Shown here: positions 1-64,000 of the stretch, piece by piece
Layout: every line of letters begins with the position of its first letter
How positions within the stretch are numbered: position 1 is the first letter of the stretch
Assembly: GCF_009882935.1 (NCBI RefSeq)
Contig: NZ_WTVA01000003.1
Coordinates: 160,715 to 224,714, forward strand
Direction of reading: 5' to 3'
DNA length: 64,000 bases
Source of the DNA: Sneathiella chungangensis
GTDB taxonomy: Bacteria > Pseudomonadota > Alphaproteobacteria > Sneathiellales > Sneathiellaceae
Position numbers and translations under genes: made by a program
The notes under the pieces: model-generated
Databases searched by the model: none
What the model saw: only the letters and a program-made list of their open reading frames with translations
Told to the model about the DNA's origin: nothing

Positions 1-1
1 C

Positions 2-280
2 GTGCATCCGCCGGAAAAAGGGGGCGCGGAACCGCCGCACAAGGTCTATAACATCGGCAACAACCGGGCGGAAAAGCTGCTCGATTTCGTTGCCATCATC
101 GAGAAGACACTGGGTCTGGAGGCAACGCGCGAGCTGCTGCCGATGCAGCCCGGCGATATCAAGGAAACCTTCGCCGATATTGACCCGCTCCGCCACGATG
201 TGGGATATGAACCCGCGACCAGCCTTGACGAGGGGCTGCCGAAATTCGTCAGATGGTACCAGGAATACAGCGAGGACTAA
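2..280 (+). CDS. NAD-dependent epimerase, C-terminal part (UDP-glucuronate 4-epimerase-like)
   Basis: Only the last ~92 codons are in the window; the reading frame is open to the left edge, so this is a partial gene. The tail carries the pattern VYNIGN followed by LLDFV, then QPGD and a final ADI/GYEPAT stretch, which is the usual end of extended short-chain epimerases acting on UDP-glucuronate. These enzymes invert C4 of UDP-glucuronate to UDP-galacturonate for surface polysaccharide. The Rossmann fold and YxxxK centre lie outside the window, so the substrate is inferred from the C-terminal pattern only. It stops 6 bases before the next gene and may share its transcript. Confidence 0.8.
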   Translation: MHPPEKGGAEPPHKVYNIGNNRAEKLLDFVAIIEKTLGLEATRELLPMQPGDIKETFADIDPLRHDVGYEPATSLDEGLPKFVRWYQEYSED

Positions 281-286
281 GCGTTC

Positions 287-763
287 ATGTCGACCGAGTT
301 CGATATCAGCCAGATACAGAATATCATTGATTACGGCATTCCCCATTGCGCGGATATCGGGGTAAAAGTGCATGAAATGGATGAGGAAGGGGTGGTCTTC
401 AGCCTGCCCTATCAGGAGCGCTTCGCCGGCAATCCGGTCAATGGCGTCCTCCATGGCGGCATCATCACCACCCTGATCGATACGGCGGCGGGCATGTGCA
501 TTTATGCGCGGCTGAAGAAATATATGCCGATTGCGACGCTGGATTTGCGCATCGATTACCTGAAACCCGCAACGCCGGGAGAAGATGTTTTTACCCGCGC
601 CACCTGCTACAAGACGACGAAGCAGATCGCCTTTGTCCGCGCCATCGCCTATCACAGCGATCCGGAGGACCCCGTCGCCAACGCCGTCGGCACCTTCATG
701 CTGAGATCCACCAATACTCCGCCGCTGAATCTTTCGGCGGCGAAGAAGGGGGCGTCGGAATGA
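287..763 (+). CDS. PaaI-like hotdog-fold thioesterase (first of two)
   Basis: The 158-residue product is one hotdog domain. The stretch NPVNGVLHGG followed by IDTAAG is the catalytic loop and helix of the PaaI/YdiI acyl-CoA thioesterase family, which hydrolyses acyl- or phenylacyl-CoA in the cytoplasm. Length fits the family. The stop overlaps the start of the next gene by four bases (ATGA), and that gene is also a hotdog protein, so the two are probably translated together and may form a heteromeric enzyme. That pairing is inference; the acyl substrate cannot be read from the sequence. Confidence 0.88.
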   Translation: MSTEFDISQIQNIIDYGIPHCADIGVKVHEMDEEGVVFSLPYQERFAGNPVNGVLHGGIITTLIDTAAGMCIYARLKKYMPIATLDLRIDYLKPATPGEDVFTRATCYKTTKQIAFVRAIAYHSDPEDPVANAVGTFMLRSTNTPPLNLSAAKKGASE

Positions 764-1209
764 GTGAGATGACGCCGGAAAAATTCGTCGCCCTGCTCGA
801 GGCATCGAAGGAAAGCAAGGACTGGCAGCCGCTGTTCGATATTATTCCTTATTTCAGCTATCTGGGCTTGCGGCTGGAAAACAGGGACGGGAGCCTGATC
901 TGCGTACTGCCGGAGGACAAGAAATTCATCGGCAACCCGACCCTGCCGGCGCTGCATGGCGGGGTGGTCGGGGCGTTCCTTGAGAGCACCGCGCTGGTCC
1001 ATCTGTTCGCGACGCAGGAAGTGACGCGCTTGCCGAAGATCATCAATATCACGGTGGAATATCTGCGCTCGGGCAAGCCGGTCGAGACTTACGCCGAGGC
1101 GGTGATCACCAAGCCCGGTCGCCGGGTCGCCAATATGCGCATTGAGGCCTGGCAGGGGAACCGCAAAAAGCCCATCGCCGCCGCCCATGCCAATTTCCTT
1201 GTTAGTTGA
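760..1209 (+). CDS. PaaI-like hotdog-fold thioesterase (second of two)
   Basis: This 149-residue protein has the hotdog signature LPALHGGVVGAFLEST and a long central helix, as in PaaI thioesterases. The start is the ATG overlapping the previous stop as ATGA; longer readings of the frame run through the preceding gene and are rejected. The catalytic Asp of the first copy (IDTAAG) is replaced by a Glu-Ser pair (LEST), so the two copies have diverged around the active site and one may be mainly structural. Function is assigned by family only. Confidence 0.85.
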   Translation: MSEMTPEKFVALLEASKESKDWQPLFDIIPYFSYLGLRLENRDGSLICVLPEDKKFIGNPTLPALHGGVVGAFLESTALVHLFATQEVTRLPKIINITVEYLRSGKPVETYAEAVITKPGRRVANMRIEAWQGNRKKPIAAAHANFLVS

Positions 1210-1263
1210 GGATGAATTCCTACGTTAAGACGAAAGCCTGTTTATTTCCGGAGTCTGCTGCAC

Positions 1264-3036
1264 ATGAGTAAATCTGCCCTCGCCAATCTGCCCGAATGGG
1301 ACCTGACGGATCTGTACCCGTCCCGGACCTCGCCGGAACTGATGGAGGATCTGGAAACGGCGGCGCGCGATGCCAAGGCCTTCGCCGCCCAGTACAAGGG
1401 CACGCTCACCGGTCTCGATGGGCAGGGGCTCTATCTCGCCATCGCCAAATTCGAGGAGATCGGCGAGCTGGAGGGACGGATCATGTCCTATGCCTATCTC
1501 GTCTATGCGGGCAATATGTCGGACCCGGAAATCGGCAAGTTCTTCCAGACCATGCAGGAGAAGATCAGCGCCATCGGCACCGACCTGCTTTTCTTCACGC
1601 TGGAGCTCAACCGGATCGAGGAAGACCGGCTGCAATCCATGTATGAGGGGTCGAGCCTCAAGAAATACGAGCCCTGGCTTCGCAATGTCCGGGCGCTGAA
1701 ACCCTACCAGCTGTCCGACGAGATTGAAAAACTCCTCCATGAGAAGGATATCTCCGGGCGGAGCGCCTGGGTGCGGCTGTTCGACGAGACGATTGCCGGC
1801 CTGAAATTCGAGGTGGACGGGGAGGAAATGGCCTCCCAGCAGGTGCTGCATCTGCTCTCCAGCCCCAACGGCGACATCCGCAAGAAAGCCGCGAAGAGTC
1901 TGGGCAAGGTGTTCGGGCAGAATGTCCGGCTCTTTTCCCTGATCACCAACACGCTCGCCAAGGACAAGGCGATCGAGGATGAGTGGCGCGGATCGCCCGA
2001 ACCCGCGGCCATGCGCCATCTCGCCAACCAGGTCGAGGCCGAGGTCGTGGATGCCCTGAGCGAAGCCGTGCAGGCCGCCTATCCGCGCCTTTCTCATCGC
2101 TATTACGCGATCAAGGCGAAATGGATGGGGCAGGAGAAAATCGATTACTGGGACCGCAACGCGCCGCTGCCCGACGCGGATGAGCGGGTCATTCCCTGGG
2201 ACGAGGCGCGCGATACGGTGCTGGAGGCCTATGGCCGCTTCTCGCCGGAGCTGTCCAAACTGGGCCAGCAATTCTTCGAAAAACCCTGGATCGACGCCGC
2301 CGTCCGGCCCGGAAAATCACCGGGCGCCTTCGCCCATCCGACGGTGCCGAGCGTGCATCCCTATCTGCTGCTGAACTATCAGGGCAATATCCGCGACGTG
2401 ATGACGCTCGCCCATGAGCTGGGCCACGGCGTGCATCAGCTTCTCGCCGCGCCGCAGGGCGGATTGCTCGCCGATACGCCGCTCACGCTTGCCGAGACCG
2501 CCAGTGTCTTTGGCGAACAGCTGACGTTCCGCGCGCTGCTGGAGAAAGAGGCCGACCCGGACAAGCGGCGGATCATGCTGGCGGGCAAGGTCGAGGATAT
2601 GCTGAACACCGTGGTGCGCCAGATCGCCTTTTATGACTTCGAGAAACGCCTTCACAGCGCGCGGAAAGACGAGGAACTCTCCCCCGACCAGATCGGCAAG
2701 ATCTGGATGGAAGTGCAGAGTGAAAGCCTCGGTCCCGCTATCCGCCTGCATGATGAATACCAGTATTTCTGGAGCTATATCCCGCATTTCATCCATTCGC
2801 CCTTCTATGTCTATGCCTATGCCTTCGGCGACTGCCTGGTGAACGCGCTCTATGCCATCTATCAGGAGGCGGAGAGCGGCTTTCAGGACAAATATTTCGC
2901 CATGCTGAAGGCCGGCGGCACGCTCCGGCACAAGGAATTGCTGGCGCCGTTCAACCTCGATGCGTCGGACCCGGCCTTCTGGTCGAAGGGCCTTGGGGTG
3001 ATCGAGGGATTCATCGACGAGCTGGAGGCGCTGTAA
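1264..3036 (+). CDS. pepF: M3 family oligoendopeptidase (PepF type)
   Basis: A zinc metallopeptidase of 590 residues that cleaves short peptides in the cytoplasm. The zinc motif HELGH lies at residues 384-388, and the third ligand is most likely Glu411 in LAETASVFGE, the usual distance downstream. The N-terminal part (about 20-200) is the helical lobe of M3B enzymes. Length is normal for the family. The ATG at 1264 opens with SKSALANLPEWDL, typical of these proteins. It stands alone after a 54-base gap and has no clear terminator behind it. Peptide preference is not readable. Confidence 0.93.
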   Translation: MSKSALANLPEWDLTDLYPSRTSPELMEDLETAARDAKAFAAQYKGTLTGLDGQGLYLAIAKFEEIGELEGRIMSYAYLVYAGNMSDPEIGKFFQTMQEKISAIGTDLLFFTLELNRIEEDRLQSMYEGSSLKKYEPWLRNVRALKPYQLSDEIEKLLHEKDISGRSAWVRLFDETIAGLKFEVDGEEMASQQVLHLLSSPNGDIRKKAAKSLGKVFGQNVRLFSLITNTLAKDKAIEDEWRGSPEPAAMRHLANQVEAEVVDALSEAVQAAYPRLSHRYYAIKAKWMGQEKIDYWDRNAPLPDADERVIPWDEARDTVLEAYGRFSPELSKLGQQFFEKPWIDAAVRPGKSPGAFAHPTVPSVHPYLLLNYQGNIRDVMTLAHELGHGVHQLLAAPQGGLLADTPLTLAETASVFGEQLTFRALLEKEADPDKRRIMLAGKVEDMLNTVVRQIAFYDFEKRLHSARKDEELSPDQIGKIWMEVQSESLGPAIRLHDEYQYFWSYIPHFIHSPFYVYAYAFGDCLVNALYAIYQEAESGFQDKYFAMLKAGGTLRHKELLAPFNLDASDPAFWSKGLGVIEGFIDELEAL

Positions 3037-3108
3037 ATCACGGCGCATTAGCTTTTTATTGCGTTGCACACGACAATCTGTTGCCCGGCGGGCATTTTTC
3101 GGTATATT

Positions 3109-3134
3109 TCAGGTCAAATTAAAACATGACCTGA
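3109..3134. promoter_or_regulatory. Perfect 8-bp inverted repeat upstream of the oxidase subunit IV gene
   Basis: TCAGGTCA at 3109-3116 is mirrored by TGACCTGA at 3127-3134 across a 10-base AT-rich spacer, ending 21 bases before the start of the small coxIV-like gene. The spacing fits a dimeric repressor or activator site, or a small hairpin in the leader. Which protein binds is unknown. Confidence 0.4.
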
Positions 3135-3155
3135 AAAGAAGAGGGGTTTGTCATT

Positions 3156-3284
3156 ATGCATGAAAACGGAAGTATGGATATCTCCGCACAGAAGGAAAGC
3201 TTTCACGCTTTCGTCAAGCTGTTTAAATACTGCACGATATTTCTGGTTATCCTGCTGATCCTGATGGGTATCTTTCTGACTTAG
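3156..3284 (+). CDS. aa3-type cytochrome c oxidase subunit IV (small, one membrane helix)
   Basis: A 42-codon gene too short for routine calling. The product starts MHENGSMDISAQKESFHAF and ends in one hydrophobic helix (about residues 25-41). The polar N-terminus with Q-x-x-x-F-H-x-F before a single helix matches the bacterial aa3-type oxidase subunit IV family, which packs against the oxidase core. In alphaproteobacteria this gene commonly sits just before pntA, as here (94 bases). A purine-rich ribosome site (GAAGAGGGG) precedes the ATG. No other oxidase subunit is in the window. Confidence 0.8.
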   Translation: MHENGSMDISAQKESFHAFVKLFKYCTIFLVILLILMGIFLT

Positions 3285-3378
3285 CGGACAAGCGGGCCGC
3301 CCAATTGGCAGGTCATACCCTGCGGCGCGGCGGGACGCCTGTCATTCCCGCCTCAAACAATAGACAAAAGGATCGATT

Positions 3379-4530
3379 ATGAAAATCGCCATCCCCCGGG
3401 AGCGTCGGGAACATGAAAAGCGCGTCGCGGCGTCTCCGGACACCGTGAAGAAATTTGTCGGCCTTGGCGCGGAGGTCATTATCGAGACGGGCGCGGGGAG
3501 CGCCAGTTCCTTCTCGGACGCGGAGTATGAGGCCGCCGGCGCGAAAATCGCCGCCGACGAGGCCGCCGCCCTCAAAGATGCCGATATTGTCCTGAAAATC
3601 CAGCGCCCGCTCACCAAGGCGGAGGGCGAGGACGAAATTGCGCTCATGAAAAAGGGCGCCGTGCTGATCGGCCATCTCGCCGCGCTGCAGAACAAGGATC
3701 TGGCGGCGGACTATGCGAAGGCCGGGATCACCGCGATCTCGCTCGAGCTCCTGCCGCGCATCAGCCGCGCGCAGTCGATGGATATTCTCTCCAGCCAGTC
3801 CAATCTCGCCGGCTACAAGGCCGTGCTGGACGCGACGGCGGAATATGGCCGCGCGCTGCCGATGATGATGACGGCGGCCGGGACCATCGCGCCCGCCAAG
3901 ATTTTCATTATGGGTGTCGGGGTTGCGGGTCTTCAGGCGATCGCCACCGCCCGCCGCCTCGGCGCCATCGTGACGGCGACGGATGTGCGCGCCGCGACGA
4001 AAGAGCAGGTCGAGAGCCTCGGCGCGAAATTCGTCATGGTCGAAAGCGACGAGACCGGCGAGACCGAGGGCGGCTACGCCAAGGAAATGAGCGAGGATTA
4101 CAAGAAACGCCAGGCGGAACTTGTGTTCGAACATATCAAGAAACAGGACATCGTCATTACCACGGCGCTGATCCCGGGGCGCACCGCGCCGATCCTGATT
4201 ACCGATGAAATGCTCGCCGTGATGAAGCCGGGCTCGGTCATCGTCGATCTCGCGGTCGAGGCGGGGGGCAATGTCGCCCAGGCGAAGCTTGGCGAAGTCG
4301 TCACCACCGCAAACGGCGTCAAGATCGTCGGCCATCACAATGTGCCGAGCCGGCTGGCGAGCGACGCCTCGTCGCTGTTCGCGAAAAATCTGTTCAATTT
4401 CCTGAACCCCATGATCGACAAGGAAACGGGGAACTTGAACCTGAACTGGGAGGACGAGCTTGTGACCGGCACCGCGCTCACCCGCGATGGCAACATTATC
4501 CACCCGCAACTGACCGAGGGAGGGAACTGA
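3379..4530 (+). CDS. pntAA: NAD(P) transhydrogenase subunit alpha, part 1 (NAD-binding)
   Basis: PntAA is the soluble NAD(H)-binding domain of proton-translocating transhydrogenase, which transfers hydride from NADH to NADP+ using the proton gradient. The 383-residue protein has the opening MKIAIPRE and a Rossmann loop GVGVAGLQA near residues 177-190, as in alanine dehydrogenase relatives. It lacks the membrane helices of the E. coli alpha chain, which are carried by the next gene: this is the split alphaproteobacterial form. A ribosome site AAAAGGA precedes the ATG. It forms an operon with pntAB (2-base gap) and pntB. Confidence 0.96.
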   Translation: MKIAIPRERREHEKRVAASPDTVKKFVGLGAEVIIETGAGSASSFSDAEYEAAGAKIAADEAAALKDADIVLKIQRPLTKAEGEDEIALMKKGAVLIGHLAALQNKDLAADYAKAGITAISLELLPRISRAQSMDILSSQSNLAGYKAVLDATAEYGRALPMMMTAAGTIAPAKIFIMGVGVAGLQAIATARRLGAIVTATDVRAATKEQVESLGAKFVMVESDETGETEGGYAKEMSEDYKKRQAELVFEHIKKQDIVITTALIPGRTAPILITDEMLAVMKPGSVIVDLAVEAGGNVAQAKLGEVVTTANGVKIVGHHNVPSRLASDASSLFAKNLFNFLNPMIDKETGNLNLNWEDELVTGTALTRDGNIIHPQLTEGGN

Positions 4531-4532
4531 TT

Positions 4533-4826
4533 ATGGATATGGTAGATCCAACCGTTTTCCGGCTGGCCATTTTTGTGCTCGCCATTTTTGTCGGCTATTA
4601 CGTCGTCTGGAGCGTGACGCCCGCGCTGCACACCCCGCTGATGGCCGTGACCAACGCCATTTCCTCGGTGATTATCGTCGGCGCGCTGATTGCCGCCGGA
4701 CCGGCGGACCTGACGCTGGCGAAAGTCTTCGGCTTTGTCGCCATCGTGCTTGCCTCGGTCAATATCTTCGGCGGGTTCCTCGTGACCCAGCGGATGCTGT
4801 CCATGTACAAGAAAAAACAGAAATAA
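4533..4826 (+). CDS. pntAB: NAD(P) transhydrogenase subunit alpha, part 2 (membrane)
   Basis: A 97-residue protein with three hydrophobic helices (about residues 8-28, 36-57 and 63-85) and a basic C-terminus. It is the membrane part of the alpha chain split off as its own gene. The conserved core TPALHTPLMAVTNAISSV is the standard signature of this domain. It starts 2 bases after pntAA behind GAGGGAGG and ends 12 bases before pntB. With PntB it builds the proton channel in the inner membrane. Confidence 0.96.
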   Translation: MDMVDPTVFRLAIFVLAIFVGYYVVWSVTPALHTPLMAVTNAISSVIIVGALIAAGPADLTLAKVFGFVAIVLASVNIFGGFLVTQRMLSMYKKKQK

Positions 4827-4838
4827 GGGGGACGATCC

Positions 4839-6227
4839 GTGTCAGCAAACTTTACGGCGCTTGCCTATCTGGTCTCCGCCATACTCTTTATTCTGGCGCT
4901 TCGCGGCCTGTCCTCACCGGACAGCTCCCGGCGCGGGAATATCATGGGCATGGCCGGTATGGCCATCGCCATCATCGTCACCATTCTCCGGCCCGACGTC
5001 CTCTCCTATGAGTGGATCATCGGCGGCATTGTCATCGGCGGCGCCATCGGCGCGGTGATTGCCCAGCGCATCGCCATGACCGCCATGCCGCAGCTTGTCG
5101 CGGCGTTCCATAGTCTCGTCGGTCTCGCCGCCGTGCTGGTCGCCGCCGCCGCCTTCTACAACCCGGACGCCTATGGCATCCTCGGGGCAGGGGGCGAGCT
5201 CACGGTGCTTTCGCGGATCGAGATGTCCATCGGCATTGTTGTCGGCGCCATCACCTTCTCGGGCTCCGTCATCGCCTTCACCAAGCTGCAGGGGCTGGTG
5301 TCCGGCAATCCGGTGACCTTTCCGGGCCAGCATTTCGTCAATCTGGTGATCGGCCTTGTTATCGTTGCGCTGATCGTCTGGTTCTGCGTCGATCTCGATC
5401 CGCGTATTTTCTGGGCCATGACCATCCTCGCCTTCGTCATCGGCTTCCTGATCATCATCCCGATCGGCGGCGCCGATATGCCGGTGGTGGTCTCGATGCT
5501 GAACAGCTATTCCGGCTGGGCGGCGGCAGGTATCGGCTTCACCTTGGAAAATACCGCGCTGATCATCGTCGGCGCGCTGGTCGGCTCCTCGGGCGCGATC
5601 CTCTCCTACATCATGTGCAAGGCGATGAACCGCTCCTTCTTCAGCGTGATCCTCGGCGGCTTCGGCGGCGATACGGCGGCCGCCGGTCCCGACAAGGGCG
5701 AGCGGCCGCACAAGGCGGGCTCCGCCGATGACGCGGCCTTCATCATGAAGAATGCCGGTAAGGTGATCATCGTGCCGGGCTACGGCCTCGCGGTCGCCCA
5801 GGCGCAGCATGCCCTCCGTGAAATGGGCGATGCCCTGAAAGCGGAGGGGGTCGAGGTGGTCTATGCCATTCATCCGGTGGCGGGCCGCATGCCCGGTCAT
5901 ATGAACGTACTGCTCGCCGAGGCGAACGTGCCCTATGACGAGGTGTTCGAGCTGGAGGAAATCAACTCCGACTTCTCCGGCGCCGATGTCGCCTTCGTGG
6001 TGGGCGCGAACGACGTGACCAACCCCGCCGCCCGCGACGACCCGTCCAGCCCGATCTTCGGCATGCCGATCCTCGACGTCGACAAGGCGCGCACGGTGCT
6101 CTTCGTGAAACGCTCCATGTCGGCCGGCTACGCCGGCATCGACAACGACCTGTTCTACAAGGACAACACCATGATGCTCCTCGCCGACGCGAAGAAAATG
6201 GTCGAGGATATTATCAAGGCGCTGTAA
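4839..6227 (+). CDS. pntB: NAD(P) transhydrogenase subunit beta
   Basis: PntB has a membrane part of about eight to nine helices (residues 1-260) and a soluble C-terminal NADP(H)-binding domain (about 290-462) with GYGLAVAQAQHALREM and the loop GRMPGHMNVLLAEA. Its 462 residues match the family. The start is a GTG at 4839 behind AAGGGGG. It is the last gene of the pnt operon and is followed directly by a strong terminator. The complex supplies NADPH for biosynthesis. Confidence 0.97.
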   Translation: MSANFTALAYLVSAILFILALRGLSSPDSSRRGNIMGMAGMAIAIIVTILRPDVLSYEWIIGGIVIGGAIGAVIAQRIAMTAMPQLVAAFHSLVGLAAVLVAAAAFYNPDAYGILGAGGELTVLSRIEMSIGIVVGAITFSGSVIAFTKLQGLVSGNPVTFPGQHFVNLVIGLVIVALIVWFCVDLDPRIFWAMTILAFVIGFLIIIPIGGADMPVVVSMLNSYSGWAAAGIGFTLENTALIIVGALVGSSGAILSYIMCKAMNRSFFSVILGGFGGDTAAAGPDKGERPHKAGSADDAAFIMKNAGKVIIVPGYGLAVAQAQHALREMGDALKAEGVEVVYAIHPVAGRMPGHMNVLLAEANVPYDEVFELEEINSDFSGADVAFVVGANDVTNPAARDDPSSPIFGMPILDVDKARTVLFVKRSMSAGYAGIDNDLFYKDNTMMLLADAKKMVEDIIKAL

Positions 6228-6250
6228 CAACCGCGACACCCAAAACAAAA

Positions 6251-6279
6251 GCCGCTGGTGAGAGCCAGCGGCTTTTTTT
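6251..6279 (+). terminator. Rho-independent terminator of the pnt operon
   Basis: GCCGCTGG at 6251-6258 pairs perfectly with CCAGCGGC at 6265-6272 across a 6-base loop, followed by seven T at 6273-6279. It lies 24 bases after the pntB stop. Confidence 0.92.
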
Positions 6280-6299
6280 GTGATCCTGCAATATCTGGT

Positions 6300-6689
6300 C
6301 TAAGCACATTTTTCTGGTGGTGAAACCCGCAAAATCTCAACTTCGCTTTCATCAATCGAAATAACTTCAACACAGGAGCCAATCTCAACAACTGAGGGGC
6401 TTAGCACTTTCTGCATCTCGCCTTCGGCAGTTTTGACTGAATAGAAAAAGCCGCTTGGTTCTTCAAACTTGGAATCTCTACGACCAAGTGAATCCCATTG
6501 TCCTCCGGCGAAAGCGCGATTTGCAAGCCGCGTGGTGGCCAACTCATTTACATCTAGTGACGTATTTGTTTTGCTGATCACCGTCCCAAAAAACAGAGTA
6601 TCGAATGTCGTATTGGAGTTTCGTTCAAGGTACACGCTACTACAGCCACAGAGCGTAACAAAAATGAACAGGGAAAATAGTAACTTCAT
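6300..6689 (-). CDS. Putative lipoprotein of unknown function
   Basis: A 129-residue product with a lipoprotein signal: positive start, hydrophobic stretch and lipobox LCGC with the acceptor Cys at residue 15. After it comes a polar globular region with a Gly-rich segment (RAFAGGQWDSLGRRD) and a short beta-rich end. I do not recognise the family. Its start overlaps the stop of the upstream lipoprotein gene by four bases, so the two are one operon. Base composition is AT-richer than the flanking core genes, suggesting acquired or fast-evolving DNA. Confidence 0.7.
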   Translation of the reverse strand: MKLLFSLFIFVTLCGCSSVYLERNSNTTFDTLFFGTVISKTNTSLDVNELATTRLANRAFAGGQWDSLGRRDSKFEEPSGFFYSVKTAEGEMQKVLSPSVVEIGSCVEVISIDESEVEILRVSPPEKCA

Positions 6690-7111
6690 TGTTGGCGCCT
6701 TGCGAGGATATCATCCATGCCACTAAATATTGCCGCAGCAAACTCTTCCTCTTCTGTCCCGGTAATCTGATATTTGCGGTTTTTCTCTGAATGGACAAAG
6801 ACACGGGTTCGATTGGTATCAATCTTGGTTATCAGAACCCTCCCTGACTCTCCCCAGCTAAATGCAGACATGGATTTTGTAAATAGTATCATGTAACCAA
6901 TATCTTCGCGGGCGGAGTGAGTAATACTTAAGTCTAGGCCTTGTATACTCGCCTGAGCGGCCGCAATGACGAGTTCTGGATCTTCATTGAATTCCTTCGA
7001 TATGCCTGCTTCGGGATTTGCTGTCGCGACGGTTTTCATTGGTGGCAGTGGCCCGCACGCAGATAAAGAGAACCCGATTACGAGTAATAAGAAGACTAAG
7101 GTTTTTTTCAC
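6686..7111 (-). CDS. Putative lipoprotein of unknown function
   Basis: This 141-residue protein opens with a lipoprotein signal ending LSAC (Cys19). The mature part looks like a small alpha/beta domain: an amphipathic helix ELVIAAAQASIQGL, then beta strands ending with RVFVHSEKNRKYQITG and a C-terminal helix. Such small anchored domains are common in alphaproteobacteria but I cannot name the family. It is the first gene of a two-gene operon with the next lipoprotein (4-base overlap). The DNA is AT-richer than its surroundings. Confidence 0.7.
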   Translation of the reverse strand: MKKTLVFLLLVIGFSLSACGPLPPMKTVATANPEAGISKEFNEDPELVIAAAQASIQGLDLSITHSAREDIGYMILFTKSMSAFSWGESGRVLITKIDTNRTRVFVHSEKNRKYQITGTEEEEFAAAIFSGMDDILARRQQ

Positions 7112-7319
7112 GAACTCACTCCAAGACGCAACATTAAATTATATTGGAATGAGGTCATTTTTACTTAAAAGGGCGTGGGGGCGCAATATGTTCCGCACAT
7201 TAAATTTCCGTTGAGATCGGTACAATGCATTACCCCACCACCATTTATCATCCGCCCCGCTTGACCTTCCCGGTGAAAAGCTCATTTCCCTGGAGTGGGG
7301 TTAATGAGGGAGGGGGGCG

Positions 7320-7436
7320 ATGCGCATTTTACTGATCGGGGCGGTGCTGATGATGCTGGCCGCGTGCCAGACAACGACGGCGGCGCAGGATCCGAACCTG
7401 TTCTGCTGTACCTGGGGCAATCACCAGCGCCCGTGA
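7320..7436 (+). CDS. Very small lipoprotein (38 residues)
   Basis: A 38-codon ORF with a strong ribosome site (GAGGGAGGGGGGCG) and a clear lipoprotein signal: MRILLIGAVLMMLAAC with Cys16 as acceptor, then a short Gln/Thr-rich part with a CC pair and a final HQRP. It resembles small alphaproteobacterial lipoproteins of the entericidin size class, but no relationship to a toxin or antidote is shown. It lies between divergent and convergent neighbours, as a single-gene unit. Confidence 0.6.
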   Translation: MRILLIGAVLMMLAACQTTTAAQDPNLFCCTWGNHQRP

Positions 7437-7452
7437 CGGGCGCGGCGCGCGC

Positions 7453-8070
7453 TCAGTAGAGATTTTCCTTATAGGCAATCTCGAGATAGGCGTCGGATTG
7501 TTCCGCGTCCATCCCGGCGATCTGGTCGGCGAGGACCTGGCCCAGCGTCGGAAAGGCGGAGCGTTCCACCTGCCGCGCCGGATCCCAGAGTTTTGAGCGG
7601 ATCAGCGCCTTCGCGCAATGCATATAGGCGGACGTCACGGTCACCAGCAGGATCGAGCGCGGCAGCTTGCCGTCGACGGCATGGGCCTGCATGAGGTCGG
7701 GGTCAAGGCTGATCGACGCCGTGCCGTTGATGCGCAGGGTCTCGTTGATGCCCGGCACCAGGAAGATCATGCCGACGGCGGGATTGCGGACGATATTGAT
7801 CAGGCTGTCGAGGCGGTTGTTGCCCGGCCGGTCGGGAAGGGCGAGCGTATTGTCATCGAGCACGGAGACGAATCCCGGCGCATCGCCGCGCGGGGAGGCA
7901 TCGGCCGTCCCGTCGCCGCCATCGGTGCTGAGCACGAGGAAGGGGGAGAGCGCGATAAAGTTCCGGAAATGCCGGTCGAGCTTCGGCAGTTCCTTCTGCA
8001 CCGCGCGTTCCGCCGGCTGCTTATAGACCTTGTAGAGCTCCTCGACGCTGGTAATTCTATGTGCTGTCAT
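7453..8070 (-). CDS. Pyridoxamine 5'-phosphate oxidase-family flavoprotein
   Basis: A 205-residue protein of the FMN-binding split-barrel (PPOX) class, close to the MSMEG_1061-type group. Visible marks are SPFLVLSTDGGDGTADASPRGDAPGFV (barrel strands and phosphate contacts) and DRPGNNRLDSLINIVRNPAVGMIFLVPG. These proteins bind FMN or F420 and reduce unknown small molecules. The ATG at 8070 is preferred because GAGGGT sits in front; a longer frame adds 26 residues without a ribosome site. Transcribed alone, away from the cytochrome gene. Confidence 0.85.
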   Translation of the reverse strand: MTAHRITSVEELYKVYKQPAERAVQKELPKLDRHFRNFIALSPFLVLSTDGGDGTADASPRGDAPGFVSVLDDNTLALPDRPGNNRLDSLINIVRNPAVGMIFLVPGINETLRINGTASISLDPDLMQAHAVDGKLPRSILLVTVTSAYMHCAKALIRSKLWDPARQVERSAFPTLGQVLADQIAGMDAEQSDAYLEIAYKENLY

Positions 8071-8220
8071 ACCCTCAACTCCCGCTTTTTTTCCGGTCCG
8101 GGCACCGCGGCCCGGCGACAATTTTTCTGGGAATTTAATTTTGATCAATTCCGACGGATTGGTAAAGCGGTATCGTTAGATTAATATCCCCTGTTACTGA
8201 CATTCCATCGGAGCTTTCCC

Positions 8221-8811
8221 ATGTTCTATGACCGCTTGACCCGTCTGTTACATCTTCTGTTCGGCCTTGGCATCGTCGCGCAGCTTTTCATCAGCGAATG
8301 GATGGAGCATCCAAGACCGGACGAGCCGGGCAATTTCCTTTACGAGGTGCATGAGAAACTGGGGGTCGCGCTCTTCGCGGTGCTGATGATCCATTGGCTC
8401 TGGTCGCTGGTGCGCGGCGGTCCGGTGTCGCTGGCGCAGCTCTATCCCTGGTTTTCGCGCGATCGCCGCGCCGCGCTCTGGCAGGATATGCGGCATTATC
8501 TCGGCGCCATCGTGACCCTTCGCCTGCCGCCCGCCGATGAGCCGAGCCCGCTCGCCGGGGCGATCCAGGGGATCGGGCTGCTGGCCGCCACCCTGCTCGC
8601 GGCGACGGGGACGCTGATCTTCTTCAATGTCGGGGAGAATTGGCAGTTCAGCGCCTGGCTGAAACTGGTGAAGGAGGTGCATGAACTCCTCGGCCCGCTG
8701 ATGTGGGGCTATCTGGTGGTCCATGTCGGGGCCTCGGTCCTGCACGAGATCTTCGGCCACCACGTCATCCGCACGATGTTCAGCGTGATCAAAAAAAATC
8801 CGGACAGCTGA
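8221..8811 (+). CDS. Cytochrome b561-family membrane protein
   Basis: The 196-residue product has four membrane helices (about 10-30, 47-67, 110-132 and 147-168) with paired histidines in the first, second and last (LTRLLHLLFG, MIHWLW, WGYLVVHVGA and VLHEIFGHH), the haem b ligands of the cytochrome b561 family. It should pass electrons within the inner membrane, possibly from quinol to a periplasmic partner. A ribosome site GGAGC precedes the ATG. It is a single gene whose end overlaps a two-way terminator. The partner protein is unknown. Confidence 0.85.
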   Translation: MFYDRLTRLLHLLFGLGIVAQLFISEWMEHPRPDEPGNFLYEVHEKLGVALFAVLMIHWLWSLVRGGPVSLAQLYPWFSRDRRAALWQDMRHYLGAIVTLRLPPADEPSPLAGAIQGIGLLAATLLAATGTLIFFNVGENWQFSAWLKLVKEVHELLGPLMWGYLVVHVGASVLHEIFGHHVIRTMFSVIKKNPDS

Positions 8812-8827
8812 GGCTGCCCGGATTTTT
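8794..8827. terminator. Two-way intrinsic terminator between cytochrome b561 and the chemoreceptor gene
   Basis: AAAAATCCGG at 8794-8803 pairs with CCGGATTTTT at 8818-8827, with an inner CAGC/GCTG stem. The A and T flanks let it end transcripts from both sides. It overlaps the last codons of the cytochrome gene. Confidence 0.85.
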
Positions 8828-8848
8828 CCGTGGGGATATCGCGCCGGC

Positions 8849-10624
8849 CTAGCTGGCCATGGAGCGGATGTCTTTCAGGACGGAGTCCACTTCCTCGCGG
8901 AGCTTGTCCGAGAACTGGGTGAGCTCGCCGACGGAGCCGAGAAGCTGCGTCGCGCTCTCGCCGGAGACGGAGGCCATGTTCGAAACCTCTAGAACCGAGC
9001 GGGATACCTCGCCGGTGGAGGAGGAGGCCTGCTGCACATTCTGGGTGATTTCCTGCGTTGCGGTGCTCTGCTCCTCGAGCGCGGCAGCCATCGCCTGAAC
9101 CGTCTCGTTGATCTGCACGATCCGCTCCTCGATCCGCTTCACGGCATCGACCGCCTCGGTCGTTGCGTTCTGCATATCGTCGATCTGGCGGGTGATTTCC
9201 TCGGTCGCGTTGGTGGTCTGCGAGGCGAGGCCCTTGACTTCGCTGGCGACGACGGCAAATCCCTTGCCCGCTTCACCGGCGCGCGCCGCCTCGATGGTCG
9301 CATTGAGCGCCAGCAGGTTGGTCTGCGAGGCGATATTGTTGATCAACTCGATGACATTGCCGATCTCGCCCGCGGAGACGGCTAGCTTGCCGACGACCTG
9401 GTCGGTGGATTCGGCGACATCCATGGTTTCACGCGACAGCTTGGCCGAGACATCGACCTGGCGGGCGATTTCCTGAAGCGAGGTCGAGAGTTCCTCGGCG
9501 GCGGCGGCAACGCCGCTCACATTGCCGGCGGCCTGTTCGGCGGCGGCGGCGATCGAGGTTGAGTGACGGTCCGTATCGGCGGCGCTGGTCACCATGCCCT
9601 TGGCCTTCTCCTCCATCACGGTGGCGGAGCCGGAAATCTGCTGGGCGACGGCATTGACCGTGCTTTCCAGTTTCTGGGCGATGGACTGGGCGAAGGAGAC
9701 ACGCTCGGCGGCGGCTTTCTCCGCTGCTTCCTGATCGCGGCGTTTCTCTTCTTCGGCGCGCGCGGCCTCTTCCTGGCGGCGCGCCTCGGCCTCGGCGGCC
9801 TTTTGCTGTTCGTCCTTCTGGCGCTCGATCTCAAGCGCCTTGACCTTCTCCGCATTGGCCTTGAAGACCTGGACGGCGCGGGACATGTCGCCGACATCGT
9901 CCTTGCGTTCCAGCCCGACGATGGTGATGTCGCTGTCGCCATTGGCGAGCGCAGTCATCGCCTCGGTCAACTGGCTGAGCGGTTTGCCGATAAAGCGGCT
10001 TAACAGGAAGCCGGTCAGCAGCATGATGCCGAGCAGTGCCGCGCCGGTCAGCAGCAGTTGCTGCATCAGGTTGGCGGAGATCTGGTCGTTGAGCCGGTTG
10101 AGGCTCCAGCCGACGGCGGCATAGCCGACAGTCTCGCCCTTGGCGTCGGTGACCGGCGTCAGGATGATGTGATGGCTGTCGGTCTTGCCGGTATAGATGC
10201 CGCCCGCGTCAAGCGCGCCTTTCTGCTCGCCGAGCAGTCCGGTCAGGCCGGCGGAAGGGACGGTCTCGGAATGATATTCGGTCACGATATTGCCGTCGTT
10301 GTCGAAGGTGACGATATCGGCAAGGACAGAATCCGGCTTGCTCGCCATCTCATGATAGACCTCGGCAATCTTGTCGGATTTCTTCCACTTCAGGGCCCCG
10401 GAGAGCTGCTCCGCCATCAGCGCCGTGATGGTCTGGTTATTGGCGGTCGCCAGCTCTTCCATGTCCTGCCGTTGGTTTTGCAGCCCCAGGAACACGAGGA
10501 GCGCGAGCCCCATCAACGTCGTCGCGAAAACAACGAGAAGGATCTTGCGGCTGACGGTCAACTGGACCGCGCCTTTCTTCTTGCCGGTTTCTGTGGGTTC
10601 ATTCATCGGGATCTCGGCGCTCAT
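8849..10624 (-). CDS. Methyl-accepting chemotaxis protein
   Basis: A transmembrane chemoreceptor of 591 residues. Domains in order: short cytoplasmic start; membrane helix about 28-48; periplasmic sensor about 49-187 with a Cache-like core ([20 protein letters not shown]); second helix about 188-210; HAMP about 211-265; a Glu/Arg/Ala-rich coiled coil about 270-305; and the signalling hairpin to the end with the conserved tip [20 protein letters not shown]. It should cluster with CheA/CheW and control motility. It follows the solo Cache gene by 53 bases on the same strand. No che genes are in the window. Confidence 0.93.
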
Positions 10625-10677
10625 CTCGTGCGTATCCTTATAATTTTCCGGGGATTTTTATGGATTTCGGAAAGGGG

Positions 10678-11262
10678 CTATTCCAGCATTTCGACATTGA
10701 CGCCAACGGTGACGGCGCCAATCGGCTCCTTGGTTGCCGGATCGACGATCGCGACGCTGACCTGCGACTGGTAGGTCTGCGAGGAATCATCGAACTCGAC
10801 CTCGTCAATCAGCACGCCGGCCGGGCCCGCGCCATAGGTCTTCTGCCATTTGGCTTCATCGCCCTGCCAGTAGTCGGAGGTGACGTCGCTCTGGCCGACA
10901 TTGAGGCCCTTCATGTCCATGACGAAAATCTCGGTATATTTCCCCTGGGACTTTTCCTTGACGTCCTTGAGGTAGGCGGACAGGCTGTTCGCCAGCACCG
11001 CATTGATCATCTTCTGATCGCCGCCCTTGGTCTCGGCGCGCCACTGCTTGTCCTTGGCGTCGATATCGGCCTGGCTCAGCGCGGCGGAGGATTTGTTCTG
11101 CTCCTTGATGGCATTGACGACGGTGTCGCTTTGTGCCCAGCTGCGCACGTCGCTGTCGATCAGGTTGCCAAGAGCGACTTTATAGTCAGCGGCGGTTGCG
11201 TTCGCCGTAAAGCCGATGACGGCCGAAAGGACGGCGGCGGCGGCGATGGTTTTACGGATCAT
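10678..11262 (-). CDS. Stand-alone periplasmic Cache-like sensor protein
   Basis: A 194-residue exported protein. The signal peptide runs to ATA-ADY (about residue 24). The mature part has an N-terminal helix (NLIDSDVRSWAQSDTVVNAIKEQN) followed by an alpha/beta PAS-like core with IFVMDMKGLNVGQSDVTSDYWQGDE, the strand-turn-ligand loop pattern of Cache sensors, and ends SVAIVDPATKEPIGAVTVGVNVE. It has no membrane anchor or output domain. The ATG at 11262 has GGAG at the right spacing; an in-frame ATG 12 bases upstream has none. It lies directly before the chemoreceptor gene and probably serves it as a binding protein; this is inference. Confidence 0.72.
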   Translation of the reverse strand: MIRKTIAAAAVLSAVIGFTANATAADYKVALGNLIDSDVRSWAQSDTVVNAIKEQNKSSAALSQADIDAKDKQWRAETKGGDQKMINAVLANSLSAYLKDVKEKSQGKYTEIFVMDMKGLNVGQSDVTSDYWQGDEAKWQKTYGAGPAGVLIDEVEFDDSSQTYQSQVSVAIVDPATKEPIGAVTVGVNVEMLE

Positions 11263-11433
11263 TGGTGTCTCCATTTATAGTTGATCGCGTTTTTGTTTAA
11301 AACTACGTGGGATTACTTCGTGATTTAACCCGTTCCCGCGCGTAGGGACAGCTTAGGGAAAAACTGTTTATTTATAGTTAATGGAGAGAAGGATTACGGG
11401 CGGAAAGGCGCGGAAAAACGGGCTTTTTTGGCC

Positions 11434-13431
11434 TCAGGCGACCATGCGGTCGCGGCTTCGGGGGAAGCTTATGGTAACGGTCGTGCCGCGGCCGACCTCG
11501 CTCTCGATATCCAGCGTGCCGTTATGGGCGGCGACGAAGGCCTTGACGATGGAGAGGCCGAGCCCGACCCCCTCATGGGTGACATGCGACGTGCTGTGGC
11601 CCTTGACGAAGGGTTCGGTGACGGTGGCGATCTGGTCCTTGCGGATGCCGTCGCCGGTATCGGCAACCGAGATGACGATATCGTCGCCGGTGGCCTGGGC
11701 GGAAACGGTGATCTTGTCGCCGGCATGGGAGAATTTGATCGCGTTGGTCAGCAGGTTGAGGAAGATCTGCCGCATCGCCGTCTTATCGGCGGGGATCGGT
11801 GACAGGTCGGACGGGGCGACCAGCGCGATCATGATCCGCTGGCAGTCGGCGCGCTGGCGGACCGATTTCACGCAGTCGGAGAGCAGGTCCTGCACGGCGA
11901 GTGGTTCGAGCTGGAGCTTGCGCCTGCCCAACTCGATGGCGGAAATGTCGAGCACCTCGTTGATGAGGGAGAGGAGGTGATGGCCGCTCTGGTTGATGTC
12001 CTTGACATATTCCATGTATCTGGCATTGCCGAGCGTGCCGAAATACTGCCCGATCAGGATATCGCTGAAACCGATGATGGCGTTGAGCGGCGTACGCAGC
12101 TCATGGCTCATGGTCGCGAGGAAGTTGGATTTCGACTGGTTCGCCTCCTCGGCCTTGATGAGCGCGTGGCGCAGCGTTTCCTCGGTTTTCTTGTTGGCGC
12201 TGATATTGGTATTGATGCCGCCCATCGCGATCAATTGCCCGTGGTTGTCGAAGATGGGGAATTTATGGACCAGCGCCGGCACCGTCGTGCCGTCGGCATG
12301 CGGGCTCATGGTCTCATATTCGACGGCCGCGGCGTCGCGGAGAACCTTGTCTTCCATCGCCTGTGATTCCCTGGCGTGATCGCCGGGATACAGGTCGATC
12401 AGCTTCATGCCTTCAATTTCCTTGTTCTCGGGATTGAACCATTCATGCCATTTCGAATTGACATGGATATAGCGCCCCTTCGTATCCTTGATGAAGATGG
12501 CGGACGGCGAATATTCGATGAAGGTACGGAATAGCTTGTCACTGGTATAAAGCTTCTTCTGGCGCACCATGGCGAGATGCATCAGCCAGGCAAAAGCCAG
12601 TGACAGCATCAGCAGGAAGGCGACGACCAGCGTCTCGATGATCGAGCTATGCTCGGCGATATTGGCGGGCGTCGGCGCGAGGGTGATGTCCCATTGGCGA
12701 TCACCCATCGCGATGCTATGGCTGAACGAGCCGTTGCCGTCCAGTGCCGGCGCGCCGGGGCTCTGGTAGACGAGGGCGTCGCCATCGAGAATGCGGACGT
12801 CATAGAGCTGGAGGAAATCGGCCTCCATCATCGAGGTCAGCAACGGCTCGGTCCGGAAGACGATATTCAGCGAGCCGAGCAGCGTGCCCTTGCGAATGAC
12901 CGGGATATAGGCGGCGAAGCCGCGACCGCCCTGGGCCAGCTCGATCGGCGGGGTGACACGCGGTTTTCCGGTTTTTTCGGCCGCGCGCAGGACGGGGCCG
13001 GGGACATTCAGATGACGGACATTGACATGGAGCGCCGGGCGGTTCTGCGCCTCCGGATAGATCCAGCGGATGACGCCGTTGGAATCGATCCAGTTGAAGG
13101 CCTGGAAATCGCGGAACAGCTCATGGAGCGCGCGCGCCTCGGACAGGAATTCGCTCTTGCCGAAGACATGGCCGACGATGATTTCGCGGCGGACATGCTC
13201 GGAGATCGTCAGGCGGGTCTGGAAATGCGCCTCAAGGCGGGCCGACAGATGCTCGAGATTGCGTTGCGTCTCCCGCGATAGTCCCCGTTCCGCGCTCGAC
13301 GGCAGCAGCATCCAGCCGCCAATGATCAGCGCGACCATGGCAAGGCCGACGAGGGCAGGTAACACGACCGTATGCCGGATTAGCATGGCAGGCAGGATAT
13401 GAAGATAGCGCAGCGAAAACGGTTTCGGCAT
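11434..13431 (-). CDS. Hybrid-less sensor histidine kinase with CHASE-like and PAS domains (copy A)
   Basis: A 665-residue membrane kinase. A first helix (about 20-42) and second helix (about 275-298) frame a periplasmic CHASE-like domain with FQAFNWIDSNGVIRW and the TPPIELAQGG loop. A PAS domain follows (about 310-425), then HisKA with SHELRTPLNAIIGFSDIL (phospho-acceptor His443) and a HATPase domain with N, G1 and G2 boxes (LTNAIKFSHAGD, VADTGDGI, GVGLGLSIVK). No receiver domain or response regulator is adjacent. The downstream paralogue shares the whole layout and even the last residues (RMVA). Confidence 0.92.
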   Translation of the reverse strand: MPKPFSLRYLHILPAMLIRHTVVLPALVGLAMVALIIGGWMLLPSSAERGLSRETQRNLEHLSARLEAHFQTRLTISEHVRREIIVGHVFGKSEFLSEARALHELFRDFQAFNWIDSNGVIRWIYPEAQNRPALHVNVRHLNVPGPVLRAAEKTGKPRVTPPIELAQGGRGFAAYIPVIRKGTLLGSLNIVFRTEPLLTSMMEADFLQLYDVRILDGDALVYQSPGAPALDGNGSFSHSIAMGDRQWDITLAPTPANIAEHSSIIETLVVAFLLMLSLAFAWLMHLAMVRQKKLYTSDKLFRTFIEYSPSAIFIKDTKGRYIHVNSKWHEWFNPENKEIEGMKLIDLYPGDHARESQAMEDKVLRDAAAVEYETMSPHADGTTVPALVHKFPIFDNHGQLIAMGGINTNISANKKTEETLRHALIKAEEANQSKSNFLATMSHELRTPLNAIIGFSDILIGQYFGTLGNARYMEYVKDINQSGHHLLSLINEVLDISAIELGRRKLQLEPLAVQDLLSDCVKSVRQRADCQRIMIALVAPSDLSPIPADKTAMRQIFLNLLTNAIKFSHAGDKITVSAQATGDDIVISVADTGDGIRKDQIATVTEPFVKGHSTSHVTHEGVGLGLSIVKAFVAAHNGTLDIESEVGRGTTVTISFPRSRDRMVA

Positions 13432-13806
13432 CGTGTATTCTTGTTATCTCGTCCCAAAAGGTCCCAAACGAATAAACAAAAGTCTTCCTCTATCCTGGCG
13501 GCCCGCAAGCGCGCCATGAACGAAAAGCCTTCATTCTAAATCTGATCGTCAATGTCCCGGCCCTGTCCGGGAAATAACGCGGACGCCACCAAAGTCAGGC
13601 ATCCCTTGCCGAACAAACGTTTGGTTGCAAACAATGGCCGGAAGCGCGCTGGATATAGGAAGAGCCATATGCTGTCAACCTAATATGGCGTCACGGCATG
13701 TAAATAATCAGATTTTTATCATATTGCAGCGCAAAATCTAATATTTGCAAAGAAACGGGCGGATTTACGCAATATCCCGCCCCGCGATCTTGCAAGGCCC
13801 GGTGAA
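13432..13806. other. Intergenic region between the two kinase genes
   Basis: About 380 bases without a gene. It holds the promoter of kinase copy A. Palindromes seen are CAAACGTTTG at 13614-13623 and GCCATAT/ATATGGC arms at 13664-13670 and 13683-13689. A weak GGGCGG/CCGCCC hairpin near 13757-13782 could end transcription of copy B. None is matched to a known regulator. Confidence 0.4.
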
Positions 13807-13812
13807 TCAACC

Positions 13813-15807
13813 TCAGGCGACCATGCGGCCGTTTTCCTTGGGCAGGGTTACGGTGACCGTGGTGCCGCGTCCGACTTCGCTCTCGATATGGAGGGTGCCC
13901 TTATGGGCGGCGACGAAGGATTTGACGATGGAGAGGCCGAGGCCGACCCCCTCGTGGGTGATATGCGAGGTGCTGTGGCCCTTGACGAAGGGCTCGGTGA
14001 CGCTGGCGAGCTGCTCTTTGTTGATGCCTTCGCCCGTATCGGCGACGGTGATCACGACGGCCTCGTCCGCGGCCCGCGCCGTGACGATGATCTTGTCACC
14101 GGCATGGGAGAATTTGATGGCATTGGTCAGCAGGTTGAGGAAGATCTGCCGCACCGCCGTCTCGTCGGCGGAAATCGGCGGCAAGCTGCTGTCGGCGTTC
14201 AGCGCAACGGTGAGGCCCTGCGTCTCGGCGCGGTGGCGAACCGATTTCACGCAGTCGGACAGCAGGTCCTGCACGACCAGCGGTTCCAGCACCAGCTCGC
14301 GCTTGCCCAGCTCGATGGCGGAGATATCGAGCACCTCGTTGATCAGCGACAGCAGATGACGGCCGCTGTGGTTGATATCCTCGGCATATTCCATGTATTT
14401 CGCGCTGCCGACCGGGCCGAAATATTCGCCGAGCAGGATATCGCTAAAGCCGATAATGGCATTGAGCGGGGTGCGCAGCTCATGGCTCATGGTCGCGAGG
14501 AATTTCGATTTCGACTGGCTCGCCTCCTCGGCCTTGATCAGCGCCAGGCGGAGCGTTTCCTCGGTCTTCTTGTTGAGGCTGATATCGGTGATCGAGCCGC
14601 CGATGGCGATCACCTCGCCGGTGTCGTCCGTGATCGGGAACATCTGCACGAAGGTCGGGACCGTGCCGCCGCCCGTCAGCGGGCTCAGATATTCCTTCTC
14701 GATCATATCCCGGCGGTCGAGGATCTGCTCTTCCTGGCGGCGCACCTCCTCGGCATATCCGGCGGGGAAGACTTCCTCCGATGTCAGGCCGCGGATGTCG
14801 CGCCCCTCGGGGTTGAACCATTCATGCCACTGCGAATTGGCGTGGATATAGCGGCCCTCGGCGTCCTTGATGATGATCGCGGAGGGGGAATTCTCGATGA
14901 AGGTCCGGAACAGCTTGTCGCTCGCCTTGATCCGCAGCTGGCGGACCATCGCCAGATGGATGAGCCAGGCGATGACGATGCAGAGCAGGATGAGGGTGAC
15001 CAGCACCAATTCGTCGACGATCGTGCCATAGGCGGCGATGACCTGCGCCTTCGGCTGCAGCGTGACCGCCCAGACCCGGTTGCCGATGACGATCCATTTA
15101 TGGAAGGCGTCGTCGCGCTCCGCCGTCTCACTGAAGGTGGTGAACAGCGGGCTTGTCTCGTCCTGGATCATCACCTCGTATTTGTCGAGCATGTCGTCCG
15201 CCATGGCCGCGCGGATCAGCGGATCGGCGCGGAAAATGATATTCACGAAGCCCGTGACGCGGCCCATCTTGAGCACCGGGATATAGGCGACGAAGCCAAC
15301 GCCGCCCTGGGCGAGCTCGATCGGCGGGGTGATCTGCAGCCGGCCCGTCTCCTCCGCCCTGGCAAGCGCGATACCGGGCAGCTTGAGCTTCTTGACGTCG
15401 AGATTCTGCGCCTGCTCGTTCCCCTTCAGGGGCGAGACCCAGCGGATGACGCCGAGCGAGTCCACCCAGCTGATCGCCTGGAAATCGGTGAACAGCTCAT
15501 GGATGTAGGAGGTCTGGGTGAGGAAGTCGTCGCGGTCCTTGATCTGTCCGCCGATCAGCAGCCGGCGCAATTGCTCGCCGATGGCGAGGCGCGTCGCGAT
15601 ATGGCTCTCCAGCCGCGCCGAGAAATTGCCAAGGTCATTGCGGGCCTCCGTCGCGTAGCCGGTCGTCTCCGTCGTCGGCGTCACCAGCCAGACGATGGTG
15701 ATCAGCACGATCATGCTCGCGCCGATGACCGTGGGCACCAGAATCGTGTGGCGCGGCAGGCGGCCGAGGCCGGCGTGCAGCCCGTCTATGAGGGAGGTCC
15801 ATGTCAT
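13813..15807 (-). CDS. Sensor histidine kinase with CHASE-like and PAS domains (copy B)
   Basis: A paralogue of the kinase gene to its left, 664 residues from the ATG at 15807 (a TTG 21 bases earlier is also possible; neither has a strong ribosome site). It has the same order: membrane helix, CHASE-like periplasmic domain (FQAISWVDSLGVIRWVSP), second helix, PAS, HisKA with SHELRTPLNAIIGFSDIL (His442) and a HATPase domain ending GVGLGLSIVKSFVAAHKGTL. The catalytic half is nearly identical to copy A, while the sensor half has drifted, so the pair probably arose by tandem duplication and reads different signals. No partner regulator nearby. Confidence 0.92.
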   Translation of the reverse strand: MTWTSLIDGLHAGLGRLPRHTILVPTVIGASMIVLITIVWLVTPTTETTGYATEARNDLGNFSARLESHIATRLAIGEQLRRLLIGGQIKDRDDFLTQTSYIHELFTDFQAISWVDSLGVIRWVSPLKGNEQAQNLDVKKLKLPGIALARAEETGRLQITPPIELAQGGVGFVAYIPVLKMGRVTGFVNIIFRADPLIRAAMADDMLDKYEVMIQDETSPLFTTFSETAERDDAFHKWIVIGNRVWAVTLQPKAQVIAAYGTIVDELVLVTLILLCIVIAWLIHLAMVRQLRIKASDKLFRTFIENSPSAIIIKDAEGRYIHANSQWHEWFNPEGRDIRGLTSEEVFPAGYAEEVRRQEEQILDRRDMIEKEYLSPLTGGGTVPTFVQMFPITDDTGEVIAIGGSITDISLNKKTEETLRLALIKAEEASQSKSKFLATMSHELRTPLNAIIGFSDILLGEYFGPVGSAKYMEYAEDINHSGRHLLSLINEVLDISAIELGKRELVLEPLVVQDLLSDCVKSVRHRAETQGLTVALNADSSLPPISADETAVRQIFLNLLTNAIKFSHAGDKIIVTARAADEAVVITVADTGEGINKEQLASVTEPFVKGHSTSHITHEGVGLGLSIVKSFVAAHKGTLHIESEVGRGTTVTVTLPKENGRMVA

Positions 15808-16073
15808 CGGGGGAATTCTAGTAAACAAACCCCTAATAAACCCTAAACAACTTTGCCCAGTTTTTATCTTTTTTCGTATTCTCGCGCGCCGCGATCAACT
15901 AACCGCGACGGCGCCGCGGTTATCGGTGCGCTGGCCCAGTGATTTATTGCGGTTTCGGGAGAAAATCCCGCCCCAACGGACCCCGCCCGCCCAAGAGCCG
16001 CGCCACCGCCCATCACCACGGCGAGGGCGGCGGCGGCAGCGATTTACACGGCGTCGCGGCGGACTGATCCGTC

Positions 16074-16298
16074 TCAGGCGCAGCAATCGTCCCCGGCCTG
16101 CTTCGGCGGGCAGGGGACAGTCCCGTAGGAGCAATAGACGCAGCAATCGCCGGCCTTCGGCCTCAGCACAGCGCCGCAGCCCTTGCAGTCATAGAACCAC
16201 TGGCAGGCATCGGTCGGCATGGTCTCGGCCTCCGTATGTCCGCAGTCGGGGCAGGTCAGGACCGAGGTCAGTCGGGGACTGTTTTCTTGCGTTTCCAT
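16074..16298 (-). CDS. GDCCxC domain protein (Cys-rich, linked to mercury uptake genes)
   Basis: This 74-residue cytoplasmic protein has ten or more cysteines in zinc-ribbon-like pairs: CPDCGH, CKGCG and the signature GDCCVYCSYGTVPCPP, ending CC. The GDCCxC family is usually found with merF-like genes. It probably binds a soft metal, but its activity is unknown. Its start lies 31 bases inside merF, so both are one translation-coupled unit. No merR, merA or merP is present. Confidence 0.85.
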   Translation of the reverse strand: METQENSPRLTSVLTCPDCGHTEAETMPTDACQWFYDCKGCGAVLRPKAGDCCVYCSYGTVPCPPKQAGDDCCA

Positions 16299-16480
16299 AG
16301 GGCATAGACCGTTATTGCGATAAACAGGGCGAGGGCGGGCAGCAGCACATAGTCGAGCAGCCCAAGCGCGGCGGAGAGCCCCACCGCGCCGAGCAGGATC
16401 ACCAGGACCGGCGTAAAACAGCAGAGCGCCGCCACCACCGTCCCGATTATCCCGACCTTGAGCAATGTCCCGTCTTTCAT
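16268..16480 (-). CDS. merF: MerF-like mercury transport protein
   Basis: A 70-residue inner-membrane protein with two helices (about 7-30 and 40-62). The vicinal Cys pair in ALCCFTPVLVILLG is the metal-passing motif of MerF, which takes Hg2+ across the membrane. The second C-terminal Cys pair of classical MerF is absent; the chain ends KRKKTVPD. The missing thiols may be supplied by the overlapping GDCCxC protein. It lies without the rest of a mer operon. Confidence 0.82.
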   Translation of the reverse strand: MKDGTLLKVGIIGTVVAALCCFTPVLVILLGAVGLSAALGLLDYVLLPALALFIAITVYALWKRKKTVPD

Positions 16481-16627
16481 CCCCCCATGCTACGCCCTAC
16501 GCCCAAAAGGGCCATACATATCTCTACACAAATTGGTGAGGCGCGCGCGGGATTGAGTTTTACGCGGGCGGCGGTGATGTTGCCTCCGCATCGTCCCCCC
16601 GCAACCCAATCACATCGCGATTTTACC

Positions 16628-16665
16628 CGGCCACAGTTTCGCCCCGCAACTTATCGCATTGCGCG
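16628..16665 (+). repeat. 38-bp direct repeat, copy 1
   Basis: A perfect 38-base repeat beginning CGGCCACAGTTTCGCC, found again at 17498-17535 in the same orientation. Similarity extends weakly to both sides (a GCGATTTT before and an AGGGAAGGGG stretch after). The two copies bracket one membrane-protein gene. Confidence 0.9.
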
Positions 16666-16743
16666 AGGATGGATAGAGGGAAGGGGGAGTTTGTTGTGGG
16701 GGTGAGGGGCGGTTGAATTGATGGCAACGGGATTTGCCGCTAT

Positions 16744-17475
16744 TCAATCGGCCTCGGAGAATTCCTGATATTCGCGCAGGCCAATGACATTGTAATAGAG
16801 GAAGGTCGCCGTACTGACCCATACGGCGAGGGTGAGGGAGAAAATGACGCTCAGGCAGAGGGCCATGATCACCACCCCCGCAAAGCCGGAAAGGATGCTT
16901 CCGATGATCAGCGAGAGGGCCGCCGTTGCGCCGATTAGCGCGCCGGAAAGCAGGAGCCAGAGCAGGAATGCCAACACGATGGAGAAGCTGTATTCAACCC
17001 CTCGCCTCACAAACAGCTGGAACCGGAGCGGCTGGTCGAGGGCGATGGCCGGATAGAAAAAGACAAGCACGCAGGCCGGGAGCAGCATCAGGATAAGAGT
17101 CACGACGAGCGCAATTTCCTGCGGCAGGGACGCCAACAGAAACAGGAAGATGAAGACGAGCAGCATGCTGGCGATCAGCGCGAAGAGCCCGTATTTGACC
17201 TCCCGCATCCCCAGGCTGAACGGGAAACCCGTCTGGTTCCTCGCCGCCGGGATCAGCGAATAACGATGCCAGGAGACGGCGAAGGTGGCATAGAGCAGCA
17301 CCAGAATTATGCCTCCCCACGCATTGAAGGTGCTATCCGCAAGGCTGCCCAGCATACCAATGAGGCTGCCGATCACGATCACGAGGGCCGCCCGGTGAAG
17401 GCAGGGACGGATATTCTGGAGCACGAAATAGAGCGCCGTCAGTCCGAGTTTCGGAACAGCCAGTAGATTTTCCAA
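16744..17475 (-). CDS. Six-helix membrane protein of unknown function
   Basis: A 243-residue integral membrane protein with about six hydrophobic segments and Cys/Ser-poor loops; there are no recognisable active residues. The general look (long helices, a PLRFQLFVRRGVEYSFSI loop) is like the BPSS1780/GlpM-type helix bundles, but I do not assign it. The start appears to be a TTG at 17475 behind GGGGGTTATT; no ATG is better placed. The gene is flanked by the two 38-bp direct repeats, one 22 bases before the start codon and the other 78 bases after the stop, hinting at a mobile or duplicated cassette. Confidence 0.65.
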   Translation of the reverse strand: MENLLAVPKLGLTALYFVLQNIRPCLHRAALVIVIGSLIGMLGSLADSTFNAWGGIILVLLYATFAVSWHRYSLIPAARNQTGFPFSLGMREVKYGLFALIASMLLVFIFLFLLASLPQEIALVVTLILMLLPACVLVFFYPAIALDQPLRFQLFVRRGVEYSFSIVLAFLLWLLLSGALIGATAALSLIIGSILSGFAGVVIMALCLSVIFSLTLAVWVSTATFLYYNVIGLREYQEFSEAD

Positions 17476-17497
17476 AATAACCCCCGCGATTTTTACT

Positions 17498-17535
17498 CGG
17501 CCACAGTTTCGCCCCGCAACTTATCGCATTGCGCG
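17498..17535 (+). repeat. 38-bp direct repeat, copy 2
   Basis: Second exact copy of the 38-base element, just upstream of the membrane-protein gene read on the minus strand. It could include that gene's promoter. Confidence 0.9.
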
Positions 17536-17604
17536 CCGTCTGCACAAGAGGGAAGGGGTATGGAAGCTAAACTTAAATCTTTGTTGAACATCTACTAAAA
17601 TAAT

Positions 17605-17905
17605 TTACCAGCTTTTAGCTATTGAGCCAAGAATAGCACCGATAAAGATAGGGATCGTATTTACCGCCAAATTGATTTTCGAGATCAGCAACAAACCCGC
17701 TGGACCTCTGAAGTCATTGGGCAATCCCAACTGACCGGCTACGAATTGGCAGAGCTTTTGCAATGCGACGATAATCAGAAGCAAAATAAAGCATTTGAAC
17801 AGGGCATGTTTCAGATTAAAGCGAAATAGCGATATAGGAACTGCCGATTACAGCAATGCAATAGGCAATGCTTATAAGCAAAACTCTTGAGAAACTAAAC
17901 TTCAT
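17605..17905 (-). pseudogene. Small membrane-protein gene broken by a one-base frameshift
   Basis: The ATG at 17905 overlaps the stop of the upstream gene as ATGA and opens MKFSFSRVLLISIAYCIAVI, then stops after 29 codons. The next frame is open from just before that stop to a TAA at 17605-17607 and encodes a fitting continuation: HALFKCFILLLIIVALQK, a polar loop with PNDFRGPAG, and a last hydrophobic helix ending KSW. The span is one base longer than a multiple of three, so removal of one base near 17816-17824 restores a 99-residue protein with three or four helices. It is either a real decay or an assembly error. AT-rich. Confidence 0.5.
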
Positions 17906-18330
17906 GGCCTCAGAAATTCTACCAGCGTGTCCTGCTCTTTCAGGACCAAACCAATGATTGTGAGAATTTCACCGAGGGCAGGGTGGCTGAGGGCGTTTTG
18001 TCTGGAAAGCATTTTTCCCAAAAGGTCGCTGTCAGGCCAAGGGGACTTGCCCGGTTCTATCACGTCAAGCTTGATTTTTTCACGCGCCATAGAGGCTTCT
18101 ATACTGAAGCACACTCGATCATCCTTTGACGAATGATCATCCCATTCACCAATGGCCAAGGCGAAGGTTACGACTTTGTCTATATGTGCATCAGACCAGC
18201 CGGCATAATAAACTGCATATGAGTCGCCGTCCTTATAAACAAAGCCATGGCCAGTTGAAGAGGGGCGGCCACAACATTTGCAAATTTTTGAAATCTCGGC
18301 TTCACCAATCTCAATGTCGTATGTTGCCAT
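17902..18330 (-). CDS. Hypothetical protein, AT-rich accessory gene
   Basis: A 142-residue soluble protein with a small Cys cluster near the start (ICKCCGRPSSTGHGFVYKDG), followed by a Tyr/Trp-rich strand region and a helical end. The fold resembles small immunity or DUF proteins of polymorphic-toxin islands, but nothing identifies it. The ATG at 18330 follows AAGGGA; a longer start lacks a ribosome site. It is coupled by ATGA to the frameshifted membrane gene. The composition is clearly more AT-rich than the core genes. Confidence 0.6.
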   Translation of the reverse strand: MATYDIEIGEAEISKICKCCGRPSSTGHGFVYKDGDSYAVYYAGWSDAHIDKVVTFALAIGEWDDHSSKDDRVCFSIEASMAREKIKLDVIEPGKSPWPDSDLLGKMLSRQNALSHPALGEILTIIGLVLKEQDTLVEFLRP

Positions 18331-18525
18331 CGGAATCCCTTGTTGTCTTCCCTGCGTATGTTCGGATGACAACTACTAAAGCCCATTTTCCTTGACAATT
18401 CATTAAATCTATACTAGTATAAACGCCTTCCCTAATCGTGACAAACTATCGTACCCAAGTCAATGATCAGGTGTGAGAGAGCCGCGCCGGGTTTCGGCGT
18501 GGCTCTCTGCGTCAGCGGGAGGATC

Positions 18526-18930
18526 TCAGGCAGTCCGGGGTTTTTGATCGCCCAGTCGCCTGAGGCTAACGGCCTGAAGGCTCGTGAGGACAGCAACGGC
18601 AATGGCGATGATCTCGACCACCCAGCTGCCCGCCACCGTCAGGCGGTCCTGGAACAGGAGGAGGGCAATTGCGCTCCCGACCACCCAGGCGACGTTGGCG
18701 GCAATGATGCCCTTCACGAACAGCGGATTGATGACTTTCCGCGTCGCCGTGAAGGCGACATCGGCGGCGAACAGAACCAAGCCTGCCCCAAGCGTATAGA
18801 GGACCCAATCGGCCATCCCCATCCAGTGCGCAAGCGGGCCCGCGAAGAGAAGCGCCACCCCTCCCGACAGAAGCGAGGTCCCTGCATCGATCAGCAGGGT
18901 CATTCGAAGTATGTTTGACTTGTCCGGCAT
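18526..18930 (-). CDS. Four-helix inner-membrane protein of unknown function
   Basis: A 134-residue protein with four membrane helices (about 9-32, 40-62, 72-92 and 98-120) and a basic tail. It looks like the small DUF-type membrane proteins often encoded opposite a one-component regulator. Here it is divergent from the HTH/MmyB-type regulator, with a palindrome between them, so the regulator may control it. A ribosome site GGAGAT precedes the ATG. No catalytic motif is visible. Confidence 0.75.
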   Translation of the reverse strand: MPDKSNILRMTLLIDAGTSLLSGGVALLFAGPLAHWMGMADWVLYTLGAGLVLFAADVAFTATRKVINPLFVKGIIAANVAWVVGSAIALLLFQDRLTVAGSWVVEIIAIAVAVLTSLQAVSLRRLGDQKPRTA

Positions 18931-18951
18931 CTTGATCTCCTTTCAGTTGAG

Positions 18952-18966
18952 CGAACCATGGGTTCG
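18952..18966. promoter_or_regulatory. Palindrome in the divergent regulator/membrane-protein region
   Basis: CGAACC at 18952-18957 is mirrored by GGTTCG at 18961-18966 around ATG. It lies 22 bases upstream of the membrane-protein gene start and about 110 bases before the regulator, a sensible place for an operator. Confidence 0.4.
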
Positions 18967-19077
18967 ACTGACAGCAGGATGCCGGGTCAGGGTTATCATC
19001 TCAATTACCTCATGGGTAATGTTCCTGCGCGTGTTTTCGGGTTATTCTGGATGCCGGAAACATGGGAAGGAGAGAAG

Positions 19078-19908
19078 ATGACCGCGTCAGCCATGCAAAC
19101 CCCGGTGCCCGAGCTCGGTCGGCTCTTGAAGCACTGGCGGCAGGTTCAGGGGCTCAGCCAGCTCGATCTCGCGCTAGAGGCGGGAAGCTCGGCACGGCAC
19201 CTGAGCTTTATTGAGACCGGCCGCTCGCAACCGAGCCGGGAGATGGTGCTGCGCCTTGGCGAGGCGCTGGAGCTGCCGTTGCGCGAGCGTAACCGGCTGC
19301 TCGGCGCCGCGGGCTACACCGCCGCCTATGGCGCGCGGTCGCTCGAGGATGCCGAGTTCGACAAGGTGCGCGAGGCGCTTGATTTCATGCTCCGCCAGCA
19401 GGAGCCCTTTCCCGCGATCGTCATGAACCGCGTCTTCGACGTGCTGATGATCAACCGGGCGGGGGCGCTGATGCTGGAAATGCTGGGGCTGCGGGCCGGC
19501 GCGGTGAAGGGGCCGCCGAATATTCTCCGCCTGACGCTGCATCCGGACGGGCTCCGGCGGGTGCTCAGGGACTGGGAGCAGGCGGCGGCGCATCTGGTTG
19601 AACGGGCGCACCGGCAGCTGAAGGGCGCGACGGAAAATGATCCGCTCCGCCAACTGCTGGCGGAGGTGCTGGACTATCCGGGCGTGCCGGAGAGCTTCGC
19701 GGTTGAAAATCCGTCTGCCGATGCGCTGCCTGTCCTGCCGCTCGAATTCCTGCTGGAGGGCGAGACCTTGTCCTGGATCACGACGGTGGCGAGTTTCGGA
19801 ACCCCGCAGGATGTCACGGCGGAGGAAATCATGGTGGAGAGTTTCTTTCCCGCGAACGCGCAGACGGAAAAACTGGTCCGCGCGCGGATGGCGGCGGCGG
19901 GGGACTAG
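19078..19908 (+). CDS. HTH transcription factor with MmyB-like ligand-binding domain
   Basis: A 276-residue regulator. An XRE helix-turn-helix lies at about residues 12-70 (LSQLDLALEAGSSARHLSFIETGRSQPSR). The rest is an MmyB-like domain with AIVMNRVFDVLMINRAG and LRLTLHPDGLR, a PAS-related pocket known to hold fatty acids in some members. The ATG at 19078 follows GGAAGGAGAG; longer frames are discarded. It is probably an autoregulated controller of the divergent membrane-protein gene; the ligand is unknown. Confidence 0.9.
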   Translation: MTASAMQTPVPELGRLLKHWRQVQGLSQLDLALEAGSSARHLSFIETGRSQPSREMVLRLGEALELPLRERNRLLGAAGYTAAYGARSLEDAEFDKVREALDFMLRQQEPFPAIVMNRVFDVLMINRAGALMLEMLGLRAGAVKGPPNILRLTLHPDGLRRVLRDWEQAAAHLVERAHRQLKGATENDPLRQLLAEVLDYPGVPESFAVENPSADALPVLPLEFLLEGETLSWITTVASFGTPQDVTAEEIMVESFFPANAQTEKLVRARMAAAGD

Positions 19909-19940
19909 CCGGTTTTTTCGAGCATCACGCCAAAAACGCC

Positions 19941-19975
19941 AAAAGCCGCTGTCCGGATGCCCGGCGCGGCTTTTT
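19941..19975 (+). terminator. Intrinsic terminator after the regulator, possibly shared with rpsU
   Basis: AAAAGCCGC at 19941-19949 pairs with GCGGCTTTT at 19966-19974, with an inner CCGG/CCGG stem and T at 19971-19975. The A-rich left arm lets it also end transcripts from rpsU on the other strand. Confidence 0.85.
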
Positions 19976-20007
19976 GAATTCTGGTAACCCGGCGAGCCGG
20001 GGCGGGC

Positions 20008-20208
20008 TCAGCCTTCGCGCTGGAGGCGCTTGCGGGCGAGCTTGCGGGCGCGGCGAATGGCTTCCGCCTTCTGGCGGGCGCGCTTTTCGGACGGCTTCTC
20101 ATAAGCGCCGCGGAGTTTCAGTTCACGGAAGATGCCTTCGCGCTGCATCTTCTTTTTCAGCGCCCGGAGCGCCTGGTCCACGTTGTTGTCACGTACAGAA
20201 ACTTGCAC
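20008..20208 (-). CDS. rpsU: 30S ribosomal protein S21
   Basis: A 66-residue very basic protein starting [20 protein letters not shown] and ending in an Arg/Lys-rich helix, the S21 pattern. S21 sits on the 30S platform and helps start mRNA binding. In alphaproteobacteria rpsU often lies next to COQ9, as here with a deformylase between on the other strand. It forms a single-gene unit. Confidence 0.97.
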
Positions 20209-20370
20209 AGTTAATCGTGCTCCTATCTAATTCCAAAAGTTAAGCCGGTTACGGAGTTGCGCGGGTGTATCACGCTTCATTTCCCCTGTGAAGGGGGAAA
20301 CCGCATTTTTAAGGTGAATTCCTTAAAGAAAAGAGTAAATAACATAAAAGACGCGAAATTGGAAGGGCTT

Positions 20371-20943
20371 ATGGCGATACAGGCGATACTTAAGATGGGG
20401 CATCCGGTTCTCCGGCGGCGGGCGGAGCCCCTGATTCCGCCTTTCGGCGACGAGATTTACCAGCTGGTCGAGGACATGCGCGACAGCCTGGCCGCCGTCG
20501 GCGGGGTCGGCCTCGCGGCGCCGCAGATCGGCGTGTCGAAATCCCTCGTGATCTTCGAAGTGCCGGAGGAGCGCGTGCAGATGGAGGAGGGGGACATGGC
20601 AGAATCCATCCCCTCCACCGTGCTGATCAATGCGAAGATCGAGCCGCTCACCGATGAGGTCGAGCTGGGATGGGAGGGCTGCCTCTCGGTTCCGGGGCTC
20701 CGCGGTCTGGTGCCGCGCGCGACCCATATCCGCTATAGCGGCCTTGGCCTCGATGGCAAGGAAATCAGCGTCGAGGCGCGCGGCTTCCATGCCCGCGTCG
20801 TGCAGCATGAATGCGACCATCTTTTCGGCATTCTCTATCCCGAAAGGATGACAGACCTGCGCTATCTGATGTATGAAAGTGAAGTACAGGCCTTCATGGA
20901 GGATTTGCGCGCCAAATCCGAACAGGCGGGAGACGGGACATGA
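20371..20943 (+). CDS. def: Peptide deformylase
   Basis: Removes the formyl group from the first methionine of new proteins. The 190-residue enzyme has all three motifs: GVGLAAPQIG (46-54), EGCLSVPG (102-109) with metal ligand Cys104, and QHECDHL (145-151) with ligands His146 and His150 and catalytic Glu147. The ATG at 20371 follows GGAAGGG; the frame extends 38 codons further up without a good start. It overlaps the COQ9 gene by four bases. This is likely a secondary deformylase, since the usual def partner fmt is not adjacent. Confidence 0.95.
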   Translation: MAIQAILKMGHPVLRRRAEPLIPPFGDEIYQLVEDMRDSLAAVGGVGLAAPQIGVSKSLVIFEVPEERVQMEEGDMAESIPSTVLINAKIEPLTDEVELGWEGCLSVPGLRGLVPRATHIRYSGLGLDGKEISVEARGFHARVVQHECDHLFGILYPERMTDLRYLMYESEVQAFMEDLRAKSEQAGDGT

Positions 20944-21608
20944 GCAAAAAGGCGGAGACCGAGCGGGAATGGCGAACGCGTTTGCTTGATGCGGTGCTGC
21001 CCCATGTGCTTTTCGATGGCTGGAGCCGCAAGGCGATGACGGCCGCGGCCGCGGATATCGGCGCGCCGCTCTCGGAGTTTGAGCTGGCCTTCCCCGGCGG
21101 TGCCACCGACATGATCCGCCTTTTCATCGAGACCGCCGACGATGAGATGGAGGCGGAGCTGGAAAAACGCGGCGTGCGCTCCCTCAAGATCCGCGAGCGC
21201 ATCACGCTCGCCATCCGGCTGCGGCTCGAGCTTTATGAGCAGAACAAGGAGGCCGTGCGCCGCGCCGTCAATGTCCTCGCCCTGCCGGCGAATGCGGGTC
21301 TCGCCCTGAAACTCACCGCCAATACGGTCAGCCGCATGTGGTGGGCGACCGGCGATACATCGAGCGATTATAACTGGTACACCAAGCGCCTCACCCTCGC
21401 GGGCGTTTACGCGGCGACGCTCCTCTACTGGCTCGCTGACAAGTCGGAGGGGCACCACAAGACCTGGGAATTCCTCGACCGCCGCATCGAGAATGTCATG
21501 CAGATCGAGACCGCAAAATTCAAATGCCGCGAGCGCTTGAAGGAAAAACCCGACTTTTCCAATATCCCGAGCGCGAAACGCTTCTGGCGGAATTTAACGG
21601 AGCGGTGA
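20940..21608 (+). CDS. COQ9-family ubiquinone biosynthesis protein
   Basis: A 222-residue TetR-like helical protein of the COQ9 family, which binds lipids and presents quinone intermediates to the hydroxylase COQ7. Family marks include FDGWSRKAMTAAAADIG near the start and a C-terminal WYTKRLTLAGVYAATLLYWL. It starts inside the last codons of the deformylase gene (ATGA). No terminator is visible; AT-rich DNA begins directly behind it. Confidence 0.9.
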   Translation: MSKKAETEREWRTRLLDAVLPHVLFDGWSRKAMTAAAADIGAPLSEFELAFPGGATDMIRLFIETADDEMEAELEKRGVRSLKIRERITLAIRLRLELYEQNKEAVRRAVNVLALPANAGLALKLTANTVSRMWWATGDTSSDYNWYTKRLTLAGVYAATLLYWLADKSEGHHKTWEFLDRRIENVMQIETAKFKCRERLKEKPDFSNIPSAKRFWRNLTER

Positions 21609-21748
21609 GGGAGTTAGTTCTTTTCCGCGTGTCGTTTGTGGATACTACTTCGTTATCAAGCAGATATCTAAAGCCATTAATAAGGTGTTTTGCGTGGCAG
21701 AGGTATTTGTATTGACTCGTATGGTTGGCCGAATGATTATCTCGCATT

Positions 21749-22396
21749 ATGGAATTCCTAAAAGAGTATAAGCTCTATTTACACACGATCTTTAAGTATA
21801 CGTGGGCCAATACATGGCGGCTTTTTAGCGGACATATTTTAGCTAGTATTCTCGTAGCAGTGATTTTTGCGTCGTCAGGGTTCATATACGGCGCCTTAGT
21901 TACGCCTATTGACCAATACAAAGAATTGGAAAATACATTTATTTCGGGAGTTGTTGTCGCTTTAATCGCTTTGGCATTTATGCTTGCTTTAGCACTTCTT
22001 TGGTATTTTGCGACTTCATCGTTCGGCATCTGGCGTCAGCAAGTATCGGAAATTAATGATCTTAAAAATGCAATCAAAAACAACTTAGATAAAACGCCAA
22101 TATTGGAAGCATTTCACAGTTTGGCAGATACTGGCAACGCCCTTCGCATAAAGCGCATCAAAGAGGATGAGTTTGAGTCATGGCGGCGAGAGGTGGTTGA
22201 ATTTAGGAATACTGCAATATCAATGATTAGAAATTATGTTTCTCGTACAGAGGCTATAGAATTTAATATAACTGACGTTCGCATTGATACAAAGTTTGAT
22301 CACGCTATTGATGACAAGCATAATTTGGAAATATTAAGATTACGCATTCAAATCGATAAGTTATTAAAAAATATAAAGGTGTTTGAGAAAAATTAA
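21749..22396 (+). CDS. Two-helix membrane protein, AT-rich accessory gene
   Basis: A 215-residue protein with two strong membrane helices (about 27-50 and 66-90) and a long cytoplasmic tail of charged helices (90-215) with coiled-coil tendency (IRLRIQIDKLLKNIKVFEKN). No enzyme motif is visible. Its codon use is far more AT-rich than the core genes beside it, and the gene is alone on its strand, so it is probably acquired. The ATG at 21749 has no strong ribosome site, so the start is tentative. Function unknown. Confidence 0.6.
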   Translation: MEFLKEYKLYLHTIFKYTWANTWRLFSGHILASILVAVIFASSGFIYGALVTPIDQYKELENTFISGVVVALIALAFMLALALLWYFATSSFGIWRQQVSEINDLKNAIKNNLDKTPILEAFHSLADTGNALRIKRIKEDEFESWRREVVEFRNTAISMIRNYVSRTEAIEFNITDVRIDTKFDHAIDDKHNLEILRLRIQIDKLLKNIKVFEKN

Positions 22397-22584
22397 TTTC
22401 ATTGGATGATTTTTCATAAAAAGGACAGCGTTTTATCCGCTGGCTTTTCTGTTTTATCATCTTTATCATCCCATCACCCTGCTGTTCTCAAGCGATCCGG
22501 CGCGGATTTGAAAAGTATTTCCCCTCGACCTGTCTGGCGTAGTCGCCGGCGTAAAAGCTCGCTGCTTTACGGTCTTCTATATGT

Positions 22585-22869
22585 CTATTTTGGACATTCC
22601 GGAAGGCTTAGAAGGTTGTTCTGATCCTCACCATCAGACTCTGTCTTAATGTACTTATTGCCAAAACGACTTGTCGCAACCACGATCCAGACACTTTCTC
22701 CACCAACGCTGACATAGAATTTCCATTTACCGCTTTCTATGCCTTCGATGGCTCTTGCCTGAGTAATTCTCCAGCGGGAATTGTCGTCATTAACGCCACC
22801 AATGTGCGTAATGCGTTCCCACGGATTGTCTCGGTCAACTTTGTTTATGCACCTAACTTGATGAGCCAT
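22585..22869 (-). CDS. DUF3892-family small protein
   Basis: A 94-residue protein with WRITQARAIEGIESGKWKFYV, then VVATSRFGNKYIKTESDGE and a closing NNLLSLPECP. This series is the DUF3892 pattern. These small beta-rich proteins are of unknown function and often sit in accessory islands. The region is AT-rich and next to the two-helix membrane gene, convergent to it. A GGAAGAG ribosome site precedes the start. Confidence 0.75.
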   Translation of the reverse strand: MAHQVRCINKVDRDNPWERITHIGGVNDDNSRWRITQARAIEGIESGKWKFYVSVGGESVWIVVATSRFGNKYIKTESDGEDQNNLLSLPECPK

Positions 22870-22962
22870 ATTCTCTTCCCATTAGAAATAACGAGAGAAA
22901 GACTGACTTAAATTCTACCATGAGTCAATGACTGGGTTTGTTAAGTATATACCCTCTCACAA

Positions 22963-22990
22963 AAAAAGGGCCGGAGAACCGGCCCTTTTT
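22963..22990. terminator. Strong two-way intrinsic terminator
   Basis: AAAAAGGGCCGG at 22963-22974 pairs perfectly with CCGGCCCTTTTT at 22979-22990 around an AGAA tetraloop. It ends the BCCT transporter transcript from the right and isolates the AT-rich pocket on the left. Confidence 0.93.
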
Positions 22991-23017
22991 GCTGTTGGCG
23001 GTGAGGTGGGTTGGGTG

Positions 23018-24595
23018 TCAGGCGCTGGCGCCCTGGACCACATATTTCATCTCGTGGCGGAGCCCCATATAGAGGCAGACGCACATGGCGAGCAGCACCA
23101 CCGTGAAGGGCAGGCCCACCGTGATCGCCGCCGCCTGTAGCGCGGTCAGGGCATCCGCCCCGCCGCCGAACAGGAGCGCCGCCGCGACCACGCCCTCGAT
23201 GATCACCCAGAAGATCCGCTGCACCACCGGCGCGTCGACCTTGCCGCCCGCCGTGATCGCGTCGATCACGAGGGAGCCGCTGTCACTCGAGGTGATGAAG
23301 AAGACCAGCACCAGCACGATGCCGATGGCCGAGGTGAGGGTGGCGTAAGGAAGGTTCTCGAGCATCTGGAACATCGCAAGCTCCACCTTGTCGAGACCGC
23401 CGGCGAGCGCGCCCACGTTATTGACGATCTGATCAAGCGCCGAGCCGCCGAAGACGCTCATCCAGACCAGCGTCACCAGCGTCGGGATGATCAGCACGGC
23501 GATGATGAACTCGCGCACCGTCCGGCCTTTCGAGACACGGGCGATGAACATGCCGACGAACGGCGACCAGCTGATCCACCAGGCCCAGTAGAACACCGTC
23601 CAGCCCTGCATCCAGGCCTCGTCCTGGCGGTCGACGAAATTGCTGTAGGCGACGATATTGCCAAGATAGCCGATCAGGGTGTCGCCCATGGTCGCGAAGA
23701 TGATCGCCGTCGGCCCGACGAAGAGAACGAACAGCAGCAGCACCGCGGCGATGCCCATATTGATGTTCGAGAGCAGCTTCACCCCGCCGTCAAGGCCGCG
23801 GATCACCGAAAAGAGCGCGAGCGCCGTGACCACGATGATCACCGCGATCTGGGTGTTGATCCCGGCCTCGAAGCCGAACAGATAGGCAAGCCCGGCCGAG
23901 GCCTGCTGCGCGCCGAAACCGAGCGAGGTGGCGAGCCCGAACAGCGTCGCCAGCACCGCCACGGTGTCGATCACATGGCCGAAGAAGCCCCAGCTGTGAT
24001 CGCCGATCAGCGGATAGAAGGCCGAGCGGATGGTCAGCGGCAGCCCCTTGTTATAGGAAAAGAAGGCGAGCGACAGGGCCACCACCGCATAGATCGCCCA
24101 GGGATGCAGGCCCCAGTGGAACATCGTCGCGCTCATGGCCATGCTGGCCGCCTCCGGCGTGCGCGCCTCAACGCCGAGCGGCGTCTCGTACCAGCCGGTG
24201 TAATAGGCTGTCGGTTCGGCGACCGACCAGAACATCAGCCCGATGCCCATGCCCGCCGCGAACAGCATCGCGAACCAGGACATGGTCGAGAATTCCGGCT
24301 TCGCGTCCTGACCGCCAAGGCGTATTTTGCCGACCGGCAGGACGATCAGCGCCAGGCAGAAGATCACGAAGATATTGCCCCCCAGCATGAACAGCCAGTC
24401 GAAGGCCCCGATCGACCACCATTTCGCGCCGTCAAACGCGCCCTTTGCGGCGCCCGGCGCCATCAGCACGCCCAGCACGAACAGGATCACCAGGCCAGAC
24501 GACACCCAGAAAACGGGGTGATGCACATCCATCCCCCAGCGTTGCAGGTTGCTTTGACCCACCTCATAGTCGGTTTCGTATAAGTCTTCACTCAT
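23018..24595 (-). CDS. BCCT-family transporter (betaine/choline/carnitine type)
   Basis: A 525-residue inner-membrane carrier with about twelve helices. The characteristic segment WAWWISWSPFVGMFIARVSKGRTVREF is present in helix 8 and beyond, and EPTAYYTGW in the early loop. Such carriers import glycine betaine, choline or related zwitterions with Na+ or H+, often for salt protection. The ATG at 24595 has GGGGG in front; the longer frame is unlikely. The short C-terminus lacks the long regulatory tail of BetP. Substrate not readable. Confidence 0.92.
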   Translation of the reverse strand: MSEDLYETDYEVGQSNLQRWGMDVHHPVFWVSSGLVILFVLGVLMAPGAAKGAFDGAKWWSIGAFDWLFMLGGNIFVIFCLALIVLPVGKIRLGGQDAKPEFSTMSWFAMLFAAGMGIGLMFWSVAEPTAYYTGWYETPLGVEARTPEAASMAMSATMFHWGLHPWAIYAVVALSLAFFSYNKGLPLTIRSAFYPLIGDHSWGFFGHVIDTVAVLATLFGLATSLGFGAQQASAGLAYLFGFEAGINTQIAVIIVVTALALFSVIRGLDGGVKLLSNINMGIAAVLLLFVLFVGPTAIIFATMGDTLIGYLGNIVAYSNFVDRQDEAWMQGWTVFYWAWWISWSPFVGMFIARVSKGRTVREFIIAVLIIPTLVTLVWMSVFGGSALDQIVNNVGALAGGLDKVELAMFQMLENLPYATLTSAIGIVLVLVFFITSSDSGSLVIDAITAGGKVDAPVVQRIFWVIIEGVVAAALLFGGGADALTALQAAAITVGLPFTVVLLAMCVCLYMGLRHEMKYVVQGASA

Positions 24596-24795
24596 ATTTT
24601 CCCCCATGTTTCCCCGGGCATGACACATGTTATTTCGCTTTTTCCGGGAGTTACAGGATACTTGCGTCAATGCTAATGGACCCTAACAAAACCGACGGTT
24701 TCTGTCCAATCGCGGTCCCCCGGTCGCGACCAACGAGGGGCGCCGGAGCGGACGGGGCGGGGCCGATATCAGGAGTGAACTGGCGGTTTTCCGGG

Positions 24796-25089
24796 CTACT
24801 GGCGGAAATTCACCCGGCTGTTGCCATGGCCGTCGGCGCCGATGACGAGGGTGCCGTTGCCGATAATGCGGACGTCGTAAAAATGCTTATGTTCGAGATT
24901 GTCGAGCAGCCCCTTATAGAGCACGACGGCGTAGATCTCGGTCTCGTCGATCTGATAGGTTTTGGCGGCGATCCGGCCGCCGGAAACCGCGACGACGAGC
25001 AGTTCCTTCGATTTGTCCTTCGAATAGAGGATGATCTTCTTCACCTCCGCCGCCTTGCTGCCGGAAAGGTCGAATGTGATGTCTGCCAT
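24796..25089 (-). CDS. Small protein of unknown function
   Basis: A 97-residue soluble protein read from the ATG at 25089, which has AAAAGGAGA at good spacing. The sequence alternates short strands: KKIILYSKDKSKELLVVAVSGGRIAAKTY, then an acidic turn and HKHFYDVRIIGNGTLVIGADGHG. It appears to be a compact beta-rich fold; no motif is recognised. It is divergent from the MaoC gene and 200 bases from the transporter. Confidence 0.65.
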   Translation of the reverse strand: MADITFDLSGSKAAEVKKIILYSKDKSKELLVVAVSGGRIAAKTYQIDETEIYAVVLYKGLLDNLEHKHFYDVRIIGNGTLVIGADGHGNSRVNFRQ

Positions 25090-25237
25090 GTTGGCGTCTC
25101 CTTTTATTGCCGTATTGCGCATAAAAGGGAGACGGGCGGGCAGTTCGTCTTGTGAGGAAAAGAGGCGGTGCGGCGCCGAGATTTCGCTTTCAACCGGCCG
25201 GGATTTCTGCGTATTCTCAGGCGAAAAGGGAGGGCGC

Positions 25238-25699
25238 ATGGGCGACAAACTCTATTTCGAGGATATCACAAAGGGCGATAAATTCGCCGGCGCGACGGTG
25301 ACGGTGGAGCGCGCGGAAATGCTCGATTTCGGCCGCCGCTTCGATGACCAGCCGATGCATTTCGATGCCGCCGCGGCGAAGGCGATGGGTTTTCCGGATG
25401 TGGTTGCCTGCGGCGCCTATACCTTCGCGCTCTCCTCCAAGGCGGCGACGAAGGTCTGGCAGCAATGGCATTTCCTGCCCTCGGGCCTTGGTATCGAGCT
25501 CGATTTCCTCGCGCCGCTGTTCGCCGGCGATGTGCTGACGACGGAGATGGAGGTGCTGGATACCCGGCCGAGCTCGAAGGCCGGGCGCGGCTGGCTTGAT
25601 ACCGTGCTTCGCTGCACCACGCAGGAGGGCAAGCTCGCCTTCACCACGAAAGCGCATTTCCTGCTGCTCGGGCGGCCGGATCAGGGCGGGGCTGAATAA
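25238..25699 (+). CDS. MaoC-like hotdog dehydratase
   Basis: A 153-residue hotdog-fold enzyme. The hydratase motif is present as DFGRRFDDQPMHFDAAAAKAMGFPDVVACGAY, with Asp and His of the (R)-specific enoyl-CoA hydratase class. It likely adds water to an enoyl-CoA or related thioester in fatty acid turnover. The ATG follows GGGAGGG. It ends before a terminator hairpin belonging to the convergent porin gene. Confidence 0.88.
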   Translation: MGDKLYFEDITKGDKFAGATVTVERAEMLDFGRRFDDQPMHFDAAAAKAMGFPDVVACGAYTFALSSKAATKVWQQWHFLPSGLGIELDFLAPLFAGDVLTTEMEVLDTRPSSKAGRGWLDTVLRCTTQEGKLAFTTKAHFLLLGRPDQGGAE

Positions 25700-25704
25700 T
25701 CAGG

Positions 25705-25743
25705 AAAAAAAGCCGTCCGACGGGAGTAGGGACGCCGGACGGC
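25705..25743 (-). terminator. Intrinsic terminator of the porin gene
   Basis: GCCGTCCG at 25712-25719 pairs with CGGACGGC at 25736-25743. Seven A at 25705-25711 read as a T run on the minus strand, so it terminates the porin transcript. Confidence 0.85.
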
Positions 25744-25793
25744 AAGGTCAGGACCATGAAAGGGGAGACCAGATCATGGCCCAGCGGGAATAG

Positions 25794-26522
25794 CTAGAAT
25801 GAGCGGGACAAGGCGACGGAGAAGATACCGCAGGCATCATCACATTGACTGCTCGGAAGGTCGGTGTCGGTCCAGCCGGCGCTGAGGCCGAAACCGGCAA
25901 TTTCGGTCGAGATACTGATGCCATAATCCATATAGTCATCGGTGCCCCAAGCGGCATTGTCGTCAATCGTCTGGTAGCCGATCGTGCCGCTTAAAGTGAA
26001 GTAATCGCCAAGCGGGATATCGATGCCGCCATGGGTGTAGAAGGCATCGCCGCTGTCCCCGAAATATTCGGGTGAATAGTTGACGCCGGCATTGACGGAA
26101 AGAACGCCGAAGTCATAGCCGACAGAGGGGGCAATCTCGAAAAAATCGTAGTTCAGATTGCCGTCCGCGCCGGGATAGGTGTAGTAGATGGCCGAAAGAT
26201 CCCAGCTGAAGGCGTCGATGCTGCCGCCGACGCCCGCATAATAGTCAATCTCGATCGTCGCATCGCCGAATTTCACATTCGACGCCCAGACCCCGGCGCT
26301 CACGGCGGCCGGACCGAAGTCGTAGGAATAATCGAAACCGCCTTGGACGGCGGGATTATTTCCGGTTTGCGAGATGCCGCGGAAAATATAGTCGGAAGTC
26401 AGGGAAATATTCGCCGAGAACTCGCCGGGAACGTCGCTCTCCGCAACCAGCGGCTCGGCGCTGGCGAGGGACGCGGATGTCACTGCAATCATCGGGATAA
26501 TAAGATACTTGGAAATGGTCAT
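25794..26522 (-). CDS. TorF-family putative porin (outer membrane)
   Basis: A 242-residue exported protein with a signal peptide ending LASA (about residue 22). The mature part starts with strands ANISLTSDYIFRGISQT, the hallmark of the TorF/gcw_chp putative porin family, and continues as alternating amphipathic strands rich in Tyr, Asp and Gly, ending in Phe (SVALSRSF) as outer-membrane barrels do. The ATG at 26522 follows AGGA. It probably forms a small barrel; the solute is unknown. Confidence 0.87.
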   Translation of the reverse strand: MTISKYLIIPMIAVTSASLASAEPLVAESDVPGEFSANISLTSDYIFRGISQTGNNPAVQGGFDYSYDFGPAAVSAGVWASNVKFGDATIEIDYYAGVGGSIDAFSWDLSAIYYTYPGADGNLNYDFFEIAPSVGYDFGVLSVNAGVNYSPEYFGDSGDAFYTHGGIDIPLGDYFTLSGTIGYQTIDDNAAWGTDDYMDYGISISTEIAGFGLSAGWTDTDLPSSQCDDACGIFSVALSRSF

Positions 26523-26763
26523 TCGGCTAATTCCTATACGCATGGTTGATGGTTCCAAGAATTGCAAAGGCTGTGCCAGAAAATAATGTGTATATTTTTC
26601 AATGGGTTGGAAAAATCGCTTCGCAACCGCACCCTAAAATTGCCTGGTTTTTCATCATTTTTTGTTGCGACGCAGCATTTTCGGCTATTTTTTGGGCAGC
26701 AAGTGGCTGGCGGCGCGGGGCGTTATCGCCTACATTGGCCCTGACTTTCAGGAGGAGAGACGC

Positions 26764-28578
26764 GTGCAGGCGGATATCGAGCGAAAACTGGCAGAGGCGA
26801 CGGCGTTGCAGCGGCGCGGCGATTTGGCCGCGGCGGCGGCGATTTACCGGCAGATTCTGAAGATCGAGCGGCGTCTCGCCCCGGCCCATTACAATCTCGC
26901 GCTGATCCAGAAGGAGGAGGGCAAGGCGCTGGCGGCGGAAAAATCCTTCCGCGCCGCGATTGCCGCCGATCCTGCCTATAAATTGGCCTGGCGGGGGCTG
27001 GCGCGCTTCCTGTGTGAGAAGGAAAAGTTCCGCGAGGCCGTGCGCGCCGGGCTGAAGCTCGCCGCGCTCGATGATTTTGCGCCGCCCGCGCTGCAGGAAC
27101 TGGCCGACCTGCTGGAGCGGATGCCGGTCGGCGATCTCGGTCCCGCCGGGGACGAGGCGATGCTGCGCTGCCTCAATACGGACGAGGTGGAGAGCGACCG
27201 CTTTATCCTCACCCTGCTCGCCCGCATCAACCGGCAGGCGGGCATCCGCAAGATGGCCAGCGGGGCGGAGGCGCTCGGCGTGCTTACCGGCGCCTTTAAC
27301 GAGCCGGTGATCGCCGCCGCCTTCTCGAAGCTCATCCTGCCCTCCGCCGAGATCGGCGAATGGATCGCGGCGGCGCGGAGCAGCATCCTTGCGGGCGATG
27401 CCTTCCCCTCCTTCGAGGTGATCGCGCTGCTGGCGTTGCAGCTCGCGCTCGGCGAATATGCGCTGGAGCCGCCGAACGGCGAGCCGCCGGTGGTGACCGA
27501 TCTTGAAAGCGCGCTGATCGCCGCGCTCTATGGCCGGATCGAGCCGGAGATCGCCGATGAAATCCTCGAGAAGGGGGAGGACCTGCTGGAGGCACTGCCC
27601 TGGTGCCGTCTCCTGCTGATCCGCATGGGGCCGCAGCAGCTCCGCGAATGGCAGCTGCGGGGGACCTTGCCCTGCCTCTCCAGCAGTGACGATGCGGTGT
27701 CAAAGGCGGTGCGCGAACAATATGAGGAAAGCCCCTATCCGCGCTGGCGCGGCCTTAGAAGTGGCGGCGAGACGACGCTCCCGGCGCTGCTCAAGTCCCT
27801 GTTTCCCGGCACCGCCTTCGCCGCGCTGCCCGACCGGCCGAAGGTGCTGATCGCCGGTTGCGGCACGGGGCGCCATGCGCTCCGGACGGCGCGGCGGATT
27901 ACCGGATCGAAGGTGACGGCGATCGATCTATCGCGCACCTCGCTCGCCTATGGCGCCCGGCAGGCGGAGGCACTCGGCATCGACAATGTCAGCTTCGCCG
28001 AGGCGGACCTGGTGGCGCTTCCCGAAACCTTCGGCCGGTTTGATCTGATCGAGGCTTGCGGTGTCCTCCATCACATGGGCGACCCGGAGGCGGCGTGGCA
28101 GGGCCTGCTCGATCATCTTGCGCCCGCGGGCGTGATGAAGGTCGCGCTCTATAGCGAGGAAGCGCGGCAGGACGTTGCCGCCGTCCGTGACATGGTGGGG
28201 GAGGAGCGGATGGAGACGCTCACCCTCGACGATATCCGTCGGCTCCGGTCCGATATCCTGGCGCTGCCGGACGACCATCCGGCGAAGGAGGTGACGAAGG
28301 AGCTTGATTTCTACTCATTGAGCGGTTGCCGCGATCTGCTGTTCCACCGCCATGAGCAGCGCTTCGATATTCCGCGCATCAAGGCGGCGATCGAAACGCT
28401 CGGGCTCGAATTTCTCGGCTTCGAATTCACCGAAAGCCGCGTGAAGAAGGCCTATCGCGCGCGCCACAAGGACGATCCCGCCGGGCGCAACCTCGCCAAC
28501 TGGGCGGCGGTGGAGGCGGAGCACCCGGCACTCTTCCGCGGCATGTATCAGTTCTGGTGCCGCAAGCAGAGGCCGTAG
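26764..28578 (+). CDS. TPR protein fused to a class I methyltransferase
   Basis: A 604-residue fusion. Residues 1-110 form TPR-like helices (ALQRRGDLAAAAAIYRQILKIERRLAPAHYNLALI). The middle 110-345 is helical and unassigned. A Rossmann methyltransferase lies at about 370-500: VLIAGCGTGRHALR (SAM motif I), VTAIDLSRTSLAYG, FAEADLVALPETFGRFDLI and CGVLHHM. The tail ends FRGMYQFWCRKQRP. It presumably methylates a protein or small molecule bound by the TPRs. The start is a GTG after AGGAGGAG; the frame extends 34 codons upstream without one. Confidence 0.88.
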   Translation: MQADIERKLAEATALQRRGDLAAAAAIYRQILKIERRLAPAHYNLALIQKEEGKALAAEKSFRAAIAADPAYKLAWRGLARFLCEKEKFREAVRAGLKLAALDDFAPPALQELADLLERMPVGDLGPAGDEAMLRCLNTDEVESDRFILTLLARINRQAGIRKMASGAEALGVLTGAFNEPVIAAAFSKLILPSAEIGEWIAAARSSILAGDAFPSFEVIALLALQLALGEYALEPPNGEPPVVTDLESALIAALYGRIEPEIADEILEKGEDLLEALPWCRLLLIRMGPQQLREWQLRGTLPCLSSSDDAVSKAVREQYEESPYPRWRGLRSGGETTLPALLKSLFPGTAFAALPDRPKVLIAGCGTGRHALRTARRITGSKVTAIDLSRTSLAYGARQAEALGIDNVSFAEADLVALPETFGRFDLIEACGVLHHMGDPEAAWQGLLDHLAPAGVMKVALYSEEARQDVAAVRDMVGEERMETLTLDDIRRLRSDILALPDDHPAKEVTKELDFYSLSGCRDLLFHRHEQRFDIPRIKAAIETLGLEFLGFEFTESRVKKAYRARHKDDPAGRNLANWAAVEAEHPALFRGMYQFWCRKQRP

Positions 28579-28678
28579 CGCCGAGCAAATTTGCTGCACT
28601 GCAATATAATTCTTTGCATTCGGGGGTTGTTCGGTTATAGTGCGGCCTTACGAAATTCCCCGAAATGGAAGAGATATA

Positions 28679-30289
28679 TTGATCAAGCCAACGCTTGCCG
28701 CTGTTACCGGTTTGCTGTCTGCTGCCGGTGGCCGACGCGCTGAACCCCTTCGCTTTACCCCTGCCCGCGTGAAGACCGAGATTTTATCCGGCCTGACGGT
28801 CGCGCTCGCGCTGGTGCCGGAGGCGGTGGCCTTCGCCTTTGTCGCCGGGGTGCATCCGCTGGTCGGGCTCTATGCGGCCTTTATCGTCGGGCTGATCACG
28901 GCGCTGATCGGGGGGCGCGCCGGCATGATCTCCGGTGCGACCGGGGCGCTCGCTGTCGTCATGGTCTCGCTGGTCGCACTGCACGGGGTGGAGTATCTGT
29001 TCGCCGCCGTCGTGCTGATGGGCATCTTGCAGCTTCTCGCAGGCATCTTCCGGCTCGGGAAATTCATCCGCCTGGTGCCGCATCCGGTCATGCTCGGTTT
29101 CGTCAATGGCCTCGCCATCGTCATCTTCATGGCGCAGCTCACCCAGTTCAAGACCGTCGATACCTATGGCGAGATCGTCTGGATGAGCGGCGGGCCGCTG
29201 GCGCTGATGCTGGGGTTGGTGGCGCTGACCATGGCGGCAATCTGGCTGATGCCGAAGCTCACCACGGCGATCCCCGCACCGCTTGCCGGTATTGCCCTTG
29301 TCGCCGGGATCGTCATCGCCTTCGGCCTGGATGTGCCGCGCGTCGGCGATCTCGCCTCCATCAAGGGCGGCCTGCCGGAATTCCATATTCCCATGGTGCC
29401 GCTCAATCTGGAGACGCTCAAGATCATCTTCCCCTTCGCCCTGATCCTCGCGGCCATTGGCCTGATCGAGAGCCTGCTGACCCTCAATCTCGTCGGCGAG
29501 ATCACCGAGGAGAGCGGCGGCGCGTCGCAGGAATGCATGGCGCAGGGCCTCGCCAATACGGTGACCGGCTTTTTCGGCGGCATGGGCGGCTGCGCCATGA
29601 TCGGCCAGTCGATCATTAATATGAAGTCGGGCGGCCGGTCGCGGCTTTCCGGTATTGCGGCGGCACTCTTTCTGCTCTCCTTCATCCTCTTTGCGTCCCC
29701 GCTCATCGAGCAGATCCCGCTGGCCGCGCTGGTCGGCGTGATGTTCATGGTGGTGATCGGCACCTTCGCCTGGCAGAGCCTGCGGATCATGCGGATCATT
29801 CCGCTGGCCGATACCCTGGTGATTATCCTGGTGACCGTGGTGACGGTGCTCAGCGACCTTGCCGTCGCGGTTGTCGTCGGCGTGATTGTCTCGGCGCTTG
29901 TCTATGCCTGGAACAATGCGCGGCGCATTCATGCCGTCACAGAAATCACCGATGCGGGCGTGAAGATCTATAAGATCGAGGGGCCGCTCTTCTTTGGCTC
30001 CACCGATGGCTTTGCGGAGCTTTTCGACCTCAAGGGCGATCCCGACCTCGTCGTTGTCGACTTTATGAACAGCCGGGTGGTGGATCAGTCCGCCTTGCAG
30101 GCGATCGAGGTGCTGGCGTCGAAATATAACGCGCTCGGCAAGCATGTGCAGCTGCGCCATCTGTCGCGCGACTGTCACAAGCTCCTGAACCGGGCCGGGC
30201 AGTTGATGATCGATTCCGACGATGACCCCAACTACGGCGTGGCGGTGGATTATTCGGTCAAAACGGGAATATTGAGCGGCGGCCACTAA
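28679..30289 (+). CDS. SulP-family anion transporter with STAS domain
   Basis: A 536-residue inner-membrane carrier. Ten or more helices begin after TEILSGLTVALALVPEAVAFAFVAGVHPLVGLYAA, the SulP signature, and the cytoplasmic C-terminus (about 430-536) is a STAS domain with VVVDFMNSRVVDQSALQAIEVL. These proteins carry sulfate, bicarbonate or carboxylates. The TTG at 28679 has GGAAGAG just before it and is preferred; a GTG 39 bases earlier is also open. It is followed 80 bases later by the dehalogenase gene. Confidence 0.92.
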   Translation: MIKPTLAAVTGLLSAAGGRRAEPLRFTPARVKTEILSGLTVALALVPEAVAFAFVAGVHPLVGLYAAFIVGLITALIGGRAGMISGATGALAVVMVSLVALHGVEYLFAAVVLMGILQLLAGIFRLGKFIRLVPHPVMLGFVNGLAIVIFMAQLTQFKTVDTYGEIVWMSGGPLALMLGLVALTMAAIWLMPKLTTAIPAPLAGIALVAGIVIAFGLDVPRVGDLASIKGGLPEFHIPMVPLNLETLKIIFPFALILAAIGLIESLLTLNLVGEITEESGGASQECMAQGLANTVTGFFGGMGGCAMIGQSIINMKSGGRSRLSGIAAALFLLSFILFASPLIEQIPLAALVGVMFMVVIGTFAWQSLRIMRIIPLADTLVIILVTVVTVLSDLAVAVVVGVIVSALVYAWNNARRIHAVTEITDAGVKIYKIEGPLFFGSTDGFAELFDLKGDPDLVVVDFMNSRVVDQSALQAIEVLASKYNALGKHVQLRHLSRDCHKLLNRAGQLMIDSDDDPNYGVAVDYSVKTGILSGGH

Positions 30290-30336
30290 GGCCCCATATT
30301 GATCTTGCCTTTGCCGGGGCAGGTCCTATTCTGGTT

Positions 30337-30361
30337 CCCGATATCACTATAAAAAATCGGG
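30337..30361 (+). promoter_or_regulatory. Small hairpin directly before the dehalogenase start
   Basis: CCCGAT at 30337-30342 mirrors ATCGGG at 30356-30361 across 13 AT-rich bases, ending 8 bases before the ATG at 30370. There is no T run, so it is not a good terminator. It sits where the ribosome site should be and could control translation. Confidence 0.35.
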
Positions 30362-30369
30362 ACAAAAAA

Positions 30370-31101
30370 ATGCTGAATAATAAAATCATCCTGATCACCG
30401 ATGCGCTGCATTTTCTGGGAAAGACCGGCAGCCGTGTCATGACGGCGGAAGGCGCGACCGTCTATGCCCATGACGCGGCCTTCACCGACGCGGCCGCGCG
30501 CAAAAAATTTGAGGCGGACATCCCCGGCACGAAGGCGCTGGCCGAGCAGGACCCCACGGACATTGTCGAAAAAATCATAGCCGGCGAGGGGCGGATCGAT
30601 GTGATGATCAATAATGATGCCTTCCCGGCGCTGAAGGCCGCCATTGACGAGGCGGATATCGGTGATTTCCGCCGCACGGTCGAGAATCTGATGGTGCGCG
30701 GCTTTCATTTCGCCAAGGAAGTCTCGAAACATATGAAGAAGGCGGGTCGCGGAAAAATCCTTTTTATCTCCTCCGCCGCGCCGAAGCATGGCATTCCCAA
30801 CTATTCCATGTATGTGGCGGCGCGCGGCGGGACGAATGCGCTGGCGCAAAGCCTCGCCAAGGAGCTTGGCCGTTATAACATTCAGGTAAACGCGCTCGCG
30901 CCCAATTTCGTCGAGAGCCCGGACTATTTCCCCAAGGAATTGCTGGAAAACGAGGCCGCGTTCAAGAAGATCACCTCGCAGATACCGCTCGGTCGTCTCG
31001 GCACACAGGAAGAGGCGGGCGATTACCTTCTCTTCCTCGTCTCCGACAAGTCGAACTTCATCACCGGCCAGGTGCTCTATTTCGCGGGCGGCTGGGCCTG
31101 A
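30370..31101 (+). CDS. Probable halohydrin dehalogenase (SDR-derived)
   Basis: A 243-residue SDR-fold protein with the two diagnostic halohydrin dehalogenase motifs. The cofactor Gly-rich loop is replaced by T10-x4-F15-x-G17 (TDALHFLG), where an aromatic residue closes the nicotinamide site and forms the halide pocket. The active site is S135-x12-Y148-x3-R152, with Arg where SDR reductases have Lys. Other agreeing parts are NNDAFP, NALAPNFVESPDYFP, LGRLGTQEEAG and the end GQVLYFAGGWA. Such enzymes close vicinal haloalcohols to epoxides and open epoxides with anions. The stop touches the purK stop with no gap. No strong ribosome site. Activity is predicted, not shown. Confidence 0.82.
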   Translation: MLNNKIILITDALHFLGKTGSRVMTAEGATVYAHDAAFTDAAARKKFEADIPGTKALAEQDPTDIVEKIIAGEGRIDVMINNDAFPALKAAIDEADIGDFRRTVENLMVRGFHFAKEVSKHMKKAGRGKILFISSAAPKHGIPNYSMYVAARGGTNALAQSLAKELGRYNIQVNALAPNFVESPDYFPKELLENEAAFKKITSQIPLGRLGTQEEAGDYLLFLVSDKSNFITGQVLYFAGGWA

Positions 31102-32190
31102 TCAGACTTTCGGCTTCTGGCTTAAGGGCATCAGGCGGGTGACATGGCCCATCTTGCGCCCCTCCCGCGCCTCTGCCTTGCCATAGAGATGCAGGCTGTT
31201 CTCCGGATCTTCGAGCAGGGCGCCCCAACGCTCCACATCCTTGCCGATCAGGTTCGTCATCACCGCGTTGGAATGGCGGTCGGGCCGGCCGAGCGGCAGG
31301 CCGCAGACGGCGCGGATGATCTGGCGGAACTGGCTGGTGGCGCATCCCTCGATCGTCCAGTGACCGGAATTATGCGGCCTGGGCGCCAGCTCGTTGACGA
31401 GGATCTGGTTATCCTTGGTGACGAACATTTCGACCGCGACCATGCCGACAAGATCGAGCCGGTTGGCGATCCGCTCGGCGATATCGATGGCCTTGTCGAC
31501 GAGCCGCTTCGGGATATCGGCGGGGGCCAGCGTGACGTCGAGGATATGGTTCTTGTGGCGGTTCTCCACCGGGCAGAAGGCGGCGGTCTCGCCCCGGGCG
31601 CTGCGGGCGACGATCACCGAGATTTCCATCTTGAAATTGACGAAGCCTTCCAGGATCGACGGCGCGTCCTTCATCTCGGCCCAGATATCGTCGAGGCTGC
31701 TGGCGTTGGTGATCTTCACCTGCCCCTTGCCGTCATAGCCGAGGCGGCGGGTCTTCAGGATCGCCGGGGTCTTGATCTGCTTGACCGCCTGCACCAGCTC
31801 GTTGATCGACTGAACATTCGCGAAAGTTGCCGTGCCGATGCCGAGATTATTGACGAAGGTCTTCTCGAGCAGCCGGTCCTGGGTGATCTCCAGCACCTTC
31901 GCGCCGGGGCGGACGGGGACGATGCCGCTCAGGAACGCGACCGTGTCCGTCGGGATATTCTCGAACTCCAGCGTCACCACATCGACGCTTTTCGCGAAGG
32001 TTTCGAGCGCCGCCTTGTCGGCATAGGAGGCAACGGTCGAGCGATGCGCGACCTGCGCCGCCGGGCTGTCCTCCTCGGGGCCGAAGATATGCACGAAATA
32101 CCCCATTTCGGCGGCGGCGATGGCCATCATCCGGCCAAGCTGTCCATCCCCGAGAATACCAATATGTCCGCCGGGTGCGATAACTGTCAT
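31102..32190 (-). CDS. purK: 5-(carboxyamino)imidazole ribonucleotide synthase
   Basis: PurK uses ATP to add bicarbonate to aminoimidazole ribonucleotide in purine synthesis. The 362-residue protein has the ATP-grasp layout with GILGDGQLGRMMAIAA at the start, TRRLGYDGKGQ and FVNFKMEISVIVARS in the middle, and EMFVTKDNQILVNELAPRPHNSGHWT. It follows purE by 11 bases in one operon and ends directly against the dehalogenase gene. Confidence 0.97.
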   Translation of the reverse strand: MTVIAPGGHIGILGDGQLGRMMAIAAAEMGYFVHIFGPEEDSPAAQVAHRSTVASYADKAALETFAKSVDVVTLEFENIPTDTVAFLSGIVPVRPGAKVLEITQDRLLEKTFVNNLGIGTATFANVQSINELVQAVKQIKTPAILKTRRLGYDGKGQVKITNASSLDDIWAEMKDAPSILEGFVNFKMEISVIVARSARGETAAFCPVENRHKNHILDVTLAPADIPKRLVDKAIDIAERIANRLDLVGMVAVEMFVTKDNQILVNELAPRPHNSGHWTIEGCATSQFRQIIRAVCGLPLGRPDRHSNAVMTNLIGKDVERWGALLEDPENSLHLYGKAEAREGRKMGHVTRLMPLSQKPKV

Positions 32191-32201
32191 GGAAACCTCT
32201 G

Positions 32202-32690
32202 TTATTTGGGGTCGAGAGCGACGGCGTCGGTCTGTTGATCGCGCCAGTCACGCACCGCCTTGGCGATGGCGGCATCGTTCAGGGCGAGGATCTGGCCCGC
32301 GAGCAGGGCGGCGTTGATCGCCCCCGCCTTGCCGATGGCCAGCGTCCCGACGGGCACGCCGCCCGGCATCTGGACGATGGAAAGAAGGCTGTCCATGCCT
32401 TTCAGCGCCTTGCTCTCGACGGGGACGCCGAGGACGGGGAGCGTGGTCATCGCGGCGGCCATGCCCGGCAGATGCGCCGCGCCGCCCGCGCCGGCGATAA
32501 TCACCTTCAGCCCGCGCGCTGCCGCATGGCTCGCATATTCATAGAGGCGGTCCGGCGTCCGGTGGGCCGAGACGATTTTCGACTCATAGGCGACGCCCAG
32601 CCTCTCCAGCGTTTCGGCGGCGTTCTTCATGGTTTCCCAGTCGGACTGGCTGCCCATGATAATCCCGACTTGCACATCCCGAACGGTCAT
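32202..32690 (-). CDS. purE: N5-carboxyaminoimidazole ribonucleotide mutase
   Basis: PurE rearranges N5-CAIR to CAIR, the step after PurK. The 162-residue protein has the class I signature [26 protein letters not shown] and [11 protein letters not shown]. The ATG at 32690 follows AGGAAAA; the longer frame adds 33 unlikely residues. It is the first gene of a purE-purK operon. Confidence 0.97.
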
Positions 32691-32862
32691 ATTTTCCTGC
32701 CCCTGCGTTGACCCTGGCGGTTCGAAGCTGGCGATTATAGGCATGCCAGAAAAAGACGCAAGGGAAGCTTGCCGGTGAGGGGGCGTCATGGAATGTTTTG
32801 AATTTTCGCCATATTTACTTTAAACTTGTGTGAATATTCACTGGCGGGAGTTGGAGTACGTC

Positions 32863-33603
32863 ATGAAAATCGGACCCATGGGCGAAAAACTGCCGGTCGG
32901 CAGGACCGCGGAGACAAAAAAGAAGGGCGCGGCGCCCTCGGCAAGCCTCTATAGCGGGAGCGAACCCCGCGACATCCATGACAGCATGAGCATCCTTGGC
33001 ATTCCGGAGCCGGAACTGACGCCGAAGGTGCGCGAGGCGATCATGACCTTGATGGCGGAGGTAGAGGGGCTGCGCCAGAATATCCGCGACCTGACCCGCC
33101 GCCTCAAGGATGCGGAGGAGGTGGCGGACCGCGATCCGCTGCTGCCGATCTATAACCGCCGCGCCTTCGTGCGCGAGCTGACCCGCGTGCAGGCCTCGGT
33201 CGAGCGCTACCGCACGGAAGCGAGCCTCGTCTATCTCGATCTCAACCGCTTTAAGTCGATCAATGACGAGCTCGGGCATGAGGCTGGGGATTTCGTCCTC
33301 TCACAGGTCGCGCTGCGGCTGAAGGAGAGCGTGCGCGAAACCGACATTGTCGGGCGGCTCGGCGGGGACGAGTTCGGCATGATCCTGGCCCGCACCAAGC
33401 CCGAGGATGCGCGCCATCTCCTCGACCGGCTGCCCAAGCTGTTCGCCGAGAAGCCGATCATCTGGAAGGGAGCGGCGCTGCCGACCTCGCTGGCGACCGG
33501 CGTCGTCTCGATCCATGCGGGACAGAGCCCGGAACAGACGCTCAGCGCCGCGGACAGCGAAATGTACAAGGAAAAGCATAAAGAAAACCGCCCGCAGGCC
33601 TGA
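32863..33603 (+). CDS. Diguanylate cyclase (GGDEF)
   Basis: A 246-residue soluble protein. The first 85 residues are polar, with a short coiled coil at about 60-85. The GGDEF domain (about 88-243) has the intact active site GGDEF at 167-171 and the product-inhibition site RETD at 158-161, five residues before it, so it should make cyclic di-GMP from GTP with feedback control. No sensor domain or membrane helix is present. The ATG at 32863 follows GGAG. Confidence 0.93.
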   Translation: MKIGPMGEKLPVGRTAETKKKGAAPSASLYSGSEPRDIHDSMSILGIPEPELTPKVREAIMTLMAEVEGLRQNIRDLTRRLKDAEEVADRDPLLPIYNRRAFVRELTRVQASVERYRTEASLVYLDLNRFKSINDELGHEAGDFVLSQVALRLKESVRETDIVGRLGGDEFGMILARTKPEDARHLLDRLPKLFAEKPIIWKGAALPTSLATGVVSIHAGQSPEQTLSAADSEMYKEKHKENRPQA

Positions 33604-33623
33604 TCCTCCCGCCGGCGATGGCG

Positions 33624-33833
33624 TCAGGCGATGATATCCGGCAGCAGCATGTTTTTCGTTGCATAGATCTGATCCTTCAGGATCAGCTTGCGTTTCTTCA
33701 GCCGTTGCAGCTGCAACGAATTGTAATTCCCGGATTCGATCAGGGCGTCGATGGCCCGATCCAGATCGCCATGTTCGGTTTTAAGCTGTTCCAATTTTGC
33801 CCGGAGCATTTCCTGCTCGTCAATTTCCGCCAT
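33624..33833 (-). CDS. DUF465 (YdcH-like) small helical protein
   Basis: A 69-residue helical hairpin, with KLEQLKTEHGDLDRAIDALIESG then LQLQRLKKRKLILKDQIYATKNML. The pattern of an LKxEHxxLD helix and a KKxKLxLKD helix is the DUF465/YdcH family, small proteins of unknown role. The ATG at 33833 follows TTGGAAA. It is convergent with the diguanylate cyclase gene, 20 bases apart. A second DUF465 gene is at 36.9 kb. Confidence 0.85.
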   Translation of the reverse strand: MAEIDEQEMLRAKLEQLKTEHGDLDRAIDALIESGNYNSLQLQRLKKRKLILKDQIYATKNMLLPDIIA

Positions 33834-34170
33834 TTTCCAAGGCACTCCGACAACTATTTTCCAATGAAGCGACAGCTATGCGCCCCCGCATTTCCCGCGC
33901 ATATCAGGAGCGCAATAGTAACATCATTCGCCGCGAAAACCTAGCCGCGCGATGCGGATTTCGCGAATGACCGCTGGTGAAAGACCGGATGTCGCGCCCT
34001 TCGGCGGATCCGCGTCCGGCCGGTCTTCGCATCCTGCGCGGTGAATAGCCCGCCGCCGGTAAAAACCGCGCCGCCAACAAGAAGATTGATTCTTCATCCG
34101 TCCGGCAGGTATCGTAGGGGGCCGGTGACGGCGGGGCGGCGGTGGCCGCGACGAAGAGGGGGATGGGTTT
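33834..34170. other. Intergenic region with nested inverted repeats
   Basis: About 340 bases without a convincing gene. The segment 33925-33969 contains nested arms: CATTCGC/GCGAATG, CGCGAAA (33932-33938)/TTTCGCG (33959-33965) and an inner CCGC/GCGG. These could fold as a hairpin RNA or be operator DNA. A long minus-strand ORF over this area is a shadow of the next gene. Confidence 0.35.
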
Positions 34171-34737
34171 TTGGCGATATTTTCGACGGCGGTTTTTCCG
34201 CCGAGCCAGCTCTGGGACTATGCGGTGAAGCTCTATAACGACGCCGGGGTGTCGGCGGCCTGCCTCCGGCTGCAGGACCGGCGCGGTCTGGATGTGAATA
34301 TGCTGCTGTTCTGTCTCTGGGCGGCGGCGAGCGGGCGGGGCCGCCTCTCGGAGGAGGAACTCCGCGCCGGCATCGCGGCGGGGCAACGATGGCAGGCGGA
34401 GGTGGTTGCGCCGCTCCGTCATGTGCGCCGGTTCCTCAAGGGCCCGATCTCCCCCGCCGATAACCGGCTCGCCTCGGAACTTGGCAGGGGCGTCGCGGAC
34501 GGCGAGCTGTTCGCCGAGCATATGGAAATCCAGTTTCTCAATGAAATCCTGAACCGCCCGGCGACCGGCTCCTTCGGGGTGGAGGAGCGGGGCGGCGCGG
34601 CCGCCGACAACCTCACCGCCTATCTCAACCATGTCACGGAGACCATCGATACGGAGGATCTGTCCGACCTCCTGATCATCTGGCAGCAGGCCTTCCCCGA
34701 GGCCGACCCCCGCCTGACCGGCCTGTTCGCCGCCTGA
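34171..34737 (+). CDS. TIGR02444-family protein
   Basis: A 188-residue cytoplasmic helical protein. The opening LWDYAVKLYNDAGVSAACLRLQDRRGLDVNMLLFCLWAA is the classic TIGR02444 (DUF2390) signature. These proteins are widespread in proteobacteria but have no known activity. The start appears to be a TTG at 34171 after GAGGGGGATG. It stands alone between a structured intergenic region and the Cys-rich pair. Confidence 0.85.
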   Translation: MAIFSTAVFPPSQLWDYAVKLYNDAGVSAACLRLQDRRGLDVNMLLFCLWAAASGRGRLSEEELRAGIAAGQRWQAEVVAPLRHVRRFLKGPISPADNRLASELGRGVADGELFAEHMEIQFLNEILNRPATGSFGVEERGGAAADNLTAYLNHVTETIDTEDLSDLLIIWQQAFPEADPRLTGLFAA

Positions 34738-34764
34738 TTTGAATTAAAAAAGAAAATAAGCGTA

Positions 34765-35451
34765 ATGACCCGGTTTAGTTTTTTCGAACGATGTATTTTT
34801 CCCCTATTTATCCTTTTCGCGATCGGATTTGCCGTATCGGCCAATGCGGGGAGCAAGGAGGATGCGCTGCGAGATGCGCTGATTACCAACGGACAGGCTT
34901 GCGCAAAGAAGGGCGATCAGAAATGTGCGAAGGCCTGCCAATCGGCGTCTAAAAATATTGCGGATAAGGCCGGTGTGGACAATTGCTTCTGGCTCCACAA
35001 GAAAGCCGCGATGGGCGGCAGGCTCAAGCGCGGGGATCCCACGTTCGAAAAAATGCGGCAGCAGAGCAATATTTGTACCGGCCACCGGGATGCCCCTTGT
35101 GCAAAGGCCTGCAACGCTGCAGCGGAAGATCCGGCGAATACTCAGCTGGTTGCGCACTGTAATGGCGAATACCAGCGGGTCCTAGCTGCCAATCCACCGC
35201 CCAAGCCCAAGCCAGAGGAAAGCATGACCCTGGCGCAGCGCATCGCGCTGATGAAGGACAAGGGGGCCTATTGCAAGGCGAAAGAAAGCCATAGCCTCCC
35301 GGCTAATATTCAGCGGGCGATCATGAACTGCAAGAGAACCTGTCTCGACAAGCGGGTCAATCAGCCGAATTACCCCGAAAATCGCCGGGCAGCCGCTGTC
35401 AGTCAATGCGAGACAGCCTATTACAATGTCTATCGAAAACTCGGCAGTTAA
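34765..35451 (+). CDS. Exported Cys-rich protein with repeated Cys motif (paralogue 1)
   Basis: A 228-residue protein with a signal peptide ending VSANA (about residue 28). The mature part has three helical Cys modules: CAKKGDQKCAKAC, CTGHRDAPCAKAC and CKAKESH followed by CKRTC, each with a partner Cys about 15-20 residues later, and a Pro/Lys linker (PPPKPKPEE) before the third. The even number of Cys and the export signal suggest disulfide-bonded repeats in the periplasm. I do not recognise the family. Its closest visible relative is the next gene. Confidence 0.7.
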   Translation: MTRFSFFERCIFPLFILFAIGFAVSANAGSKEDALRDALITNGQACAKKGDQKCAKACQSASKNIADKAGVDNCFWLHKKAAMGGRLKRGDPTFEKMRQQSNICTGHRDAPCAKACNAAAEDPANTQLVAHCNGEYQRVLAANPPPKPKPEESMTLAQRIALMKDKGAYCKAKESHSLPANIQRAIMNCKRTCLDKRVNQPNYPENRRAAAVSQCETAYYNVYRKLGS

Positions 35452-35540
35452 GGGCCGGATGCAATTTTTTGCGTAAAGGAAAAAAAACGAAAAAAAGTGC
35501 TACGATTTAGTTGAAGCCATTCTCCATCACATTATCCACA

Positions 35541-36196
35541 ATGATTGTTTTTTTGGTTTAACGCTTGTCGGGGCGGTTCACGCGGCGGAGCTGTCTCCGC
35601 GGCAGAAGCAGCTCAATAATCAGGCGGAGGCCTGCAAATCGAAAAAGGAATATGGCTGCGCGAAAATATGTCTGGTCGCGGCCAAAAATCCGGGAGATGC
35701 CGATCTTGGCGAGAAATGCGACCGGTTCTATCGGGACGCGATCCCGATGAGCAGCCAGCCCGCCGGTCAGCCGCAGCCAAAGCCCTTGCAATATACACTT
35801 CGGGATCAGGTGGGTTTTTGCAAGATGAAAAAGGACAGGTCCTGCGCCGAGGCCTGCGCAAACGCCATGAGGAAATCGAGTGATGCGTCTGCCGTCGAGC
35901 AATGCAATGCGGAGCATCAGCGGGTGCTCGCCGCCGATCCGCCGCCTCCGCCAAAGGCGGAGGAGGGTATGAGCCTGGCCCAACGGATCGTGTTGATGCC
36001 GGATAAAAAGGCCTATTGCGAGACGAAAAAGGCTGTGAATCGGGAGCGCGCGTTGCGTCGTCCGCTGGATGGCTGCATCGGCGCCTGCGGCGACAAACGG
36101 GTGACGGATCAAAGATATCCGGAAAGCCAGCGCGAGGGTTTCGTCGCCACGTGCGAACGGCTCTATTACGGCATTGTTGAAAAACTCGGGAAATAG
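35541..36196 (+). pseudogene. Cys-rich exported paralogue 2, requires a -1 frameshift at a T tract
   Basis: The body is continuous from about 35555 to the stop at 36196 and encodes GLTLVGAVHA-AEL, then the same Cys modules as its neighbour (CKSKKEYGCAKIC, CKMKKDRSCAEAC, CETKKA plus CIGAC) and the shared end (YYGIVEKLGK). There is no start codon in that frame. The only suitable ATG, at 35541, reads seven codons and stops at 35559-35561. A -1 shift at the heptamer T TTT TTG within the T7 run 35548-35554 joins them into a 218-residue protein with a plausible signal peptide. Either this is programmed or phase-variable, or one T was lost. The in-frame ATG at 35747 would make a leaderless fragment. 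Confidence 0.6.
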
Positions 36197-36200
36197 GGGG

Positions 36201-36821
36201 TCAGGCGCCGCCCTTCAGCCCTGTCCATTCCCGGGCGATGTCGTTCTCGATTCCCATCAATCGCAGCAGATGGCCGGTGAACTGATCGACGATCTCGCTG
36301 GTGGTCTCGGGCTTCGTATAGAAGGCGGGGACCGGCGGGGCGATGATCGCGCCCATCTCGGACAGCTGGGTGAGGCTGCGCAGATGGCCCGTATGAAAGG
36401 GCGTTTCCCTAACGGCCAGTATAAGCTTACGGCGTTCTTTTAAACAAACGTCTGCGGCGCGGGTTAGCAGGCTCGAGGTCACGCCCGTCGCGATTTCCGA
36501 CATCGAGCGGATGGAGCAGGGCACGACCACCATGCCCATGGTCGGATAGGAGCCCGAGGCAATCGCCGCGCCGATATCCGCCGACTTATGGGTGTGGGAG
36601 GCCAGCGCCTTCACCGCCGAGACGCTCATCTCCGTTTCCTGCGCGATGGTGATTTCCCCGGCCTTGGAGATGACGAGATGGGTCTCGATCCCGAGAGTTT
36701 TGCAGGCCTGAAGCAGGCGGATGCCGAGCGCCGCGCCGGACGCGCCGCTGATGCCGACGACAAGCCGTTGGTTTTCCGCCGCTTTCTTTTTGTCCGTCAA
36801 AATAATCTCGCCCCCGGGCAT
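36201..36821 (-). CDS. ubiX: UbiX-family flavin prenyltransferase
   Basis: Makes prenylated FMN, the cofactor of UbiD decarboxylases in ubiquinone synthesis. The 206-residue protein has GISGASGAALGIRLLQ near residue 23, PCSIRSMSEIATG in the middle and ERRKLILAVRETPFH, all standard. It is longer than the minimal form by a short N-terminal extension (GGEIILTDKKK). UbiD is not in the window. Single gene, converging with the Cys-rich pair. Confidence 0.94.
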   Translation of the reverse strand: MPGGEIILTDKKKAAENQRLVVGISGASGAALGIRLLQACKTLGIETHLVISKAGEITIAQETEMSVSAVKALASHTHKSADIGAAIASGSYPTMGMVVVPCSIRSMSEIATGVTSSLLTRAADVCLKERRKLILAVRETPFHTGHLRSLTQLSEMGAIIAPPVPAFYTKPETTSEIVDQFTGHLLRLMGIENDIAREWTGLKGGA

Positions 36822-36915
36822 TGATTCATGGTCTTCGAGTTCATAATTCTGTAATATAAAGTTGTCCAGCGCTGGTGCGCCAGCGCCCTGTCGTTTCTAG
36901 CAGAGGAGATACACT

Positions 36916-37098
36916 ATGAGCACAGCAGATCATGTAGCACAGCTGACCGAAAAGCATCATCAGATTGAGGAAAAAATCGAGAATGAACTGGCCAGCCCGT
37001 CCGCAGATCATGTGCATATCAGTGAACTCAAGCGCGAAAAACTCAGGCTCAAGGAGAAGATAGCGATGCTGTCGCGGACGGAGAAAGTAACCCATTAA
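36916..37098 (+). CDS. DUF465 (YdcH-like) small helical protein
   Basis: A 60-residue two-helix protein, HVAQLTEKHHQIEEKIENEL then ISELKREKLRLKEKIAML, matching the DUF465 family. A strong ribosome site (CAGAGGAGATA) precedes the ATG. Single gene with its own terminator. It is divergent from ubiX, as often seen in alphaproteobacteria. Role unknown. Confidence 0.87.
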   Translation: MSTADHVAQLTEKHHQIEEKIENELASPSADHVHISELKREKLRLKEKIAMLSRTEKVTH

Positions 37099-37143
37099 CG
37101 GGCCCTTATCTTCGTTCTTTCATCCAATAGTATGACGTAAGAC

Positions 37144-37178
37144 AAGGCGCTGAAATTCGTTTCGGCGCTTCTTTTTTT
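37144..37178 (+). terminator. Intrinsic terminator after the DUF465 gene
   Basis: AAGGCGCTGAAA at 37144-37155 pairs with TTTCGGCGCTT at 37160-37170 (one bulge) around TTCG, followed by seven T at 37172-37178. Confidence 0.8.
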
Positions 37179-37364
37179 ACCCTCCGCGGCGTCCGGGCGG
37201 AGGGGCAGACCGCGCGGCGGAAGAGTTGGGCGCGTGGTTGGTGCCGCGTTTCGGTCCGGGCCCGGCGCGGGGTGGTGGCGCTGGTTTCGGGGTCGGAAAA
37301 ACCCTAAAAAATGCCGAAACCGCCATTTGGCGATTCGTCAAGTTTTATTTTTTTAAAAAGTTTT
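37179..37364. other. Intergenic region upstream of the nrd promoter
   Basis: A G-rich stretch (to about 37300) followed by an AT-rich T/A run near 37345-37360. No gene or strong hairpin was seen. The AT-rich part probably belongs to the nrdA promoter region. Confidence 0.4.
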
Positions 37365-37410
37365 CCACAAGCAGTTGACGCGGAAACCGGCTTTATACAA
37401 TATGTAGTGG
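37365..37410 (+). promoter_or_regulatory. Pair of NrdR-like boxes before nrdA
   Basis: The 16-mer at 37395-37410 (ATACAATATGTAGTGG) fits the known NrdR consensus (aCaCwAtATaTwGtgt) at 13 of 16 places by eye. A weaker CACAA...TTG box at 37365-37380 lies exactly 30 bases earlier, a spacing that fits cooperative binding. NrdR represses ribonucleotide reductase genes when dATP is high. Confidence 0.55.
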
Positions 37411-37601
37411 TCGATCGCGTTTTGCGGGGCAAATAACGTTCAATTAACGACACAGAAAATCGCTTATTGTTGTAATAACCGGAACGAACAACCAGCATAT
37501 CCGGCAATTATTACAAAAATAAGGCAAGTTGAGCGAAATTTTATGACATGTACCCGGCCTGGCCGGTGTTGGACGCTATGAGAGTGAGAAGGGGTAAAAG
37601 C

Positions 37602-39479
37602 ATGCTGGATACGGTCGATATGTTGACGGATATCGTACAGGTCAAAGGGGGCGCACGTGTACAGATCGACCATAGTCGGGATAAATATCTGACGGAATTC
37701 GGCAAGGCGGTCCTGAAAGACCGCTACCTGCTGCCGGGAGAAAGTTTCCAGGACCTGTTCGGCCGGGTGGCGAGCGCCTATGGCGAAGGCGATTCCCATG
37801 CCCAGCGTATCTATGAATATATCAGCAAGCTCTGGTTCATGCCCTCGACGCCGGTTCTCTCGAACGGTGGCTCGACCCGGGGCCTGCCGATCTCCTGCTT
37901 CCTCAATGAATCGAATGACAGCCTGAAGGGCATCGTCGATCTCTGGACCGAGAATGTCTGGCTCGCGGCCAAGGGCGGCGGCATCGGCAGCTATTGGGGA
38001 AATCTTCGCTCCATCGGCGAAGGCGTCGGTGCGGTCGGCAAAACCTCGGGCGTGGTGCCGTTCATCCGGGTGATGGACAGCCTGACGCTGGCCATCAGTC
38101 AAGGCTCGCTCCGTCGTGGCTCCGCGGCCGTTTATTTGCCCATCTCCCATCCGGAGATCGAGGAGTTTATCGAAATCCGCCGGCCGACCGGCGGCGATCC
38201 CAACCGCAAGACGCCGAACCTGCATCACGGCATTCTCGTCTCCGACGCCTTCATGCGCGCGGTGGAGGAGGATGCGGAATGGGCGCTGACCAGCCCGCAT
38301 GATCATGCCGTCGTCCGCACGGTGAGCGCGCGCAGCCTCTGGATCCGTATTCTCACGGCGCGGGTCGAGACGGGCGAACCCTATATCATCTTCAACGACC
38401 GGGTGAACGCCCAGATGCCGGAGCATCACAAGCTCGCCGGGCTGGAGGTTAAAACCTCCAACCTCTGCGCGGAAATCACGCTCCCCACCGGGACTGATCA
38501 TCTGGGTCAGGAACGGACGGCGGTCTGCTGCCTGTCGTCGCTCAACCTAGAGAAATATGACGAATGGGAAGGGCAGGAAGGCTTTATCGAGGATGTGATG
38601 CTGTTCCTTGATAACGTCTTGCAGGATTTCATCGACCGCGCACCGGACGAGATGGCGCGGGCGAAATACGCCGCGGCGCGCGAACGCAGCGTCGGCCTCG
38701 GCGTGATGGGCTTTCATTCCTTCCTGCAGGCCAAGCGCGTGCCCATGGAATCGGTCATGGCGAAAGTCTGGAACACCAAGATCTTCACCCATATCCAGAA
38801 GGGCGTCGATGCGGCGTCGAAATCGCTTGCGAAATTGCGCGGCGCCTGCCCGGATGCGGCGGATTACGGCTTTAACGAGCGGTTCTCGAACAAGACGGCG
38901 ATCGCGCCCACGGCCTCCATCTCCATCATCTGCGGCGGTGCCAGCCCGGGGATCGAGCCGGCGGCCGCCAACAGCTATACCCACAAGACGCTCTCGGGCA
39001 GCTTCAACGTGCGCAACCCGCATCTGAAGGCGCTGCTCGCCGAGAAGGGCCATGACAACGAGGATGTCTGGAGTTCCATCACCGTGAAGGAAGGCTCCGT
39101 CCAGCATCTCGATTTCCTCGATGATCACGAAAAAGACGTCTTTAAGACCGCGTTCGAGCTCGATCAGCGCTGGATCGTCGAGCTGGCCGCCGACCGCACG
39201 CCGATGATCGACCAGTCGCAGTCGGTGAATATCTTCCTGCCGGCCGATGTGCATAAGCGCGATCTGCACCAGATCCATATGATGGCCTGGAAGCAGGGCG
39301 TGAAGAGCCTTTACTACTGCCGCTCCAAATCCATGCAGCGTGCGGAAGTGGTGGCGACGAAGGAGGAACTGCCCAAAGAGCTCCGCGAGCTCGCCGCCAG
39401 CCTCGCCCCCGCCATGGCCGAAGCGGTCGAGGCCGCCGGCGAAGCCGTCGATTACGAAGAATGCCTCGCCTGCCAGTAG
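37602..39479 (+). CDS. nrdA: Ribonucleoside-diphosphate reductase large subunit
   Basis: The alpha chain of class I ribonucleotide reductase, which makes deoxynucleotides. The 625-residue protein has active-site segments LPISCFLNESN, SNLCAEITLP (Asn-x-Cys-x-Glu), AVCCLSSLNL and TASISIICGGASPGIEP, and ends CLAC, the shuttle Cys pair. There is no N-terminal ATP-cone, so it lacks the usual overall dATP switch in this chain. The ATG at 37602 follows GAAGGGG; earlier starts add about 18 poorly conserved residues. Operon with nrdB, 45 bases apart. Confidence 0.95.
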   Translation: MLDTVDMLTDIVQVKGGARVQIDHSRDKYLTEFGKAVLKDRYLLPGESFQDLFGRVASAYGEGDSHAQRIYEYISKLWFMPSTPVLSNGGSTRGLPISCFLNESNDSLKGIVDLWTENVWLAAKGGGIGSYWGNLRSIGEGVGAVGKTSGVVPFIRVMDSLTLAISQGSLRRGSAAVYLPISHPEIEEFIEIRRPTGGDPNRKTPNLHHGILVSDAFMRAVEEDAEWALTSPHDHAVVRTVSARSLWIRILTARVETGEPYIIFNDRVNAQMPEHHKLAGLEVKTSNLCAEITLPTGTDHLGQERTAVCCLSSLNLEKYDEWEGQEGFIEDVMLFLDNVLQDFIDRAPDEMARAKYAAARERSVGLGVMGFHSFLQAKRVPMESVMAKVWNTKIFTHIQKGVDAASKSLAKLRGACPDAADYGFNERFSNKTAIAPTASISIICGGASPGIEPAAANSYTHKTLSGSFNVRNPHLKALLAEKGHDNEDVWSSITVKEGSVQHLDFLDDHEKDVFKTAFELDQRWIVELAADRTPMIDQSQSVNIFLPADVHKRDLHQIHMMAWKQGVKSLYYCRSKSMQRAEVVATKEELPKELRELAASLAPAMAEAVEAAGEAVDYEECLACQ

Positions 39480-39524
39480 GGCGGGGCACCCTCAACCGAT
39501 TACGTTCAGAATAGATCCAGACCC

Positions 39525-40484
39525 ATGTCCCTCCTTGATGCGAAGCCCGTCTACAAGCCCTTTTCCTATCCCTGGTGCTATGATGCCTGGCTGAAACAGC
39601 AGCAGATTCACTGGCTGCCAGAGGAAGTGCCGCTCGCCGATGACGTGAAGGACTGGCACAACAACCTGACCGAGTCGGAGCGGCATCTGCTGACGCAGAT
39701 TTTCCGTTTCTTCACCCAGTCGGATATCGAGGTGAACAACTGCTACATGCGCCATTACACCCGCGTGTTCAAGCCGACCGAGGTGCAGATGATGCTCGCC
39801 GCCTTCTCCAATATGGAGACGGTGCATATTGCCGCCTATTCGCATCTGCTCGATACCATCGGCATGCCCGAGACGGAATATTCCGCCTTCCTCCATTACA
39901 AGGAGATGAAGGACAAATACGACTATATGCAGCAGTTCAACGTGGAGAATAAGTCGGAGATTGCGAAAACCCTCGCCGTCTTTGGCGCCTTTACCGAGGG
40001 GCTACAGCTGTTCGCGAGCTTCGCCATCCTGCTCAACTTCCCGCGCACCGGCAAGATGAAGGGCATGGGGCAGATCGTCACCTGGTCCGTCCGCGACGAG
40101 AGCCTGCATTGCCACTCCATCATCAAGCTGTTCAAGACGTTCGTCTCCGAAAACCCGGAAATCTGGACGAAGGAATTCTGCGAGGAGCTGTATCAGACCT
40201 GCCGCGAGATCGTCATCCATGAGGACGCCTTCATCGACCTCGCCTTCAGCGCCGGGGATATCGAGGGGCTGACGGCCGAGGAGATCAAGGGCTATATCCG
40301 CTATATCGCCGACCGCCGCCTGACCCAGCTCGGCCTCGATGAAATCTACCATATCGAGAAAAACCCGCTCCCCTGGCTCGACGCCATCCTCAACGCGGTG
40401 GAGCATACCAACTTCTTCGAAAATCGCGCGACCGAATATTCGAAAGCCGCGACAAAGGGCACATGGGAAGAGGCGTTTGCGTAG
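39525..40484 (+). CDS. nrdB: Ribonucleoside-diphosphate reductase small subunit
   Basis: The radical-bearing beta chain, 319 residues. The diiron ligands of the first half are Asp67, Glu98 and His101, and the radical Tyr is Tyr105 in METVHIAAYSH, so this is a tyrosyl-radical (not Phe-substituted) protein. The later ligands fall in EGLQLFAS and RDESLHCHS. It is the second gene of the nrdAB operon. An AT-rich accessory insertion begins about 20 bases after its stop. Confidence 0.95.
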   Translation: MSLLDAKPVYKPFSYPWCYDAWLKQQQIHWLPEEVPLADDVKDWHNNLTESERHLLTQIFRFFTQSDIEVNNCYMRHYTRVFKPTEVQMMLAAFSNMETVHIAAYSHLLDTIGMPETEYSAFLHYKEMKDKYDYMQQFNVENKSEIAKTLAVFGAFTEGLQLFASFAILLNFPRTGKMKGMGQIVTWSVRDESLHCHSIIKLFKTFVSENPEIWTKEFCEELYQTCREIVIHEDAFIDLAFSAGDIEGLTAEEIKGYIRYIADRRLTQLGLDEIYHIEKNPLPWLDAILNAVEHTNFFENRATEYSKAATKGTWEEAFA

Positions 40485-40586
40485 GGGGATTTACAGCCAC
40501 CAGTAATATGATCATAATTCAGTTTCTAGTGTATAAAATCGCTTTGCGCTAAGTACGTTTTGTTATGTCATTGAGGCAGAAAGAAT

Positions 40587-42323
40587 ATGAATCTTGTTGT
40601 AAAGGCTCAGCTAAACGAGTTTCGCAAAAGCAATCCAAGCGCAAATTTGGAGGATTCCGAATTATTCGAAGTTTATTCAATATTTTCAGTAACTAATGGA
40701 ATATTGGGAGAAAACGTAAATGCTTTTGATTTACATTTGCGGGGGCAGGAATTTGGTTTAGATGGTGTCGGAATTTTAGTACAGGGCGATGTCTGCATAG
40801 ACAGCGATGCAGTTGCAGAGGCTTTGCAGCAAGGAAAAAAAGCAGTAGTTGATTTTCTCTTTTTTCAAGCTAAGACTAGCGAAAAACTTGATTATGGTGA
40901 CCTCTCAAAATTCTTTGACGCTATATATTACTTCTTCACAGACAAGCTCGAGAATGTAAGCGATCAAATAGATGATCTTTTGGAAGCCAAAGCATCTGTA
41001 TATGATGCGGCGCTGTCTAGAAATCCGAATATTAAGTGCTATTTTGTGACTACTGGTCAAGGTGACGTAAGCGATGCAATACAAACCTTGATTGATAGTA
41101 ATCGCGCACGCTTAAAAGAACTTAATTTGTTTAATACAATAGAAATTGATTTAGTTGGAGCAGAAGGTTTACAAAATTCTTATCGAACGGCAACAAATTC
41201 TATTTCTGAGACGATTGAATTTCAAAAAGTGCTTACTTTACCTTCTCATAATTCGGTTAGCGAGGGATATACTGGTTATATTGATGCGGCGGAGCTACTA
41301 AAGCTTGTTACAATAGAATCTGGATCGGACACTGAACCAAAGATTAATCGAACAATATTTTTCGACAACATAAGAGATTTTGATAAAAATTCTTCAATAA
41401 ATAAGGCTATTATAGAAGAGTTAAATAAAGGAGATGCAGAGTCCTTTATTTTCAAAAATAATGGAATTACTATAGTTGCCTAAGAAATTAGCAGAACCGG
41501 TGATAAATTTCGTTTAGACGATTATCAAATAGTTAATGGGTGTCAGACGAGTAATATTCTTTTTGAATGTAGAAATAACATTGACGGTGTATATATCCCG
41601 TTAAGAATTATTGGAAGCCAGGATTCTGAATTTATATCTGGAATTATTATTGGAACTAATAAACAAAATGCGGTGAAGGACGAACAATTTTGGGCGCTAA
41701 AGCCTTTTATGAAGGATTTAGAAGAATACTGCCGAAACCAAGGAGACGAGAAAAATATTTTTATCGAACGAAGAGATTACCAATACCGAGATGAGCCTAT
41801 TGAAAGAACAAGGATTATTAAACCGCGGGAGATTATGAAAGCCGTAGCTGCAATGTTTTTGTTCCAACCAAACAGAGCGGCGAGAGACTACCGTGGCATT
41901 TTAGGTGAATTCGAAGGGAAAATCTTTCAAGAAGATCATAGCGTTCAATTATATCATTGCGCTTCTTTGGCTAGTTATAAGTTCGACTTTTCTGTTAGAA
42001 ATCAGAGATTTGATAGCAGTTGGCGCATTTATAAATATTACGCGATTTATGCCCTCGGATTGGATGCAACGGGCGATGCTGATATTTTTTCTGCGCATAA
42101 AAAGAAACAGGAAAATATTTGCAAATCGATAATTGATCTAATTGTAGATGAAAATCAATTTATTGGCCACGTGAAGAAAGTTGCTAGTATTTTGGATAAA
42201 ATGATTGTTGATGAAGGTGAGAAAACAAGGGAGCAAATCCGAGATAGTCTAAGATCAGAAACCTTCGCTGGAAAATTTAAAACGATATATCTATCCACTT
42301 CCAGCGAGCCCCCTCCAATATAA
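40587..42323 (+). pseudogene. AIPR-family abortive-infection protein gene with one in-frame stop
   Basis: The frame starting at the ATG 40587 encodes an AIPR (abortive infection phage resistance, PF10592) protein. The N-terminal half has LRGQEFGLDGVGILV and VVDFLFFQAKTSEKLDYGDLSKF; the core FKNNGITIVA is followed at once by TAA (41481-41483). The same frame then runs without further stop through the conserved YQIVNGCQTSNILFE and TNKQNAVKDEQFWALKPF to a TAA at 42321-42323. So one nonsense codon splits a 578-codon gene into 298 residues and about 280 more. The DNA is strongly AT-rich between nrdB and phzF-like core genes, implying transfer. It is either a decayed defence gene or one read through. 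Confidence 0.85.
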
Positions 42324-42378
42324 ATCGCAAACCCGCCATAACGTTCCGCGCGAACGTAAAAGCCGGTGGATTTGCGAT
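42324..42378. repeat. Long imperfect inverted repeat at the end of the AIPR insertion
   Basis: Outer arms 42324-42337 (ATCGCAAACCCGCC) and 42365-42378 match as a reverse complement at 12 of 14 bases. Inner arms ACGTTC at 42341-42346 and GAACGT at 42352-42357 enclose a 5-base loop. It begins right after the AIPR stop and may be its terminator or a remnant of an insertion boundary. Confidence 0.6.
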
Positions 42379-42439
42379 GCGGGAGGGGCGGTGGGGTTGG
42401 TTCTGCCCGCCGGGATTGCTTTGAGGCCGACGTGCCGCG

Positions 42440-43276
42440 TTAGAGCGTCAGCGTTCCCTCGATCATTATCTGGGTTTCGCCGCCGATGAGGATGCCGCGG
42501 GCGTCCTCGCGGATATGGACGCGGCCGGCGCGGCCGATGCGGGTTCCTTGCGCATGGACAAGGCCAGCCCTAAGCCTCTGTTGCGATTTCAGCCAGTGGG
42601 CGAGGGCGGCATTCAGCGAGCCGGTGATCGGATCCTCGTCCATCCCGCTGGAGGGGGCGAGCATCCGCACCTCGTAATCACATTCCGCGGCATCTTCATG
42701 CGCGCCGATCAGCCCGATCCCGACGAATTCGGGATAGCGCAGCCCCGTGCCGTCGATGGCCAGCACGTCGGCGGCGGATTGAAGCTCGATCGCCTGCCAG
42801 ACCGGCCCGTTCTCCAGTACGGCGGTTCTCACCACGGTGGCGGGATCGAGGCTGAGCCGCGCGGCGATGGCGCGAAAACTCTCCTCCGGCATCGGCGCAA
42901 TTTTCGTCGGCGGCGCGATAAAGGCGGGGACCGCACCGGTGATATCGATCTCGACGATGCCGACGCCGCATTTCTGGCGCACGGTGCCGGGCGCCTTCGG
43001 CTGGCCGCCCGCGTGCAGCCAGGCCGCGCAGCTCCCCAATGTCGGATGCCCCGCGAACAGCATCTCGCGCTTCGGCGTATAGATATGCAGGTGATAGTCG
43101 GCGCGCGGGTCATCGGCGGGCGCGAGGAAGGTCGTCTCGGCGAAATTCGTCCAGGCGGCGAAATCCTGCATCTGCTGGCGCGTCAGCCCCTCGCCGTCGA
43201 GCACGACCGCGAGGCCGTTGCCCTTGGTCGGGGTCGAGGTGAACACATCGCATTCGATAAAGCGTCTTTTCCGCAT
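42440..43276 (-). CDS. PhzF-family isomerase-like protein
   Basis: A 278-residue protein of the PhzF/diaminopimelate-epimerase fold, two similar lobes. The conserved catalytic Glu is in NFAETTFLAP and the first lobe has CDVFTSTPTKGNGLAVV and FAGHPTLGSCAAW. Most members have no known substrate; only PhzF itself is in phenazine synthesis, and no other phenazine gene is here. The ATG at 43276 follows GGGAGAG. It lies 58 bases behind the LysR gene on the same strand, likely one operon. Confidence 0.88.
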   Translation of the reverse strand: MRKRRFIECDVFTSTPTKGNGLAVVLDGEGLTRQQMQDFAAWTNFAETTFLAPADDPRADYHLHIYTPKREMLFAGHPTLGSCAAWLHAGGQPKAPGTVRQKCGVGIVEIDITGAVPAFIAPPTKIAPMPEESFRAIAARLSLDPATVVRTAVLENGPVWQAIELQSAADVLAIDGTGLRYPEFVGIGLIGAHEDAAECDYEVRMLAPSSGMDEDPITGSLNAALAHWLKSQQRLRAGLVHAQGTRIGRAGRVHIREDARGILIGGETQIMIEGTLTL

Positions 43277-43334
43277 CGGGCTCTCCCGTCTGTAGGGTGG
43301 TTCTTCTGCCTCTATCACAAGGACGGGCGCGCCG

Positions 43335-44198
43335 CTACTTCGAATATCCGCTCTCGATAAAATCGGCGAGCGTCGCCGCCATCTCGTTGCGGGCCCCCGC
43401 CTTTTGCGCGAGGGTGACGTGGAATTTCGGCAGCTTCGGGAAGGCGTCGCCGAAAGGGATTTTCTCAAGCTCCGGCGGCACCAGGCTGCTGAGGAAGACA
43501 CCGACGGCGAGATCCATGCGGATCATCGCGAACAGGGCGTCGAGATTGTTGCTCTCATAGACGCGCTTCCACGGCCGGGCGATGCGATCGAGTGCCTCCA
43601 TCGCCGGCAGGCGGAAGACGCAGCCGGTGCTGGCGATCGACAGGGCGAGGGGGTTTCGCTCGCGCACCGTCCCGCCGCGGGCGCCGATCCAGGCAAGCTG
43701 GTCGGTGAACAGCGAGCGGCCGCTCCGGTCCTTGTCCAGCTCCTCGAGAAGCGACAGATCGAGCTCGCCATTGGCCAGCGCCGCCTTGAGCTCGAGCGTG
43801 CCGGCGCAGACGAGATTGATGCCGACATCGGGATATTGCTCGGCGAACAGCCGGAGGATATTGGGAAGCCGCCCGCCCATCAGGTCGAGCGGGATGCCGA
43901 GTGATAAAGTTCCCGCAAACTGCACCGGCGTCACGTCGCGCATGATCCGGTCGTTGAGGACGAGAAGCTGCCGCGCCTTGGAGAGCATCACCTCCCCGGC
44001 GTCGGTCAGGGTGAGCCCGGTTTTCTGCCGGTCGAGGAGCGGACTCGCGAGCTGTTCCTCGAGTTTGCGGATCTGCTGGCTGACCGCGCCCTGCGACATG
44101 TTGAGAAGCTGCGCGGCGCGGGTCATGCTCGCCGTCTCGGCAACCGCGCAGAAGGTCCGGAGCAGATGGAGATCGAGGAGGGGGCGTGCCTGTATCAT
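43335..44198 (-). CDS. LysR-type transcriptional regulator
   Basis: A 287-residue regulator with the winged helix at residues 8-67 (LHLLRTFCAVAETASMTRAAQLLNMSQGAVSQQIRKLEEQL) and a periplasmic-binding-like effector domain from about 90 (LSLGIPLDLMGGRLP). It is divergent from a cupin gene and upstream of the phzF-like gene, so both are likely targets. The inducer is unknown. Confidence 0.93.
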   Translation of the reverse strand: MIQARPLLDLHLLRTFCAVAETASMTRAAQLLNMSQGAVSQQIRKLEEQLASPLLDRQKTGLTLTDAGEVMLSKARQLLVLNDRIMRDVTPVQFAGTLSLGIPLDLMGGRLPNILRLFAEQYPDVGINLVCAGTLELKAALANGELDLSLLEELDKDRSGRSLFTDQLAWIGARGGTVRERNPLALSIASTGCVFRLPAMEALDRIARPWKRVYESNNLDALFAMIRMDLAVGVFLSSLVPPELEKIPFGDAFPKLPKFHVTLAQKAGARNEMAATLADFIESGYSK

Positions 44199-44210
44199 TA
44201 GAAAATCTAA
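44198..44210. promoter_or_regulatory. Short palindrome at the LysR start, candidate operator
   Basis: TTAGA at 44198-44202 is mirrored by TCTAA at 44206-44210 around AAA. It overlaps the first base of the LysR gene in the AT-rich divergent region before the cupin gene, where LysR proteins usually bind. Confidence 0.4.
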
Positions 44211-44313
44211 TTCATTCCATAAAATAAATTAGTTTTAATAATTCTTGATTTGCGCCTAAAGTCAAGAACAAACAACTATCGCCATGAATGTCACAGAGAA
44301 AGGGACCGCCCCG

Positions 44314-44679
44314 ATGCAGACCGTGAATTTACAGGAAAAATTTGACCAGTTCGATGCCTACTGGACCCCGCATATCGTCGCCGAGGCCAACGGCCAGCAT
44401 GTCCGCATTGCCAAGCTGAAGAATTCCTTCGTCTGGCACAAGCATGATAAGGAGGATGAGCTGTTTATTGTCGTCAAGGGCACCCTGACCGTGAATTTCC
44501 GCGACCATGTGGAAACGGTGCGCGAGGGGGAGCTGCTGGTAATCCCGCGCGGGGTGGAGCATCTGCCGCAATCGGAGGAGGAGGTGCTGCTCATCAATAT
44601 CACCAGGGCGGAAACCACCCATACCGGCGATACCGTCGCCGACGTCACGATCCCGCTGGAGAAGATGAAACGGCTCTAG
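44314..44679 (+). CDS. Cupin-domain protein
   Basis: A 121-residue single-cupin protein. The metal motif is FVWHKHDKEDELFIVVKG (His-x-His-x5-Glu style) and the second part is PRGVEHLPQSEEEVLLI, with His. It could be a small isomerase, dioxygenase or sensor. The ATG at 44314 is better supported (AAAGGGA) than one 30 bases before. It is divergent from LysR. Confidence 0.85.
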   Translation: MQTVNLQEKFDQFDAYWTPHIVAEANGQHVRIAKLKNSFVWHKHDKEDELFIVVKGTLTVNFRDHVETVREGELLVIPRGVEHLPQSEEEVLLINITRAETTHTGDTVADVTIPLEKMKRL

Positions 44680-44737
44680 CTATCCGCAGCGCCGCCCTTT
44701 ATGATGCTGACGGACAGGCAAGCGGCAGAGGGGGCGG

Positions 44738-45853
44738 ATGAGGCTCAGGAAGAAAGTCGGGATCGGGGTCAGTTCCGGAATGCTCGTGCTGATCCTCGCG
44801 GTGGTCAGCGTCGGCTATGCCCTCAGCGCCCATATCGCCGGCACGCGGCTTGCCCGCGTCGAGGCTTCGCCGAACTACCAGGACGGCGCCTTCGTCAATA
44901 TCGAGCCTCCGGCACCCTTCGAGCTCGACTGGGGCTATGTGAAGGCGCAGTTCTTCGGCGAGGAGAAGCGGGTGCCGCCGGGCCCGATCCCCGTGGTGAC
45001 GCTGGCGGAGAGTTATCTTGACGGACCGGCGCCCGAGGGGTTGCACGTGACTTGGCTCGGCCATGCGAGCGTGCTGATCGAGATTGACGGCCATCGCGTC
45101 CTCACCGATCCGGTACTGTCGGAGCGGGCCTCACCCTTCCAGTTTGTCGGGCCGAAGCGCTTTCATCCGCCGCCGCTGCCGCTGGAAAATCTCAAGGGTA
45201 TCGATGCGGTAGTGATTTCCCACAGCCATTACGACCATCTCGACAAGGCGACGATCCGCCATCTCGCGGGGCAGGGGACGGAATTCTTCGTCCCCCTCGG
45301 CGTTGGCGCCTATCTGGAGGAGTGGGGCGTGCCGGCGGCGCAGATCCATGGCCTCGACTGGTGGGAGACGATGCCGCTCGGCGATCTCGCCATCGTTGCG
45401 ACCCCGGCGCGGCATTATTCGGGGCGCGGCCTGTTCGACTACAAGGAAACGCTCTGGGCCTCCTGGTCGATCCTTGGTCCCGCCCACCGGGTCTATTACA
45501 GCGGCGACAGCGGCTATTCGAAACAATTCCGCGCGATCGGCGAGCGGTTCGGGCCGTTCGATCTCAATATCGTCAAGGTCGGCTCCTACGGGCCCGGCCA
45601 GTCCTGGCTCGATATCCATATGATTCCGGAGGATGCTGTCGAGGTCGTGCGCGATGTCGGCGGCGGGCCGATGCTGCCGGTGCATTGGGCGACCTTCAAC
45701 CTGGCCATCCATGACTGGGACGAGCCGATCCGGCGCGCGGAAAAGGCGGCGGCGGAGAAGGGCGTGACGCTGCTGACGCCAAGACCGGGCGAGACGGTCG
45801 ACCTCGCCGCCCCGGCCGCCTCCAGCCGCTGGTGGGAGAGCGTGGGCAACTAG
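44738..45853 (+). CDS. MBL-fold metallohydrolase, NAPE-PLD/UlaG type, membrane anchored
   Basis: A 371-residue protein. A signal anchor lies at about residues 8-30, so the enzyme probably faces the periplasm. The metallo-beta-lactamase motif is HSHYDH at 162-167, after VTWLGHASVLIEIDGHRVLTDPVLS, and further ligands follow in ARHYSGRG, YYSGDSGY and PVHWATF. This is the pattern of the NAPE-phospholipase D-like branch, which cuts phosphodiesters of lipids. Substrate is inferred only. The ribosome site is weak (GGGGGC). Confidence 0.9.
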   Translation: MRLRKKVGIGVSSGMLVLILAVVSVGYALSAHIAGTRLARVEASPNYQDGAFVNIEPPAPFELDWGYVKAQFFGEEKRVPPGPIPVVTLAESYLDGPAPEGLHVTWLGHASVLIEIDGHRVLTDPVLSERASPFQFVGPKRFHPPPLPLENLKGIDAVVISHSHYDHLDKATIRHLAGQGTEFFVPLGVGAYLEEWGVPAAQIHGLDWWETMPLGDLAIVATPARHYSGRGLFDYKETLWASWSILGPAHRVYYSGDSGYSKQFRAIGERFGPFDLNIVKVGSYGPGQSWLDIHMIPEDAVEVVRDVGGGPMLPVHWATFNLAIHDWDEPIRRAEKAAAEKGVTLLTPRPGETVDLAAPAASSRWWESVGN

Positions 45854-45924
45854 CCATCTCCGGCTGCTCCCCTTGCAAAAAGCGACGCCGACCCGCGAGG
45901 GCCGGGGCCGGCCTCACTATGGGG

Positions 45925-46056
45925 TCAGATTTTTTTCCCGGCGATATTGAGCCGCGCCTTGGTGACGGTGGAGACGGGTTCGGCCTGAAGCTTGATCTTT
46001 ACCTGCTTGGGCTTCTTGATTTCGCGGTTGCCGCGCTTGTTATTGCCTTTGGACAT
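45925..46056 (-). CDS. Small basic protein (43 residues)
   Basis: A 43-codon gene with a good ribosome site (AAAGGAATAGAC). The product opens MSKGNNKRGNREIKKPKQ and is basic and polar, with a short hydrophobic end (KARLNIAGKKI). Similar tiny NNKRGNRExKKPK proteins are met across alphaproteobacteria as conserved hypotheticals. It probably binds nucleic acid or ribosomes, but this is inference from charge alone. Confidence 0.7.
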   Translation of the reverse strand: MSKGNNKRGNREIKKPKQVKIKLQAEPVSTVTKARLNIAGKKI

Positions 46057-46135
46057 ATGTCTATTCCTTTTGGGTGAGAGAACGGCCGCCCCGTCATCTG
46101 GCGGAGCGGCCGGTATTCGCTGTCGCGCGAAGGGT

Positions 46136-46525
46136 CTAGTCGGTTTTAAAATCCGCCTCGATCAGCTCAAGGCAGGCGGAGGCGACATTATCGTCGGGCG
46201 TTGCGCCGCCGGGAAAGGTGACCCAGCCGGCATCGCGCAGATGGTCATCGCGCTGCCAGGAACTGATGGCGTTCAGATTGACGATCAGCTCGCTGTCGGT
46301 CTTGGCGGCCATTGCGAACCGTTCGGCGCAGATCGGGGCGAGGGCGGATACCTTGGCGCTGATGCTCGCCTTGGCGACCTTCTTTTCGACCAGGCCGCCG
46401 GTTTCCCAGCCGCCAAAACCGAAGCCGATGGCCATCGTGGCGATTGCGCCGACGACAAGGCCCTGGAACAGGCGGACCGGTGCGCTGCCGTCAACATAGG
46501 GCGCTAAAAATGCAGGGGTTTTCAT
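46136..46525 (-). CDS. Membrane-anchored protein of unknown function
   Basis: A 129-residue protein with one N-terminal membrane helix (about 22-42) rich in Gly, then a periplasmic or cytoplasmic helical domain with two Cys (ALAPICAERF and VASACLELIEADF). The helix and Cys spacing resemble the small DUF-type proteins with a SALxPxCxxxF motif seen in alphaproteobacteria. Function unknown. It may share a transcript with the small basic gene downstream. Confidence 0.7.
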   Translation of the reverse strand: MKTPAFLAPYVDGSAPVRLFQGLVVGAIATMAIGFGFGGWETGGLVEKKVAKASISAKVSALAPICAERFAMAAKTDSELIVNLNAISSWQRDDHLRDAGWVTFPGGATPDDNVASACLELIEADFKTD

Positions 46526-46920
46526 GAAATTTCCTTTTCATTTACAGGGCGGAGAATTCCACCCTGTCGCAACCACATCCGTTGTCAGGAGGTCCTGTTC
46601 GTCGAATTTTTTTGATGGAGCGGATAACAAAAGATGAAATTATGATAATACAAAATCGCCGAAAAAGCAATTATTTAATAAATATGACAAATTATTATTT
46701 CGTATTTCTTGTAATTTAAAAAAATAAAAACGAGATTATTATTTAAATTATACTTACAAAATATTGACTATATTTACATGATTCTGTTGATGTTTTATCC
46801 ATTCCGCCGTTTTTTTTGGGAACGTAAGGATTTTATCCCGCGTCCCGCATTGGCGATCTCTTCGCGAGGGACGGGGGCGGTGCTGCGGGGCGGTGAAGGG
46901 GCGAAGACGGGCGGGGCGTC
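46526..46920. other. AT-rich intergenic region without a clear gene
   Basis: About 395 bases. The part 46620-46800 is extremely AT-rich, with long A and T runs, and contains only ORFs of about 25-52 codons without ribosome sites. It could hold the promoter of the membrane-anchored gene to the left or mark a past insertion. No terminator or palindrome stood out. Confidence 0.4.
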
Positions 46921-47526
46921 CTATTTCCCGCAGTAGCTTTCCAAAAGCGGCCGCAGCAGGGCGGTCAGCGCCGCCACCTGCCGCTTGGCGGGCCAGGTCT
47001 CGGGATTGAGGGTGGCGCGGGTGGCGATCCCGTCGATGGCGGCGACCAGCGCATCGGCGGTATCACGGGCAAGCTCCGGGTCCTGCGGCGCGCCCTGCAA
47101 GGTCTGCAGGCGCTCGGCGATCCGCTCGACGAAGGCGTCGAAATAGTCCCGGTTCATGAGGCGCAGCTGATCGTCGGTGACCGCGCGGCCCCAGAAGGCC
47201 AGCCAGATCCGCCATTCGCCGCGACTCTCGTCATCGATCGGAAGATAGCCGCAGACCCGGCGCACATAGGCGGTGATATCATTGGCCTTGCCGGCCTTGA
47301 ACGGCATATCGACCCGCGCGAGCGTCCGCCGGACTACCTCGGCGAGGGCGGCGGCCAGCACCGCGTCCTTGCTGTCGAAATGATGGGTGACGGTGCCGAC
47401 GGTCACTTTGCCAGCGCGGGCGACATCGCGAAGCCGGACATTTTCAACCCCGCCCTTTTCAATCAGGCGGATCGCCGCATCGGCGATCATCTGTTTTTGC
47501 GAATTCAGGTCCACAAGCTTCGGCAT
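46921..47526 (-). CDS. TetR-family transcriptional regulator
   Basis: A 201-residue repressor-type protein. The helix-turn-helix is at residues 8-55 (ADAAIRLIEKGGVENVRLRDVARAGKVTVGTVTHHFDSKDAVLAAAL). The C-terminal ligand domain is BetI-like in length. The ATG at 47526 is chosen by family start, though its ribosome site is weak. A TTGTACAA palindrome at 47537-47544 lies just before it, a candidate autoregulatory site. It follows the cyclase-hydrolase gene by 85 bases on the same strand. Confidence 0.9.
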   Translation of the reverse strand: MPKLVDLNSQKQMIADAAIRLIEKGGVENVRLRDVARAGKVTVGTVTHHFDSKDAVLAAALAEVVRRTLARVDMPFKAGKANDITAYVRRVCGYLPIDDESRGEWRIWLAFWGRAVTDDQLRLMNRDYFDAFVERIAERLQTLQGAPQDPELARDTADALVAAIDGIATRATLNPETWPAKRQVAALTALLRPLLESYCGK

Positions 47527-47611
47527 CGGAAAATTCTTGTACAAAAGCCGGGGTCTGTCAAGAAAAGCCGGAGATCGCCGGTTTTACCGGATCGGCCCGC
47601 ACCCGGCGGTT

Positions 47612-49006
47612 TCAGCCGTGCTCTGCCAGGAAGGCATGGACGTCGCGCTCCAGCAGCGGCCAGACGGGATCGTTCTCGGGCACCAGGTGATTGTCCCCCT
47701 CATAGGAGACGAAACGGGCATTGGGAAGGCCGGCGGCGAGCTTTCGCCCTTCCTGGATCGGCTGCATCCGATCGCCGGTGCAATGGGCGACGAGGCAGGG
47801 CACGGTGACCTTAGGGAGAATGTCCGTGACGTCCAGATTATCGAGGGCTTCGCGGTAGCGGCCGAGATTTTCCGGCGTGATCATCTCCAGCATGTCCTCG
47901 GCGTAGCGGCGGCGATCCTCCTCGCTGGCGCCGGGGACGATGGTCTGCGCCAGCAGGTCGCGAAGCGAGGGATAGTCGTCCTCCCAACCCGCCGTCATCA
48001 TGGCGCGGAAAGCCTCCGCCATTTTCTTGTCGCGGGCGCCGCTGCGCTTGGCTTTGCCTTGCGAAAATCCGCCAATCATGACGAGGGCCGACACCCGCTC
48101 CGGCCGGCGGGCGGCGAAGGCGGCGGAAATGGCGCAGCCCTGCGAAAAGGCGAGGATCGGCGCGCGCGCCACCCCCGCCGCGTCGAACACAGCCTCCATA
48201 TCGTCGAGGAAGCGATCAAAGGAGATTTCGGCGACATCCCAGTCGGATAGTCCGTTGCCGCGCGCATCGAACCGCACCAGCCGGTATTTGCTGGAAATCG
48301 AGGTGGTCATCGGCGCAAACCCCGGTCCGCGCCAGTCGAGCTGGAGATGGCTGATCCAGTTCGGCGCCTTGATGACGGGCTCGCCCTCGCCTGTGGCCGT
48401 CCAGGCGAGGCGGACCTTGTCACGGGTCGTGCAGAACTTGATTTCCTGCGTCTCCGCCAGCTGCCGGCGGCGGGCCTTCACCTTCGGGTCCGTGAAATCG
48501 ACGGAGAGCACCTCGATCGGCTGATCGATGCCCTTGAAGCTATGCGCGCCCTCCCGGTGGAGCTGGATATTGATGTTGCTGCCCGCCAGATCGCAGATGA
48601 CGCGCGAGACGAGAATGCCGCCGGGCTTGGCTGCCGCCTGCAGCCGCGCCGCGATATTGACGCCATCGCCGAAGATATCCTCGCCCTCCACCACGACATC
48701 GCCCGCATGCAGGCCGGCGCGCAAGGCGATGGGTTCGGAAAAGCTGAAGGGAAGGTCGGGCGCCCGCATCTGCTGTTGGATATCGACCGCGCATCGGAGG
48801 GCATCGGCCGCGGCGGAAAATTCGATCAGGGCGCCGTCGCCGAGCAATTTGACGACGCGCCCGTGATGCCTATCGACGGCGGGCGTGATGATGGCGCGGT
48901 ATATCTTGTTCAATGCCGCGAGGAGACCGGCAGAATCCAGCTGCATCATCCGGCTGAAGCCGACGACGTCGAGGGATACGATTGCGGCCAGTCTTCGGTG
49001 TTGCAT
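47612..49006 (-). CDS. Class III nucleotidyl cyclase fused to an alpha/beta hydrolase
   Basis: A 464-residue fusion. The first ~165 residues are a class III cyclase: VSLDVVGFSRMM (first metal Asp), VVKLLGDGALIEF (second metal Asp) and DIFGDGVNIAARL (Asn and Arg of the transition state), so it looks active. From about 185 an alpha/beta hydrolase follows: RLVRFDARGNGLSD, nucleophile elbow FSQGCA with Ser, and the likely Asp and His in CTGDRMQ and EGDNHLVPE. Both halves keep catalytic residues. The product may be cAMP or cGMP; the hydrolase may act as a sensor. It is 16 bases behind an SDR gene. ATG at 49006 follows GGAG. Confidence 0.9.
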   Translation of the reverse strand: MQHRRLAAIVSLDVVGFSRMMQLDSAGLLAALNKIYRAIITPAVDRHHGRVVKLLGDGALIEFSAAADALRCAVDIQQQMRAPDLPFSFSEPIALRAGLHAGDVVVEGEDIFGDGVNIAARLQAAAKPGGILVSRVICDLAGSNINIQLHREGAHSFKGIDQPIEVLSVDFTDPKVKARRRQLAETQEIKFCTTRDKVRLAWTATGEGEPVIKAPNWISHLQLDWRGPGFAPMTTSISSKYRLVRFDARGNGLSDWDVAEISFDRFLDDMEAVFDAAGVARAPILAFSQGCAISAAFAARRPERVSALVMIGGFSQGKAKRSGARDKKMAEAFRAMMTAGWEDDYPSLRDLLAQTIVPGASEEDRRRYAEDMLEMITPENLGRYREALDNLDVTDILPKVTVPCLVAHCTGDRMQPIQEGRKLAAGLPNARFVSYEGDNHLVPENDPVWPLLERDVHAFLAEHG

Positions 49007-49022
49007 GGTCTCCGCCCCTGAC

Positions 49023-49727
49023 CTATACGCTCCGCGTGAGGCCGCCATCGATGCGGATATTCTGCCCCGTGATATAGGCCGCCGCGTCGGAGGCGAGATA
49101 GCTCACCAGGCCGGAGACTTCCTCCGCCTTGCCATAGCGGCCCATGGGGATGCGGGCGCGGCGATCCTCTGTCTCCGGCAGGCTGTCGATAAAGCCGGGG
49201 AGGATGTTATTCATCCGCACATTATCCCCCGCGAACTTGTCCGAGAACAGCTTGGTGAAGGAGGCAAGCCCCGCCCGGAACACACCCGACGTCGGGAAGA
49301 GGGGGTCGGGCTCAAACACCGCGAAGGTGGAGATATTGATGATTGTCCCGCCTCCTTGCTTGGCCATGATTGGCGCGACCATGCGCGCCGGGCGGATGGC
49401 GTTCAGGAGATAGACCTCCATGCCCTTGTGCCAGTCCTCATCGCTGATCTCCAGCACGTCGCCCTTCGGTCCATGCCCTGCGGAATTGACCAGCACATCG
49501 ATGCGGCCCCATGTCTCCATCGCCAGATCGACGAGTTTCTGAAGATCCGCCTTCTCAAGGTTGGAGCCGGTAACACCGACACCGCCCAGTTCTTCGGCGA
49601 GTGCTTCGCCCTTGCCCGACGAGGAGAGGATGGCGACCTTAAAGCCGTCGTCCGCGAGTTTGCGCGCCGCGTCGGCGCCCATGCCGCTGCCGCCTGCGGT
49701 GATAAGAGCCACTTTTTCCGATGCCAT
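49023..49727 (-). CDS. SDR-family oxidoreductase with altered active site
   Basis: A 234-residue Rossmann protein. The cofactor loop TAGGSGMG (10-17) and NSAGHG are typical, as is the DGG end. Where most SDRs have Tyr-x3-Lys, this one has S147-G-V-F-R151 after FPT, so the catalytic Tyr is missing and Lys is Arg. It may be a non-reducing or NAD-sensing member. It is first in a likely operon with the cyclase-hydrolase gene and divergent from the TPR-cyclase gene. Confidence 0.85.
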   Translation of the reverse strand: MASEKVALITAGGSGMGADAARKLADDGFKVAILSSSGKGEALAEELGGVGVTGSNLEKADLQKLVDLAMETWGRIDVLVNSAGHGPKGDVLEISDEDWHKGMEVYLLNAIRPARMVAPIMAKQGGGTIINISTFAVFEPDPLFPTSGVFRAGLASFTKLFSDKFAGDNVRMNNILPGFIDSLPETEDRRARIPMGRYGKAEEVSGLVSYLASDAAAYITGQNIRIDGGLTRSV

Positions 49728-49825
49728 TATCTTTCTCCCGATTGATCATTTTCTCCACTATAGGCGGGCGCTCTATCTTTTCCATTTATTTCGGCTAAAC
49801 TTGCGGCGAAAAGGAGAAGAAATCT

Positions 49826-51529
49826 GTGCAACGCCGCCTGAGCGCCATTCTCGCCGCCGATGTGGTGAATTATTCCCGCCTGATGGGGGCGGATCAATCC
49901 GGCACGCTCGCGGCGCTCCGGGCAATGCGGAGGGACCTGTTCGAACCCGCCGTCGCCAGGCATCGCGGCGAGATCGTCAAGCGCATGGGCGATGGCTGGC
50001 TGGTCGAATTCGCCAGCGTCTCCGATGCGGTCGACTGCGCGATGCAGGTGCAGGAAGGGCTCGCGGACCATGATCTCCTGCGCCTCAGGATCGGCATCCA
50101 TATTGGTGAGGTGGTTTTCGAGGAGGAGGATATCTATGGCGACGGCGTCAATATCGCCGCGCGGCTCGAAGCGTTGGCCGAGCCCGGTGGGCTGCTGATT
50201 TCCGACAGTGTGCGGAACAGTCTCGATGGCAAGGCGGCGGCGGTCTTTGCGGACGGCGGGGTGCAATCGCTCAAGAATATCGCGCGGCCGGTTTCCGTCT
50301 GGCGCTGGTCGGTCGGCGGCGGTGCGCCCGCGGGCGTCGCGGAACCACTCGCGCTGCCCGAGAAACCCTCCATCGCGGTGCTGCCCTTCACCAATATGTC
50401 CGGCGATCCGGAGCAGGACTATTTCGCCGACGGCATCACCGAGGATATCATCACCGAGCTGGCCCGCCTCCAGAGCCTGTTCGTCATCGCCCGCAATACC
50501 AGCTTCACCTTCAAGGGGGAAAGCCGCAATGTTCAGGATGTCGCGCGGACGCTAGGCGTGCATTACGTGCTGGAGGGCAGCGTGCGCAAGGCGGGCAACC
50601 GGGTGCGCGTGACCGGTCAGCTGATCGACGGCAAGAGCGGCGGCCATGCCTGGGCGGAGCGGTATGATCGCGATCTTGCCGACATCTTCGCGGTTCAGGA
50701 CGATGTGACGGACAAGATCGTCAAGGCGCTGAAAGTCAGCCTTGTCGGCGCGGACGAACTGCCGGAACGGGTGGAAACGGCGGCGCCTGAGGCCTATGAC
50801 TGCGTTCTCCGTGGGCGCGAGCAGTACCGGCTCTTTACCAAAGAGGCGCTGGCCAATGCCCGCGCCCTGTACGAGCGGGCCACCGCCATTGATCCGCACT
50901 ATGCCGCGGCCTATGCCGGCCTTGCGGAGGTGTGCCTGCATGAATGGTTCCTTGGCGATGCGGCGGCAATTGACACGACATTCGAGCTGGCGCTGAAGGC
51001 GGCGAGCCTCAATCCCGACCTGCCGCTGGTTTATGAGGCGCTCGGCAATGCCTATCTGTTCACCGGCCGCCATGACGAGGCGATTGCGGCCTTCCTGCGC
51101 TGGATCGAGTTGGAGCCGAACAGCGCCGAGGCCTATGCCAACCTTGCCGGGGCTCATGTGTTCAACGGCGAGCCGGAAAAGGTCCATGACCTGATCGCCA
51201 GGGCGTCGCGCCTCAATCCCGTCTATCCCTTCTATTATCCGCTCTATCGCGGCCAGGCCTATTTCGTCGCCGGCCGGTATGAGGAGGCGGCGGATTTCAT
51301 CACGCGGGCGGCGGATCTCAATCCGGCCTCGCCGCATCCGCCGATGTGCCTTGCCGCCAGTCTCGCCCTTCTGGGCCGGGAGGAGGAGGCGAAGGCCGCC
51401 GTCGCCGCGACCTATGCGATCATCCCGGACGCGCGCCTCGACTCCGTTCGGAAGAACCTGCCGTTCCGGCGGCCGGACGATCTCGACCGCCTGCTCGGCG
51501 CGATGCGGCGCGCGGGATTTACCGACTGA
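49826..51529 (+). CDS. Class III nucleotidyl cyclase with TolB-like and TPR regions
   Basis: A 567-residue protein. A cyclase domain (1-165) has AILAADVVNYSRLM, IVKRMGDGWLVEF and DIYGDGVNIAARLE, all catalytic residues in place. A middle part (about 180-290) opens PSIAVLPFTNMSGDPEQDYFADGITEDI, the TolB-like FlgO-type pattern common in these fusions, and TPR repeats fill 310-560. The start is GTG after AAGGAGAAG. The TPRs probably bind a protein that tunes the cyclase. It is divergent from the SDR/cyclase-hydrolase operon. Confidence 0.92.
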   Translation: MQRRLSAILAADVVNYSRLMGADQSGTLAALRAMRRDLFEPAVARHRGEIVKRMGDGWLVEFASVSDAVDCAMQVQEGLADHDLLRLRIGIHIGEVVFEEEDIYGDGVNIAARLEALAEPGGLLISDSVRNSLDGKAAAVFADGGVQSLKNIARPVSVWRWSVGGGAPAGVAEPLALPEKPSIAVLPFTNMSGDPEQDYFADGITEDIITELARLQSLFVIARNTSFTFKGESRNVQDVARTLGVHYVLEGSVRKAGNRVRVTGQLIDGKSGGHAWAERYDRDLADIFAVQDDVTDKIVKALKVSLVGADELPERVETAAPEAYDCVLRGREQYRLFTKEALANARALYERATAIDPHYAAAYAGLAEVCLHEWFLGDAAAIDTTFELALKAASLNPDLPLVYEALGNAYLFTGRHDEAIAAFLRWIELEPNSAEAYANLAGAHVFNGEPEKVHDLIARASRLNPVYPFYYPLYRGQAYFVAGRYEEAADFITRAADLNPASPHPPMCLAASLALLGREEEAKAAVAATYAIIPDARLDSVRKNLPFRRPDDLDRLLGAMRRAGFTD

Positions 51530-51606
51530 CGGCTAGCGCCGCTACCACCCGCGATGACAATGCCCTTGCCCCCCGGGGTAATCCACTCCTGTACGCGGGC
51601 GGATGG

Positions 51607-52806
51607 TCAGTCGTCATGCCCGCCCCGGAGGGTGACCCATTTCAGGTGAATACCGGCAACGAGAGAGATCAGCGTGATCACCAAAAGCAGGGTGAGGAAG
51701 GGGATGGCCCCGGATGTCTCGCTCACCAGGGTGCCGGTGAGCGCGGTCAGCGCGCCGCCGCTGCCGACCGCAAGCGCGCCGATAAGCCCGACGGCGGACC
51801 CGGCAAGGTCCGGCCGGATCGACATGGCGCCGGCATTGGCGTTCGGCACGGTCAGGCCGTTTCCGGCGCCGATCAAGATCAGCGGCCCGAATAACGTCAG
51901 GGCGTTGCCCATATCGGCGAGGAAGAAGAGCAGGGAACTAACCGCACCCGTGACCGCGATGAAGCGACCGGCGAGGATCAGGCTGGTCAGTCGGACGCGA
52001 TGGGCGAGGCGGCTGGAGAGGAAGGTGCTGCAGGTAAAACCAATGGTGATTGTCCCCATATAGACCCCGAGCAGCGCCGGCGACAGGCCGAGCATCACCA
52101 CCGCAATCAGCGGGACCCCGGCAATAAAGACGTAAAAGCCGCTGTTGGAAAAGGCCATGCAAATGGCGTAATCCCAATAGCGGAGGGATTTCAGCAGGTA
52201 GGGATAGTTTTTGAGCTGTTGGCGGAAATTCTCGCTGCGGGTCAGGTTGGTTTCCCCCAGGTCAAACCAGCAGAGCAACAGCGCCAGCGTCCCGAACAGG
52301 GTATAGGTGACGAAGTTCGCGCGCCAGCCGAACAGCTCATCCAGCACGCCGCCCAGCATCGGGCCGAGCAGCGGCGCAATCGACATGGCCATGGTGAGGA
52401 GACTGATGCGCCGGGCCGCTTCCTTATGCTGGAAGGTGTCGCGGATGACCGCCATTGCAATGGCCCATCCGGCAATGATCGTTCCTTGCAGAACCCGGAA
52501 CAAAAGGAAGACCCAGACGTTCGTCGCGAGCGTACAGACAAAGGACGCCATCACGAAGATGACCAGCGCGATGAGCATGACGGGCCGCCGCCCGTACCGG
52601 TCCGATAACGGACCGATGATCAGCATCAGCACCGCCGTAATCCCGAGATAGCCCGCAACGGCGAGGGTGAGCAGCGCATAGTCGGCCTCGAAATCCCGCG
52701 CCATGTTGGCGAGGGACGGGACGAACATGTTGAGTGACAGGGTCGACAAGGCCGTAAAGACAACCAGTGTGATCATGCGAGGCGGGGAGGTGGCGGCGGC
52801 GGGCAT
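51607..52806 (-). CDS. MFS multidrug exporter, Bcr/CflA type
   Basis: A 399-residue carrier with twelve helices. Family marks are STLSLNMFVPSLANMARDF in the first helix, GPLSDRYGRRPVML in the 2-3 loop and MAMSIAPLLGPMLGG in helix 5, as in Bcr/CflA drug exporters. The ATG at 52806 follows GAGACAGATA; longer starts lie inside a terminator hairpin and are rejected. The leader contains an Arg-rich short ORF and an intrinsic terminator, so expression is probably controlled by attenuation. Drug range unknown. Confidence 0.92.
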   Translation of the reverse strand: MPAAATSPPRMITLVVFTALSTLSLNMFVPSLANMARDFEADYALLTLAVAGYLGITAVLMLIIGPLSDRYGRRPVMLIALVIFVMASFVCTLATNVWVFLLFRVLQGTIIAGWAIAMAVIRDTFQHKEAARRISLLTMAMSIAPLLGPMLGGVLDELFGWRANFVTYTLFGTLALLLCWFDLGETNLTRSENFRQQLKNYPYLLKSLRYWDYAICMAFSNSGFYVFIAGVPLIAVVMLGLSPALLGVYMGTITIGFTCSTFLSSRLAHRVRLTSLILAGRFIAVTGAVSSLLFFLADMGNALTLFGPLILIGAGNGLTVPNANAGAMSIRPDLAGSAVGLIGALAVGSGGALTALTGTLVSETSGAIPFLTLLLVITLISLVAGIHLKWVTLRGGHDD

Positions 52807-52832
52807 TATCTGTCTCGTTCTTGTTTTTGCAT

Positions 52833-52862
52833 AAAAAAGCCCCCGCATGTTCATTGGGGGGC
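52833..52862 (-). terminator. Intrinsic terminator in the leader of the drug exporter (attenuator)
   Basis: On the minus strand GCCCCC (from 52862) pairs with GGGGGC (to 52839) around an 11-base loop, followed by six T (52838-52833). It lies between the Arg-rich leader ORF and the exporter ATG 27 bases beyond, so read-through is needed to express the exporter. Confidence 0.82.
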
Positions 52863-52887
52863 GCAGGGGAGGTCGATCCGGTCCTGA

Positions 52888-52953
52888 TTACCGGCTCATG
52901 CGCCGTCGTCGCCTCACCCCTGGCACCGGCCTCCGTCGATCTTGTTGTTCCAT
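52888..52953 (-). CDS. Arg-rich leader peptide (21 residues)
   Basis: A 21-codon ORF in the leader of the Bcr/CflA exporter. It encodes MEQQD, then three Arg, PVPGV, five Arg in a row and a final MSR, so 9 of 21 residues are Arg. It ends 26 bases before the terminator stem. Arg-x-Arg runs are known to arrest ribosomes carrying macrolides or ketolides, and stalling is the usual way drug-inducible leaders work. The ribosome site is weak, and the peptide is called from its position, composition and the terminator, not by similarity. Confidence 0.6.
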   Translation of the reverse strand: MEQQDRRRPVPGVRRRRRMSR

Positions 52954-53101
52954 AAGGCTCAGGCTAGGGCCGCCAGGATGCGCCGTCAACGGAAAATGAC
53001 GGCGACAGTAGCCGCCGTTACAGAGGCGGGCTTTTCCGCTTGCATAACGGCCGGTCGCGTTTCATCCTTGGGCGGGAAAACAACAAGAAGAAAGCGCCGC
53101 C

Positions 53102-54325
53102 ATGAGCAGTCAGAGCAAAGCCGAACCCGCCTATCGCTGGGTCATCGTCGCCGCCTCGGCGGTCATGCTGGCGGTCAGCATGGGCATGATGGTGAACGGC
53201 GCCTCCGTCTTCCTGATCCCGCTCAATGCGGAGTTCGGCTGGGACCGGGGGTCGGTTTCGCTGATCAATGTCGCCGGGCTGTTGGGGCTCGCCGTCGGCG
53301 GCATCGTCATGGGAAAGATCGCCGATCGCTCCTCGACACGGCGCGTCGCCCTGTTCGGCGCCATCGTTCTCGGCCTCTCGATCCTCGCCGCGTCACAGGC
53401 CGACCAGCTCTGGCAGTTCTATGGGCTGTTCTTCATCGCCGGGATGCTGGGCGCGGGCGCGCTGTTCGCGCCGCTCGTCGCCAATGTCGGCAACTGGTTC
53501 GTCGCCAGCGCCGGGCTCGCCGTCGGCATCGTCTCGGCGGGGCAGGCGCTCGGGCAGGGCGGCGTGCCCTATGGCATCGCCATCCTGATCGAGAGCATGG
53601 GCTGGCGGGAGGCGCTGATGGTCATGGGCGGCTTCACCCTTGTCGTGCTGGTGCCGCTCGCCCTCACCATCCGCCGCGCGCCGATCGCCGAGCAGGTTGC
53701 CGGTGGCGCCGCCGACGAGGCGCCGACGCCGCTGCCGCCGCATATCGTCACCATCTGGATCAGCGCCGCCGTGCTGTTCTGCTGCACCTGCATGGCGGTG
53801 CCACTGATGCATCTGGTGCCGCTCATCCAGGATCGCGGCCTGCCGCTCGAGGAGGCGGGCAGCGTCATGTTCGTGATGATGATCGTCGCTATCCTTGGCC
53901 GCATCGTCTTCGGCAAGCTTTCCGATATCCTGGGGGCGGTACGCGCCTACTGGATCGCCTCCTGCTGGCAGACGGTGCTGGTCTTCGGCTTCATGCAGAT
54001 CGAGAGCCTTGGCGCCTTCTATATCTTCGCGATCATTTACGGCTTCGGCTATGCGGGGGTGATGACCGGCGTGATCGTCACGGTGCGCGAGCTGACCCCG
54101 GTGGCGAAGCGCGCCTCGGCCCTCGGCATCACCACGGTCTTCGCCTGGATCGGCCATGGCCTCGGCGGTTATCAGGGCGGGTTCTTCTTCGATCTGACGG
54201 GGAATTACACGCTCTCCTACGCCAATGCGGCGATGGCCGGGGTGATCAACCTGATCATCGTCGGCGCGCTCTATTTCACGATCCGGCGGAAGTCCGGCCC
54301 GACGCTGAGCGCCGCACCCGCCTGA
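53102..54325 (+). CDS. MFS transporter
   Basis: A 407-residue carrier with twelve helices. It starts YRWVIVAASAVMLAVSMGMMVNGASVFLIPLNAEFGWDRG, the opening of the oxalate/formate-antiporter-like group of MFS, and has GKIADRSSTRRVALFGA in the 2-3 loop. It may carry organic acids; the substrate is not readable. Divergent from the drug exporter, with the leader region between. A GAAGAAAG ribosome site is weak but usable. Confidence 0.9.
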   Translation: MSSQSKAEPAYRWVIVAASAVMLAVSMGMMVNGASVFLIPLNAEFGWDRGSVSLINVAGLLGLAVGGIVMGKIADRSSTRRVALFGAIVLGLSILAASQADQLWQFYGLFFIAGMLGAGALFAPLVANVGNWFVASAGLAVGIVSAGQALGQGGVPYGIAILIESMGWREALMVMGGFTLVVLVPLALTIRRAPIAEQVAGGAADEAPTPLPPHIVTIWISAAVLFCCTCMAVPLMHLVPLIQDRGLPLEEAGSVMFVMMIVAILGRIVFGKLSDILGAVRAYWIASCWQTVLVFGFMQIESLGAFYIFAIIYGFGYAGVMTGVIVTVRELTPVAKRASALGITTVFAWIGHGLGGYQGGFFFDLTGNYTLSYANAAMAGVINLIIVGALYFTIRRKSGPTLSAAPA

Positions 54326-54337
54326 CGCCTGCCGCAA

Positions 54338-55654
54338 TTACCGGCCGAACAGGCGCTTCGTGGGATCGCTCATCATCTCGAATTTCGCATTGGCGACGCG
54401 GCCCGCGGCATCCTCCGAATAGATTTCCTGGAGCCGGTCGAGGAAATACATTTTGATCGGCGCCTTGTTCTTGATCTCGATCGTGCCGCGCTCGGTGAAG
54501 TCGAAATAGGGGGCGGTCTGGCGGTAGATGCGCTCGGAGACATTGATCTTTCCGGCCTCCCCATGCGCTTCCAGCCGCGCCGCCACATTCACCGCATCGC
54601 CCCAGATATCATAGGTGACGCGCGTGCGCCCGACGAGACCGGCAATGACCGGGCCGCCATGCAGGCCGATGCGGAACTCAAAAAACGGCAGCCGCAGCTT
54701 CTGCCGCTCCGCCTTGAGTTGTTCCGCCGCCGCCTGCATCGCAAGCGCGGCGAGGCAGGCCTTGACCGTATGCAGCCGGTCGGTGCTCGGCACGCCGGCG
54801 ACGGCCATATAGGCATCGCCGATGGTCTTGATCTTTTCAAGGCCGAACTGCTCCATGACGTGATCGAACGCCGCGAAATAGCTATTGAGCATGCCAATGA
54901 GCATGGCCGGTTCGGCCTTTTCCGTGAAGCCCGTAAATCCGACGACATCGGCGAAGAGAATGGTCGCATCGTTGAAAAAGCGCGGCGCGACCTTGTCATT
55001 TTCGAGAAGTTCCCGGGCGATCGGCTCGGGCAGCATGTTTGAGAGCAGGTTATCCGCCCGCGCCTTTTCCCGCGCCAGCGCCGTATGGGCGCTGTCCAGA
55101 TCGCGCATGGTCTGGTCGAGCTCGATGATGCGGCGGCGATATTCCAGCTGCGCCATAGTCTGGTGGGCGAGGCGGCGGATCGCCTCCTGGCATTCGAAGG
55201 CCAATTCGCGCGGCTTGAAGTCCATGACGCAGATGGTGCCGATGGCAAAACCGTCCGGCGTCACCAGCGGCATGGCGCAATAAAATCCGAGGAAGGGATC
55301 GCCGACCACAAAGGGGAAATCCTTGTAATAATCGTCTTCCTTAAGATTGGGGACCAGAACCAGCTCGGAGCCGCAGACGGTCACCGAGCAGAAGGCAATC
55401 TCCCGCGGGCAGCCCTCAAAATCGGCGGGCAGCCCGTATTTCGACTTGAACCAGAAACGGTCGTCTTCGATGAAGCTGACATAGGCAACGGGGCAATCGC
55501 AAATCTGCGCGGCGAGCTGGCAGATATCCTCGAACGCGGCCTCCACGGGCGTATCCATGATGCGATAGGAGCGCAGGGCCGCGTTACGTTCGACTTCGTT
55601 TTCCGGGACGGGATAGGTCAAATCGAAGCCTCTCGCGTGTTCGGGGCCGGGCAT
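54338..55654 (-). CDS. GAF-domain class III nucleotidyl cyclase
   Basis: A 438-residue soluble protein. A GAF domain (about 30-165) opens ALRSYRIMDTPVEAAFEDICQLAAQICDCPVAYVSFIEDDRFWFKSKYG; a short coiled coil (165-205) leads to the cyclase (about 215-410) with ILFADVVGFTGFTEKAEP, KIKTIGDAYMAVAGVP and YDIWGDAVNVAARLE, all catalytic residues kept. It lies 14 bases behind a truncated haemoglobin gene on the same strand, so gas binding and cyclic nucleotide synthesis may be linked. Which nucleotide is made is open. Confidence 0.93.
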   Translation of the reverse strand: MPGPEHARGFDLTYPVPENEVERNAALRSYRIMDTPVEAAFEDICQLAAQICDCPVAYVSFIEDDRFWFKSKYGLPADFEGCPREIAFCSVTVCGSELVLVPNLKEDDYYKDFPFVVGDPFLGFYCAMPLVTPDGFAIGTICVMDFKPRELAFECQEAIRRLAHQTMAQLEYRRRIIELDQTMRDLDSAHTALAREKARADNLLSNMLPEPIARELLENDKVAPRFFNDATILFADVVGFTGFTEKAEPAMLIGMLNSYFAAFDHVMEQFGLEKIKTIGDAYMAVAGVPSTDRLHTVKACLAALAMQAAAEQLKAERQKLRLPFFEFRIGLHGGPVIAGLVGRTRVTYDIWGDAVNVAARLEAHGEAGKINVSERIYRQTAPYFDFTERGTIEIKNKAPIKMYFLDRLQEIYSEDAAGRVANAKFEMMSDPTKRLFGR

Positions 55655-55668
55655 TCGAACGGTGGCGC

Positions 55669-56028
55669 CTATTGCCGGGTGACGTCGTTCTTCATGCTGT
55701 AGAGAATGAAGAGTACCTCTTCCTTCTCGCGCTGGCCAACATTGTTTTTCTCGAGCGCGTCCAGGGCATCGTCGAGCATCGCCATGAATTCAGAACTGTT
55801 TATGTTCATGCCTTTATGGACAGAGACCATATCCGGGCCGGTATAATTACTCGGTCCGCCCGTTCCCATGATAAAGAAATCAGACGCAGAGCGTTTCGCC
55901 TTCGCCACATCGGTCTCGGCAAACCGCTTCGCGATTTCCGGGTTACTGATATGGTTATCGACCAGCACGTCGACGATTTTCTCGATTTTCTCAGTTCCGC
56001 CCAGCCGTTCGTAAAGTGATGCGCCCAT
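55669..56028 (-). CDS. Truncated haemoglobin (group 1-like)
   Basis: A 119-residue 2-on-2 globin. The start SLYERLGG, the Gly-rich GTGGPSNYTGPDM and the proximal His71 in VSVHKGMNI fit group 1. At the usual B10 place, where most members have Tyr, this one reads Val (IVDVLVDNHI), so the distal pocket is unusual and ligand binding may be faster. It could bind O2 or NO. First gene of an operon with the GAF cyclase; divergent from an HxlR regulator. ATG at 56028 follows AGGAAT. Confidence 0.87.
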   Translation of the reverse strand: MGASLYERLGGTEKIEKIVDVLVDNHISNPEIAKRFAETDVAKAKRSASDFFIMGTGGPSNYTGPDMVSVHKGMNINSSEFMAMLDDALDALEKNNVGQREKEEVLFILYSMKNDVTRQ

Positions 56029-56178
56029 GGTCCAAATTCCTGTTTTCTGTTTCCTGAAGGAAAAAGCTAGGGCATGATGCAAATGCCGTCCAGTTCAGGA
56101 ACTGTACCGCGCCTCAGGGCCATATACATTTCTTAAGCAGGACATGCCGGTCACCAACGAACAGAGAAGGAGACCGTC

Positions 56179-56871
56179 ATGCAGGCAAGCTACCGACAAT
56201 TCTGCCCCGTTGCCATGGCCGCGGAAATCCTCGGGACCCGCTGGACCATCGTCCTGATCCGGGAACTGGTGGCGGGCTCGACCCGGTTTAACGACCTCCG
56301 CCGTGGCCTGCCGAGGATGTCGCCGGCGCTGCTTTCGCGGCGGCTGAAGGAGCTGGAAATTGCCGGAATTGTTGAAAAGACGGCCGCCGCCGCGGACCGA
56401 AGCCGCCATGAATATTGCCTGACGGAAGCGGGTCGGGATTTGCAGGCGGTTATCGAGAGCATCGGCATCTGGGGTCAGAGATGGGTCAGCACCGACCTGG
56501 CGCTCGATAATCTCGATCCGAACCTGCTGATGTGGGACATGCGGCGCAACCTCAAACCCTCGCCGCTGCCCTCGGTTCGCAATGTCGTCGAGTTCCATTA
56601 CACCGACTTGCCCGCATCACAGGAGTACTGGTGGCTGATCGTCGAGCCGGATGGGGAGGTGGATATCTGTTCCGTCGATCCGGGCTTCGAGGTTGAGCTC
56701 TACGTCCGGACGACGCTCAGAACCATGACCGCCATCTGGATGGGGTTCTCGACCGTCGCAACGGAACGCAAGACGGAATGCCTTGTCCTTGAGGGCGATC
56801 CCGGGCTCGCGAAGAACATGCAGACATGGCTCGGCCTCAGTCATTTCGCCAATGAGAAAAAGCGCATCTAG
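56179..56871 (+). CDS. HxlR-family transcriptional regulator with long C-terminal domain
   Basis: A 230-residue protein. The first ~105 residues are a winged-helix HxlR domain (CPVAMAAEILGTRWTIVLIRELVAGSTRFNDLRRGLPRMSPALLSRRL). The rest (about 125-230) is a SCP2-like alpha/beta domain (YWWLIVEPDGEVDICSVDPGFEVELYV) not found in small HxlR proteins, and may bind a hydrophobic ligand. A GAGAAGGAGA ribosome site is strong. It is divergent from the globin-cyclase operon and could control it. Confidence 0.9.
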   Translation: MQASYRQFCPVAMAAEILGTRWTIVLIRELVAGSTRFNDLRRGLPRMSPALLSRRLKELEIAGIVEKTAAAADRSRHEYCLTEAGRDLQAVIESIGIWGQRWVSTDLALDNLDPNLLMWDMRRNLKPSPLPSVRNVVEFHYTDLPASQEYWWLIVEPDGEVDICSVDPGFEVELYVRTTLRTMTAIWMGFSTVATERKTECLVLEGDPGLAKNMQTWLGLSHFANEKKRI

Positions 56872-56898
56872 CGCGGTCGGCAACGGGTCGGCGATCCC

Positions 56899-57786
56899 TC
56901 ACTTCGTGCCGATCTGGTCCATGGAGACTTTGCGGTTGAAGAGTTTTTCCGCCGTTTTATAGGCGATCTGCTCGGCGGTTTCGCGCGGCAGCAGGGCGAG
57001 CCATTGACGGTTGAGGGAAATCAGCTCGGAATAATTGTCCCACTGGCCGTTGACCCAGGTATCGGTGCCGACCATCAGCCGGTCGGCAAAGCGCATGAGG
57101 ATGCGGCGCCAGTGCGGGTCGAGCTGGTCGTTGGAGGCGAGGATATCCCGCTCTCGAAAGGAGGTATCTGCATAGAGCGTCGGATAGGTTTCCAGCATCG
57201 TCTCGACCACATCGGCGGGCTCGCTCATCCCCGCATGGGCCCAGATGATGGTGAGGGAGGGCTCCAGCTCATAGAGCAGATGCACCGGATCGGCGCCGGA
57301 ATGGACATGGATCGGGATCGAGCGCTTTTTCGCCATCGCCGTCACCTTTTGCAGCAAGGGCCGGTCGGTCGGGTCGAGATTATGGATATGAAACTCGCCA
57401 ATGCCCTCATGCGGATATTTCGCGAGCCGTTCCTCGAGATATTCCTCCATCCCCGGCGCTTTCGTCCAGTTACCGGAGCCGGCGTTGCCGTGATAGGGAC
57501 GCAGCTCCGGCACGATGCGGTTCGGCGCATATTCCCACAGCATGATCGTCCCCTCGTCGGGGGTCGAGGAAACCAGCCCCATGGCGACGCCGTTCCGATC
57601 CATCAGCTCGATCACGCTTTTGACGGGGTAGGGCTCCCAGGCGGGCTCCTTGTAATGGATATGCGCATCGAACAGCGGAACATCCTTGATCGCCCGCCCA
57701 ATCGGGGCATGATCGCCATCGGCCTGCGCGGTCGTGGCGGTGGCGATGGCCATCGCGAAAGCAAGGCAAAGCAAAGTCCGGGTCAT
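56899..57786 (-). CDS. Exported amidohydrolase-family protein
   Basis: A 295-residue TIM-barrel hydrolase with a signal peptide (MTRTLLCLAFAMAIATATTAQA). The metal motif DAHIHYKEP, with two His, opens the barrel and HVHSGADPVH, IIWAHAG and YADTSFRERD carry further ligands, as in the amidohydrolase 2 (decarboxylase-like) group. It probably acts on a small carboxylic acid or lactone in the periplasm. Single gene, convergent with the HxlR gene. Substrate not readable. Confidence 0.87.
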   Translation of the reverse strand: MTRTLLCLAFAMAIATATTAQADGDHAPIGRAIKDVPLFDAHIHYKEPAWEPYPVKSVIELMDRNGVAMGLVSSTPDEGTIMLWEYAPNRIVPELRPYHGNAGSGNWTKAPGMEEYLEERLAKYPHEGIGEFHIHNLDPTDRPLLQKVTAMAKKRSIPIHVHSGADPVHLLYELEPSLTIIWAHAGMSEPADVVETMLETYPTLYADTSFRERDILASNDQLDPHWRRILMRFADRLMVGTDTWVNGQWDNYSELISLNRQWLALLPRETAEQIAYKTAEKLFNRKVSMDQIGTK

Positions 57787-57842
57787 GATGTCTCCATTGG
57801 TATTCCGATGAAGACATCATAGCATAGGTCCGGATTGCTCCG

Positions 57843-58271
57843 CTACTCCGGCAGGACGTCGCCGGTGCCGCCGAGCTCGACCGGGAAGTCCCGCAGCTTC
57901 GGCAGGCCATCCGTCATCCGTAGCACGGTCTCGGCATAGTTTACATGCACACCGGGCTCGAACCGGAGGGTCGGGATCGTCGCTGCATAGACGTCGGTCA
58001 GCCCCATCGCCGGATGATCCGTCATGAGATGGCCGCCGCAAAGTCTGCAGAATTGCCGCACGCTGCTCGGGTTCTTCGAAAAGCTTGCGAGATGTTCCGC
58101 GCCCTTGGTGACCTTGACGGCCTTGGGTTTCCAGAGCGTGAAGGCATTGACGGGGCCCGCCGACCAGGAACGGCAGGACGCGCAATGACAATAGCCCATT
58201 CCTTCGGGCGCGCCACTCACCTGTATTTCGACAGCGCCGCAAAAGCAGGTACCCGTGTTGGTATCGGCCAA
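57843..58271 (-). CDS. GFA-family (Gfa-like) zinc protein
   Basis: A 142-residue protein of the glutathione-dependent formaldehyde-activating (GFA) fold. The zinc ligands are in TGTCFCGAVEIQVSG, CHCASCRSWSAG and FCRLCGGHL. Despite the name, most GFA proteins have no proven formaldehyde role. I choose a TTG start at 58271 because GGAGGAGAG lies six bases before it; an ATG 18 bases earlier overlaps that site. Single gene. Confidence 0.87.
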   Translation of the reverse strand: MADTNTGTCFCGAVEIQVSGAPEGMGYCHCASCRSWSAGPVNAFTLWKPKAVKVTKGAEHLASFSKNPSSVRQFCRLCGGHLMTDHPAMGLTDVYAATIPTLRFEPGVHVNYAETVLRMTDGLPKLRDFPVELGGTGDVLPE

Positions 58272-58291
58272 TTTAGTCTCTCCTCCCATAA

Positions 58292-58311
58292 ATATTCCGA
58301 AAATGGAATAT
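58292..58311. promoter_or_regulatory. Palindrome upstream of the GFA gene
   Basis: ATATTCC at 58292-58298 is mirrored by GGAATAT at 58305-58311 with a 6-base spacer. It lies just before the ribosome site of the GFA gene, in the expected operator or promoter place. Confidence 0.35.
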
Positions 58312-58370
58312 AAAGACTATAGGGCAGCGCGGAGAATAGTCGACAAGCTTCTGGAATAGCGCGTCGGCCC

Positions 58371-58793
58371 CTAGCGCATCCGGCGGTGGCGGCGGTGACC
58401 GCGGGATCCGTGATAGCTCCGCCGGATGGAGCCGGCGGCGGCAAGCAGGCCGAACGCCGCGCAGCCGATGACGATGGCCGCGCCGAGAAGGGCGGTGAAG
58501 ACCCAGGGATCGAGCCGCGCCAGCAACCAGCCGAGAATGGCGACGCCCGGCGCAATAAAGAGGAGAATGACCCCGGCCGCCTTCAGGCTGCGGTCAAGCC
58601 GCCCGTTGGCATCGAGCAGTTTGTCGACCAGCGCCTCGTCGAGCGGCTGGCCGCTGTCGATCAGGTGGCGGAGGGTTTCCTGCTGCGCGTCGCTGCGGCG
58701 CGCCGCATACCAGATTCCGGCGGCGATGATGATGGCGAGAAACGCCCAGAAAGCGGCCGCGCCAAGACCGCTGCCCCATCCCATAGTTTCCAT
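58371..58793 (-). CDS. Membrane protein, DUF6249-like
   Basis: A 140-residue protein with three membrane helices (about 8-26, 66-86 and 91-112) and a charged middle loop RRSDAQQETLRHLIDSGQPLDEALVDKLL, the pattern of the DUF6249 family. The C-terminus is very basic (RRSYHGSRGHRRHRRMR). The ATG at 58793 follows GGAAGGAGAG. Role unknown. It is the last gene of a run of minus-strand small genes. Confidence 0.7.
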   Translation of the reverse strand: METMGWGSGLGAAAFWAFLAIIIAAGIWYAARRSDAQQETLRHLIDSGQPLDEALVDKLLDANGRLDRSLKAAGVILLFIAPGVAILGWLLARLDPWVFTALLGAAIVIGCAAFGLLAAAGSIRRSYHGSRGHRRHRRMR

Positions 58794-58965
58794 CACACTC
58801 TCCTTCCGTCGATAGACAGGCGTGTAAGCGGGATACCGCGGGGGAAATGACGGGAACGGGGAGATACGCAAATTACCCCACACCACAACTATCACGGTAT
58901 CAGGGGACCATGCTCTTGAATAAGGAACAGTTTAGCGGCTCCGGCGGGAGTTCGCCAGCAGGAGT

Positions 58966-59493
58966 TCATTTTTTCTTCTTTTTCGGCTTCGCCTTCTTCG
59001 TCGACTTGCTGTCCTTCTTCTTGCTGTCTTTTTTCGCCTTGCTGTCCTTCTGGGGCTTTTTGTCCTTCTTGTCCTTCGTCGGCTTCGCGGCCTTTTTGGA
59101 TTTTTCAGCCTTTTCGGATTTCTTCGCTTTCGCGGGCTTCGCGTCCTTCTTCTTGTCTTTCTTTGGTTTCCCGGCCTTCTTCACCTTATCGGTTTTCACC
59201 TTCTTGGCCTTCGCCTTTTCCGGCTTCGCCTTGGCGTCCGCCGGGGGGCTGGTCTTCACCGCCGTCGCCGGTACGGATTTCGCGACAGGGGCGGGCGTCG
59301 GTGTCGGCGCCGGAGCCAGAGCGGCCTTCGCGGCGGCAATCAGTCCCTTCGCACGCGCTTCGCCAATCCCGGGAACAAAGAGCAAGTCGGCGACGTCGGC
59401 CCCGGCAAGCTGTTCGGCGGTGGTAATTCCCTTTTCGGTAAGGCCCGTGCCCGTTGTTGGACCGACGCCCTTCACATCAAATACTGTCAGCAT
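58966..59493 (-). CDS. Helix-hairpin-helix protein with a histone H1-like Lys-rich tail
   Basis: A 175-residue protein. Residues 4-60 are a double helix-hairpin-helix DNA-binding unit (VKGVGPTTGTGLTEKGIT and FVPGIGEARAKGLI). The rest is about a 100-residue low-complexity tail of Lys, Ala, Asp and Ser in KKDAKPAKAKKSEKAEK-type repeats, like histone H1 tails and bacterial HupS or AlgP tails. It should coat or bend DNA. The ATG at 59493 follows AAAAGGATG. The next two upstream genes are also small and basic. Confidence 0.85.
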   Translation of the reverse strand: MLTVFDVKGVGPTTGTGLTEKGITTAEQLAGADVADLLFVPGIGEARAKGLIAAAKAALAPAPTPTPAPVAKSVPATAVKTSPPADAKAKPEKAKAKKVKTDKVKKAGKPKKDKKKDAKPAKAKKSEKAEKSKKAAKPTKDKKDKKPQKDSKAKKDSKKKDSKSTKKAKPKKKKK

Positions 59494-59561
59494 AGTTGTC
59501 ATCCTTTTCGCGCGGGTAAAAAGGCCGGCGCGATGGCCAGCCTTTGTCGGAGTAATCGCCG

Positions 59562-59681
59562 TCAGGCGGCTTTTTTCAGGGCTTTTCTGGCCTTTTTCAG
59601 CTTGCCTTCCTGCTTGGCGATTTTTGCCTTGCGGGATTTGATTTCCTTTTTCAGATCCTTGATCTTCACTTTCTTCGCCAT
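59562..59681 (-). CDS. Lys-rich 39-residue protein
   Basis: A 39-codon gene with a clear ribosome site (AAGGAAAAACCGAT). The product is MAKKVKIKDLKKEIKSRKAK then IAKQEG and KKARKALKKAA: about half of it is Lys or Arg, a single amphipathic helix. It lies between the HhH-histone-like gene and the ribbon-helix-helix gene. It likely binds nucleic acid; no family name. Confidence 0.72.
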   Translation of the reverse strand: MAKKVKIKDLKKEIKSRKAKIAKQEGKLKKARKALKKAA

Positions 59682-59721
59682 ATCGGTTTTTCCTTGCTAG
59701 TGAATTGAAATATGCAGGGGC

Positions 59722-59901
59722 TCAATCCGAGGCGGCATGCTGCTTCAGGAAATCGCGGATGAAACGACGGACCTCGCGCGCGGCGCTGGTGTCAAGCTCT
59801 TCGCAAAGCGCGACAAACTGATCCCGTTCCTTACCCTTGATGCGAATGATCAACTGGCTGTCTTTCCGTTCCTTCTTCTTCCGCTTTTTTTCTGCCGGCA
59901 T
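59722..59901 (-). CDS. Small ribbon-helix-helix-like DNA-binding protein
   Basis: A 59-residue protein with a basic start (KKRKKKERKD), a strand SQLIIRIKG and two helices (ERDQFVALCEELDTSAAREVRRFIRDFLKQH), the shape of ribbon-helix-helix repressors such as CopG or ParD. The ATG at 59901 has AAGGAG upstream; two earlier ATGs at 59928 and 59922 lie before that site. A 12-base palindrome just upstream may be its operator. No toxin gene is adjacent. Confidence 0.65.
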   Translation of the reverse strand: MPAEKKRKKKERKDSQLIIRIKGKERDQFVALCEELDTSAAREVRRFIRDFLKQHAASD

Positions 59902-59950
59902 GGGTAAATTTGCTCCTTGCATAGGCATGAGTGTATCGAATGCATATCGT

Positions 59951-59962
59951 ATGTATATACAT
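59951..59962. promoter_or_regulatory. 12-bp perfect palindrome before the ribbon-helix-helix gene
   Basis: ATGTATATACAT reads the same on both strands and lies 49 bases upstream of the ribbon-helix-helix start, in the AT-rich promoter area. Ribbon-helix-helix proteins commonly bind such short palindromes and repress themselves. Confidence 0.45.
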
Positions 59963-60017
59963 TTTATGTTAAAATTTTGTGACAGGCGGGACCGGTCCGC
60001 CCGCCCGGATGTGACCG

Positions 60018-61520
60018 TTATTTGTAGATCAGCGTGCCGTCGTCAAGGTCCGCCGCGGCGATGGTTTCCTTGTCGGAATAATAGTCCTGGGTATGCAGCC
60101 AGGGGTCGCGGTCGCCCTGCTTGGGCATCAGTTTCAGCGCTCGGATCAGATAACCGGCGTTGAAGTTTTCGGGATCGACAAAGGGTTTTTCGGGCATGTC
60201 CCTGTCTTCCTCCCGCAACTCCGGCACCACCATGCGCGCGCCTTTCTCAGCCATATGCTTCAACAGGCGGCAGACGAATTCCGCCACCAAGTCGGAGCGC
60301 ATGGTCCAGCTGGTGCGCAAATATCCGAATACCCAGGCCATGTTCGGGATGCCCGAGAACATGATTGCCCGGTGCGACCAGCAGTCGCCGAACTTGAGCG
60401 GCTTCCCATCGATGGTGAAGTCGATATCGCCAAGCACGCTCATATTGAAGCCGGTGGCCGAGATGATGATATCGGCCTTGAGCTCCTTGCCGGACTTGAG
60501 CAGGATGCCGTTTTCCGTGAAATGATCGATATGGTCGGTGACAACCGAGGCCTTGCCGCCCCTGATCGCCTGGAACAGATCGCCGTCGGGCACGAAGGCG
60601 ATGCGCTGCCGCCAGGGGCGGTAGCTCGGCGTGAAATGCGGGTCCACCGGCACGCTGTCGCCAAGATAGCTCTTCGCGCCCTCGATCAGTTCCTCGCGCA
60701 GTTTTTCGGGCTCCGTGAAGGAGCGGCGGGTGATTTCCTTCTGGTCAAAGAGGATTTTGCGCCGCGTGATCTCATGCACCCATTCGTCCGGCACCTCCAG
60801 CGCGCGCAGGGTTTCCGCGATCTCCTCGCGGTTGGCGCGGGCCGAGAAGAAGGTGGGGGAGCGTTGCAGCATCGTGATATGGCCGGCCTCCTCCGCCATC
60901 GCCGGGATCAGGGTCGCCGCCGTCGCGCCGGAGCCGATGACGATCACCTGCTTGCCCTTGTAGTCGAGATCCTCCGGCCAGGTTTGCGGATGGACGACAG
61001 CCCCCTTGAAATTCTCCCGCCCCGGATAGTCGGGCATATAGCCTTCGCTATGCCGGTAATAGCCCTGGCACATCCAGAGGAAATTGCATTCATACTTACG
61101 AATTACGTCGTTTTTCTTATCCAGAACCTCAAGTGACCAGCGGGCCTCCTCGCTCGACCAGCGGGCGGTTTTCACCTCGTGGTTGAAGCGGATATGGCGG
61201 CGCAGGTCGTTCTCATCCAGGCTCTCGTCGAGATAACGGAGGATCTTGTCCGCCGTCGCGATGGGCTTGTCGGTCCAGGGCTTCCATTTGAAACCGAAGG
61301 TGAAGAGATCGCTGTCCGAGCGGATGCCGGGATATTTATGGATCGCCCAGGTGCCGCCGAATGTCTCTTGCGTCTCGAGAAGGGCAAAGTTCTTTTCCGG
61401 GCAGTATTTCTGCAGATGATAGGCCGCATCGATGCCGGAAATGCCCGCCCCGATGATCAGCACGTCAAAATACTGGGTTTTACCGTCGATTTCCCGGTTG
61501 CTGTCGACCGCTGCATCCAT
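60018..61520 (-). CDS. Baeyer-Villiger-type flavin monooxygenase
   Basis: A 500-residue FAD/NADPH enzyme. The FAD loop GAGISG opens the first Rossmann fold, a second nucleotide loop GSGATAA lies near residue 195, and between them is the Baeyer-Villiger fingerprint FKGAVVHPQTW (F-x-G-x3-H-x3-W). ATGFN precedes the C-terminal part with GYLRTSWTMRSDLVAEFVCRLL, as in the EthA/MymA branch. It inserts oxygen into ketones or oxidises thioamides and sulfides. ATG at 61520 follows GAGGAGG. Divergent from a MAPEG gene. Confidence 0.93.
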   Translation of the reverse strand: MDAAVDSNREIDGKTQYFDVLIIGAGISGIDAAYHLQKYCPEKNFALLETQETFGGTWAIHKYPGIRSDSDLFTFGFKWKPWTDKPIATADKILRYLDESLDENDLRRHIRFNHEVKTARWSSEEARWSLEVLDKKNDVIRKYECNFLWMCQGYYRHSEGYMPDYPGRENFKGAVVHPQTWPEDLDYKGKQVIVIGSGATAATLIPAMAEEAGHITMLQRSPTFFSARANREEIAETLRALEVPDEWVHEITRRKILFDQKEITRRSFTEPEKLREELIEGAKSYLGDSVPVDPHFTPSYRPWRQRIAFVPDGDLFQAIRGGKASVVTDHIDHFTENGILLKSGKELKADIIISATGFNMSVLGDIDFTIDGKPLKFGDCWSHRAIMFSGIPNMAWVFGYLRTSWTMRSDLVAEFVCRLLKHMAEKGARMVVPELREEDRDMPEKPFVDPENFNAGYLIRALKLMPKQGDRDPWLHTQDYYSDKETIAAADLDDGTLIYK

Positions 61521-61666
61521 GGTCCTGCCTCCTCGTCGTCGCCTTTGGCGTTGTTGTTCTTGAAAGACAGAATACCAATCTCCACGGGCGCCGCAATAGC
61601 CAATTGCGGGCGGGTGGCACTCCATGCGATGATGCGGCCGCGTTCATTTTTCGGGGAGGGAGGCCC

Positions 61667-62143
61667 ATGAACAGTTTCACTCTGGCAAATCCGGTATTTG
61701 CCGCCTATGCGATCGCGGCGTCTCTGATGGTGTTGAAAATCATGGGGCAGGGCTGGGTGACGGTCTACCGCATGCTGAAAATCGGCGGCGGCTATGCGAG
61801 CCCCGAAGACCTGAAGGCGGGCATGATCAACAAGAACCCGCGGCCCGAGCAGCTGGAAGTCAATGATTATGTCGACCGCTCGCGGCGGATGCACCGCAAT
61901 GATCTTGAGAATATCCCGGCCTTCCTGATTGCCGGGCTTCTGTTCGTCGCGGTCGATCCGGACCTGCTGCTCGCGCAAATCCTGTTTTACGGCTTCGTCA
62001 TCTCGCGGCTGCTGCATGCCATCGCCTATGCGACGAAACAGTCCCACGAGATGCGCGCGACCTTCTATACCATCGGCAGCGTGATTGTGATTTATCTGGC
62101 AATCCATGTTCTGGTTGTGGCGATCGCCCGCGCCGCCGGATAA
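61667..62143 (+). CDS. MAPEG-family membrane protein
   Basis: A 158-residue protein of four membrane helices. The motif VDRSRRMHRNDLENIPAFLIAGLLFV is the MAPEG signature (RxxRxHxNxxEN), used by glutathione transferases and leukotriene synthases of the membrane type. It may detoxify lipid peroxides with glutathione. A GGGAGGGAGG ribosome site is very strong. It is divergent from the monooxygenase, a possible pair for oxidised compounds, which is inference. Confidence 0.9.
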   Translation: MNSFTLANPVFAAYAIAASLMVLKIMGQGWVTVYRMLKIGGGYASPEDLKAGMINKNPRPEQLEVNDYVDRSRRMHRNDLENIPAFLIAGLLFVAVDPDLLLAQILFYGFVISRLLHAIAYATKQSHEMRATFYTIGSVIVIYLAIHVLVVAIARAAG

Positions 62144-62229
62144 AACCAAGTAATTGTTGCGGAGAGGGCCGATCGTGGGGCAGTATTGACGGTCTCAATA
62201 CAATTGAACCAACAGCGGAGTAAAGAAAC

Positions 62230-62562
62230 ATGGCAGGCAAATTCGAGCTTTACAAGGACAAGGCGGGAGAATTCCGTTTCCGGCTGAAAGCGGGCAATGG
62301 CGAGGTCGTTGGCACCTCGGAAGGCTACAAGGCGAAAGCCAGCGCCGAAAATGGCATCGAATCGGTCAAGAAAAATGCCGGTGACGAAGGCCGCTACGAG
62401 TTCAAGGAAGGCAAGAACGGCAAATGGTACTTCAACCTGAAGGCCTCCAACGGCCAGGTCATCCTTGCCAGCCAGGGCTATGCCGATGAGAGCGGCGCGA
62501 AGGCCGGCACGGGCGCCGTGGGCCGCGCGGCGGACGGCGCGAAGACCGACGATCAGACCTAA
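62230..62562 (+). CDS. DUF1508 (YegP-like) double-repeat protein
   Basis: A 110-residue protein of two DUF1508 repeats: KFELYKDKAGEFRFRLKAGNGEVVGTSEGYKAKASAENGIESV (about 3-45) and RYEFKEGKNGKWYFNLKASNGQVILASQGYADESGAKAG (about 55-95). YegP proteins are widespread, small and of unknown job. The ATG follows GGAGTAAAG. It has a terminator. Single gene. Confidence 0.9.
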   Translation: MAGKFELYKDKAGEFRFRLKAGNGEVVGTSEGYKAKASAENGIESVKKNAGDEGRYEFKEGKNGKWYFNLKASNGQVILASQGYADESGAKAGTGAVGRAADGAKTDDQT

Positions 62563-62583
62563 GCGGCAGATATATCGCGAGCG

Positions 62584-62618
62584 GAGGCCGGGGGGCGAAT
62601 TTCCCGGCCTCTCTTTTT
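62584..62618 (+). terminator. Intrinsic terminator after the DUF1508 gene
   Basis: GAGGCCGGG at 62584-62592 pairs with CCCGGCCTC at 62603-62611 around a 10-base loop, followed by TC and five T (62614-62618). Confidence 0.85.
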
Positions 62619-62638
62619 GAGTGAGTGCGGGTGAACAG

Positions 62639-63067
62639 ATGACAGAGACGACGATCGAGACAACGCTGGACAGCTATTACAAGGCCCTGCAATCCGGCAA
62701 GGAAAGCGATCTTCGGGAAATTGTCGCACCGGATATCCTGGTTCAGTATCACGATGCGACAGGCTTGCTGCCCTGGGGAGGGACCTGGCAGGGGTTCGAT
62801 GCCTTCCGGACCTTCCTCTCCCATGTGGCGGAGCATCTCGTCATCGAAAATGTGGAACCGCTTGAGAGGCTGATCGCGGAGGACTCGGTGGTTGTCGTGC
62901 TGCGCGGGAGATGGCTGGCGAAGGCAACGGGACGCCGCATCGAGGCCGTCGTCAGCAATATCTTCACCATCCGGGAGGGACGCGTCGCCGGGTATCAGGT
63001 TTTCCCGGACAGTGCCGCCTTTGCCATGGCGCTGGACAGACTGGCTGTGGTAGAGGCAGGAACGTAA
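62639..63067 (+). CDS. NTF2-like (SnoaL-type) protein
   Basis: A 142-residue cone-shaped fold of the NTF2/SnoaL superfamily: IETTLDSYYKALQSGKESDLREIVAPDILVQYHD, WQGFDAFRTFLSHV and RIEAVVSNIFTIREGRVAGYQVF. Such proteins are small isomerases, dehydratases or ligand holders. The start is the ATG at 62639; a GTG 18 bases earlier is also possible, and the ribosome site is weak. It lies 31 bases before the EamA transporter and may be in one unit with it. Confidence 0.8.
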   Translation: MTETTIETTLDSYYKALQSGKESDLREIVAPDILVQYHDATGLLPWGGTWQGFDAFRTFLSHVAEHLVIENVEPLERLIAEDSVVVVLRGRWLAKATGRRIEAVVSNIFTIREGRVAGYQVFPDSAAFAMALDRLAVVEAGT

Positions 63068-63098
63068 GCCCGAATGCGGGCAGGCAGGAACAAGTGAG

Positions 63099-63947
63099 AT
63101 GGAATTACCGGTTTTTCTGATCGTGCTGCTGGCGGCGCTGCTTCATGCGTCGTGGAACGCCTTCGTCAAGATGAACGGCGATCGCGTGCTGTTCATGGCG
63201 GTGATGATGGCGGCAAGCGGGCTGATCGCCTTTGCCGTTGCCCTCTTTCTGCCGCTGCCGGCGGTGGAAAGCTGGCCCTATCTCGCGACGTCGGTCTTGA
63301 TCCATATCGGATATCAGGTGTTTTTGCTGTCGGCCTATAAATTCGGCGATTTGAGCCATGTCTACCCGCTCGCGCGCGGCTCCGCGCCCTTGATCGTTGC
63401 GCTGGTCTCGGTCTTCGTGATCGGGGAGGCGCTGGACTCGCAGGCGATGATCGCCGTGGTGATCATGGCGCTCGGGATCATGAGCCTGTCGCTCACCCGC
63501 GGGGCGCAGAAGCTCTGGAACCCGCCCGCCGTTTTCTTCGCTCTCGGCACGGGCCTGTTCATCGCCTTCTATACCCTGACCGACGGAATCGGCGCGCGCA
63601 TTGCCGGCAACGCCCATAGCTACACCGTCTGGATGATGGGGCTGCAGGGGATTCCCTTTATCGCCTATGTCCTGGCAACGCGGCGGGGGCGGGCCCTGCC
63701 GGAAATTGGCCGGGTGTGGAAAACCGCCGCCCTGATGGGGCTGATGAGCCTGACCGCCTACTGGTCGGTGATCTGGGCGATGACGGTCGCGCCGATTGCC
63801 CTTGTCGCCGCGGTCCGCGAGACGAGCATCATCTTCGCGCTGCTCTTCGGCGTCTTCTTCCTGAAAGAACGGCTGAGCCTGCTCCAGCTCGTCGCCACCT
63901 TCATGACGCTCACCGGCGTCGTGCTCCTCAAGATAAACCGGAACTGA
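63099..63947 (+). CDS. EamA-family (DMT) transporter
   Basis: A 282-residue inner-membrane carrier with ten helices in two EamA halves. Family marks are LLHASWNAFVKMNGDR in helix 1 and YPLARGSAPLIVALVSVFVIGEAL at the end of the first half, with VRETSIIFALLFGVFFLKERLSLLQL at the end of the second. Members export amino acids, sugars or metabolites. It follows the NTF2-like gene by 31 bases. The exported compound is unknown. Confidence 0.92.
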   Translation: MELPVFLIVLLAALLHASWNAFVKMNGDRVLFMAVMMAASGLIAFAVALFLPLPAVESWPYLATSVLIHIGYQVFLLSAYKFGDLSHVYPLARGSAPLIVALVSVFVIGEALDSQAMIAVVIMALGIMSLSLTRGAQKLWNPPAVFFALGTGLFIAFYTLTDGIGARIAGNAHSYTVWMMGLQGIPFIAYVLATRRGRALPEIGRVWKTAALMGLMSLTAYWSVIWAMTVAPIALVAAVRETSIIFALLFGVFFLKERLSLLQLVATFMTLTGVVLLKINRN

Positions 63948-64000
63948 CGCGCGCAGAAATGCCGGACGGAAATTCCCGCCCGGCATCGCGCCTGTTGCCG

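Follow-up and report, generated by a model that had tools for sequence, protein, structure and literature searches.

Within the 64-kb stretch of DNA analysed here (the window), a promoter on the minus strand is followed by a 21-codon open reading frame (ORF), an intrinsic terminator and a gene for a Bcr/CflA-family MFS transporter. This element is probably a ribosome-mediated transcription attenuator that senses the charging of valine or, more broadly, branched-chain tRNAs and is used on an MFS transporter. Judged by sequence, the window leader is a version, changed within its lineage, of an RNA switch that occurs throughout the Alphaproteobacteria and most likely reads valine supply; a close relative of this switch is predicted to control branched-chain amino acid synthesis. 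The exporter therefore seems to answer to amino-acid starvation, not to arginine or to an antibiotic stall.

The promoter (52989-52961, minus strand as for all features below) is predicted from the sequence and consists of a -35 hexamer TTGACG at 52989-52984, a 17-nt spacer and a -10 hexamer TAGCCT at 52966-52961. The latter ends 7 nt upstream of the leader ATG, and the same layout, with the ATG 6-7 nt past the -10 hexamer, is found in the Sneathiella leaders L003-L007 and L012. Because of this short distance the leader mRNA of the window is probably leaderless, and the shared arrangement suggests a leaderless attenuator transcript for these Sneathiella copies together. Caulobacter has many leaderless mRNAs (PMC4117421). 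Unlike in Sneathiella, the leader ORF of other genera is preceded by a Shine-Dalgarno sequence.

The leader ORF (52953-52888, ATG to TAA) encodes the peptide MEQQDRRRPVPGVRRRRRMSR, in which codons -12 to -9, counted from the stop, read V-P-G-V at the place of the Val/Ile/Leu tract of the family. Its 3' end carries the 5' arm of the putative antiterminator, GGCGCA (52899-52904), which lies over Arg -5, Arg -4 and Met -3 and is conserved in alignments A1-A3. An inner hairpin, CCGGU-AAUCAGG-ACCGG (52878-52894), extends into the stop codon and matches the inner helix of the relatives, which spans the stop codon there as well. The intrinsic terminator (52833-52862) is formed by a stem-loop at 52862-52839, with a folding energy of -12.8 kcal/mol, and a U run at 52838-52833. 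The putative controlled gene, P0001 (51607-52806), encodes a Bcr/CflA-family MFS transporter of 399 aa, which scores 229 bits against TIGR00710 (cut-off 200.9) and also matches PF07690; its ATG at 52806 lies 26 nt past the U run. The succession of a 21-codon ORF, a terminator and an exporter that an earlier note on this DNA had pointed out is real, with all parts on the minus strand. However, a simple consensus scanner run on the window reported neither the leader promoter nor the terminator, and the free fold of the whole window leader was no better than that of shuffled sequences (z = -0.36). Single-sequence structure is thus uninformative, and the case rests on comparison with relatives.

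Orthologous exporters share the ORF-arm-terminator layout at near-fixed spacing, with a stop-to-arm distance of 24-31 nt that is usually 26 nt, as it is in the window. Leader-bearing exporters occur in Sneathiella, Kiloniellaceae, Stappiaceae, Roseobacteraceae and further families. In these leaders the final codons coincide with a 5' arm, GGYGCAUGG, whose pairing partner, CCAUGCGCC, overlaps the base of the terminator; the arm also occurs as GCGCAUGG or GGUGCAUGG, and its mate, CCAUGCGC with an optional final C, lies directly before the terminator and overlaps it. An alignment of 84 leaders shows pairing in 97.8% of cells for the outer helix and in 100% for the terminator helix; since the arms are nearly invariant, covariation is weak. 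The earlier note had instead paired CGCAUG with CAUGCG in the terminator. Such a pairing, with the loop and 3' arm of the terminator, can form in the window, but it is not the conserved one; the conserved mate of the 5' arm is UGCGCC at 52865-52860, just 5' of the terminator stem base and overlapping it.

The leader ORF is kept in exporter leaders, either with a Shine-Dalgarno sequence or with an apparently leaderless start, the exception being a Shimia leader (L040:2842-2959) that runs into an early stop after MTFNFVVVVSKR, apparently through a 1-base insertion, while its RNA arms are intact. In a phylogenetic tree of the exporters, 38 of the 50 members of one clade (support 100/100) carry the leader; all leader-bearing exporters in the tree fall within this clade, and the Bcr-like proteins of the outgroup have no leader. 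Mapping presence and absence onto the tree requires about nine label changes and hence repeated loss (or gain) of the leader; the related species represented by L008 and L009 have none. No conserved gene neighbourhood around the exporter was seen by eye in nine loci, and since the neighbouring genes differ between loci, leader and exporter are maintained as one unit. A difference in an acidic residue of TM1 was considered as a sign of substrate change in the exporter and was dropped, since Asn occupies this position in other Bcr-like proteins of the class as well. Among exporter relatives without the family leader, a Val-rich leader was convincing only in L036 (2830-2960), a gammaproteobacterial MAG, in which the peptide IAVVVVSVVVRVRLSP and a distinct terminator of its own precede an orthologous exporter. 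This leader recalls ivbL of E. coli.

The N-terminal part of the leader peptide is not conserved. What is conserved in the peptide is a Val-rich tract, codons -12 to -8 counted from the stop, and in relatives this Val/Ile/Leu tract ends 7-8 codons upstream of the stop codon (e.g. MEQIIHIRTPVFVVGSARMDR and MTFNFAVVVSRRCMVR). The signal is specific to the reading frame: in a set of 39 exporter leaders, an average of 3.2 of the five tract codons are Val, Ile or Leu in frame, compared to 0.6 and 0.3 in the other frames. Among 27 distinct exporter leader peptides, 89% have one of the three amino acids at -9 and 74% at -8, mostly Val, percentages that are descriptive only, the rows being related sequences. 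The Val codons of these peptides vary synonymously. Nearer to the stop it is the RNA arm that constrains the codons (third base of -5, -4 and -3). Regulatory codons at a fixed distance from the antiterminator are thus a feature of the relatives, whereas the window tract is branched-chain in two of five positions; few Val, Ile or Leu codons are also found in the exporter leaders L014, L037 and L082. The earlier note had further proposed to align leaders across the Alphaproteobacteria. Such an alignment recovers the shared ORF-arm-terminator layout and a Val/Ile/Leu tract but not the Arg runs, which, among the leaders read, occur in the window species only, L081 having a similar Arg tail.

The same element stands before acetolactate synthase genes. 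A covariance model, R1, was built from exporter leaders only (20 sequences, the window included) and gave 16 matches at E <= 2e-11 among 385 genomes of the class, the next match being at 2e-5. By their downstream protein, assigned from ortholog search or tree for L069 and L071 and by a longest-ORF rule for the others, these 16 matches precede P0001-type exporters and, in four cases, acetolactate synthases. The four belong to the Rhodobacteraceae, as assigned from sequence context, and in this family the model matches 204 of 248 genomes. Nearly all Rhodobacteraceae copies examined (L070, L072-L074, L127-L155 and L164-L181) lie before acetolactate synthase (ilvB/ilvI), for example with the leader peptide MHRLVVIVGKWRMGR. 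Across 44 such ilv leaders, each of the codons -12 to -8 is Val, Ile or Leu in 95-100% of the rows, and the three amino acids interchange within the tract, as would be predicted for an attenuator that responds to branched-chain amino acids. Both versions occur together in one genome, G648, before an exporter (L139) and before an ilv gene (L164).

These features are consistent with the following mechanism. When charged tRNAs are scarce, the ribosome would wait at the Val-rich (Val/Ile/Leu) tract, whose end lies 7-8 codons upstream of the stop; if the ribosomal P site holds codon -9 or -10, the arm GGYGCAUGG would stay free to pair with the mate described above. This pairing would take the basal terminator pairs beside the U run, and transcription would continue into the exporter gene. 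With sufficient charged tRNA, the ribosome would instead proceed to the stop codon and cover the arm, and the terminator would form. In constrained folding the ribosome was assumed to cover 15 nt downstream of the first base of its P-site codon. At equilibrium the mean number of basal terminator pairs was 1.98-1.99 with the ribosome at the stop and 1.5-1.6 with it stalled at -10, while without a ribosome it was 0.77 for ilv leaders and 1.56 for exporter leaders. The competing folds shift in the expected direction, but the switch is only partial at equilibrium. The antiterminator and terminator hairpins have only two or three base pairs in common, at the foot of the terminator, and could form at the same time; the earlier hairpin may be kinetically favoured, and termination could be sensitive to the loss of pairs beside the U run. 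The idea of a leader ORF with competing folds holds up in its layout, its frame-specific conservation and its pairing at the terminator base, though not in its choice of Arg codons as the sensor. Several points count against a branched-chain attenuator: the partial nature of the switch, the weak covariation, the exporter leaders with few Val, Ile or Leu codons, the window among them, and the want of a proven reason why a putative drug exporter should obey such a signal.

How the window copy itself would behave is a separate matter. Erosion has left V-P-G-V in place of its tract, with five Arg codons behind, so that the copy has probably been weakened or altered and its specificity may have changed. 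It is possible, if rather doubtful, that it has decayed altogether, senses nothing and acts as a constitutive partial terminator, a state that would not conflict with the preferred explanation of the family. The broken Val tract would fit such decay, as would an antiterminator arm cut to 6 bp (GGCGCA-UGCGCC), a free fold at the level of chance and the missing leader in the related species L008 and L009. However, ORF, promoter, the 26-nt stop-to-arm spacing, both arms and the terminator are all retained, and R1 gives the window leader 59.7 bits, although as one of the 20 sequences in the model it contributes to its own score.

For the family as a whole, the choice lies between the sensing of codons and arrest by a drug. 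In the latter case a ribosome inhibitor, such as a macrolide, would stall the ribosome at the hydrophobic tract and free the antiterminator. The arrest motifs IFVI in ErmCL and IAVV in ErmAL1 do resemble tracts such as VFVV, VIVV and NFVVV of the exporter leaders, which are short and in some cases hold only two Val, preceded by Phe, Thr or Ala. In addition, Bcr/CflA proteins are classed as drug exporters, and drug-induced leader attenuators of exporters are known (PMC4335068; PMC4191407). Against this stand the unconserved N-terminal part of the peptide, the long Val run in L036 and the window copy, from which a hydrophobic motif of the IFVI/IAVV type, present in relatives, is missing. The same RNA also precedes acetolactate synthase with a longer tract in which Val, Ile and Leu are freely interchanged, which fits codon sensing. 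Because the architecture is common to the ilv leaders, codon sensing is the likelier of the two, and drug arrest at the tract is considered improbable. Arrest at Arg-x-Arg motifs, which the earlier note put forward and which is the ErmDL type of drug-dependent arrest, is not supported by the orthologous leaders: those of the closest orthologs (exporters 92-93% identical), MEQIIHIRTPVFVVGSARMDR and MEWKSHIRPRVFVVKELRMGR, have VFVV and no Arg run, including that of the 93%-identical L003. That the window attenuator has been re-set to arginine, with RRR (-16 to -14) and RRRRR (-8 to -4) sensing charged Arg-tRNA as the same note had also suggested, is very unlikely despite nine Arg in 21 codons, several of them rare (AGG 4.3% and CGA 7.4% of Arg codons, computed from the 64-kb window), as the runs are known from one species only, relatives, too, often have Arg at -5, -4 and -1, and the run at -8 to -4 coincides with or adjoins the antiterminator arm, which a ribosome stalled there would hide.

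A branched-chain attenuator thus remains the preferred reading, and it has several relatives in the literature. Attenuators with upstream ORFs (uORFs) rich in branched-chain codons have been described before ilvB, namely the Corynebacterium ilvB-II uORF, the ilvB-OMG and the Leptospira ilvB motifs (PMC10272879). Like the present element, these combine a branched-chain-rich leader ORF with an antiterminator and an intrinsic terminator, and they share with it a place before acetolactate synthase; they differ in lineage and sequence, and the window element precedes an MFS transporter. Within the Alphaproteobacteria, the uORFC-8-2 motif precedes cysS in Rhodobacterales and ribosome-mediated attenuation has been proposed for it (PMC8632094). 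It likewise has a short uORF, with two tandem Cys regulatory codons and prominent stems, but unlike the window element it reads Cys and precedes a cysteinyl-tRNA synthetase (PMC8632094). Leader-peptide-dependent transcription attenuation of a drug exporter is known for bmrCD in Bacillus subtilis (PMC4191407) and mef/mel in Streptococcus (PMC4335068); these Gram-positive attenuators are described there as antibiotic-induced, whereas the tract found here is common to an amino-acid biosynthesis gene. A link between an amino-acid attenuator peptide and multidrug export in the Alphaproteobacteria is provided by peTrpL of Sinorhizobium meliloti, although this Trp leader peptide reportedly acts in trans on a multiresistance operon and is not a cis attenuator of an exporter (PMC7298713). 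No Rfam 15 family scored above its gathering cut-off for the window leader or its relatives, and the open-licence literature searched yielded no description of a Bcr/CflA gene under a branched-chain attenuator; a paper on premature terminators mentions neither ilv nor Rhodobacter (PMC2965389).

There is perhaps an even chance that the charging of branched-chain tRNAs, chiefly that of valine, controls an entire Bcr/CflA subfamily of the Alphaproteobacteria by way of an attenuator held in common with acetolactate synthase. If so, the transporters may expel natural inhibitors of branched-chain synthesis or of tRNA charging, recognised through the starvation that results; alternatively, they may be misnamed and move branched-chain metabolites. 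A transporter family named only for its similarity to drug pumps would then be linked to branched-chain amino acid supply in many Alphaproteobacteria, which offers a clue to its substrate. The attenuator family, which has no Rfam model, would serve two unlike genes and is present before acetolactate synthase in most genomes of one large family. The acetolactate synthase genes of Sneathiella were ruled out as users of the family leader. Their upstream regions (L097-L118), in which no obvious branched-chain leader peptide was seen, instead bear a putative terminator of their own, made up of a GC hairpin and a T run, together with a conserved stretch that resembles a promoter.
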